Assembly (NCBI GenBank): GCA_001773775.1
Contig: MEXR01000052.1
Span: 1-37,901, forward strand
DNA: 37,901 bases
Direction: 5' to 3'
Source: Candidatus Amesbacteria bacterium RIFOXYB1_FULL_44_23
GTDB taxonomy: Bacteria; Patescibacteriota; Microgenomatia; CAZETR01; Amesbacteraceae
The position numbers and the translations under genes are program-made. Position 1 is the first letter of the stretch; the number at the start of each line of letters is the position of its first letter. The notes under the pieces are model-generated. The model searched no databases, was not told where the DNA came from, and saw only the letters and a list, made by a program, of their open reading frames with translations. Shown piece by piece: positions 1-37,901 of this stretch.

Positions 1-1
1 A

Positions 2-73
2 ACGGGGGCCGATTTGAAAGTTGTATTAAGAAGTGTTCGTGACTTGCTCAAACTATGGTACCGTTTGCTGTAG
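2..73 (+). CDS. C-terminal end of an upstream gene (partial)
   Basis: From base 2 one frame stays open to a TAG at 71-73 and ends in ...RDLLKLWYRLL, a basic, helical-looking tail. The other two plus-strand frames hit stops (TGA at 40-42 in frame 1 and another TGA early in frame 3). The next gene starts at 55, so this tail would overlap it by about 19 bases, the same kind of overlap seen between other genes here. Basic amphipathic tails like this are common at the end of DPM-like GT2 enzymes, but too little is visible to name a family. The true start lies before the window. Confidence 0.4.
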   Translation, partial: TGADLKVVLRSVRDLLKLWYRLL

Positions 74-1545
74 GCAGAAGAATCGAAATACTGGCGATTG
101 TGTTGGTTTTAATCCTGGCCGCTTTCTCGCGTCTGTACAGAATCGGGGACTATATGACATTTTTAGGTGACGAAGGTCGGGATGCCATTGTTGTTAGAGA
201 CATTGTGTTGGGTCGCCATTTTCCCTTAATAGGTCCGGGTACTTCCGTTGGCAGCATGTACCTGGGGCCTCTTTACTACTACCTGATTGCCCCGTCGCTA
301 TTTATATCTGACCTCTCACCTGTTGGCCCGTCAGTATTTGTAGCCATCCTGGGCATAGCTACCGTTGCCATGATTTTGTACATCTCCAAAGACTGGTTTG
401 GCTTTATTCCGGCTATAGCTATTTCCACCCTTTACGCAATTTCTCCGGTAGTAATCATCTACTCCCGTTCGTCATGGAATCCCAACGTCATGCCCTTTTT
501 TGCACTGTTAACCATGTTTTCCGTATACAAAATCTGGCAGTCCCAAAACTGGCGCTGGTTAATCGTCACCGCAGTATCACTTGCATTCGTTCTCAATTCC
601 CATTATCTGGGTTTGTTGTTACTTCCGCCCGTTTTCTTTTTTATTCTTATCTCCAAAAATCTCCTCCCGTCTAAACGACTGATTATTAAATCATTGGCGA
701 TTTTCTGCTTTCTGATGTCTCCACTGCTGTTTTTCGATATCCGTCATTCCTGGACCAACTTCACCGCCCTGAAAACATTTTTTACCAATCGCGAAACGAC
801 AGTCAATCTCAAAGCCTATAAGGCCATTCCCAATATTTGGCCGATTTGGCAGGATGTAAATACTTCTCTTCTTGCCGGAGGTCAAAAACAGTTAGGTCAG
901 ATTGTGTCCGTTGCCTTACTGTCATTTTCGCTGGTTTTATTAATTAAACAACTGGCAACCAAAACCATTGACCCAAAATTTGTTTTCATTCTGGTTTGGT
1001 TACTGTCCGGCCTGGTGGGACTCGGACTTTATAAACAACACATTTATGCACATTACTTCGGATTCATTTTTCCCGCCCCTTTCTTTTTACTGGGGTATTT
1101 CTTTTCCGCAGCCAGGAAAAGCAATTTTGTATTAAAGATTTTGTTGGCAGTCCTATTTTTGACTATCTTGGCAGCGATGATTCAAAGCCATCCCTTAAGA
1201 TCATCACCCAATCGCCAACTTTTTCTTACTCAAAGAGTCTCTCGCTATATAACCGAACAAAGCGGAGGTCAGCCGTTTAATTTGGCCCTGCTGGCCAAAA
1301 GTAACTACGACGCCGGATATCGCTACTTTTTCTATCTCGAAAACAGTCCCTACTTTACTATTCATCAAAAAATTACGGACCAGCTATTCGTAATTTGCGA
1401 ACTTGAATCAAGAGCAGCCTGTGAACCTATCAACAATCCGTTGTGGGAGATAGCCTCCTTTGGTTGGGCCAAAATTGACGTTGAATGGGAGCTTGCCGGT
1501 GGCGTACGCATTTTCCGCTTAGTTCATAACCCAACCGGATCATGA
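55..1545 (+). CDS. GT39-like (ArnT/PMT superfamily) membrane glycosyltransferase
   Basis: A 496-residue polytopic membrane protein. The N-terminus has one long hydrophobic helix (about 10-25), then an external loop with D39-E40-G-R-D, the position of the catalytic Asp/Glu of GT-C fold enzymes. It continues with a GPGTS...LGPLYYYLIAP segment that recurs in the paralogues downstream. About ten further hydrophobic segments follow. The last ~100 residues form a less hydrophobic tail with an YRYFFYLE motif also seen in the gene at 3025. By family, it should move a sugar from a polyprenyl-phosphate donor to a surface acceptor on the outer membrane face. Donor and acceptor cannot be read from sequence. 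Its ATG has no Shine-Dalgarno and probably overlaps the end of the preceding gene. The stop overlaps the next start as ATGA. Confidence 0.85.
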   Translation: MVPFAVGRRIEILAIVLVLILAAFSRLYRIGDYMTFLGDEGRDAIVVRDIVLGRHFPLIGPGTSVGSMYLGPLYYYLIAPSLFISDLSPVGPSVFVAILGIATVAMILYISKDWFGFIPAIAISTLYAISPVVIIYSRSSWNPNVMPFFALLTMFSVYKIWQSQNWRWLIVTAVSLAFVLNSHYLGLLLLPPVFFFILISKNLLPSKRLIIKSLAIFCFLMSPLLFFDIRHSWTNFTALKTFFTNRETTVNLKAYKAIPNIWPIWQDVNTSLLAGGQKQLGQIVSVALLSFSLVLLIKQLATKTIDPKFVFILVWLLSGLVGLGLYKQHIYAHYFGFIFPAPFFLLGYFFSAARKSNFVLKILLAVLFLTILAAMIQSHPLRSSPNRQLFLTQRVSRYITEQSGGQPFNLALLAKSNYDAGYRYFFYLENSPYFTIHQKITDQLFVICELESRAACEPINNPLWEIASFGWAKIDVEWELAGGVRIFRLVHNPTGS

Positions 1546-3020
1546 AGCTCATAAATCGGATCATTTCACATCGGTTTTTTGTTCCTGTATTGCTCCTGGC
1601 AGCTTTGTTTCTGCGCGTTTACCGATTAGGAGCCTTGACCGGTTTTTACTTTGATCAGGGTCGGGACGCCAAAATTATTTGGGATCTCTGGCACTCGGGT
1701 AAATTCTTTTTGATCGGACCGACTACCGGGATTGAGGGCATATTTTTGGGACCGTTCTATTATTATCTGATCGCCCCTTTCTATTTGATTGGAAACGGTA
1801 ATCCGGTAATAGTCTCAATTACTTTGGCGGTTATAAACGTTCTGGGCATTTACGTTATTTACAAAATAGGCAAAGAGTTTTTCAGCCAGTCAGCCGGTCT
1901 TTTGGCCTCAACATTCGTCGCGTTTTCACTTCCCCTGGTACAGGCTCATCGTTGGCTTTCAAATCCCACTCCACTGCCTCTATTCTCCGCCACCAGTGTC
2001 TGGATGCTTCTTAAAATTATCACCGGCTCAACAAGTCCCCTGGTTTGGTCGGTTTTAGGTCTGTGCCTGGGATTAGGTCTTCAGCTTGAAGCCGCCTCAG
2101 CCGTATTTTTCCTTCCGGCTACTTTATTAGTCTTTTTGATATTCCGAAAAAATATTAATTGGAGTCTTAACCTGCTGCATCTGATTTTCACTTTTTCACT
2201 GACTCTGATTCCCCAGCTGTGGTTCAATTTTCGCCACGACAACATTCTGTTTGCTGCCTTTGCCAGGTTTTTATTGGCCGAGAAAAGTTTTACCCCGGTT
2301 CTTAGTGACTTCTATCGTCAGCGTTTATTTTTTTACTTTGACACTTTTTCTCAGAAATTCTTTTTAGACCGCAATCTGGCCATTCCGTTTGGCGTCATTT
2401 TGTTAGTGGCCTTTTTGCTGACTTTCAGGAAATTTAAAAAAGTTTTTTGGGGCCTCACCATTATCTGGGTTACCCCGTTAGTCTTTTTGTTGTTTTATCA
2501 CGGCAACTACGGCTTTGTTTGGGATTATTACTTCACCGGAATCTATTCCATATTCGCTTTATTTGCCGCCGTAGTTTTGACTGCTGCCGCCGGGCAAAAT
2601 AAATTATTCAGAAATGTAGTCGGGGCAGTTGTGGTGGTATTTCTGGTCACCAATGTATTTCATTTGCGAAACTATCTGTCAGCCGGAACCGATGGGCCGA
2701 CTACTGTAGTGTTAGAACCGTCACTAGCAGCAGTCGATGCGGTTTACTCGGATGCCGGCGATAAACCTTTCAACGTTGACGTTTACGTCCCTCCGGTCAT
2801 ACCTCATGCCTATGACTACCTGTTTTTATGGCGTGGGCACACCAAATATCAAAAGCAACCCAATTCTGACCTGCAACCGCTGTTGTATTTAGTTTACGAG
2901 GTTGATCCACCACATCCGGAAAGACTTGAAGCCTGGCTCACCCGGCAAAACACTTACGCCAGGATGATCAGTCAATTCAGGTTTGGCGGTTTGACGGTGG
3001 AAAAACGCCTGCGTTTCTAA
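1542..3020 (+). CDS. GT39-like membrane glycosyltransferase (DQGRD variant)
   Basis: A 492-residue multi-pass membrane protein, paralogous to the gene before it. The first extracytoplasmic loop has D38-Q39-G-R-D instead of DEGRD, followed by IGPTTG...LGPFYYYLIAP. The Asp expected to be catalytic is kept but the neighbouring Glu is Gln. It then has about ten hydrophobic helices and a soluble C-terminal region of roughly 100 residues. It starts in an ATGA overlap with the previous stop, so translation is probably coupled. Likely role: polyprenyl-phosphate-sugar-dependent glycosyl transfer at the outer face of the membrane. The Glu-to-Gln change recurs in the genes at 24098 and 29303, so it looks like a subfamily trait rather than damage. 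Confidence 0.85.
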   Translation: MKLINRIISHRFFVPVLLLAALFLRVYRLGALTGFYFDQGRDAKIIWDLWHSGKFFLIGPTTGIEGIFLGPFYYYLIAPFYLIGNGNPVIVSITLAVINVLGIYVIYKIGKEFFSQSAGLLASTFVAFSLPLVQAHRWLSNPTPLPLFSATSVWMLLKIITGSTSPLVWSVLGLCLGLGLQLEAASAVFFLPATLLVFLIFRKNINWSLNLLHLIFTFSLTLIPQLWFNFRHDNILFAAFARFLLAEKSFTPVLSDFYRQRLFFYFDTFSQKFFLDRNLAIPFGVILLVAFLLTFRKFKKVFWGLTIIWVTPLVFLLFYHGNYGFVWDYYFTGIYSIFALFAAVVLTAAAGQNKLFRNVVGAVVVVFLVTNVFHLRNYLSAGTDGPTTVVLEPSLAAVDAVYSDAGDKPFNVDVYVPPVIPHAYDYLFLWRGHTKYQKQPNSDLQPLLYLVYEVDPPHPERLEAWLTRQNTYARMISQFRFGGLTVEKRLRF

Positions 3021-3024
3021 TTAC

Positions 3025-4494
3025 ATGTCCAAGTACTTTCCTCTTTTATTGGTCATCATTGCCTTTGGTCTGTTTTGCCGCGGATTTGCCTTCCAGTCCC
3101 GCTATATTTACGCCCACGACTCCGATTTGGCTTCCTGGATGGTTAAGGATATTTTGGTAGATCACCATCTCAGGCTGGTTGGCCAGGAAACCAGTTCTTC
3201 CGGAATATTTATCGGTCCGCTTTTTTATTATTCCCTGATTCCTTTTTACTTGATTTCCGGCATGGACCCCATCGGCTCGGTGGCTTATTCGTGGATTATC
3301 GGGCTATTTTCCGTAGCCAGCATTTATTACGTTTTTTCCCGGATTCATAATCCGAAAATAGGTCTGATAGCCGGCTTAATACACGCCGTATCATATGGCA
3401 TTTCCGTTAACGAGCGCGAGGTTGTGCCAACTACCCCGGTTATGTTGTGGACGGTCTGGTTCTACTACGCAGTGCACAGATTAATGGCGGGCGACAAGAA
3501 GTCTCTTTGGCTGTTGGCATTTCTTTTTGGTCTAGTCTGGCACCTTAATCTGGCCTTGGGTTTACTGGCAATAATTGTGGTTATCGGCTTACTTCTTAAA
3601 CGAAACCACTTTCACCCCCGGGATCTGCTTATGCCCCTTCTCATATTTGTAGTTATGTCGCTGCCGCTGATTATTTTTGAAGCCAGACATGATTATCAGC
3701 AGTCTCGGGCTCTGATGTCCACCTTAAGCTCAATCGGTTCGCCCAAACCCGGTTCACCCTCACTACTTACTAAATTTCAAAAAACCGCGTCATACGCCGG
3801 TAAAAATGTTCACGCCATCTACTGGCTCGACGGCAAGCTTTCACCATATTTTCCGCTGTTTCTCATGTTTGGTTTAATCTGGACCAAATTTAAAAAACCG
3901 CGGTTCGGCATACATCTGTGGATTTATGGCATTTGGCTGGCCGTTTATTGGATTTTCTTTTCGCTTCACCCCATCAACCTGTCTGAATACTACTTAAACG
4001 GCATCAATATTCTCTGGATCGCCATGGCGGCTCACTTTTTAGTTTTGCTCATGGACACCAACAATCTCGGCAAAGCGGCCGCCTTTGTACTCATAACCGG
4101 ATTTTTAGCCGTGAATTTAAACCTCCAGCTTACGGCCAATTATTCTAAAAATGGTTACATCCAAAAGAAAGCCATCATTCAGGCCATCAAAACTGACGTT
4201 TTAAAAAGGGGCATTCCCTGCATTTCGGTCTCTTATATCACCAACCCCGGCTACAATTTGGGCTACCGCTATTTTATTTACTTATCCGGACTCAAAACCC
4301 GCCCTGTTACTCAGAAAGTCCCTGTTTATTCGATTGTTTTTCCGCTTAGCTTAGTAGATCAGGTCGATCAGACCTTTGGTGACCTGGGTTTAATCTATCC
4401 CCAATACGAGCGTTACTCGCCCGAAACTGCTAAAATAGAATGCGTCGGGCAGGACTCAAACCTGTCAGACCCCATGTTCGGGTTTACTAAATAA
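3025..4494 (+). CDS. GT39-like membrane glycosyltransferase (HDSD variant)
   Basis: A 489-residue multi-pass membrane protein with the same plan as its two upstream neighbours. The short N-terminal helix is followed by a loop carrying H31-D32-S33-D34, then GQETSSSGIFIGPLFYYSLIP, aligned with the LGPLYYYLIAP segment of the first gene. The Asp pair D32/D34 replaces the DE pair. The C-terminal region contains YNLGYRYFIYLSG, resembling the YRYFFYLE tail of the first gene. The gene starts 4 bases after the preceding stop with no Shine-Dalgarno, so it is presumably translated by coupling. It is probably a lipid-phosphate-sugar-dependent glycosyltransferase of the same surface-glycan locus. Family confidence is good; substrate is unknown. 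Confidence 0.8.
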   Translation: MSKYFPLLLVIIAFGLFCRGFAFQSRYIYAHDSDLASWMVKDILVDHHLRLVGQETSSSGIFIGPLFYYSLIPFYLISGMDPIGSVAYSWIIGLFSVASIYYVFSRIHNPKIGLIAGLIHAVSYGISVNEREVVPTTPVMLWTVWFYYAVHRLMAGDKKSLWLLAFLFGLVWHLNLALGLLAIIVVIGLLLKRNHFHPRDLLMPLLIFVVMSLPLIIFEARHDYQQSRALMSTLSSIGSPKPGSPSLLTKFQKTASYAGKNVHAIYWLDGKLSPYFPLFLMFGLIWTKFKKPRFGIHLWIYGIWLAVYWIFFSLHPINLSEYYLNGINILWIAMAAHFLVLLMDTNNLGKAAAFVLITGFLAVNLNLQLTANYSKNGYIQKKAIIQAIKTDVLKRGIPCISVSYITNPGYNLGYRYFIYLSGLKTRPVTQKVPVYSIVFPLSLVDQVDQTFGDLGLIYPQYERYSPETAKIECVGQDSNLSDPMFGFTK

Positions 4495-4498
4495 TCAT

Positions 4499-5266
4499 AT
4501 GCCAAAAAGTCCCTATCTTTCAGTTGTAATTCCGGTCTATAACGAGGCCGATAATCTCAAGACCCAAAAACTGCCTCAGATATATAAATATCTCTCCGCC
4601 ATGGATTTTTCCTGGGAGATGATTTTGGTCAACGACGGTTCATCTGATGACTCATTGGCCTTATTGAATGAATTTATCAAAGACCATCCGGCAGTCAAAT
4701 TAATAGACAATCCGCATCAGGGAAAGGCCGCCACCGTGGCCACGGGAGTATTTGCCAGTCAGGGAGAGTACATACTGTTTAGCGACACCGACCAGGCCAC
4801 TCCGATCGAAGAATTAAACAAATTTATCCCCTTTATGCATCAGGGTTATGAAATTATTATCGGTTCCCGAACAGGCAGAAAAGGCGCCCCCCTATTTCGC
4901 CAGATTTTGGCCAGGGGAATGGTCATCTTTCGCACCCTGCTTTTGAATCTGCCGATAACCGATAGTCAGTGCGGATTTAAAGCCTTCAAAAAAGAAGCTG
5001 CCACGAAAATATTTACTATTATGAGTCGGGTTCATCCTCCTCAAGTCATTTCCGGTCCGGCCGTAAATCCCGGCTTTGACGTGGAACTGCTGTATCTTGG
5101 CCGTAAATTGGGATTCAAAATAAAGGAAATCCCGGTGGTCTGGAATTATTACACCAGCAAACGGGTGTCTTTCTTCAAAGATGCCGTCAATGGGGTTAAG
5201 GAACTGTTTTTGGTCCGCTACCGTTCCTTAACCAATGCATATATACTTGATGCTGATGGGAAATAA
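4499..5266 (+). CDS. GT2 polyprenyl-phosphate glycosyltransferase (ALG5/DPM1-like)
   Basis: A 255-residue GT-A fold enzyme without obvious membrane helices. Recognisable in order: VVIPVYNEADNL near residue 10 (nucleotide-sugar binding), VNDGSSDDS near 46, a GKAATVATG segment, FSDTDQATP (metal-binding DxD region) near 96, GSRTGRKGAP near 122, and TDSQCGFKAF. This motif set and its spacing match dolichyl-phosphate beta-glucosyltransferase (ALG5) and DPM synthase relatives, which charge polyprenyl phosphate with a sugar from UDP- or GDP-sugar on the cytoplasmic face. It lies among GT39-like enzymes that would use such donors, which supports the role. It starts 4 bases after the previous gene. 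Its 3' end overlaps the start region of the next gene. Confidence 0.85.
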   Translation: MPKSPYLSVVIPVYNEADNLKTQKLPQIYKYLSAMDFSWEMILVNDGSSDDSLALLNEFIKDHPAVKLIDNPHQGKAATVATGVFASQGEYILFSDTDQATPIEELNKFIPFMHQGYEIIIGSRTGRKGAPLFRQILARGMVIFRTLLLNLPITDSQCGFKAFKKEAATKIFTIMSRVHPPQVISGPAVNPGFDVELLYLGRKLGFKIKEIPVVWNYYTSKRVSFFKDAVNGVKELFLVRYRSLTNAYILDADGK

Positions 5267-6746
5267 GAAGCGTTTGTGGCTGATACTGGCCGGGGTATTT
5301 TTTCTGGCCGCCGTTTTGAGATTTACTCATTTAAATTCACTACCGGTATTCGTTGACGAATCCATTTATATCCGCTGGTCCCAGGTTATGCGGGCCGAGC
5401 AGACACTTCGTTTTCTGCCTCTATCAGATGGCAAGCAGCCTCTTTTTATGTGGGCCACCATGCCGGCTCTCAAGCTAATTTCAGATCCTCTGGTAGCCGG
5501 AAGAGCTGTCTCGGCGGCAGCCGGATTGTTCACGACACTTGGCATCGGACTGGCAGGCTTTTTTCTCTTTGGCCGTCTTCGGGAGGCTATTACCGCTGCC
5601 GGTATCTGGGCCGTTTTGCCCTACGCCGTATTCTTTGACCGTCTGGCTTTGGCAGACAGCTTGCTAGCCATGTTTATTGTTTGGGGATTTGCCTTAGGGC
5701 TATTTGCTTTTAAGCACCTGCGTTGGGATTTTTCCATGTTATCCGGGTTTGCCTTAGGTTTTGCCTGGCTGACTAAGTCCCCGGCCATGTTTGCCTTGGC
5801 CATGACTCCGCTTTTGTGGGTCTTATTTTCACCCAAAAATAACCGCCGGCAAATTTTACAGGGCATCGGCCTGATTCTTACCATCTGGGGCATCGCCTTT
5901 GCCATGTACAACATTCTCAGATTAGGGCCGGAATTTCACATGATCGGCATCAGAAATAAAGATTATATTTATCCGATTTCAGAAGTTCTTCGTCATCCAA
6001 TCGATCCGTTGATACCCCACCTCAAAGATTCACTGGACTTCCTGCTGTACTTATTTACTCCGGTTGGGCTGTTTTTTGCCCTGTTGGGACTTCTGGAAAA
6101 CGGCATTAAGCACACCCGCCAAAGGCTGGCCCTTATTTTGTGGGTGATTATTCCGATATTCGCTCAATCTTTCATCTCCAAGACTTTCACCGCCAGATAT
6201 TTGTTGTACACCATTCCTTACTTAGTTCTCCTGGCCGCCCATGGCATCTGGCATTTTGGGGACCGGACCAAAAAACACATTCTCAGCTTTTTGGGTCTGT
6301 GTTTATTTATATTAGTTAGCCTGATTTTTGATTTTATGTTAATTACTTCACCTCAATCAGTACCGTTGCCCAGAATTGAAAGATCCGGATATCTGGAAGA
6401 ATGGACAGCCGGCTTCGGCATTAAAGAGGTTTCCGCATATTTAAAAAATGCTCCTGGACCAGTTTTAGTGGGATCGGAAGGATTTTTCGGCACTCCGTTC
6501 TCAGCTTTGCAGATGTACTTAAATAATCAAAGAAACATTCGGGTTGTGGGCCTGAGCTCCGAGATTACTGAGGTCGATCCGAAATTAATATCGGCTCAAA
6601 AGGACAATCAGGTGTTTTTGGTCGTAAATTCCACCCGCCTGCGTGTTCCCATGGAGAACCTCAATCTGGAACTGATTGCTCAATACCCCAAAGCTTTCAG
6701 GCCGGACGGAAGCAGGGAATGGTTACTTTTTTTCAAACTTAAATGA
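5256..6746 (+). CDS. GT39 family membrane glycosyltransferase
   Basis: A multi-pass GT39 protein, about 496 residues from the start chosen here. In-frame ATGs lie at 5235, 5250 and 5256. The last gives MGNKKRLW just before the first hydrophobic helix and an 11-base overlap with the previous gene, so it is preferred, but 5235 cannot be excluded. The first loop carries V-D34-E35-S, the canonical DE catalytic pair. DGKQPLFMW follows at the place of the K-PPL segment in ArnT-like enzymes, then GRAVSAAAG (the RxxS region). This is the most canonical ArnT/PMT_2-type enzyme in this operon. It probably adds a sugar from a polyprenyl-phosphate donor to a surface glycan or protein. Its stop overlaps the next start as ATGA. 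Confidence 0.87.
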   Translation: MGNKKRLWLILAGVFFLAAVLRFTHLNSLPVFVDESIYIRWSQVMRAEQTLRFLPLSDGKQPLFMWATMPALKLISDPLVAGRAVSAAAGLFTTLGIGLAGFFLFGRLREAITAAGIWAVLPYAVFFDRLALADSLLAMFIVWGFALGLFAFKHLRWDFSMLSGFALGFAWLTKSPAMFALAMTPLLWVLFSPKNNRRQILQGIGLILTIWGIAFAMYNILRLGPEFHMIGIRNKDYIYPISEVLRHPIDPLIPHLKDSLDFLLYLFTPVGLFFALLGLLENGIKHTRQRLALILWVIIPIFAQSFISKTFTARYLLYTIPYLVLLAAHGIWHFGDRTKKHILSFLGLCLFILVSLIFDFMLITSPQSVPLPRIERSGYLEEWTAGFGIKEVSAYLKNAPGPVLVGSEGFFGTPFSALQMYLNNQRNIRVVGLSSEITEVDPKLISAQKDNQVFLVVNSTRLRVPMENLNLELIAQYPKAFRPDGSREWLLFFKLK

Positions 6747-8401
6747 AAAAAACTCTTCTGGTAGTCTTGCTTCTCACCTTGCCGGCTTTTGCCTGGCTTA
6801 TCCAGCCGGGCTATTTCCCCATGCACGACGATCTGCAGACCACCCGTCTTATGGAGATGGAAAAGTGCTTCCGCGATGGCCAGATCCCTTGTCGTTGGGT
6901 TTTGGATCTGGGTTATGGTTTCGGTTACCCGCTTTTTAATTTTTATCCCCCCCTGCCGTACCTGGTCGGACTTCCGTTTAGATTCATGGGGTTGGCTTAC
7001 ATCGACGCCATCAAGATTGTGGGGATTTTAGGTTTTGTATTGTGTGCCCTGAACATGTATTTATTGGGTAGGCAACTCTGGGGAAAAAAGGGCGGAATAA
7101 TATCCTCGCTTGTGTATACCTACGCCCCGTATCATTCGGTTGACTTGTATGTTCGGGGAGCCATGAACGAATTTTGGGCTATGGCTTTTTTCCCGGCCAT
7201 TTTTTATTCTTCGTATCGCCTGATAAAAACCCAGTCGTTCAGATATGTATTGCTTTTGGCCTTATCAATTTCCGGTCTGATGCTTTCTCACAACCTGATG
7301 TTGTTAATATTTGCTCCAGTTGCGGTAGTCTGGGGCTTATTTTGGCTTTTTAAGTTTAAAAAACTATCAGCGATCATCCCTCTGGCAATTTCCGTGTTTT
7401 GGGGATTTGGCCTATCGGCGTTTTTCACCTTACCGGTGCTGTTCGAGCAAAAGTTTGCCCACGTTGAAACTTTGACCATCGGCTATTTCAATTTTCTGGC
7501 TCACTTTCTTGATTTAAGACAAATTCTATTTCGCATCAATTGGGGCTACGGTGAATCAATTTTAGGATCAGGTGATACCATGAGCTTTGCCCTGGGCTAT
7601 TTACAGTGGATCATCCCGGGTTTGGTTTTATTATCTTTATTATTTTCCAAAAAACTTCGCGAGCATAAACTGCTGATTTTCACACTGATTATTTTTACCC
7701 TGGGAGCTTTATTTTTCTCGCACTCCAAATCCACTCCTTTTTGGCTAAAATTCAAACCCCTGCAGTTTCTCCAGTTCCCCTGGCGTTTACTAACTGTGGC
7801 CGTATTCTCGGCCTCGCTTGTCTCCGGGGCCATCGGTAAAACCCACACGCTTAAATGGTTGTCGGGACTTTTTGTTTTAATCCTTTTATTAAACGCCAAC
7901 TATTTCCGGCCGCGGACCTGGTATGTCACAATGACCGATCAGGAAAAATTCTCCGGCAAGTCCTGGGTCTGGCAAATAACCGGAAGTATTTTTGATTATT
8001 TGCCCATCTGGGCTCCCATGCCGCCCGCCGACCCGGCCGGTGGTGATCTGGGAATTACTTCCGGTCTGGGTGAGTATCAGACCCTGAATAAAAAAACCAA
8101 TTATCAAAGCTATCGCTTAAATATCGTCTCCGACGAGGCGATTGCCGAAATCCAGACCTTTTATTTTCCCGGTTGGCGCGTCTGGTTAGACGGCCGGGAA
8201 GTATCAGTTGACCCCACTCGGGATCCGCTGTTAGGCCGGATGCAGGTTGACGTTTCCGCCGGGTCTCATTTGCTGGAGGCCCGCTTTACCGATACTCCCG
8301 TCCGCATTCTGGGCAATGTGCTTTCAGCGGTTAGCTGGCTGACAATTATTTTATTTGCTATTCCAATCCCATGGACCCGGAAGAAATTATCAGTGACGTA
8401 G
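6743..8401 (+). CDS. PTPS-related/YfhO-like polytopic membrane protein
   Basis: A 552-residue membrane protein with an N-terminal signal-anchor-like helix, then a loop with M-H-D-D-L-Q-T-T-R, a RDGQIPCRW segment and GYPLFNFYPPLPY. This pattern fits the membrane family described as 6-pyruvoyl-tetrahydropterin synthase-related, a GT-C-like relative of YfhO rather than a pterin enzyme. About ten helices follow. The last ~100 residues contain FYFPGWRVWLDG...SAGSHLLEARF, a beta-rich module also present at the end of the YfhO protein at 25561, and then a final helix. The name is a historical family label; function is unproven. A role in surface polymer glycosylation is inferred from context. ATGA overlap upstream, 31-base overlap downstream. 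Confidence 0.75.
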   Translation: MKKTLLVVLLLTLPAFAWLIQPGYFPMHDDLQTTRLMEMEKCFRDGQIPCRWVLDLGYGFGYPLFNFYPPLPYLVGLPFRFMGLAYIDAIKIVGILGFVLCALNMYLLGRQLWGKKGGIISSLVYTYAPYHSVDLYVRGAMNEFWAMAFFPAIFYSSYRLIKTQSFRYVLLLALSISGLMLSHNLMLLIFAPVAVVWGLFWLFKFKKLSAIIPLAISVFWGFGLSAFFTLPVLFEQKFAHVETLTIGYFNFLAHFLDLRQILFRINWGYGESILGSGDTMSFALGYLQWIIPGLVLLSLLFSKKLREHKLLIFTLIIFTLGALFFSHSKSTPFWLKFKPLQFLQFPWRLLTVAVFSASLVSGAIGKTHTLKWLSGLFVLILLLNANYFRPRTWYVTMTDQEKFSGKSWVWQITGSIFDYLPIWAPMPPADPAGGDLGITSGLGEYQTLNKKTNYQSYRLNIVSDEAIAEIQTFYFPGWRVWLDGREVSVDPTRDPLLGRMQVDVSAGSHLLEARFTDTPVRILGNVLSAVSWLTIILFAIPIPWTRKKLSVT

Positions 8402-9831
8402 ATTTAAACACCGTTAAATCCAGAGCGGTTAAAGGCATGGCCACTTTGACCGGTGGGGGAGTGATTTTGACTTTTATTTCCGGAATCGGCGTTCTGCTTC
8501 TGACCACCTTTTTAGGTCCCAAAGAGTTTGGTCTGTACGGGCTGGTAGGAAGTATCATCGTCATTTTGGGATACTTCTCAGATATTGGCTTGGCGGCCTC
8601 CCTAATTCAGAAAAAAGATCAGATCACCACTTCCGATTTGAGAACTACTTTTACTATTCAGCAAAGTTTAGTCGCGTTATTGGTAATTGCTGCTTTTATC
8701 ATGTCCCCGGTCATTAAAAGTTTTTATGCTTTGGCAAATCCCGAGTATTGGCTTTTGATTGCCCTGCTGGTCAGTTTCTTTCTTTCGTCGTTAAAATCAA
8801 TTCCTTCTGTTCTTTTGGAGCGAACATTGCGGTTTGATTTGATCATGACTATTCGCATCGTCGAGTCGTTAGTTTTTAACGTTGTTGCCGTGACCCTGGC
8901 CATTTCCGGATTCGGAGTTTCCTCATACATTCCTGCAGTTTTACTCCAAAGTCTGGTTGGTTTATTTTTGATTTATATTTTAAAGCCCTGGCCGGTCGGT
9001 TTGGCTTTTTCCAAGGCCAGCTTAAGAAAACTCCTCAGATTTGGCGTCCCGTATCAAATAAATTCTCTTTTGGCTGTAGCCAAGGATCAGTTTGTAAATT
9101 TATTTTTATGGAAGCTGATCGGCGCCCAAGGTATGGGTTTGGTTAACTGGGGTTTTTATTACAGCCAGTTGCCCCAGAGATTGATTATGGATAACGTAAC
9201 CAAAGTCGCCTTTCCCGCGCTATCCCGTCTTCAGGACCATCCGGGGGAATTTCGCTCATCGGTCGAGAAAATGATGCAGTTTATTTGTTTGTTAATTTTC
9301 CCGGCTTTGGTCGGTATTGCTCTTTCCTGGTCGCATCTGGCCTTTTTGGTTCCCAAATGGTTCAAGTGGCAGGACGCCTTAACTCCTTTGTATTTGTACT
9401 GTTTTTCGGCTCTTATGTCCTGTCTGTCCACTCCTCTAACTAATACTCTTTACGCTTTGGGTAAAGCCAGAATTGTGACCGGACTTATGTTTATGTGGTT
9501 GATTCTCGAATGGTTATTAAAACCCACTTTGGCTACCCAGCTTGGCTTCATGGGAGTAGCTATCGCATCCGCAATTATTTCATTTTCTTCATTGGTGCCG
9601 TTTTTCATTGCCAAAAAAATTATTGGCTTTAGCATTGTTAAAAGTCTGAAGGTGCCGGTAATTTCCACTTTCTTTATGGTGCTGGTAGGCATTCTGGTTC
9701 ATCGTTTCGGTTTGATAGTTACCGTTATTGCCGCTTCATTTATTTACATTCTGGCCGTCGTTCTTTTGGGTGGGCGAAAACTTTTAGACGAAGCCAAACC
9801 ACTGTATGTCCATTTTCGAAAAAAAATCTAA
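8371..9831 (+). CDS. MOP-superfamily polysaccharide/lipid-linked oligosaccharide flippase (Wzx-like)
   Basis: A 486-residue protein with about 12-14 hydrophobic helices. After a short cytoplasmic N-terminus it has GGGVILTFISGIGVLLLT and FLGPKEFGLYGLVGSIIVI. This G(P)xxFGLYGL signature near residues 45-60 is typical of polysaccharide biosynthesis/export proteins of the MOP (MATE-like) superfamily, which flip undecaprenyl-linked sugar units outward. LRFGVPYQINSLL near the middle marks the second half. It is the only flippase in the window, placed inside the glycosyltransferase operon where one would be needed to export cytoplasmically built lipid-linked glycans. Start and end overlap the neighbouring genes by 31 and 26 bases, suggesting coupled translation. 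Confidence 0.88.
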   Translation: MDPEEIISDVDLNTVKSRAVKGMATLTGGGVILTFISGIGVLLLTTFLGPKEFGLYGLVGSIIVILGYFSDIGLAASLIQKKDQITTSDLRTTFTIQQSLVALLVIAAFIMSPVIKSFYALANPEYWLLIALLVSFFLSSLKSIPSVLLERTLRFDLIMTIRIVESLVFNVVAVTLAISGFGVSSYIPAVLLQSLVGLFLIYILKPWPVGLAFSKASLRKLLRFGVPYQINSLLAVAKDQFVNLFLWKLIGAQGMGLVNWGFYYSQLPQRLIMDNVTKVAFPALSRLQDHPGEFRSSVEKMMQFICLLIFPALVGIALSWSHLAFLVPKWFKWQDALTPLYLYCFSALMSCLSTPLTNTLYALGKARIVTGLMFMWLILEWLLKPTLATQLGFMGVAIASAIISFSSLVPFFIAKKIIGFSIVKSLKVPVISTFFMVLVGILVHRFGLIVTVIAASFIYILAVVLLGGRKLLDEAKPLYVHFRKKI

Positions 9832-11476
9832 ATTGATTCTGATTTTGGTGGGAAGTTTTGTTTGGTCCCTGACCATGATCAAAAGCGGACTCATGTACAG
9901 TTTTGGACTGGGCTTTTGGGGTCCCAATGGTCATGATGGCATTTGGCATTTATCTCTGATCAGGCATTTATCCCAAGGCAGATTTGAAATGCCGATATTT
10001 GCCGGAGAGACGTTAAAAAATTATCACTTCGGGTTCGATTTGATTCTGGCCGTACTTTCCCGTCTGACTTTTATTTCTCCGTCGGTATTGTACTTCCAGA
10101 TTGTTCCGCCTCTTATTGCTCTGGCTTTGGGAGCTTTGGTGTATAAATTTGTTTTTGCCTGGAAAAAATCAGCCGCTTCTGCCTGGTGGGCGGTATTTTT
10201 TGTATATTTCGGCGGCAGCTGGGGTTGGTTGGTTAATTTTATTAAAAACCGCTCATTGGGAGGCGAGTCCATGTTTTGGTCTCAACAAAGTATTTCCACG
10301 CTTTTAAACCCGCCCTTTGCCTTGTCCTTGATCTTACTGTTTCTGGGGCTATGGCGATTAACCCAAAAACCCACTTCCAAAAATTTGCTTCTTATCTCGA
10401 CTGCTTTCGGATTTTTAGCCATCGTTAAAATTTATGCCGCAATTTTGGTTCTTGCCGGATTATCATTATCGGCAATCTACTCATACTTTTTCAAAAAAGA
10501 TACCTATTTATTAAAAATATTGGGACTCACATTCGCAATAAACGCCCTGCTGTTTTTGCCTTTTAATAAAAATTCTTCGTCACTGATCATCTTTAACCCC
10601 GGTTGGTTTTTACAAACCATGCTTTCGGTATCGGATCGTTTTCAATGGTTACGATTGTACCAGGCCCTTATTTCTCAAAACATTTTTAAACAGGTAATTG
10701 GCTACTCATTGGCTTTGACTTTATTTATAGTTGGAAACCTGGGCACCAGAATGATATTTCTTTCTGGATTTAAAAAGTTTACATCGGACTTTTTTAGTAT
10801 ATTTTTGTTAGTAGCCTCAGCCGCAGGCCTGGTTATCCCTATGCTTTTTGTTCAGGCTGGTACTCCCTGGAATCCTATTCAATTTTTCTATTACTCCCAA
10901 ATGTTTATAGGAATTCTCTCCGGAATTTCTCTGTCTGAGATTCTTTCAAATAAAAAGTTAAACAGCCAGCTTCGGTTTACGATTTGCGGCTTAGTCATCC
11001 TAACGACCCTGCCGACTTCTGTTGATACGCTTCGTCATTATTTGCCCGGTAGGCCTCCGGCCATGATTTCAAAAGACGAATTGGCGGCCCTCAAATTTCT
11101 GTCCCAAATGCCGACGGGCGTAGTTTTAACTTATCCAATCAGTCCAAACCCCTACATTGAAGCCCCCCGGCCTTTATATTATTACGAATCCACAGCTTAC
11201 GTCTCAGCCATGACCGGCCAGCCGGTCTTTATTGAAGATGAGGTTAATTTAAACATCACCGGTTATGATTGGCCAACTAGAAAAAAACTATCTCAGGAGT
11301 TTATGGTCCAGACCAATGTTTTAAAGGCAAAGGCCTTTTTGTCCCAGTACCACATCCGGTATGTATATTCTCCCTTAGTGGCTAAATACCGCCCGGAGTT
11401 ATCCGCCCAGGAGTTGGGGGGAAAAGTTATCTTTGAAAACTCTCAGGCTGCAATTTGGGAGGTCAATGTAAAATAG
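9806..11476 (+). CDS. GT-C-like polytopic membrane protein, family not named
   Basis: A 556-residue membrane protein. After one helix comes a loop with GPNGHDGIWHLSLIRHLSQG, where the HD near residue 40 takes the place of the GT-C catalytic acid. LKNYHFGFDLILAVL then resembles the second conserved loop of such enzymes. About ten further helices follow, then a soluble C-terminal part of ~120 residues. I do not recognise a specific named family; the architecture resembles GT39/YfhO-type GT-C proteins. The start overlaps the flippase by 26 bases, and the Nudix gene begins 5 bases after its stop. It marks the last glycan gene before a change of function in the operon. Probable role: extracytoplasmic sugar transfer (inferred). 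Confidence 0.65.
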   Translation: MSIFEKKSKLILILVGSFVWSLTMIKSGLMYSFGLGFWGPNGHDGIWHLSLIRHLSQGRFEMPIFAGETLKNYHFGFDLILAVLSRLTFISPSVLYFQIVPPLIALALGALVYKFVFAWKKSAASAWWAVFFVYFGGSWGWLVNFIKNRSLGGESMFWSQQSISTLLNPPFALSLILLFLGLWRLTQKPTSKNLLLISTAFGFLAIVKIYAAILVLAGLSLSAIYSYFFKKDTYLLKILGLTFAINALLFLPFNKNSSSLIIFNPGWFLQTMLSVSDRFQWLRLYQALISQNIFKQVIGYSLALTLFIVGNLGTRMIFLSGFKKFTSDFFSIFLLVASAAGLVIPMLFVQAGTPWNPIQFFYYSQMFIGILSGISLSEILSNKKLNSQLRFTICGLVILTTLPTSVDTLRHYLPGRPPAMISKDELAALKFLSQMPTGVVLTYPISPNPYIEAPRPLYYYESTAYVSAMTGQPVFIEDEVNLNITGYDWPTRKKLSQEFMVQTNVLKAKAFLSQYHIRYVYSPLVAKYRPELSAQELGGKVIFENSQAAIWEVNVK

Positions 11477-11481
11477 TAGTC

Positions 11482-11985
11482 ATGAAAATCCTTGCAGACA
11501 TTAAAGACGGCCAAATCCCAAAAGGCGACCTGTCGGTCAAATTGCGTAAAGCCGTCCGTGCAGTAGCATTCGATACAAAAGACCAGATACCGATTCTGTT
11601 TGTTTCTAAATTTCATTATCACAAATTGCCGGGTGGTGGCATAGAACCGGGTGAGGACAAACACCAGGCTCTGCAAAGAGAGGTGGAAGAAGAATCGGGT
11701 TGTCAGATACAAATCATTAAGGAAATCGGCCAGGTCATTGAATACCGCTCCGAGTGGTCGTTAAAACAAATCTCCTATAGCTATTTAGCCAAAATTGTTT
11801 CAAAGGGGGAATTGAAGTTTACCAAGGAGGAATCGGAAGATGGATTTCAACTGCAATGGATGACTCTGGATGAGGCCGTCTCAGTCTTTGAAAAAGAGGC
11901 AGAAAATCTTGAAGGTTATGAACCGCCGTTTATTAATAAACGCGATTTGGCAATTCTTAAGGGCGCTAAACTATCAATCACATGA
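11482..11985 (+). CDS. Nudix hydrolase
   Basis: A 167-residue protein with a complete Nudix box: G52, five residues, E58, seven residues, then R66-E-V-E-E-E-S-G73-C74, matching GX5EX7REUXEEXGU. The catalytic Glu residues that bind Mg are all present. Nudix enzymes cleave nucleoside diphosphates linked to another group; the exact substrate is not readable. The open frame extends upstream to a TTG at 11455 inside the previous gene. The ATG at 11482, five bases after that gene's stop, is a better start and places MKILADIK at the N-terminus. The stop overlaps the following phosphatase start as ATGA, so the two are probably co-translated. Confidence 0.9.
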   Translation: MKILADIKDGQIPKGDLSVKLRKAVRAVAFDTKDQIPILFVSKFHYHKLPGGGIEPGEDKHQALQREVEEESGCQIQIIKEIGQVIEYRSEWSLKQISYSYLAKIVSKGELKFTKEESEDGFQLQWMTLDEAVSVFEKEAENLEGYEPPFINKRDLAILKGAKLSIT

Positions 11986-12560
11986 TCATCTATCTTTGCC
12001 GCCATGGTCAAACGACAGGAGATATCGAAGACCGGTATGGCGGCGACTATGAAGATCACCTGACTGATTTGGGAAAAATCCAGGCAGAAGAATTAGCAAG
12101 GAAACTACAGAACAGAAGAATTCAGAAAATTTTCACCAGTTCCAGAATCAGAGCTCAGGAAACTGCCAAAATAATCAGCGATATTTTGAAAGTTGACGTT
12201 GAAATAGTACACGATTTGCGCGAACGCAATCATTACGGAATTCTCACCGGACTTATTAAATCTCACGCCAAAAAGGAGCATCCGGATTTAGTTGAGAAAC
12301 TATCCAATCACCGTATAGCCATTACCGGAGCCGAAGATTATGAAAGTTTTGGCCAAAGGGTTACTGCCGGGTTAGAAAAAATTACCGCCCGCGACTTGGA
12401 CACAGTTTGCATTATTTCACATGGTGGGCCGATTCGTTTTATTTTCAGGGAAATTATCAATTTCGGAGAAATTGATATCTCAGATTGTGCTTACGCCAAA
12501 CTCATTTGGGAATACAAACGGCTGTCGGTTCTGGATTTAAACGGAATTACTAAAAAGTGA
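11982..12560 (+). CDS. Histidine phosphatase superfamily protein (phosphoglycerate-mutase-like)
   Basis: A 192-residue soluble protein with the superfamily catalytic set: R7-H8-G9 (H8 is the phospho-acceptor), R57 in SSRIRAQETA, E81 in LRERN (the likely proton donor) and H147 in ISHGGP. Length and motif spacing match small cofactor-independent phosphatases such as CobC/GpmB-type enzymes. The substrate is unknown; phosphorylated nucleotides or sugars are plausible given the adjoining Nudix gene. It starts in an ATGA overlap with the Nudix gene and ends 11 bases inside the 3' end of the HIT gene on the other strand, leaving no room for a normal terminator between the operons. Confidence 0.9.
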   Translation: MIIYLCRHGQTTGDIEDRYGGDYEDHLTDLGKIQAEELARKLQNRRIQKIFTSSRIRAQETAKIISDILKVDVEIVHDLRERNHYGILTGLIKSHAKKEHPDLVEKLSNHRIAITGAEDYESFGQRVTAGLEKITARDLDTVCIISHGGPIRFIFREIINFGEIDISDCAYAKLIWEYKRLSVLDLNGITKK

Positions 12561-13032
12561 TTGGGTGACTTTTGAAATAATCCTTTAACGGTTCGGAATA
12601 TTGGTCTCGGTCAGCCGGTTCAGCCACCCGTGAATTGTCCATATTTGAAAATAGCTGGTCATTTTCAAACCGGGGAAACAGATGCATATGATAATGAAAG
12701 GCATGTTGACCGGCAGCCGGTTCATTGTTCTGTAGTACATTAATCGCCAGACAATTGCGCACTTCTTTTAAAGCTACGGCTACCTTTTTACTCACACTTA
12801 CAATTCTGTGCAGCACTTCATTGGGAATTTCGTATAAGTTTTCAAAATGTTCCAGGGGCACAATAATCACATGCCCGGGGTTGTTCCCCACAAACTTTGA
12901 ATTAACTGCTGCCATTACTACTTCGTCTCGATAAAAGATATCGGCCTGTTTCATCATGGTCTTATCATTCTCGACACCTGATACGGCCAGACATATTGGA
13001 CAGATGTAGTTATGCGGAGCGTGATTAAACAT
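12550..13032 (-). CDS. HIT family nucleotide-binding hydrolase
   Basis: A 160-residue histidine-triad protein. The triad H113-Y-H115-M-H117-L-F-P-R fits HxHxHxx, with the middle His as the expected nucleophile. Upstream are GHVIIVPLEH and an NVLQNNEPAAGQ segment, standard for the family. A C11-P-I-C14 pair at the N-terminus suggests the zinc-binding subtype. HIT enzymes hydrolyse nucleoside phosphoramidates or dinucleoside polyphosphates such as Ap4A. It is the last gene of the minus-strand operon. The deaminase gene ends one base upstream, so it is almost certainly co-transcribed. It overlaps the phosphatase gene tail to tail by 11 bases. Confidence 0.9.
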   Translation of the reverse strand: MFNHAPHNYICPICLAVSGVENDKTMMKQADIFYRDEVVMAAVNSKFVGNNPGHVIIVPLEHFENLYEIPNEVLHRIVSVSKKVAVALKEVRNCLAINVLQNNEPAAGQHAFHYHMHLFPRFENDQLFSNMDNSRVAEPADRDQYSEPLKDYFKSHPITF

Positions 13033-13033
13033 A

Positions 13034-13522
13034 TTAGGAAAATATACTCGCCGTTTGAAAGTCGCCTTTATTTGTATAATATTTTTTCATCAATTCTTTT
13101 GATTTATCTCTTAAAAATGCATCTGGTTCACTATTAAGTTCGATCGTTTTAAAATCCGTTTGCATTTTTTCGCTATCCATCAAAAATTTCACACCCCCTT
13201 TGTACGGATCATCCAACGCCCATGTTATATGACGAATATTTGTTCTGGTGACAAAAAAGGCGCACGCAAAACATGGCTCAAGGCTTGTAAACAAAAAGGT
13301 TGAATCTGGGTTGTGTTTAAAGACAATTTTAATGTTTGCTTTTCGCATGCAAATAACTTCAGCGTGAGCAGTAGGATCATTGCTCAATTTAATTTCATTA
13401 AATCCCTCCGATATAATTTCTCCGTTTTTATCCGCAATTACTGCTCCAATTGGTACGCTCCCTTTATCTAAAGCAATTTCTGCTAACTCAATTGTTCTTT
13501 TTAAGAGTTTTAATTGATCCAT
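13034..13522 (-). CDS. Nucleoside/tRNA deaminase-like protein (CMP/dCMP deaminase superfamily)
   Basis: A 162-residue zinc deaminase. H53-A-E55 and P83-C84-F-A-C87 form the zinc site, with E55 as the proton shuttle. The N-terminal IGAVIADKNGEII strand is typical. Overall length and layout resemble TadA-like tRNA adenosine deaminases and guanine/cytosine deaminases. TadA usually has more basic character and a different tail, so I leave the substrate open. The start at 13522 (MDQLKLLKR) overlaps the upstream membrane-protein gene by 35 bases. Together with HIT, Nudix and histidine phosphatase it forms a cluster of small nucleotide-related enzymes at the junction of two glycan operons. Confidence 0.85.
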   Translation of the reverse strand: MDQLKLLKRTIELAEIALDKGSVPIGAVIADKNGEIISEGFNEIKLSNDPTAHAEVICMRKANIKIVFKHNPDSTFLFTSLEPCFACAFFVTRTNIRHITWALDDPYKGGVKFLMDSEKMQTDFKTIELNSEPDAFLRDKSKELMKKYYTNKGDFQTASIFS

Positions 13523-14816
13523 TTTTGAAATTAAGCAACTTGACTAATATTATCACGGAAAATCCACTTAGAATTCTCGTCACAATTGAATCATAAACCA
13601 ACATAAACTGTTTTAGGGGTTCAAACGATGCGGGTATCCACCATTGGTTGTACAGATTTAGCCAAAAAATTACTGACCACACCAGCCACCACTTTAATAA
13701 CCGGAATTGCGTTGCCACCAGAATAAGCCCAAACAACATTCCGGCATATAAGTACCGGTCGAGCATTCCGGTCATAAACATAAAACTTCCGGCTGAAATT
13801 ACAAACAAACCTTCCCACATTCTCCATCGGTCTTTACGGTTAGTTTCAATTCTCCAAATAGCCAGCACATGTATTGCGCCGTAAGCCAAAAGTCCCCACA
13901 CTACAGCCGGTATTCCCAAGAATTTATTCCAGTGGTTGGTTGGTTTATTCCCGGTAACTATTCTCCACAAATTAAAGGCGTTGGTTGTGACTCTGGGTTC
14001 GGCTTTTTCAAATACGATCCTCTTTAAATCATACCAGGCAAATTCGAATGGATTTTTGTGAGTATAAGGAGCCGTGGTAGTCCAAAATAATACTCCTGCT
14101 AAAACCACTCCCAACACTTTAACCACTAATTTTGCCGGCGTTTGCCTTAAATAATAATACCCGACAAAAGGTGCCAGAATCAAAGCTGTGGGTTTGATTA
14201 ATATTCCCAGAAGTATCAATCCGGGAGATAGCATTATCAATTTATGTTTATACAGTAGGTATACTCCCCCCAAAACCAAAGCAAATCCCACTCCGTCATA
14301 CTGCCCCCACAATGCGCTTACATACCAGGAAAAAGGGGACAGTAAGAAAACCACAGCCAAATACGTTTTTTTAGTGATCAGCCATACCAGCCAGGCTATT
14401 GCCAAGTCAGCTGCAACGGGGATTAGTTTCATTGTCACCAGAAATCCGATTTGAAACGGAATTTCTAAATTTACCCTTCCATATCCAAACCAATATACAA
14501 AATCAGTCAGCCACGGAGTCTTATCTCCCGGCAAAATTTTATTGAGTTGAAAGTCAGTCCAGGCTAATCTGCCCAACAGCTCAATGTGCAGTCTTTTATT
14601 AAATGCATATATTGAGTTAATGACTGGAGGTTGGGTTGGCCAGGCATATGTCCAATATGAATTATCATAAAATTTGGCCGGACCATAATCGTATATCCAT
14701 TCTCCCCAGCCGGCGTTTGACCACATATCTACGTGCCAGGCTTTGTCCGTCAGCCAAAGCCGTCCGAATATGGCAAATATCACCACCACGCATATTAATA
14801 GTTTTCTTTTTGTCAT
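13488..14816 (-). CDS. GT-C-fold membrane mannosyltransferase-like protein
   Basis: A multi-pass membrane protein of 442 residues from the start used here. The frame is open back to 14846, but the ATG at 14816 shares its A with the upstream TGA stop (TGATG), which favours it and gives MTKRKLLICVVV. The first loop has HVDMWSNAGWGEWIYDYG, with an Asp in the GT-C catalytic position. SALWGQYDGVGFALVLGG in the middle resembles the GQFD/GQYD motif of PIG-M/ALG-type mannosyltransferases and of DUF2029-like enzymes, and is shared with the gene at 22942 (YLMGQFDIFIALFLL). Likely role: transfer from a polyprenyl-phosphate sugar on the outer face. The last 35 bases overlap the deaminase start. Confidence 0.75.
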   Translation of the reverse strand: MTKRKLLICVVVIFAIFGRLWLTDKAWHVDMWSNAGWGEWIYDYGPAKFYDNSYWTYAWPTQPPVINSIYAFNKRLHIELLGRLAWTDFQLNKILPGDKTPWLTDFVYWFGYGRVNLEIPFQIGFLVTMKLIPVAADLAIAWLVWLITKKTYLAVVFLLSPFSWYVSALWGQYDGVGFALVLGGVYLLYKHKLIMLSPGLILLGILIKPTALILAPFVGYYYLRQTPAKLVVKVLGVVLAGVLFWTTTAPYTHKNPFEFAWYDLKRIVFEKAEPRVTTNAFNLWRIVTGNKPTNHWNKFLGIPAVVWGLLAYGAIHVLAIWRIETNRKDRWRMWEGLFVISAGSFMFMTGMLDRYLYAGMLFGLILVATQFRLLKWWLVWSVIFWLNLYNQWWIPASFEPLKQFMLVYDSIVTRILSGFSVIILVKLLNFKNGSIKTLKKNN

Positions 14817-16171
14817 CAATATCTGTTTATCTGCACCACTTTCCAATTATCAATTCCCGTTTGCCACACTCCGGCTATTGGGCCCTTTCTAAAATATAAT
14901 AACTCGGCCGCCGGATCCTTTTGGATGTCTTTAGCATCCGCCAAAGTTACCACAAACAAGTTATCGGAAATCTCGTATTCAACGTAGTCTTTCAGTCGGA
15001 CCTCCTGAACTAACAGTAAATCTCTGTATTTTTTTCCGGCCGGATAAATATCCGGGCTTCCCAGGACTGCCAGATTGGCGTTAACTAATTTTTGCCCTCT
15101 GATTTCTCTGGCCATGATTTTGGTTGCAGCCCGGGCTAATTGCAGATTTCCCTGCCAGATCTCCTGATGCCATAGTTTCGGCAGACCGACAACAGATCCA
15201 ACCATCAAAACCAGTCCAATAAAGCAAGCCAATAATTTGCCATATCGTTTCCTAGGACCAATCAGCCAAACCGCAAAAAATGGCACCGAAGGCAAGAAGT
15301 AGTGCCACTGAGCACTGAATTTAACCGTAGCCAGAATAGGTAATATCCACCCCACCAACCAAAACAGATTGCTTCTGTTGTTTCTTAAGTCCCAAACTCC
15401 CAATCCCAACAATCCAAACCCCAGTATCATAAGTATCGCCTCGTCTTTAGTCGTAAACATTAGTCTTTCAAATCCCATAAAACTGACTTTGGCTTTTTCA
15501 AACAAAAACTTTGCCGACATTTTTTCGGTTTGCTGTCCGTAACTTACTGCCTGCCGCCAAAACAGTCCCGGCGGATGTCTCAGATCAAAAATTACAAAAG
15601 GTGACACTGCCATCAAAAACCCCAACAGTGTTACTAAACTTCTCTTTTTAATCAGTGTCCACACCGCCGGGATCAGCGCCAAAAAGTGATGGTGTAGGGC
15701 AAGTCCCAAAGCCAGTCCCGATTTCAGTCCCGAACTAAGTAGTCCCAGAGTTATCCAAAGGGGTAAAAAATTAGGGTTCCATGCCCATCTGCTTATTTCT
15801 ACCAGCGGATACCAGATAGCCAGGGCAAGTCCCGTTATCCACCACCACCCGGGATTTATTTTTACCGCCAGATACCATAACGCACAAAATGTCATCATTC
15901 CCCAAAACACCGCTCCCACCACCGGTCCCAGCGGGTCAAAGTCGTAAATGACAGCAAATGGCAGCAGCAGATAATAGGTCAGAGATGAAAACATATGACT
16001 TCTGTCGTCAGAAATAGGCCCAGCCAAAGTTATTTTTTTCTCCACCCAAATCTGATGCATATTCACCAAATCCCGTGATTCATCTGACAAAAAATGGGAA
16101 CTTACTTCAAGTCTGTATAACCGCACTGCCAAAGCCAGCAGTAGGATAACCACTATTCCAATTTTTTTCAT
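14816..16171 (-). CDS. GT39-like membrane glycosyltransferase
   Basis: A 451-residue GT39-like protein. After the first helix, S-D-E-S-R-D in the loop near residues 28-33 supplies the catalytic DE pair. LAGPISDDRSHMFSSLTYYLLLPF follows, aligned with the GPTTS...YYYLIAP segment of the plus-strand paralogues. About nine further helices and a soluble C-terminus of ~110 residues complete it. It starts in an ATGA overlap with the upstream GT39 gene and its stop overlaps the next start as TGATG, so four membrane genes in this operon are chained by coupling. Likely role: polyprenyl-phosphate-dependent glycosyl transfer outside the membrane; substrate unknown. Confidence 0.82.
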   Translation of the reverse strand: MKKIGIVVILLLALAVRLYRLEVSSHFLSDESRDLVNMHQIWVEKKITLAGPISDDRSHMFSSLTYYLLLPFAVIYDFDPLGPVVGAVFWGMMTFCALWYLAVKINPGWWWITGLALAIWYPLVEISRWAWNPNFLPLWITLGLLSSGLKSGLALGLALHHHFLALIPAVWTLIKKRSLVTLLGFLMAVSPFVIFDLRHPPGLFWRQAVSYGQQTEKMSAKFLFEKAKVSFMGFERLMFTTKDEAILMILGFGLLGLGVWDLRNNRSNLFWLVGWILPILATVKFSAQWHYFLPSVPFFAVWLIGPRKRYGKLLACFIGLVLMVGSVVGLPKLWHQEIWQGNLQLARAATKIMAREIRGQKLVNANLAVLGSPDIYPAGKKYRDLLLVQEVRLKDYVEYEISDNLFVVTLADAKDIQKDPAAELLYFRKGPIAGVWQTGIDNWKVVQINRY

Positions 16172-17763
16172 AAGTCCACAACTCTGAAACTTGTATAACC
16201 CTTAACATCAAAAAAATCCACTACTTTGGCCCCATCCCTTTGCATTTGTTCAGCGGCATAGTCCGGAATTCTGGCTGTAGGTCCGACCAGAATCGCATTT
16301 TTTATTTTCCAGTCCTCCTGGGAAATCTTTCTGAAAGTAAATTTTCCGAAAGCATAATCTTCAGTCCCTGAATTTTTTCTGTTTAATCCTGCTTCATCAA
16401 GATATTGCTGGGGAGAATATCTGCTGTAAAAAAGAACAAATATGTATGGCGCAATATGTGGACTATCAAAAATTACCTTCTCCTTATTTTGTGAGAGAGA
16501 AATTATTGTAGGCACGGATTGCTCAAATCCCGGTTGAAAATCTCCGAAATTATCCCAGGGTGCAAAAATAGTTACCGTCAGAAAAGTGTACCAGCTGGAT
16601 ATCGCAAAAATTCCGCAAAAAGCCACAATCACGGCCGCTTTTATCATTTTGTAAGGCTTAAGAAGCCCCACCAGGTAACTAGCCCCGATTGCCATAATCA
16701 TAGTCAGCATCGGATATACAGCTACCGTTCTCACCACCGAAAACCAGTTCCAGGTCACCACTCCCGGAAGAGGAGCCAAAAGTAAAACCGCAATCGCCAC
16801 TTTCAGAAATTGTTTTGACTTAAAAAAGACCAGCAGTCCGGTTATTAAAAGTGGCAACAATTCATAACCAAATAACCCCAATGTGGGAATTCTCAGAATC
16901 GGTTCCACCGAACCTCGGACAAACAAACTGGCCGGAGAAAAGTAGGCCATAAATTGTCCAGCCAGCTGCCAAATCATTGTATAAATCGGAGAATAGACGA
17001 TTTGCGAAAATTCTTTCGGCACAAACGGCCACAGCTTCAAAACATTGGTAGCAGTCAACCGGCTGCCGGCAGGTTCAGTTACAAAGCTGACTATAAGAGG
17101 CAGTAGTCCTAGTCCTAAAATTAGACCTAATTTAGTTAGTTCGGCTCTGTTTAACCTGACTGGCCGAAAAAGTATCCACAACAAAACAAATGTAGGCAAA
17201 GCCACAGCCCTCTGAGCATGATATGCATACATCGAAATGATCATCAGAATAAAACTCGCATAAAAAAACCGTTTTTCCTTTAACCCCAAAATAAATGCCC
17301 CGATGCCCAGGTAGTACAAACTACTGGCCAGGTTGGCCTCAAAGGCAATTCTGGAAAAATGCATTGCCCATGGGGACAGACTCAAAAAAACCGCCGCCGC
17401 CAATCCGGTTTTAAAAGATCCGGTCAGCTTGACTGTCAAATATAAAGCCAGGAATACTAAAATTACCCCTGAAATCACGGACGTTAATCTGGTGCTGGTC
17501 TCTGACAAGCCAAATAACGCTACCGGGGGCACCGATAGATACGAATACAAGGCCGGTTTGTAATCGTCAAAGGACCGCAGCGATACCGGCAAAACTTTAC
17601 CGAACTCATCCCTGCCTGTCTTAAGTAGGCTGTAAGCGTTATAACCCAAGGCGGCCTCGTCCCAGTTTACGCTGTCAGGGGATTTATCTACCCGCCAAAG
17701 CCTTACCCCAAAGGAAAGTGCCAAAATTAATACCATTAACAAAATGTATATGTTTTTTTTCAT
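16168..17763 (-). CDS. GT39 family membrane glycosyltransferase
   Basis: A 531-residue GT39 protein and the most typical of the Microgenomates-style members in the window. The first loop reads NWDEAALGYNAYSLLKTGRD, with the catalytic DE pair, then SFDDYKPALYSYLSVPPVALFG and ETSTRLTSVISG. The last segment corresponds to the RxxS region conserved in ArnT/PMT enzymes. About eleven helices are followed by a ~120-residue soluble C-terminal domain. It starts 7 bases after the preceding gene's stop with no Shine-Dalgarno and ends in an ATGA overlap. It should transfer a sugar from polyprenyl phosphate to an extracytoplasmic acceptor. Confidence 0.87.
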   Translation of the reverse strand: MKKNIYILLMVLILALSFGVRLWRVDKSPDSVNWDEAALGYNAYSLLKTGRDEFGKVLPVSLRSFDDYKPALYSYLSVPPVALFGLSETSTRLTSVISGVILVFLALYLTVKLTGSFKTGLAAAVFLSLSPWAMHFSRIAFEANLASSLYYLGIGAFILGLKEKRFFYASFILMIISMYAYHAQRAVALPTFVLLWILFRPVRLNRAELTKLGLILGLGLLPLIVSFVTEPAGSRLTATNVLKLWPFVPKEFSQIVYSPIYTMIWQLAGQFMAYFSPASLFVRGSVEPILRIPTLGLFGYELLPLLITGLLVFFKSKQFLKVAIAVLLLAPLPGVVTWNWFSVVRTVAVYPMLTMIMAIGASYLVGLLKPYKMIKAAVIVAFCGIFAISSWYTFLTVTIFAPWDNFGDFQPGFEQSVPTIISLSQNKEKVIFDSPHIAPYIFVLFYSRYSPQQYLDEAGLNRKNSGTEDYAFGKFTFRKISQEDWKIKNAILVGPTARIPDYAAEQMQRDGAKVVDFFDVKGYTSFRVVDL

Positions 17764-17770
17764 AATCTAA

Positions 17771-19306
17771 TTATTTGATTTCAACTTTCCATATATAATC
17801 TCCGTTTCCGAAACTGACAGTATCATGTGTTATATAACTTTCTAAAAGTTTATATTCCCCGGGTAACTCTGACGGCACAAATCCGTTGTCATTCTTATCT
17901 TTTTTATTTCCGATAAACTCACCCGGTAGCCCCACGTATATTCCCTTTCTTGCGTTTGATTTTCTATTTAAATCAAAATGATCAAAGACGATATTGTCAA
18001 ATGTGTTTGAGTTCTCAACTCCGTTCCAAAAAACGCCTGCCTCCATTTTGTTGATCCAGGCATAGTACAGAAACGATCTGCCCAAAATGGTAGTCACAAA
18101 TCCGGGCGTGGCCTGCGGCCTGTTCTCAATCATACGGGCCATGGTCAGTTGGGCCATTGGCCTATTATCCCGCCAATATTCCTCATGACCGACAAAGTGC
18201 GCATAATTCATCAGTCCGCTCCAGATAATCAGGCCAATTATAGGAACTTTCAGATAGTTATTAAAAGTCCGGATCCCCAAGAAAGCCCACATCGACAGCC
18301 CCAGGTACAAACCGGTACCGTTTATAAGAAAACTGCCTGATTTACCAAAAAAGCTGGCGACAACTCCCCAAATCAAAAACAAATTTGCCATTTGCGCCCA
18401 TTCCTTATTGGATTTACTTCCCTTATATATTCCCCAAAGAGCTAGCGGAATCACCCAAAACGGTAGAAATGATAGTTCCTTACTACTCCACAGGTTTTTA
18501 GAAATAGTAGTATCGGCTTGCCCGGGATATGACCATTTTTCAAAATCAATCATTTCAGAAAAATGTTTTCCCACCGCCAGATACCCAAAAACTAGCTTGT
18601 TGTAAGAAATCCTCTTCAGCTTTAAGGGAATTACATCATTGAAGTTATTTAACTGATATTCAAATTTTGCTCTCTGATCGACCGCAAACATTAAATTGGA
18701 TTCAGTTAGCCCCATATCTTTCCAAAACCATCTGCTTGAATTAAATCCGCCCGTTACCCAAATTCCAAAACCTATTAGAAAAACTCCCAGTATAAAAGCG
18801 CTTAGTTTATTTCCGGCAATCCGCTTATTAAGAGTTAAATTAAAAGCCAGGATCCCCGAAAGAAATATCCCTGAAAAACTGCTCATCGACAAAAATAGCA
18901 GTAAAAAAATGATGATTACATTCCTAAGTCGTTTTTCTTTAATCGTTCGCGACGTCCCCAGAACTGCTAGGCCTAAAAAAAGAGACCACAGTCCGGGTAA
19001 GTTAAAAACCATCAAGTTCCAAAACCAAGGCATTACCAGAAGTCCTGTTCCCAGACAGGCAATAGGAATGGCCAATAGTAAATTAGGCAGTCTCAAACCT
19101 AAATCCCAAAGCCCGAAAATCGGCATTAAATACGGAGCTTCGGCTAAGTACGTTGGCTCGATCCTTGCATTGGTTAGCTTTCCCATTGCCACATATCTTT
19201 CCACCAGTTCTGTTTCACTGGGGGCAAAATTTCTTCCCAAAATTGTTATCCCGACTAAAATTACCACCCCAGTCCACAAAAGTACCTTGCCAAGCCGGCT
19301 TCCCAT
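17771..19306 (-). CDS. Divergent GT39-like polytopic membrane protein
   Basis: A 511-residue membrane protein heading the minus-strand operon. It has an N-terminal helix, a loop FAPSETELVERY instead of the usual DE-containing loop, and GLRLPNLLLAI, which looks like the RLPSALL segment conserved in GT39 enzymes. So it appears related to GT39 but without the canonical Asp-Glu pair; E residues in SETELVE might substitute, or the protein may be inactive. Two further blocks of helices surround a large central hydrophilic region (about residues 195-290), longer than in its neighbours. The final ~110 residues are soluble. Its ATG sits six bases downstream of a TATGAT box, suggesting a leaderless transcript. 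Function is unassigned. Confidence 0.6.
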   Translation of the reverse strand: MGSRLGKVLLWTGVVILVGITILGRNFAPSETELVERYVAMGKLTNARIEPTYLAEAPYLMPIFGLWDLGLRLPNLLLAIPIACLGTGLLVMPWFWNLMVFNLPGLWSLFLGLAVLGTSRTIKEKRLRNVIIIFLLLFLSMSSFSGIFLSGILAFNLTLNKRIAGNKLSAFILGVFLIGFGIWVTGGFNSSRWFWKDMGLTESNLMFAVDQRAKFEYQLNNFNDVIPLKLKRISYNKLVFGYLAVGKHFSEMIDFEKWSYPGQADTTISKNLWSSKELSFLPFWVIPLALWGIYKGSKSNKEWAQMANLFLIWGVVASFFGKSGSFLINGTGLYLGLSMWAFLGIRTFNNYLKVPIIGLIIWSGLMNYAHFVGHEEYWRDNRPMAQLTMARMIENRPQATPGFVTTILGRSFLYYAWINKMEAGVFWNGVENSNTFDNIVFDHFDLNRKSNARKGIYVGLPGEFIGNKKDKNDNGFVPSELPGEYKLLESYITHDTVSFGNGDYIWKVEIK

Positions 19307-19312
19307 TGGTCA

Positions 19313-19318
19313 ATCATA
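19313..19318 (-). promoter_or_regulatory. -10 box of the minus-strand glycan operon
   Basis: On the minus strand TATGAT is followed by six bases (TGACCA) and then the ATG at 19306, so the transcript would start at or next to the start codon. An overlapping TGTTATATG could act as an extended -10. No convincing -35 is visible. The gap to the divergent gene at 19343 is only 36 bases, so the two promoters must overlap. Confidence 0.5.
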
Positions 19319-19330
19319 TAACAAATATAG

Positions 19331-19336
19331 TAAAAT
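19331..19336 (+). promoter_or_regulatory. -10 box of the plus-strand operon starting at 19343
   Basis: TAAAAT is followed by six bases (CAGACA) and the GTG start at 19343. The overlapping TATAGT at 19326-19331 is an alternative hexamer. The spacing implies a leaderless mRNA. It is the same geometry as at several other first genes in this window. Confidence 0.5.
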
Positions 19337-19342
19337 CAGACA

Positions 19343-20263
19343 GTGCTATCCGTTGTCATTAGCGCCTGGAACGAAGAACAGAACCTACCTCGAGTCGTAG
19401 CCTCAGTTCGGGGATTAGCCGACGAAATTGTCGTGGTGGACACCGAAAGTACCGACAAAACCAAATTAGTCGCCAAGCAGTTGGGCTGCCAGGTCTTTAG
19501 CCACCCGAATACCGGTATTGTTGAGCCAGTCAGAAACTTTTCCATAGCCAAGGCCAAGGGCGACTGGGTACTGTTATTAGACGCTGATGAGGAAGTATCT
19601 CCCGCTCTCAAAAAACACATTCAGAAAGTCATCTCCGAAAATAAAGCCGATTATTTTCGTATCCCCAGACGCAACTACATTTTTGGTCGCTGGATTAAAA
19701 GTTCTCACTGGTGGCCGGATTACGTTTACCGGCTGTTTCGCAAAGGTTATATAGTTTGGGACAGCGCCATCCACAGTATTCCCCAAACCCGCGGCTTAGG
19801 TCTAGATTTTTCTTCAGACGAAGACCATGCCATTATTCATCATCACTATTCGACCATTTCCCAGTATTTTGAGCGTGTTAACCGCTACACCGATCATCAA
19901 CTTTCGCTTTTGGTTGCCAACGGAGTGGTATTTAAGTGGCAATACTTACTGCAAAAACCGGCCCAGGAATTCCTGCGTCAGTTTTTTTCCCGGGGCGGTT
20001 ACAAAGAGGGGATTCACGGATTGGCTCTTTCGGGACTGCAGACGTTTTCTGAAATGACTCTCTACTTAAAGCTTTGGCAACATCACGGCTTTTCTGATCA
20101 GAAAGTTTCCTTGCCTGAATTTGGTAAACAAGCCTCATCGGTGATTAGGGATTATTCCTGGTGGTATTTTGAAGAAACCGGGAAAAACACTTTTTTTCTT
20201 CTCAAACCCTTCGTTAAAATCCACCGCCGGATCGCCACTTTTTTATGCAGGTTTCTGTCATAG
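19343..20263 (+). CDS. GT2 family glycosyltransferase (WaaE/KdtX-like)
   Basis: A 306-residue GT-A enzyme starting at GTG; there is no better ATG and the conserved fold begins at once with LSVVISAWNEEQNLPRVVAS. VVVDTESTDKT near residue 33, a VEPVRNFSIAKAKGDWVLLL block and the metal-binding D-A-D-E near residue 80 follow. RRNYIFGRWIKSSHWWPDY and RLFRKGYIVWD match the WaaE-like subgroup (LPS core beta-1,4-glucosyltransferase relatives). It acts in the cytoplasm on a membrane-linked acceptor; the sugar is unknown. It is the first gene of a nine-gene operon and probably has a leaderless mRNA. The last 19 bases overlap the next gene. Confidence 0.88.
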   Translation: MLSVVISAWNEEQNLPRVVASVRGLADEIVVVDTESTDKTKLVAKQLGCQVFSHPNTGIVEPVRNFSIAKAKGDWVLLLDADEEVSPALKKHIQKVISENKADYFRIPRRNYIFGRWIKSSHWWPDYVYRLFRKGYIVWDSAIHSIPQTRGLGLDFSSDEDHAIIHHHYSTISQYFERVNRYTDHQLSLLVANGVVFKWQYLLQKPAQEFLRQFFSRGGYKEGIHGLALSGLQTFSEMTLYLKLWQHHGFSDQKVSLPEFGKQASSVIRDYSWWYFEETGKNTFFLLKPFVKIHRRIATFLCRFLS

Positions 20264-21156
20264 TTTTAAGCTGGAACAGCGCCGATTACATCGGCAAATG
20301 CCTCGACTCTTTACAAAAAGTCAGCGTTCCTTCTGGTGTGGATTTTAGGGTTATTTTGGTAGACAACGCATCTTCGGACAATTCGGTTAAATATCTGACC
20401 AAAAAGTACCCCCAGCATGAACTACTGGTTAACCAATCAAACTTAGGTTATGCCCAGGGCAATAATGTCGGAATTCAAAAAGCTCTGGAAAACGGCAGTG
20501 ATTTTGTCTGGATAGTTAATCCGGACGTCGAAGTTCACCCTAAATCTCTTACAGCTTTACTTGCCGGAGCCCGCAATTTCCCTCAGGGTGGTATTTTTGG
20601 CTCCAAAATATATTTTGCCCCGGGATTTGAATTCCACAAAGATCGTTATACCAAAAAAGATATTGGAAAAGTCATCTGGTACGCCGGAGGCAATATGGAC
20701 TGGGGCAATATGGAAGGACATCACAGAGGGGTGGATGAAGTAGACTCGGACAAATATAACCGGGACTTAGAAACCGATTTTGTTACCGGAGCCTCCATGT
20801 TTGTCAAAAGTCAGGTCTACCGGGATATCGGACTTCTGGATAGCCGTTTTTTCCTGTACTACGAAGAAAATGATTTCTGCCAGCGGGCTAAAGCCGCCGG
20901 CTGGAAGCTTATGTATATCCCCGACAGCATCGCCTGGCACGCCAACGCCCAGGCAACAGGGATCGGCTCCGGCCTTCAGGACTATTACATCACCAGAAAC
21001 CGACTCTTTTTTGGCTTGCGCCACGCTCCCTTCTACACTAAGCTTTTGCTCATAAAACAGTCGATTTGGTTATATTTCAATGGTCGCCCCTGGCAGAAAA
21101 GGGGAGTTTTGGATTTTTATCTCGGCCGGTTGGGCACCGGATCGTACCAACCTTAA
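20245..21156 (+). CDS. GT2 family glycosyltransferase (rhamnosyltransferase-like)
   Basis: A 303-residue GT-A enzyme. Motifs: VSVIVLSWNSADYIGKCLDS at the N-terminus, LVDNASSDNSV near 45, NQSNLGYAQGNNVGIQKAL near 75, WIVNPDVEVHP (DxD region) near 92, FVTGASMFVK near 175 and FFLYYEENDFCQRAKAAGW near 200. The order is that of WbbL/RfbF-type rhamnosyltransferases, although other hexoses are possible. The ATG lies 19 bases inside the previous gene, with no Shine-Dalgarno. It probably extends a lipid-linked glycan in the cytoplasm together with its GT2 and GT4 neighbours. Confidence 0.87.
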   Translation: MQVSVIVLSWNSADYIGKCLDSLQKVSVPSGVDFRVILVDNASSDNSVKYLTKKYPQHELLVNQSNLGYAQGNNVGIQKALENGSDFVWIVNPDVEVHPKSLTALLAGARNFPQGGIFGSKIYFAPGFEFHKDRYTKKDIGKVIWYAGGNMDWGNMEGHHRGVDEVDSDKYNRDLETDFVTGASMFVKSQVYRDIGLLDSRFFLYYEENDFCQRAKAAGWKLMYIPDSIAWHANAQATGIGSGLQDYYITRNRLFFGLRHAPFYTKLLLIKQSIWLYFNGRPWQKRGVLDFYLGRLGTGSYQP

Positions 21157-21159
21157 ATC

Positions 21160-21933
21160 ATGCTTTCCGCAATCGTAATCACTAAAAATGAACAAGCTAT
21201 GATTGCCGACTGCCTTAAGTCGCTTGAGTTTGCCGACGAAAAAATACTTGTTGATACCGGAAACACCGATTCCACCAACTCCATAGCCGAAAAAATGGGT
21301 TGGAAAGTGTATAAAAGTCAGGGCAAAAATTTTTCCGAATTCCGAAACGATGGCCTTAAGCAGACTCACGGAGATTGGATTTTGTATTTGGATGCCGATG
21401 AAAGGCTGACTTCTGATTCAATTTCGGAAATCAAATCCTTAGTAAAAACCCCCGGCGATGCCGATGTGGGAGCCTTTGCCCTGCCCCGGACCAATTATTA
21501 TCTGGGAAAAAACCTGCTTCATGGGGGCTGGGGAAATGAATACATCGTCCGCCTGTTTAAAAAAACCCATCTTTCAGCCTGGAAAAATCCTCTGCACGAA
21601 GAGCCGGTATTTTCAGGTAGCTTAAAAAAATTAACTCATCCCTTTATCCACATTTCCCATCGGGATTTAACCTCCATGCTCGGCAAGACTATTCAATACA
21701 CCGATTATGAGGCCAAACTTCGTTTTCAATCCGGTCACCCTCCGGTTACCTGGTGGCGGTTTTTTAGGGTTATGTTCACTGAATTTTGGCATCGGTTCGT
21801 TTCTCTTTCTGCGGCCAAGGATGGCCGGGTGGGCATAATTGAAGGCATGTTCCAGGTATTTAACATGTTTGTTATTTATGCCCGGCTCTGGGAGATGCAG
21901 GTAACCCATGCGCAAAAAAGCTCTCATAATTAA
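21160..21933 (+). CDS. GT2 family glycosyltransferase (WaaE/KdtX-like)
   Basis: A 257-residue GT-A enzyme, paralogous to the gene at 19343. It opens LSAIVITKNEQAMIADCLKS, then LVDTGNTDSTNS near 33, FSEFRNDGLKQTHGDW near 62, LYLDADERLTS (metal-binding DAD) near 80, and PRTNYYLGKNLLHGGWGNEY with RLFKKTHLSAWKNPLHE. This pattern is typical of WaaE-like glycosyltransferases. It starts 3 bases after the preceding gene and overlaps the following GT4 by 26 bases. Its role is probably sugar addition during assembly of a cytoplasmic glycan. The exact sugar and linkage are not predictable. Confidence 0.87.
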   Translation: MLSAIVITKNEQAMIADCLKSLEFADEKILVDTGNTDSTNSIAEKMGWKVYKSQGKNFSEFRNDGLKQTHGDWILYLDADERLTSDSISEIKSLVKTPGDADVGAFALPRTNYYLGKNLLHGGWGNEYIVRLFKKTHLSAWKNPLHEEPVFSGSLKKLTHPFIHISHRDLTSMLGKTIQYTDYEAKLRFQSGHPPVTWWRFFRVMFTEFWHRFVSLSAAKDGRVGIIEGMFQVFNMFVIYARLWEMQVTHAQKSSHN

Positions 21934-22945
21934 CCCGTATTGGGACAGCTTAGGCGGGGGCGAGCGCTATACTGCCACTCTGGTTCGCTACCTGCTTGAT
22001 CGTGGTTGGCTGGTAGATATTTATTGGTCAACCAACTTTTCTAGTCAGCTTAAAGATCGTTTTGGAGTCGATGTTGGTTTGGCCAATTGGCTCAATAAGA
22101 CATACTCGCCTCCCCAAACCATCAAGTACGATTTGTTATTTTGGGTTTCTGACGGCAGCCTGCCCGTAAGTTTTTGCAAAAAAACCATCATTCATTTGCA
22201 GTTTCCCTTCTTAAACATTGCCGGTAGGGGATTTAAGAATTTTCTTAAATCGCGTATTTATACTTTTGTAGTTAATTCCGGCTTTACCAAGACGTTTATC
22301 GATAAAGAATTTTCCGTTTCCAGCCAAGTCGTATACCCCCCCATAGACACCAGCTTGTTTATGTCGGCCGCAAAAACCAATTCCATTGTTTATGTCGGCC
22401 GCTTTTCAAATCTTACCCAGCATAAGGGTCAGGAAGTTCTCATCAAATCCTTCAAAAACATTTCAAGAAGTATCCCCGGATGGAAACTGATTTTAGCCGG
22501 CGGCACTTCAGTTGGCACCAATTCGGCTGACCTAACTAAACTCAAAAAACAAGCAAAGGGTTATCCGATTGAATTTGTGACTAATCCCAGTTTTGACCAG
22601 TTAAGAAAATTATTTTCCTCTTCAAAAATATTTTGGTCAGCTAGCGGCTTCGGGGTCGACCAGAATTCACAACCCATCAAAACCGAACACTTCGGGATAA
22701 CGGTAGTAGAAGCCATGGCGGCCGGTAGTGTTCCGGTTATTGTTAATGCCGGGGGCCATCCGGAAATAGTTGAAGACAAAGTCAGCGGGTTTTTATGGGC
22801 CACGACTCAGGAACTGGAATCAACCACTCTGGACCTCATTACCCAGAATCAATTTGCCAAGTACTCCCAAGCCGCCCAGGTCAGGAGTAAAATATTTGAT
22901 GTGACAGAATTTAATAATCGGCTTGATCGGGTTATCAAAGTATGA
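21908..22945 (+). CDS. GT4 family glycosyltransferase (ALG2/ALG11-like)
   Basis: A 345-residue GT-B enzyme. The N-terminal INPYWDSLGGGERYTATLV contains the glycine-rich acceptor-side loop typical of ALG11/ALG2-like and other GT4 mannosyl- or glucosyltransferases. The C-terminal domain starts with YVGRFSNLTQHKGQEVLIKS. The donor-binding E260-H-F-G-I-T-V-V-E268 (EX7E) is followed by AMAAGSVPVIVNAGGHPEIV. It uses a nucleotide-diphospho sugar on the cytoplasmic face. It is the only GT4 in the window. The start is 26 bases inside the previous gene and the stop forms ATGA with the next. Confidence 0.88.
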   Translation: MRKKALIINPYWDSLGGGERYTATLVRYLLDRGWLVDIYWSTNFSSQLKDRFGVDVGLANWLNKTYSPPQTIKYDLLFWVSDGSLPVSFCKKTIIHLQFPFLNIAGRGFKNFLKSRIYTFVVNSGFTKTFIDKEFSVSSQVVYPPIDTSLFMSAAKTNSIVYVGRFSNLTQHKGQEVLIKSFKNISRSIPGWKLILAGGTSVGTNSADLTKLKKQAKGYPIEFVTNPSFDQLRKLFSSSKIFWSASGFGVDQNSQPIKTEHFGITVVEAMAAGSVPVIVNAGGHPEIVEDKVSGFLWATTQELESTTLDLITQNQFAKYSQAAQVRSKIFDVTEFNNRLDRVIKV

Positions 22946-24117
22946 AGAAACTTCTTCCCTGGTTACTTGCAGGCTTAGTATTAAGATTACTTCTTATCCC
23001 CATCTCGTTGCATCCGGATTTTCGCGCCGTCAATTTAGCCGGATATTTAATTTCTCAAAAAGGCCAGACATTTTCTTTCTATGATTACCTCAGTCGCCAA
23101 CCCAGAACCGATCGCTGGGTCCAGTTATATGGTGATAACCTATTTATTTATCCGCCGCTGGCATACATTACTCATGCCGTTTTCAACAAAGCCTTGTTTT
23201 GGGCTTACCCCCAAACGGCCTTTTTTACTCTGTTAAACGATATTGGCCAGTTGCGGCAGGATTTAGGATTCCCGCTTCTGATGTATTTGCTTAAATTGCC
23301 GTATTTACTAGCCGACGGCATTTGTTTGCTTATTCTTTCCCGGCTTTTGCCCGCAAAAAATAAATTAATAGGTCAGTTAGTTTGGCTCTTTAATCCGATA
23401 ACCATTTATTCTGCCTACTTAATGGGTCAATTTGATATATTCATTGCCCTGTTTTTACTTCTGACGCTTTATTTTTCACCTAAAAACCCCATCCTTTCAG
23501 CCGTCAGCTTGGGCCTGTCTGCGGCTTTCAAGCCGTTTGTATTGGTACTCGCCCCACTTTTGCCGGGAAATTCGGTAAAAAACCTGCTTATTTCCGGTTT
23601 GACATATTTTGCGACCCTTCTGCCGTATTTATTCTCGCCGGCTTTTCGTCAGTATGCCCTGCTGGCCTCCCAGTCGGATAAATTGTTTTTCGCCAAGATT
23701 ATGATTTCCGGATCACAATATCTGCCTCTTTTTCTTGTCGGACTGATCCTGATTTACTTCTGGCGCTACTTTAAGCCCGCAACCTATTCCTTAGTCGGCT
23801 GGCTGTCGCTGCCGCTTTTTTTGTTTTTTTCACTGACTCACTATCATCCGCAATGGTTTACTTGGTTTGCTCCGATTTTGACCTATCTTTTTGCCACCGA
23901 CAACAAAACCCGCCTGCCGATACTCGCTTTAGTCACAAGCTTTCTGGTGGTAGTCTTTTCTTTTGATCCTTCTTTGAATTTCCAGTTAATTAATTCCGAC
24001 CTTCTTCTCAAAATTCCCGATCTTTACACTTCAATCGCCAGGGGCATATTTGCCGGGACCGCCCTTTATTTAACTTTCCATCTTCAGGCGGCTTCTCATG
24101 GCCAGAGCAAATCTTAA
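22942..24117 (+). CDS. GT-C mannosyltransferase-like membrane protein (PIG-M/DUF2029-like)
   Basis: A 391-residue multi-pass protein. The N-terminal helix is followed by a loop with LHPDFRAVNLAGYLISQKG, in which the Asp is the likely catalytic acid, then DNLFIYPPLAYI. In the middle it has WLFNPITIYSAYLMGQFDIF, the (N)P...GQFD motif seen in PIG-M-type and related polyprenyl-phosphate mannosyltransferases, and LSAAFKPFVLVLAPLL. It lacks the long soluble tail of the GT39 proteins and is shorter than they are. The closest relative in the window is the gene at 13488. It probably adds a sugar from a lipid-phosphate donor on the outer face. ATGA overlap upstream, 20-base overlap downstream. Confidence 0.75.
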   Translation: MKKLLPWLLAGLVLRLLLIPISLHPDFRAVNLAGYLISQKGQTFSFYDYLSRQPRTDRWVQLYGDNLFIYPPLAYITHAVFNKALFWAYPQTAFFTLLNDIGQLRQDLGFPLLMYLLKLPYLLADGICLLILSRLLPAKNKLIGQLVWLFNPITIYSAYLMGQFDIFIALFLLLTLYFSPKNPILSAVSLGLSAAFKPFVLVLAPLLPGNSVKNLLISGLTYFATLLPYLFSPAFRQYALLASQSDKLFFAKIMISGSQYLPLFLVGLILIYFWRYFKPATYSLVGWLSLPLFLFFSLTHYHPQWFTWFAPILTYLFATDNKTRLPILALVTSFLVVVFSFDPSLNFQLINSDLLLKIPDLYTSIARGIFAGTALYLTFHLQAASHGQSKS

Positions 24118-25564
24118 ATCCCTGCTTTTTTGGGAGCTTCTAGGATTTTTTCTTCTTGCGACCCTTCCCCGTCTTTGGCGGTTGCCGGCTGACCTGCAGA
24201 TCACTTACGACCAGGGACTGCATTCGCTGGATGTTTGGAAAATTTGGCACGACGGCCACATATCATTATTGGGCCACCCCACGGATGTGCCCGGAATTTT
24301 TCATGGTCCGATTTACTATTGGTTGATGCTGCCTTTTTATGTCTTAGGCCGCGGCAATCCGGCAGTAGTTGCCTTGTGGCAGGCCTTAACTCACAGCTTC
24401 TCCGTAATTCTTGTGTACATGTTGGCTTGGAGGTTATTTAATCGCCAAACCGCCAGAATCAGTGCCTTTATTTTTGCCGTAAGCTTTGGCTTTATTAGTT
24501 TTGCCCGTTGGTTAAATAACGTCAATCCGGTAATTCCTTTTTCTTTGCTTTTTTTCTTAAGTTTAGAAAAATCCCGTAAAAATCCTGCCTTTTGGTTTCC
24601 GTTTTCAGCTCTAGTTTGCTCTTTGATCATTCAGTTCAATGGAGCTATCGGAGTGTTTTTACTTCCGGTGTTGTTGCTCAGCGCTTTCATCCGTCCCACA
24701 CCCAAGCTTTTATCGGCACTTGCTTTTTTCCTGCCCCATCTCCCGCTTGTAGTTTTTGATTTGCGGCACAACTTTTTGGTCACTAAAAGTATTCTCAACT
24801 ATTCACTGGCCGGCAGTTCTGGGGTGGGTATCGGTTTTTCACATATCGCCTACGATCTGTCGGTACTCGTCAATCAGGTAACTTCCGTTTTGGTCTGGCC
24901 GTTTGCGGCGCTGTCTTTGGTTTTAATTCTGTTTACCTTTTTACAGATTTATCGTCATATCAAAAAACCTTCGCTTCGCCGTATTTTATTTTGGACTGCC
25001 GCTCCAATTTTAAGTTTATTTCTTTACAAAAGGGGTGCCATCGGGTTTTTCTACTGGTCAACTTTACCTCTGATACTGATTTTAATTTCCTTTGCTTTTT
25101 CGGCCCTCAAACGCCCGTTACTTTATTTAGTTTTGCTGATTATTGCCGTTGTAAATATTTACCAATGGCAAAATTTTGTATCCCCGAATTTTGCTCTGAC
25201 TCCAATCGGCACCAGAAACCTGCTCACCCAAGACGATCGCGTCACCGCCATTGATTGGATATATAAAAAAGCAGCTGGTCGCCCCATTTATTTATGGACC
25301 TATACCATTCCGTACCTGCTGGACCATCCCTGGAGATATTACTTTATCTGGTACGGCAAGTCTAAATACGGCTACCTTCCTGAAAGTTTTGGTGGGGCAT
25401 CGCGAAATGATCTGCCCAAAAACGCTGTATTTTTTGCACTCTTTGAACCCAACGTCGACCGGCCGGCTAATCTGATTGACTGGAAAAGTAGACTCTCCTT
25501 AGAGTTTCCGGAATTAATCTCTGATTTTAGGTCTCATGATGCTATCGTAGAATTCCGACAATGA
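24098..25564 (+). CDS. GT39-like membrane glycosyltransferase (DQG variant)
   Basis: A 488-residue multi-pass protein close in layout to the gene at 1542. The first loop has T-Y-D-Q-G, then the segment IWHDGHISLLGHPTDVPGIF and HGPIYYWLMLPFYVLGRGNP. The Asp is kept and the paired Glu is Gln, as in the genes at 1542 and 29303. FDLRHNFLVTKS in the middle matches the RH motif shared by most of these paralogues (FDIRHSW, FNFRHDN, FEARHDY, FELRHNF). The C-terminal ~100 residues are soluble. Overlap with the previous gene is 20 bases, and the stop forms ATGA with the YfhO gene. Likely a polyprenyl-phosphate-sugar-dependent glycosyltransferase. Confidence 0.84.
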   Translation: MARANLKSLLFWELLGFFLLATLPRLWRLPADLQITYDQGLHSLDVWKIWHDGHISLLGHPTDVPGIFHGPIYYWLMLPFYVLGRGNPAVVALWQALTHSFSVILVYMLAWRLFNRQTARISAFIFAVSFGFISFARWLNNVNPVIPFSLLFFLSLEKSRKNPAFWFPFSALVCSLIIQFNGAIGVFLLPVLLLSAFIRPTPKLLSALAFFLPHLPLVVFDLRHNFLVTKSILNYSLAGSSGVGIGFSHIAYDLSVLVNQVTSVLVWPFAALSLVLILFTFLQIYRHIKKPSLRRILFWTAAPILSLFLYKRGAIGFFYWSTLPLILILISFAFSALKRPLLYLVLLIIAVVNIYQWQNFVSPNFALTPIGTRNLLTQDDRVTAIDWIYKKAAGRPIYLWTYTIPYLLDHPWRYYFIWYGKSKYGYLPESFGGASRNDLPKNAVFFALFEPNVDRPANLIDWKSRLSLEFPELISDFRSHDAIVEFRQ

Positions 25565-27870
25565 AAAACCGATTAATCCCAGTCTTTATTTTTTTCACTC
25601 TTTTGGTAGCTACTTTTTTCTACAAGTCGGTAATTTATGGTCACATTCCCATGCCGGCAGATCATGCTCTGGGGGCATATTATCCCTGGCTGGATTACAA
25701 GTGGCCTGGTTTTCCGGCCGGAGTTCCGGTAAAAAATCCCATGTTGGCCGATGTTCCCTCACTGTTTTATCCCTTAAAAATTTATTCCACCGGACTTTTC
25801 AAATCCGGCATCTTCCCGACCTGGAATCCTTTAATCTTCGGCGGATATCCGCTGCTGGCTACTTTTCAGTCGGGAGTCTTAAATCCGTTCAATTTCTTTT
25901 TCCTGATTTTTTCTTCCACAACAGCCTGGACTTTGTTTATTGCAGCTCAGGTATTATTGGCGCTTACCTTTACCTATTTTTTTCTGCGTGATCTGGCAAT
26001 TTCCCGTCTTCCGGCCATATTCGGAAGTATCGTTTTTGCTTTTTGCGGTTTTAATTTAATTTGGCTTGAATACGGCATTCACGGATATGTAGCCGCTTTT
26101 ATTCCGTTGATGTTTTTGCTGACCCGTCGGCTGGTGGTAAACCCCCGCCCGCAAACCGGCTTCTATTTATCAGTCATTGTAGCCGGCCAGCTTTTTTTCG
26201 GTTATCCGCAGCTTACTTTATTTAGTTTAATATTTTTAACCATCTGGGTAATTATTCAAACCGGAAAAGTTCGTTCGTTGGTTTCACCCATTGTTTTTTG
26301 GATTTTGGGCCTGTTACTTGCTGCCATACTATTATTTCCCGGAGCTGAACTGTTTATAAATTCTCAACGTCCGGGAGAACCGGTAGCCGGAGGCAGTTCG
26401 GGAGCATATTTAAAATATTCGCAGTTGATCACACTTCTGGCTCCTGATTATTTTGGGCACCCTTCGACATATAATTCCTGGGGCAGTTTTTTATACACCA
26501 ATAATACCGGCTACGCTTCATTGGTAGCTTTGCTTTTGGCCAGCTTAAGCATTCGTAATTTCAAAAAAAGATCTCTATTTTTCCTGGGGTTGTATGTTGT
26601 TCCCATTTTTCTTTCACTGCCTCATCCCATAACTGAGTTTATTCAGACCCTGCCTCTTTTTTCGGCCTCCGTAGCCACCCGGGTCATGATTTTTTCTGGA
26701 TTTGCCCTCTCATATCTGGGGGCCCTGGGGTTACAGCGCCTGCTTAATTCCACTCCCAAGTTCAGGGACTTTATCTTTCCCGGTTGTGTTGTACTTTTAC
26801 TTACCACCCTCTTTCTTATCACCAAAAATCCGGTTGGGGTAAGAAATCTGATCCTGCCGCTCGGCTTAACCCTCAGCGTGTCGGCCGTTCTGGTCGCAAT
26901 TAGGTGGTTTCCTTACAAAAGGCGCTTTCTGACTCTGCCGCTTCTTTTTTTACTTGTATTTGAACTGTTTCGCTTCGGTTGGAAGTACAACGTCTTTTTT
27001 CCGTCTTCACTGGTATTTCCGACCACCCCCTTAATTACACATCTTAAAAATTCACCCCCCGGATACCGCCTGGATGGGGGAGACGTCCTGCCTTTAAGTT
27101 TGTGGATGGCATACGGTTTAAAATCTGCCTCAGGATACGATGCGGTTTATCCACAGCTCTGGGCCAAATATCTTTCAGCCATCGATAATGGCAATCTGGA
27201 TTATCCTAAGGGCCGACTGGGGGATTTAATTACCTACAATTCACCTCTTTTAGACATTGCCGGAGTTAAATACCTTTTAGCTGTTAAAAGAGATATTTCC
27301 GGAAAGCCTGACCCCCAGGGAGTGCCCTACCCTAAATTTGTTAATTCCAGATTCCAGCCTGACATTGCCATAGGTTCGGTCCAGGTTTATGACAACCCCA
27401 ATGCCATACCTCAATTTTCCGTAAAAGGTGATTACGAAGTCATTGCCGATGACAAAAAAGCCCTGACCAGACTGTTATCCGATGATTTTGACTATCATCA
27501 AAAACTGATTTTAAGCTCGTCCCCGGGTTATAGTACAGTTTCACCGCCGTCAGCTTTCCAACTGGAAGTAGTTAACAACACCAGCACCTATCAGGCAGTC
27601 CAAACCCGATCCGACTCTCCGATATTTTTACTCAACGCTCAGGTTTATTATCCCGGCTGGACGGCTGCCATTGATGGGAAGTCTGCTTCGATAATTAGAG
27701 CAGATTTGGCCTTTCAATCGGTATTAGTTCCGGCCGGAAATCATTTGATCGAATTTACATACCGCCCTTTGTCGCTTACAATTGGAATCTGTGTCAGCCT
27801 TATCTCACTTACCCTCATCGCAATCTATAGCCGCAGACTTACACCAAAACGTTCCTCCGGATTGGTATGA
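25561..27870 (+). CDS. YfhO family membrane protein
   Basis: A 769-residue protein, the longest in the window. It starts with one helix, then a large loop containing MPADHALGAYYPW, PSLFYPLKIY and FPTWNPLIFGGYPLLATFQS, the signature region of YfhO proteins. About twelve helices follow, then a soluble C-terminal region from about residue 490. This ends with a beta-rich segment NAQVYYPGWTAAIDGKSA...PAGNHLIEFTYRP and a final helix. Bacterial YfhO relatives glycosylate surface polymers such as lipoteichoic acid in Firmicutes; the exact role here is unknown. The C-terminal module recurs in the protein at 6743. ATGA overlap upstream; the methyltransferase frame overlaps its 3' end. Confidence 0.85.
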   Translation: MKNRLIPVFIFFTLLVATFFYKSVIYGHIPMPADHALGAYYPWLDYKWPGFPAGVPVKNPMLADVPSLFYPLKIYSTGLFKSGIFPTWNPLIFGGYPLLATFQSGVLNPFNFFFLIFSSTTAWTLFIAAQVLLALTFTYFFLRDLAISRLPAIFGSIVFAFCGFNLIWLEYGIHGYVAAFIPLMFLLTRRLVVNPRPQTGFYLSVIVAGQLFFGYPQLTLFSLIFLTIWVIIQTGKVRSLVSPIVFWILGLLLAAILLFPGAELFINSQRPGEPVAGGSSGAYLKYSQLITLLAPDYFGHPSTYNSWGSFLYTNNTGYASLVALLLASLSIRNFKKRSLFFLGLYVVPIFLSLPHPITEFIQTLPLFSASVATRVMIFSGFALSYLGALGLQRLLNSTPKFRDFIFPGCVVLLLTTLFLITKNPVGVRNLILPLGLTLSVSAVLVAIRWFPYKRRFLTLPLLFLLVFELFRFGWKYNVFFPSSLVFPTTPLITHLKNSPPGYRLDGGDVLPLSLWMAYGLKSASGYDAVYPQLWAKYLSAIDNGNLDYPKGRLGDLITYNSPLLDIAGVKYLLAVKRDISGKPDPQGVPYPKFVNSRFQPDIAIGSVQVYDNPNAIPQFSVKGDYEVIADDKKALTRLLSDDFDYHQKLILSSSPGYSTVSPPSAFQLEVVNNTSTYQAVQTRSDSPIFLLNAQVYYPGWTAAIDGKSASIIRADLAFQSVLVPAGNHLIEFTYRPLSLTIGICVSLISLTLIAIYSRRLTPKRSSGLV

Positions 27871-28459
27871 GCGTTCAGTTAAGGAAAATCTCTTCCAGCG
27901 ATATTGGCACTCCCGCAGAATTACTGAAGTCGGGAAGTATTCTCAAAAAGTCACCGGCGAGATTTTAGACATCGGCTCAGCCGATGGCTATTTCACCAGG
28001 AGAATTTTAGCTTTTACCAAAGCCAAGAAAATTACGGGTATCGACGTTCTTAAATCATCCGTCGACTATGCTTCCAGCAGGTATAAAGGCTTGAGGTCTT
28101 TGGTATTTAAAGTTGGCGACGCCATGAATTTAAAGTTTCCGGCCAATAAATTCGCGGCTGTATATATTTTAGAAGCCCTGGAGCATGTTTTAGACGCCCG
28201 GATAGTATTAAAAGAAATTTATCGGGTTCTAAAACCGGGCGGATACATGATCGTTTTGGTTCCTTCCGAAAACTGGCTCTTTAAACTGGGTTGGCCGATT
28301 TGGCTTAAAACCAGGGGCAGAATTTGGCACGACACTCATTTAAACTTTTTTGACGGCAGTAAACTGCCCCAGCTGGTCAAAAAAGTCGGTTTTACCAAAA
28401 TTGAAGTTCACACCTTTATCCTGGGCATGCTACTATTGGTCAAAGCCCGAAAACCATGA
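27782..28459 (+). CDS. Class I SAM-dependent methyltransferase
   Basis: Numbered from the TTG at 27782: motif I ILDIGSADGYFT at 61-72, an acidic residue at D88 (ITGIDVL) for the SAM ribose, D113 in VGDAMNLKF, then YILEALEHV near 128-136 and YRVLKPGGYMIVLVPSE. It is therefore a complete Methyltransf_11/25-type enzyme of about 200 residues. Its target may be a sugar or glycan, given the operon. The start is unclear. No in-frame ATG precedes motif I; only TTG 27782 and GTG 27791 are available, giving an 80-90 base overlap with the YfhO gene. An ATGA overlap at 27867 lies in another frame and would not produce this protein. Recognisable family sequence begins around DWYERS. Confidence 0.8.
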   Translation: MESVSALSHLPSSQSIAADLHQNVPPDWYERSVKENLFQRYWHSRRITEVGKYSQKVTGEILDIGSADGYFTRRILAFTKAKKITGIDVLKSSVDYASSRYKGLRSLVFKVGDAMNLKFPANKFAAVYILEALEHVLDARIVLKEIYRVLKPGGYMIVLVPSENWLFKLGWPIWLKTRGRIWHDTHLNFFDGSKLPQLVKKVGFTKIEVHTFILGMLLLVKARKP

Positions 28460-29343
28460 CCGTCTCAGTTGTCATCCCGGCCTACAATGGCAGTCAATAT
28501 TTAAAAAAGAACTTACCGGCAGTCTTAAAACTGGGGGCAGATGAAATAATTGTTGTTGACGATGCTTCAACTGACGATTCCGTATCGGTCATTGAATCAT
28601 TCAAGTCAATTAAGCTGATTAAAAATTCTGTAAACCTTCGTTTTCCGACCGCCGCCAACATCGGCTTCAATCATGCTTCCGGTGAAATAGTGGTATTAAT
28701 CAATCAGGATGTTACTCCGGATGCCGATCTTATTACCAGGACTTTGCCTTACTTTAAAAATCCCCGGTTGTTTGCGGTTTCCTTTAACGAACAAGGCAAC
28801 AGTTGGGCTGATGTGAAGTTTACGGCAGGTTTACTACAGTATAGTAACGGCGCAAAAACTCGCCATCCTCACTCTTCATTTTGGGCCTCTGGCGGTAGCG
28901 CCGCTTTTAGAAAAAACATTTGGGATAAATTGGGTGGGTTTAACACCATTTTTACCCCTGGGTATTATGAAGATTTAGATCTGGGCTGGCGAGCCAGAAA
29001 ACAGGGCTACGAAATTCTTTGGGCACCAGATGCCAAAGTTGACCATGTCCGGGAGACGGCCTATTCTAAAGCTTTTAATAAAGACTATCTAACCAAAATT
29101 AAGGAGCGCAACTATCTGCTTTGCCACTGGATGAATCTGGATCCTGCTTTGCTGATGGAACATTGGAAAGCCTTGTTTGTTACCTGTCTTAAAACTCCGG
29201 GGTATTCAGTTCCAGTTCTTATGGCTTTGTCCAAAATTTCCCAAGTAATTACCACTCGCCGGAAGTTAAAACTGAACTGGACCCAAACGGACGCTCAGGT
29301 ATTTAGTCCTTTTTTAACAAAAACAGGTCAAACTTCTGATTAA
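28456..29343 (+). CDS. GT2 family glycosyltransferase (rhamnosyltransferase-like)
   Basis: A 295-residue GT-A enzyme: VSVVIPAYNGSQYLKKNLPA at the N-terminus, VVDDASTDDSV near 37, NLRFPTAANIGFNHASGEI near 62, VLINQDVTPDADL near 83 (the DxD region), WASGGSAAFRK near 145 and YYEDLDLGWRARKQGYEILW near 175. It belongs to the same broad group as the genes at 20245 and 31262. It starts in an ATGA overlap with the methyltransferase and is the last gene of this operon. Its last 41 bases overlap the 3' end of the minus-strand GT39 gene, so both C-termini are encoded by the same DNA on opposite strands. Confidence 0.86.
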   Translation: MTVSVVIPAYNGSQYLKKNLPAVLKLGADEIIVVDDASTDDSVSVIESFKSIKLIKNSVNLRFPTAANIGFNHASGEIVVLINQDVTPDADLITRTLPYFKNPRLFAVSFNEQGNSWADVKFTAGLLQYSNGAKTRHPHSSFWASGGSAAFRKNIWDKLGGFNTIFTPGYYEDLDLGWRARKQGYEILWAPDAKVDHVRETAYSKAFNKDYLTKIKERNYLLCHWMNLDPALLMEHWKALFVTCLKTPGYSVPVLMALSKISQVITTRRKLKLNWTQTDAQVFSPFLTKTGQTSD

Positions 29344-30523
29344 TTCGCCAGCGTTTCAACACCAAAGCTGGTTTAAAAGTAGCCACTTCGTATGCCGGAT
29401 CTGATAGTGCCGTCTTCGGCGGGCCGATGACAAATAAGTAAGCATTTTGGAAGTAGTCTTCTTCGTTTATTTGTATTCCGTCTTTCTTCAACAGAAATTT
29501 TTGTGTTGCCGCTTTGGTATCGTATACCAGGTTGACCACATTAAAATCAGTTAGACCTTCTTTCATAATCAGCTCATGCACGATTGCCTCGCTGCTGTAG
29601 TCCCAATCGTTGGCCATTCTAAATCCATGAGTCGGCTGGGGGACAAACACTAATAACGACCAAATCAATAAGCCAATAACAACATAAACCACCGGCCACT
29701 TTATTTTTTTCAATATCAAAACAAGTCCCAACAGCGCAAACAACGAAAGCGACAAAAAGTAGTAGTCAGCCAAAGTTGTAGTGGGATTATTTCCGATTGA
29801 GCTTCGGTATTTTAAAAATAACCAGATGGTTTGCAGATTATAAAAATTGTGTCGCAATTCAAAAATAATCAAAGAGGAAAATCCCACCATCAGTCCCGCC
29901 ATACCTACCGCAAATGTTTTTAGTTTTTCCCGGTTAGTTACCAGAACTGTTATTCCGACAGCTGCAATTACCAGCAAAAACTGATAATGAAACTGCAAAA
30001 CCACCCCCATTGCTACGGTAAGTACCAGCAACCATTTATAAGTTCGGTATTTTTTGTAAAGTCCGATTAAAAGAATTATCCAGGCAGAAAGTACTAATTG
30101 TGAGTTGGGATTCCAAAAAAATCTGGTGTAGCGGATATAGTAGGGAAGTAAGGTGTAAACCGTGGCCATAAGTAGTGCCGCTCTCGATCCGGCCAATAGC
30201 TTCACCCCTATATATAATGGTACCAAGCTTACCGCTGCAAACAGCATAAACAGATAACTGGAAATAACCGGATCAAAACGTCCCAGCATCATAAACAGAA
30301 GTTGAAAGTAGTAAATCACCGATCCCTGATATGCATAGCGTCCGTTCAGGTTCACCGAAAAAGTCGGTCCGATTAAAAGCAGCTTGGGTTTTTGATAGAT
30401 AGCCAGAGCATTCGAAGAAAATAGACCCTGATCCGTGGAGAAATTCAAAGCCTTTGTAAAATGAAGCGACCTGATGGCAACAAATATTATTATCAAACTC
30501 AGCAATATTTTTTTGTGATTCAT
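29303..30523 (-). CDS. GT39-like membrane glycosyltransferase (DQG variant)
   Basis: A 406-residue multi-pass protein, shorter than the other GT39-like members here, mainly in the C-terminal soluble part. The first loop carries S-T-D-Q-G, then LLLIGPTFSVNLNGRYAYQG and SVIYYFQLLF; the Glu of the DE pair is replaced by Gln. FELRHNFYNLQTIW is the RH motif shared with paralogues. It is translated from an ATGA overlap with the DPM1-like GT2 upstream. This suggests a two-gene unit: the GT2 makes a polyprenyl-phosphate sugar and this enzyme uses it outside. The 3' end overlaps the plus-strand GT2 by 41 bases. Confidence 0.8.
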   Translation of the reverse strand: MNHKKILLSLIIIFVAIRSLHFTKALNFSTDQGLFSSNALAIYQKPKLLLIGPTFSVNLNGRYAYQGSVIYYFQLLFMMLGRFDPVISSYLFMLFAAVSLVPLYIGVKLLAGSRAALLMATVYTLLPYYIRYTRFFWNPNSQLVLSAWIILLIGLYKKYRTYKWLLVLTVAMGVVLQFHYQFLLVIAAVGITVLVTNREKLKTFAVGMAGLMVGFSSLIIFELRHNFYNLQTIWLFLKYRSSIGNNPTTTLADYYFLSLSLFALLGLVLILKKIKWPVVYVVIGLLIWSLLVFVPQPTHGFRMANDWDYSSEAIVHELIMKEGLTDFNVVNLVYDTKAATQKFLLKKDGIQINEEDYFQNAYLFVIGPPKTALSDPAYEVATFKPALVLKRWRINQKFDLFLLKKD

Positions 30524-31215
30524 GACTTTAATACTTGATAAAGGCGTAAAACATCAAGTGGAGTTTGCCAAATCCGCTTAAGTCCGAATACTGCCGGCCT
30601 AACTTCTCTCACTGTGGTTGGCAATTCCAGCACCTGCAGGTTTTGTCTGTAAGCTCTGACCATGATTTCCGAATCCACTATTCCCGATCTGGTTTTGCAC
30701 TTTTGAATTACAGGCACCAGTTTTTCTTTATTAAATACCTTGATCCCATGAGTATCGGTTCCGGGATAGCCTAAAAAAATCTTTAAAAACCAGTTGAAGG
30801 CCCAGGTTGTAAGTCTTCTAGTTAGCTGTCGTTGGTCTAAAGACCCTGGTAGCCGTTTGGACCCGATCACTATGTCGTATCCCAGTAAATCAGCCTGGGT
30901 TATACTTAAAAACTTTCCGTCCCAGTAATCGGCATTAAAAATCACCACATACTTTCCCCGGGACTTTTTAATTCCGGCTATCATTGCCGCCCCGTAGTCT
31001 GCCTTCTTCAGCCTCAGTCCATAAACTGTTGAACTACGCTTCATGTTCTTTTCGATTATTTGCCATGTCAAATCCTTACTGCCGTTTTCAATCAGTAACA
31101 GTTCGTACGAAATTTTCAGTTTTTTGCAGGCCGAAACCAGGGATTTGATAAAGGCGTCCAGAATCAGCTCCTCATTGTGTACCGGCACCACAATGGACAC
31201 TGTCGGGGTTTTCAT
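30520..31215 (-). CDS. GT2 polyprenyl-phosphate glycosyltransferase (DPM1-like)
   Basis: A 231-residue enzyme from the ATG at 31215; a TTG at 31242 also opens this frame but the ATG fits the promoter better. Motifs: VSIVVPVHNEELILDAFIKS, LLIENGSKDLT near 45, KADYGAAMIAGIKKSRGKYV near 75, FNADYWD (DxD region) near 100, GSKRLPGSLDQRQLTRRL near 120 and GTDTHGIKVF near 155. This is the order seen in dolichyl-phosphate-mannose synthase relatives, without C-terminal membrane helices. It should charge a polyprenyl phosphate with a sugar in the cytoplasm. Its partner is likely the GT39-like gene overlapping its stop (ATGA). Confidence 0.85.
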   Translation of the reverse strand: MKTPTVSIVVPVHNEELILDAFIKSLVSACKKLKISYELLLIENGSKDLTWQIIEKNMKRSSTVYGLRLKKADYGAAMIAGIKKSRGKYVVIFNADYWDGKFLSITQADLLGYDIVIGSKRLPGSLDQRQLTRRLTTWAFNWFLKIFLGYPGTDTHGIKVFNKEKLVPVIQKCKTRSGIVDSEIMVRAYRQNLQVLELPTTVREVRPAVFGLKRIWQTPLDVLRLYQVLKS

Positions 31216-31221
31216 ATGCCA

Positions 31222-31227
31222 ATTGTA
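31222..31227 (-). promoter_or_regulatory. -10 box of the DPM1-like/GT39 pair
   Basis: TACAAT on the minus strand, followed by TGGCAT and the ATG at 31215, again the hexamer-plus-six-bases geometry of a leaderless mRNA. No clear -35 is seen. It supports ATG 31215 over the upstream TTG as start. Confidence 0.5.
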
Positions 31228-31249
31228 CCCGAATATTTGCAAAATGTGA

Positions 31250-31255
31250 GAAAAT
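31250..31255 (+). promoter_or_regulatory. Probable -10 box of the GT2 gene at 31262
   Basis: GAAAAT followed by six bases and the GTG start at 31262. It is a weak hexamer by itself; its position relative to the start codon matches the other first genes. It lies in a 46-base divergent spacer with the minus-strand promoter. Confidence 0.35.
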
Positions 31256-31261
31256 GACTAT

Positions 31262-32068
31262 GTGAAACCCTCTGTATCGGTCATCATCGTCACCTGGAAC
31301 GCCGAAGATATCATAAAAGATTGTCTTCAGTCGGTTTTCGCAACCAAATATCCGAATTTAGAAATCATTATCGTTGACAACAATTCGCAGGATCACACCC
31401 TGTCTAAAGTTAAAAAAATGCAGAAAAAACTTTTTAAATTAATTACCAACGGTCAGAATCTTGGTTTCCCCAAAGCAATTAATCAGGGTTTAAGAGTCGC
31501 CACTGGGGACTATCTTTTATTGCTTAACGCAGACGCCAGTTTACCCGCTGATTTTTTTCAAAAGGCCGAAGCTTTTTTTGCCGACTATCCCGAGGCGGCC
31601 GTTATGGGTCCAAAACTGGCCGATCCTGATGGCACACCCCAAGGGTCGGTTTTTCCAGAACCGTCGGTTGAGGCGACTTTCAGGGAGTTTTGGTTAGGCC
31701 AAAAGAATTTAACTGCGAAATATTCACCCTCTCCAGAAAACAAACGGCCGGTATCCGTCAACGCCATTTCCGGAGCCTGCATGTTTTTCCCCCGCCGGAC
31801 TTTGGAAAAAATTGGGTTATTTACCGAGAGTGTTTTTATGTATTACGAGGATCTGGATTATTGTCGGCGAATCAGAAGGTCCGGCTGGAACATCTACTTC
31901 AATCCGCAGATCACCGTTACCCACATCCACGGTCATGCTTCCAAGCAAACTTCAGGCCGGGCTCTTGGGTACCTGCAACAGTCCAGTCTGTGGTACAACG
32001 GACCCCTCAAACACTATCTGATGTGGTTAATCTCCTGGACCGGCCAGAAACTCTTCCGAACTGCTTAA
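31262..32068 (+). CDS. GT2 family glycosyltransferase (rhamnosyltransferase-like)
   Basis: A 268-residue GT-A enzyme starting at GTG; the ATG two bases upstream runs straight into a stop. Motifs: VSVIIVTWNAEDIIKDCLQS, IVDNNSQDHTL near 37, NGQNLGFPKAINQGLRVATG near 62, LLLNADASLP (DxD region) near 83, AISGACMFFPRRTLEKIG near 165 and MYYEDLDYCRRIRRSGWNIY near 190. The whole is typical of WbbL-like rhamnosyltransferases. It is a single-gene unit with its own near-start -10 box, facing away from the DPM1-like gene. It probably contributes to the same surface glycan. Confidence 0.87.
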   Translation: MKPSVSVIIVTWNAEDIIKDCLQSVFATKYPNLEIIIVDNNSQDHTLSKVKKMQKKLFKLITNGQNLGFPKAINQGLRVATGDYLLLLNADASLPADFFQKAEAFFADYPEAAVMGPKLADPDGTPQGSVFPEPSVEATFREFWLGQKNLTAKYSPSPENKRPVSVNAISGACMFFPRRTLEKIGLFTESVFMYYEDLDYCRRIRRSGWNIYFNPQITVTHIHGHASKQTSGRALGYLQQSSLWYNGPLKHYLMWLISWTGQKLFRTA

Positions 32069-32156
32069 TTACCCACATATTTAAAAAATCTCCAACTGCT
32101 TCTAGGTTTCCAAATTTTAAAGACAACACTATTACCAATTAGGCCTATAGTTGATA

Positions 32157-32184
32157 TTGACTGTGGCTACTGGTAAAATATAGT
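32157..32184 (+). promoter_or_regulatory. Promoter of the Erm-like gene
   Basis: TTGACT at 32157-32162 and TATAGT at 32179-32184 are spaced by 16 bases, a good housekeeping-type promoter. Six bases after the -10 box comes GTG 32191, so transcription would start at about that codon. The 122-base spacer upstream (32069-32190) contains nothing else recognisable. Confidence 0.55.
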
Positions 32185-32190
32185 CGTTAT

Positions 32191-33024
32191 GTGTATCACT
32201 TGCCGGAGGCTCTTATGTATTGGCTGCGTAAGAGGCTCCTTTCTCAGAACTTCCTCACAAATCGGCAGTTAATCAAAAAACTGATCCGAGGCTCTTCTAT
32301 CGGCAAGAATGACTTAGTTTTAGAAATAGGCGCAGGTAGTGGCGTTATTACCAATGAGTTATTACAAGTCGCCGGCCAAGTGGTAGCCATAGAGTTGGAT
32401 CCCAAATTGTACGCTAAATTACGCTCCCGATTTGTCACAAATCCCAGGCTACAGCTAGTCCAGTCTGATTTTCTTGGCTGTCCGCTTCCCCGAAAGCCTT
32501 ACAAGGTTTTTTCCAATATTCCCTTCAGTATTACGGCAGATGTTATTCGTAAACTGCTTGTGCCATTAAATCCACCCCTGGATTGTTATTTGGTAATGCA
32601 GTCTCAGGCAGCTGAAAAATTTACCATCAACTCCACGGCAAATTCAATGGCTGCTGTTTTATACTACCCCTGGTGGAAATTCGAAGTGGTTCACAAGTTT
32701 AGCCCTCTTGATTTTTACCCCCGCCCTTCCGTTGATTCAGTCCTGTTGCATATTTGCCCCAGACCGACTCCATTAGTATCAGAAAACCCGAGCTTGTACC
32801 GGGATTTTGTTGTTCATTCATTCACCACCGATAAGAAAGCCAAATTCCTACCCGTCAACCAGTGGTTGTATCAGTTTAACCATCTTTCGCCAAAGAAAAT
32901 TAAGCTTGTTCAGAGTTCATTTGCCAAGTATTTAAAGTCACAGCAATTATTGTCTAAGATTCACCGGACTCGTACCGACAGCAATTGGCGCCAGTTCAAA
33001 AAGTCCTCCTTGACCTTCCAGTAA
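32191..33024 (+). CDS. Erm/KsgA family rRNA adenine N6-methyltransferase (Erm-like)
   Basis: A 277-residue enzyme from GTG 32191. SQNFL at 18-22, motif I LEIGAGSG at 44-51, E68 in AIELD, D93 in QSDF and the catalytic N109-I-P-F112 give the complete set of an rRNA adenine dimethylase. NIPF rather than NLPY, followed by SITADVIRKLL, points to Erm-type 23S rRNA A2058 methyltransferases rather than KsgA (16S), as does the basic C-terminus. Erm enzymes block macrolide-lincosamide-streptogramin binding; here that activity is inferred. GTG 32191 fits the promoter geometry, but ATG 32215 follows GGAGG by five bases and would give 269 residues; both are in frame. The last codons carry the promoter/operator of the merR gene. 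Confidence 0.75.
   Translation: MYHLPEALMYWLRKRLLSQNFLTNRQLIKKLIRGSSIGKNDLVLEIGAGSGVITNELLQVAGQVVAIELDPKLYAKLRSRFVTNPRLQLVQSDFLGCPLPRKPYKVFSNIPFSITADVIRKLLVPLNPPLDCYLVMQSQAAEKFTINSTANSMAAVLYYPWWKFEVVHKFSPLDFYPRPSVDSVLLHICPRPTPLVSENPSLYRDFVVHSFTTDKKAKFLPVNQWLYQFNHLSPKKIKLVQSSFAKYLKSQQLLSKIHRTRTDSNWRQFKKSSLTFQ
32205..32209 (+). promoter_or_regulatory. Possible Shine-Dalgarno for an alternative Erm start
   Basis: GGAGG is five bases before the in-frame ATG at 32215. Strong Shine-Dalgarno sites are rare in this window, so this may mark the real start of the Erm-like protein or a second initiation point. Confidence 0.45.
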
Positions 33025-33040
33025 CTGGAAGGTATATATT
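33010..33040 (+). promoter_or_regulatory. MerR-type promoter with CueR-like operator
   Basis: The -35 is TTGACC (33010-33015) and the -10 is TATATT (33035-33040), with a 19-base spacer that is longer than normal, as MerR-family promoters require. Between and overlapping them is a perfect inverted repeat, ACCTTCCAGT and ACTGGAAGGT around one central A (33013-33033). Its outer ACCTTCC/GGAAGGT half-sites equal those of CueR-type copper-responsive operators. The -35 and left arm are the last codons of the Erm-like gene. The merR ATG is seven bases beyond the -10, so this promoter would give a leaderless, autoregulated merR transcript. Confidence 0.85.
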
Positions 33041-33047
33041 CAGGTCT

Positions 33048-33512
33048 ATGGATAACCACACGATTGGCCAGACGGCAAAAATAACTGGGCTCTCACCCAA
33101 GACCATCCGTTTTTATGAGGAGTCCGGGGTAATTACTCCGGCCACGCGTGGTGAAAATGGATACCGCGCTTATACCCAAAAATCCATAGAGGAACTCAAG
33201 GTACTTAAATATGCCAGGGACTTGGGACTTCCGTTATCCGAGATTAAAAAGCTGATGCGTGGCTGTGAAGATGGCAATTGCGCCCATTCCCGGAACTATA
33301 TTCTGGACTCAATTACCAATTATTTGAAAATATTAGACGACCGCCTGGGCCAGATGCAGCTCCTAAGAAGTAAACTAAATGATTTACAACAAAAAATGAC
33401 CTCTGGCGATTCCAGCTGTAATAATGGGGGCTTCTGCTGTGACATCCTGCACCAGTTAGTTGACGTTCCAGTGTCCAAAAAAGGAGGTGATACAAATGAA
33501 GGATCCGACTAG
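33048..33512 (+). CDS. MerR family metal-responsive transcriptional regulator
   Basis: A 154-residue protein. The N-terminal winged helix reads TIGQTAKITGLSPKTIRFYE (5-24), then GYRAYTQKSIEEL (38-50) and LGLPLSEIKKLM (59-70), all standard for MerR. A coiled-coil dimerisation helix covers about 85-117. Cysteines are C73, C78, C124, C130 and C131, plus H80 and H135. C73/C78 lie where MerR/ZntR/PbrR relatives keep a metal ligand (C78-C82), and C124-C131 fall in the C-terminal metal loop. A thiophilic or transition metal is therefore the likely ligand. The operator looks CueR-type but the extra Cys set resembles ZntR/PbrR, so the metal is open. The ATG at 33048 is preferred over earlier in-frame starts because of the promoter. 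No efflux pump is adjacent. Confidence 0.88.
   Translation: MDNHTIGQTAKITGLSPKTIRFYEESGVITPATRGENGYRAYTQKSIEELKVLKYARDLGLPLSEIKKLMRGCEDGNCAHSRNYILDSITNYLKILDDRLGQMQLLRSKLNDLQQKMTSGDSSCNNGGFCCDILHQLVDVPVSKKGGDTNEGSD
33481..33491 (+). promoter_or_regulatory. Near-perfect extended Shine-Dalgarno
   Basis: AAGGAGGTGAT, eleven bases complementary to the usual 16S rRNA 3' end, lies inside the last codons of merR. GGAGG is eight bases from the ATG at 33496. It is the strongest such site noticed in the window, where most genes lack one. Confidence 0.7.
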
Positions 33513-33534
33513 TTGTCCCGGAGGTTGCTGCTAA
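33496..33534 (+). CDS. 12-residue Cys-rich small ORF (possible metal-binding peptide or frameshifted MerR tail)
   Basis: The frame reads MKDPTSCPGGCC and stops at TAA 33532-33534. Three of the last six residues are cysteine (S-C-P-G-G-C-C), suited to binding a soft metal. It overlaps the 3' end of merR by 17 bases in the +1 frame and follows an ideal Shine-Dalgarno at ideal spacing, which argues for real translation. Alternatively, the run of six A at 33477-33482 could hide an indel or promote a +1 shift. In that case the MerR tail would read ...VSKKEVIQMKDPTSCPGGCC instead of ending ...GGDTNEGSD. I recognise no family. The TAA overlaps the convergent kinase stop by a few bases. Confidence 0.45.
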   Translation: MKDPTSCPGGCC

Positions 33535-34106
33535 ACCTTAGCCTTGGTGTCATGTGCGCGCCATGACATCAGAGCTTGGTCAATTTTCTTATAAAGATCT
33601 TCTTGGCTTCCGTCATTGATTAGAATCATGTCCGCCATCTTCACACACGCAGACAAATTAGTTTTCGTTGGGTCTGGATCGTTCATTTCCCGGGCTTCGT
33701 CAGCCAAAAATTTTTCGAAACTAACTTCATCCTTTGTAGATTTTCTCTCTAATATTCTTGCAAATCTGATCTCCGCTGGGGCGTCAACCGCGATTAATAT
33801 AAAATTACTTTGCTTTTTCAGGTACTCAACCTCACCCACGTTTCTTATGCTTTCGATAACGCAATCATGTCCGGTATTTATTGCCTGAGCATATAGCTGT
33901 CTGATCAGGTAATCATTGCCGAAAAGAGCTCTCATCTGATTGGCTTTTTCCAACATGGTGTCCCTGTTTACTACTTTCTTGTCCGCAATAATTAAGTCAG
34001 TTAGATATCCGGAAACGGATAAGTGGATAAAAGATTTATCATGAAGATACTCGGCAACTGTTCCTTTTCCAGCTCCCAGAGTTCCGGTAATTCCTAAAAC
34101 TATCAT
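33531..34106 (-). CDS. P-loop nucleotide/dephospho-CoA-kinase-like protein
   Basis: A 191-residue soluble protein. The Walker A is G8-T-L-G-A-G-K14-G-T16, with GKGT as in adenylate-kinase-type NMP kinases. A LSVSGYLTDLI segment near 29-39, VIESIRNVGEVEYLK near 83-97 and DAPAEIRFARILERKS near 108-123 (lid-like Arg-rich region) fit a kinase that phosphorylates a small nucleotide or cofactor. Relatives are often annotated as dephospho-CoA kinase-like or AAA-family ATPases; I cannot fix the substrate. It is a single gene with its own promoter, and its stop overlaps that of the small Cys-rich ORF tail to tail. It looks unrelated to the metal/Erm module. Confidence 0.75.
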   Translation of the reverse strand: MIVLGITGTLGAGKGTVAEYLHDKSFIHLSVSGYLTDLIIADKKVVNRDTMLEKANQMRALFGNDYLIRQLYAQAINTGHDCVIESIRNVGEVEYLKKQSNFILIAVDAPAEIRFARILERKSTKDEVSFEKFLADEAREMNDPDPTKTNLSACVKMADMILINDGSQEDLYKKIDQALMSWRAHDTKAKV

Positions 34107-34112
34107 CCGAAA

Positions 34113-34118
34113 AGTGTA
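34113..34118 (-). promoter_or_regulatory. Extended -10 promoter of the P-loop kinase gene
   Basis: On the minus strand TGGTACACT contains an extended -10 (TGn) and the hexamer TACACT, followed by six bases and the ATG at 34106. It is another leaderless arrangement. Confidence 0.55.
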
Positions 34119-34179
34119 CCATAAATTAGCTCCTTACCAACCAGCAGTCCCCATCAAAAAATTATTCAAAAATTTGTAA

Positions 34180-34185
34180 TATAAT
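34180..34185 (+). promoter_or_regulatory. -10 box of tspO
   Basis: A consensus TATAAT is followed by seven bases and the ATG at 34193. The surrounding region is AT-rich and lacks a clear -35. The geometry implies a leaderless tspO mRNA. Confidence 0.6.
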
Positions 34186-34192
34186 AAAAATA

Positions 34193-34666
34193 ATGATCAG
34201 CCACCAGCTGAAGTTGACCGCCAGTATTCTGTTGTGTTTGGGAGCCGGTTTTCTTGGTTCGGTGTTTTCTGCCCCGGTGATTGGTACTTGGTACGCTCAG
34301 TTGAATAAACCGTTTTTTAATCCCCCCGGCTGGATCTTCGGGCCCGTCTGGACGCTTCTCTATGTGCTTATGGGAATATCTCTCTACCTGGTCTGGACCA
34401 AACCGGGGGCCCGCAAAAAACATCCGTATGCGGTTAAATTCTTTTTTACTCAGTTGGGTCTTAACGTTCTTTGGTCAGTTATATTTTTTGGGCTGCAAAA
34501 CCCATTAGCCGCGTTACTGGAAATTTTGCTTCTACAGGTAGCTATTCTGATTACAGCCAGATCTTTTCAGTCAATTTCTCATCGGGCAAGCCTATTGCTA
34601 TATCCCTACATCGCCTGGGTCTTTTTTGCTGCGCTTCTGAACTTATCGATCGTCATTTTGAACTAA
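34193..34666 (+). CDS. tspO: TspO/MBR family membrane protein
   Basis: A 157-residue protein with five hydrophobic helices. Family motifs in order: G-T-W-Y-A-Q-L-N-K-P-F-F-N-P-P-G-W (about 31-47), FGPVWTLLYVLMGISLYLVW, TQLGLNVLWSVIFFGLQNP, then PYIAWVFFAALLNLSIVILN at the C-terminus. This is a full-length TspO. TspO proteins bind porphyrins and other tetrapyrroles or lipophilic molecules and have roles in stress or photo-oxidative responses; the ligand here is unknown. It is a single gene, probably leaderless. Its 3' end overlaps the convergent carbohydrate-kinase gene by 14 bases. Confidence 0.93.
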   Translation: MISHQLKLTASILLCLGAGFLGSVFSAPVIGTWYAQLNKPFFNPPGWIFGPVWTLLYVLMGISLYLVWTKPGARKKHPYAVKFFFTQLGLNVLWSVIFFGLQNPLAALLEILLLQVAILITARSFQSISHRASLLLYPYIAWVFFAALLNLSIVILN

Positions 34667-34681
34667 CGGTCGGCTTTTTTT
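34647..34681 (+). terminator. Weak intrinsic terminator candidate after tspO
   Basis: CGATCG (34647-34652) can pair with CGGTCG (34667-34672), including one G-U pair, around a 14-base loop. GC and seven T follow. The short stem and long loop make it weak. It lies over the tspO stop and the 3' end of the opposite gene. Confidence 0.3.
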
Positions 34682-35618
34682 GTATTTTCTGGAAATTCAA
34701 ATCGAACCTTTTTTTAAATTCCGAAGGAGTAAATTTATGAGTTTGCGTTCCGTATTTTTCCACTGTGTAAGCGGCCGTTACTGATCCCATTCTTCCGCAC
34801 TGCTCAAGTGGCAGGTCTTTTATAATCCCGGCCAAAAACCCGGCCCTGAAAGCGTCTCCGGCCCCGGTCGGATCGCTGGCATTGATCGGTTTAGCCGCAG
34901 CAATCTTAATGCTTTTTCCCCCGCTGATTATCTCTGACCCCCTGGCCCCCAGCGTAGTAATCAACAGCTGCTTGGCCGTTACCAGTTTGGTTTTGGGCAT
35001 TTTTAGTCTTTTGCTGATTAATTCAATCTCGTAATCATTTCCAATCAAAACCGCACATTTTTTAATGGCAAATCGCAGATCGGTTAGTGACAAGTGGGGA
35101 ATATTGAAAGCCGGATCAAACAAAAATGGAATTTTTAATTTTTCAGCCTCTTTGGCAAATTTCACCATGGACTTGGGATCGTTTGGGGCCAGTACCAAAA
35201 AATCACCCCGCTTTAATGTCTTAAGCAGAGTTAGTTTAGACGTATATTTCATCGCCCCTTCATAAAATCCCCAAATCTGATTGTCGTCGCGGTCGGTAAT
35301 CGCAAAGCCGCTCGCACAGCTCTCTTTCTTAAAAAGGGATATTTTTCGCGTTAAAGCCGGTAATTTTTTCAGATGTTTTTCGTAAGTTTCGAAATCCGAT
35401 CCCGCCACCCCCACCAATAAGGTGGGAATTTTATGCAGCGCCAGTGAGTAAGCAATATTGCCCCCGGTTCCTCCGAATTCCTTTCTCAGTGTTTGCATTA
35501 TGAAGCTAACATTTAGGATATGTATTTTGTCAGGTAGAATATGGTCGGCAAATCTTCCCGGCATACTCATGATTTGATCAAACGCCAAAGATCCGGTGAC
35601 TACAATTCTTTTATACAT
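34653..35618 (-). CDS. PfkB family carbohydrate kinase, probable adenosine kinase
   Basis: A 321-residue ribokinase-fold protein. D14 and FGGTGGNIAYSLA (48-60) form the sugar-binding side; D249-P-T-G-A-G-D255-A-F-R-A-G is the PfkB signature, with D255 as catalytic base. The frame is open to 35660, but ATG 35618 is seven bases after the ahcY stop and starts right at the conserved strand MYKRIVVTGSLAFD. The position just downstream of S-adenosylhomocysteine hydrolase suggests adenosine as substrate, because that enzyme releases adenosine and needs it removed. The general family is clear; the adenosine specificity is inferred. The 3' end overlaps tspO. Confidence 0.83.
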   Translation of the reverse strand: MYKRIVVTGSLAFDQIMSMPGRFADHILPDKIHILNVSFIMQTLRKEFGGTGGNIAYSLALHKIPTLLVGVAGSDFETYEKHLKKLPALTRKISLFKKESCASGFAITDRDDNQIWGFYEGAMKYTSKLTLLKTLKRGDFLVLAPNDPKSMVKFAKEAEKLKIPFLFDPAFNIPHLSLTDLRFAIKKCAVLIGNDYEIELISKRLKMPKTKLVTAKQLLITTLGARGSEIISGGKSIKIAAAKPINASDPTGAGDAFRAGFLAGIIKDLPLEQCGRMGSVTAAYTVEKYGTQTHKFTPSEFKKRFDLNFQKIQKKPTVSSK

Positions 35619-35625
35619 TAAATCT

Positions 35626-36930
<1,305 letters not shown>

Positions 36931-36966
36931 GCAGCAATTAAATAACCACCCTAGATGTTCAGAAGT

Positions 36967-37901
36967 TTATTTGAAGATAATGTTCAATGGTTGTTCGTTT
37001 GTAATGATTCTGTAAATTGAAACAACCTCAGGATCTTTCGCAAAATTGTATCTCACTGAGTTTGCCACAGCATTTTTTGCTATAACAACATTTCCGTCTT
37101 GGTATTCAATAATTGCCATATACAGCCACAGTTTACTGTCCAGGGGAAACTTTTCGAGCGTTTGTTTCAGAAAAGCCAAATTATCCTCTTTATTACCGCC
37201 CAAAAGAGTCAGACTGCCCAAATTTTGGTATGTCATGTAATTATCGCTGTATGTTAAGGCTTTCAAATACATTTGCTTAGCGTTTTCGTAGTCACCTAAC
37301 TTCAAATACACTGTTCCCAGCAAATTGTAATTATTCCAACCTGGATTAAGTTTGATAGAAATCTCTGCATGCTCTTTTGCTTCACTAAGATTACCTGTCT
37401 TGATAAGTTCATCCCCCATTCCATTATGTAAGTTGTAATCATTTTTTGATACCTGGATATCTTTACTAATAAGAGTCAGCGAATTTCTGTAATCAAAGCT
37501 TCTTAAAAATGTTCTTACTGAAAAAGGTATTAAAAGTGCAGCGATAATCATTAAAACCCATTTGTTACTTAAGTTAATACGAAAAGGCTCAAGTAATACA
37601 CCCAATGCACCCAACACTCCAATAATCGGAAAATAAAACCATCGGTCAGCCACAGTTGCGTCTAAGGGCAGTATTTGTACATGTAACAAAATTCCAATGA
37701 AAAACCAAAAAACAAAGAACGCATAGAGATTAAGACGCATCAATGACTGCTTTTTAACCCAAAAGAAAGCATATATGATTCCGCTAACAAAAAGGACTAC
37801 CACAAAAAGGGGCAAGTAAAAGTGTTCAAATGTAATTATTGGATACGTCCAATGATACGAAAATGACAGATTTATCGGAAAGAGAAATGTTTTTAAATAA
37901 A
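36967..37901 (-). CDS. TPR-containing membrane protein, TMTC/O-mannosyltransferase-like (partial, 5' end outside window)
   Basis: The frame runs without a stop from TAA/TGA-bounded 36967 to the window edge, so the TTG at 37815 is only an internal codon. The extra N-terminal residues include KTFLFPINLSFSYHW, followed by several helices and HVQILPLDATVADRWFYFP. Both segments resemble conserved parts of TMTC-type and related TPR-linked GT-C membrane proteins. From about 150 residues before the C-terminus come TPR-like units (e.g. EAKEHAEISIKLNPGWNNY and LGTVYLKLGDYENAKQMYLK). Likely a surface-protein glycosyltransferase with C-terminal TPRs; the catalytic N-terminus is not in the window. Confidence 0.7.
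   Translation of the reverse strand, partial: YLKTFLFPINLSFSYHWTYPIITFEHFYLPLFVVVLFVSGIIYAFFWVKKQSLMRLNLYAFFVFWFFIGILLHVQILPLDATVADRWFYFPIIGVLGALGVLLEPFRINLSNKWVLMIIAALLIPFSVRTFLRSFDYRNSLTLISKDIQVSKNDYNLHNGMGDELIKTGNLSEAKEHAEISIKLNPGWNNYNLLGTVYLKLGDYENAKQMYLKALTYSDNYMTYQNLGSLTLLGGNKEDNLAFLKQTLEKFPLDSKLWLYMAIIEYQDGNVVIAKNAVANSVRYNFAKDPEVVSIYRIITNEQPLNIIFK

Follow-up and report, generated by a model that had tools for sequence, protein, structure and literature searches.

Small metalloregulators that control a Cys-rich metal-binding protein are known from cyanobacteria, where a metallothionein is paired with an ArsR-family repressor (SmtB-SmtA, and also BxmR; PMC12193353). A tiny, unannotated Cys-rich ORF of Mycobacterium tuberculosis, MymT, proved to encode a metal-binding metallothionein (4.9 kDa, Cu(I); PMC7558416), and the CadR regulon of Pseudomonas aeruginosa includes Zrd, a small protein with zinc sites that has been compared to metallothioneins (PMC12301328). 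The locus described here, from Candidatus Amesbacteria bacterium RIFOXYB1_FULL_44_23, lies in a window of 37,901 nucleotides (the whole stretch of DNA that was analysed). It resembles SmtB-SmtA in pairing a small metalloregulator with a Cys-rich product, and MymT in that the product is a tiny Cys-rich ORF overlooked by annotation. In contrast to SmtB-SmtA, with its ArsR-type repressor and much larger metallothionein, it combines a regulator of the MerR activator type, overlapping genes and, across relatives, peptides of 7-18 aa. The regulator is of the same type as CueR, ZntR and CadR, with a long-spacer promoter recognised from its layout only; Zrd, unlike the window peptide, is a separate two-zinc-ribbon protein encoded between two converging genes. 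The gene for MymT is not known to lie at a merR end. Mycobacterial polycysteine leaderless ORFs, which also contain tandem Cys codons, are said to be cysteine attenuators located upstream of the genes that they control, whereas the window ORF ends its operon. A full-text literature search of partial coverage returned no report of MerR-coupled metallothionein-like peptides. The kind of system, a regulator-controlled metallothionein, is known; what stands out here is the size of the peptide, its coupling to merR and its recurrence.

The merR gene and its overlapping Cys-rich ORF

The features of the locus, in window coordinates, are:

33010-33040, plus strand: MerR-type promoter/operator (TTGACC at 33010-33015, a 19-bp spacer, TATATT at 33035-33040)
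33048-33512, plus strand: merR, encoding a 154-aa MerR-family regulator (Pfam matches, alignments)
33481-33491, plus strand: Shine-Dalgarno (SD) sequence AAGGAGGTGAT of the peptide ORF, within the coding end of merR
33496-33534, plus strand: peptide ORF MKDPTSCPGGCC, 12 codons and TAA (33532-33534), in the +1 frame relative to merR
33531-34106, minus strand: AAA_18/nucleotide-kinase-like gene, convergent, sharing 4 nt with the peptide ORF
33548-33568, plus strand: hairpin TGTCATG-(TGCGCGC)-CATGACA with a self-complementary loop, located within the 3′-terminal part of the convergent kinase gene

The window MerR has the N-terminal HTH and MerR DNA-binding domain expected of the family, with Pfam matches to MerR_1 (PF13411, 1.7e-19), PF00376 (2e-14) and MerR-DNA-bind (PF09278, 3.9e-6). 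Its best NCBIfam match, CueR, scored 84.8 bits, under the cut-off of 147.4, and the equivalog cut-offs for ZntR, CadR and MerR were likewise missed. Because the protein misses every equivalog cut-off, the inducing metal cannot be named. In alignments Cys78 is retained in 11 of 11 MerR relatives and Cys130/131 in nearly all. We dropped an attempt to read the valence of the metal from the position of CueR Ser77 or ZntR Cys79, as Cys78 lies about four residues upstream of that site; this approximate offset comes from an ungapped dimer-helix comparison with the CueR and ZntR sequences.

The dyad CCTTCC-N7-GGAAGG (33014-33032) lies in the promoter spacer, and 7 nt separate the -10 element from the merR ATG. 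All six CPR merR promoters (those of the window and of the five relatives described below) have TTGACN, a 19-bp spacer with a TTCNAG...TGGAA dyad, a -10 element and a start codon 6-7 nt further on, and thus in sequence layout, though only in that, they meet the definition of a MerR-type promoter (a 19-20 bp spacer and a dyad). From this geometry, which is of the MerR-activated type, we infer that the mRNA starts at the merR start codon and that merR is probably leaderless. A single copy of the dyad is present in the window's genome (1.1 Mb, 62 contigs), even with one mismatch allowed, and on this evidence the merR-peptide operon appears to be the sole, or main, target of the regulator in that genome. 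In other CPR genomes the TTGACNTTCC...GGAAG form of the dyad had no matches outside the merR promoters of G185 and G757; the dyads of G134, G321 and G210 are variants that do not fit this pattern and were not covered by the search.

The peptide ORF overlaps the 3′ end of merR. Its ATG follows the end of the GGAGG (33487) by 8 nt, and an A6 run occupies 33477-33482. The first-pass annotation had placed the A6 run, the SD sequence with its 8-nt spacing, the ATG, the peptide and the TAA correctly, as a re-reading of the window confirmed. It had also described SD sequences as rare among the genes of the window, and indeed, when the sequence ahead of every possible start within the first 40 codons was considered, a 5-nt SD-like match turned up for just 1 of the 35 mechanically called genes. 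AAGGAGGT and GGAGGTGA each occur only once in the window on both strands. This near-absence of SD sequences suggests that initiation in this genome is mainly leaderless or SD-free.

A separate gene or a tail on MerR

SD-led, tiny, Cys-rich ORFs that are out of frame with merR are found at the merR end in six CPR loci, namely the window and five relatives. Relatives that carry a name are Patescibacteria, Parcubacteria and Collierbacteria, which marks the source of the window as a CPR bacterium. The five relatives carrying the predicted peptide come from different families of the class:

L016: peptide MNGGCCGGGSCC, +2 to merR, ATGA overlap, weaker SD sequence GGGGGTGG
L017: peptide MRSPPCC, +1 to merR, 7 codons
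L018: peptide MKNCTCCGDECKCGDCKC, +2 to merR, weaker SD sequence AGGTG
L025 (found by a profile scan of GTDB genomes): peptide MKMSPCC or MSPCC, +1 to merR
L027: peptide MRIPPCC, +2 to merR, 7 codons, ORF beginning 2 nt past the merR stop

The five relatives' peptides span 7-18 aa. Five of the six CPR peptides end in Cys-Cys (that of L018 in CKC), their Cys content is about 25-40%, and CC, CDC and CGC motifs occur across the CPR and Chloroflexota peptides; the non-Cys residues are variable, which leaves little sign of sequence constraint on the peptide as such. MerR relatives of about 50-55% identity are scarce: there were six matches, including the divergent L019 type, in 372 genomes of the class, and such relatives were present in 1 of 83 genomes in the order of G134, while neither a single-protein search of genome contigs nor a profile search of viral contigs yielded any. 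Only six CPR cases were found, in about 2% of the genomes sampled in the class. The MerR of L027 is more divergent (35% to the window MerR) and lacks the C-terminal Cys pair (YCC metal loop).

On these comparative grounds we are highly confident that the peptide ORF is a real, separately translated gene, its translation being inferred from sequence. The first-pass annotation had left two options, a thiol-rich peptide made at merR under MerR control or a +1 shift at the A6 run that adds a Cys-rich tail to MerR, and had suggested that relatives be compared. In that comparison the peptide ORF, the SD sequence and the Cys-rich end are kept, whereas the tail of merR and the relative frame vary. The SD-led equivalents in the five CPR relatives support the first option, with peptide synthesis and metal binding remaining inferences. 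A programmed frameshift, or a sequencing indel, that gives MerR a Cys-rich tail ending ...KKEVIQMKDPTSCPGGCC can appeal to the presence of the A6 run and to the existence of Chloroflexota MerRs with in-frame Cys-rich tails. However, the peptide frame is +1 to merR in three of the CPR loci and +2 in the other three, with ordinary merR stops; the junction sequences differ and share no common slippery site; the ORF of L027 begins past the merR stop; and each peptide ORF has its own ATG and SD sequence. Because the peptide frames differ among relatives, we regard the frameshift or indel as very unlikely.

Searches for similar ORFs elsewhere bear on the role of chance. In 280 kb of strand-bases from the CPR loci, five Cys-rich short ORFs (ATG start, 5-25 codons, at least two Cys, 25% Cys) lie away from merR ends and none of the five has an SD sequence; every SD-led one sits at a merR end. 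The pattern GGAGG-N3-9-ATG-N6-36-TGYTGYTAR has four matches in six whole genomes, all at merR ends, and a reversed-pattern control in the same six genomes has zero. A scan of 99 MerR loci gave convincing tiny Cys ORFs with an SD sequence in the CPR clade and L040 alone. That a chance ORF happens to lie behind an SD-like stretch, as its shortness might allow, is hardly credible for a pattern that different families of the class share and that is confined to merR ends.

Cys-rich tails in frame with MerR, which the first-pass annotation would have taken as the mark of a tail, are absent from the CPR relatives, where the peptide is out of frame, but do occur in distant Chloroflexota, with an internal SD sequence and ATG kept. 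The MerR of L040 (Dehalococcoidia) has an in-frame tail ...VTMMKPGDCSCPDCCPAGGCDCDC, with GGGAGGTGACC ahead of an ATG pair, and fused tails with a retained internal SD sequence and ATG are also present in L138, L144, L147 and L149, as well as in L132 with GTG. Because these tails keep the internal start, the two options that had been set against each other appear as two states of one theme. Other Chloroflexota loci have separate SD-led peptides (L117, 24 aa; L118, 39; L123, 36; L124, 62; L127, 28; L129, 26; L130, 25), which are larger than the CPR peptides and rich in Cys-X-Cys, and many further Chloroflexota MerRs have neither a separate peptide nor a fused tail. A MerR-type promoter is present in all five Chloroflexota promoters examined. 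We note that in L138, L144, L147, L149 and L040 one merR gene may yield two products by way of the internal SD sequence and ATG (e.g. GAGGAGGTGATG).

In a tree of the MerR proteins the CPR cases cluster. At least three changes on branches with good support are required for the separate label, and likewise for the fused one, in a count that omits L018 and several Chloroflexota rows. The pairing of MerR and peptide is therefore either old, with losses, or of repeated origin. Across the set the peptides have the look of metallothioneins (small, Cys-rich, with Cys-X-Cys or Cys-Cys motifs). Five Chloroflexota peptides compared with Pfam and NCBIfam, metallothionein models included, had no match at E 1, and those of the CPR loci fall below the length that such a scan can handle.

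Neighbouring genes and the downstream hairpin

No co-directional gene directly follows the window peptide, and four of the six CPR loci (window, L016, L017 and L025) have a convergent gene next. The merR-peptide operon is isolated: in the hosts checked neither a pump nor a reductase gene adjoins it, and no consistent metal gene lies beside it from which the metal could be identified. L040 (2596-5831) is the only locus where the neighbours offer a hint, namely of arsenic for that member: its MerR-tail gene lies between a low-molecular-weight phosphatase/ArsC-like gene, an aquaporin and an MFS transporter. L019 (G143; 136-2031, minus strand), a long-branch neighbour of the CPR clade, has a MerR-type promoter and a MerR gene followed by an ATGA-coupled gene for a membrane-anchored thioredoxin (NWCPEC), which occupies the position of the peptide, and by a gene for a DsbD_TM/CcdA-like protein; this arrangement suits a thiol or metal theme. 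A group I intron (RF00028, 95 bits; L025 3181-3407, minus strand) lies close to the merR operon in the SURF_62 genome.

In each of the six CPR loci the peptide ORF precedes a hairpin with a 7-9 nt loop that contains a palindrome of at least 6 bases (GCGCGC, TCGCGA twice, CGCGCG, TCGCGCGA and GCTAGC). Of 714 other hairpins in these loci, 34 (5%) have such a palindromic loop; the pattern was spotted post hoc, and the hairpin of L018 was judged by eye. Those of L025 and L016 are terminator-like, with T residues after the stem, and the window hairpin has no T-run. No Rfam family matches the hairpin. We rejected the idea of a common terminator type, as TGATCGCGACA is found once in G134 and once in G757, each time behind the peptide; it is also found once in the window's genome, at an unrelated place. 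The self-complementary loops may pair two transcripts or form a protein site.

A proposed metal response and its rivals

We propose that merR and the peptide ORF form one autoregulated operon that would constitute the whole response to a thiophilic metal. MerR would act on its own 19-bp-spacer promoter, and binding of the metal at the conserved cysteines would turn the promoter on. The mRNA would start at or beside the merR start codon, so that merR would be translated leaderless, and the near-perfect SD sequence of the peptide would be expected to give it a larger output than MerR. The peptide, as a minimal thiol ligand resembling a metallothionein, would then bind the metal that induced it, protect the cell and reset the sensor. 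That the peptide acts as a metal-binding effector is, we think, quite likely, in the absence of expression, peptide or metal-binding data; the complete scheme of a leaderless sensor and a highly translated mini-metallothionein, in which translation, transcription start, metal binding and role are all inferred, we consider fairly likely. Several observations weigh against this scheme. Two-Cys peptides of seven residues could each bind little metal, and to our knowledge no metallothionein is that small; L019, with a related CPR MerR, has a thioredoxin and a DsbD_TM protein instead of the peptide; and there are only six CPR cases, with variable non-Cys residues and, in L027, a MerR without the C-terminal Cys pair.

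The same small size could mean that the peptide acts on MerR itself, by donating thiols in trans or by delivering or stripping metal as a feedback ligand, as the 7-mers seem too small for bulk buffering. Tight coupling to merR would fit such a role, as would the fused forms, in which the Cys-rich segment is carried on MerR, and the case of L027, in which MRIPPCC offers a Cys-Cys that the regulator's missing YCC metal loop does not. Five of the six CPR MerRs nevertheless have their own C-terminal Cys pair, the peptides have no conserved binding residues besides Cys, and the Chloroflexota peptides of 24-62 aa resemble sequestering metallothioneins. We consider this explanation possible but unlikely.

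Far less plausible is a cysteine-sensing leader peptide, in which ribosome pausing at the tandem Cys codons would control the hairpin by attenuation. Although the Cys codons immediately precede the hairpin in each of the six CPR loci, the operon ends with the peptide, and an attenuator needs a co-directional controlled gene after the peptide and hairpin, which the window, L016, L017 and L025 do not have; it is because the next gene is convergent in these four of six loci that we think attenuation unlikely.

Returning to the metal-binding effector, we put forward only tentatively, and at somewhat less than even confidence, the broader idea of a self-contained response that has one of the smallest conserved genes as its effector, that has arisen or been re-arranged repeatedly, and in which fusion in Chloroflexota yields both a tailed MerR and a free peptide. 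Automatic annotation drops ORFs this short, so that such genes would go unnoticed in the genomes of CPR bacteria and Chloroflexota. With its separate and its fused forms the family offers a ready-made series in which the linkage of sensor and buffer can be studied, and a leaderless sensor with an SD-led effector would be a simple route to much peptide and little regulator per mRNA. Should these peptides prove to be produced and to bind metal, they would lower the size limit for conserved effectors that respond to metal, and would illustrate how an ultra-small genome can cope with metal stress when its operon includes no dedicated pump.
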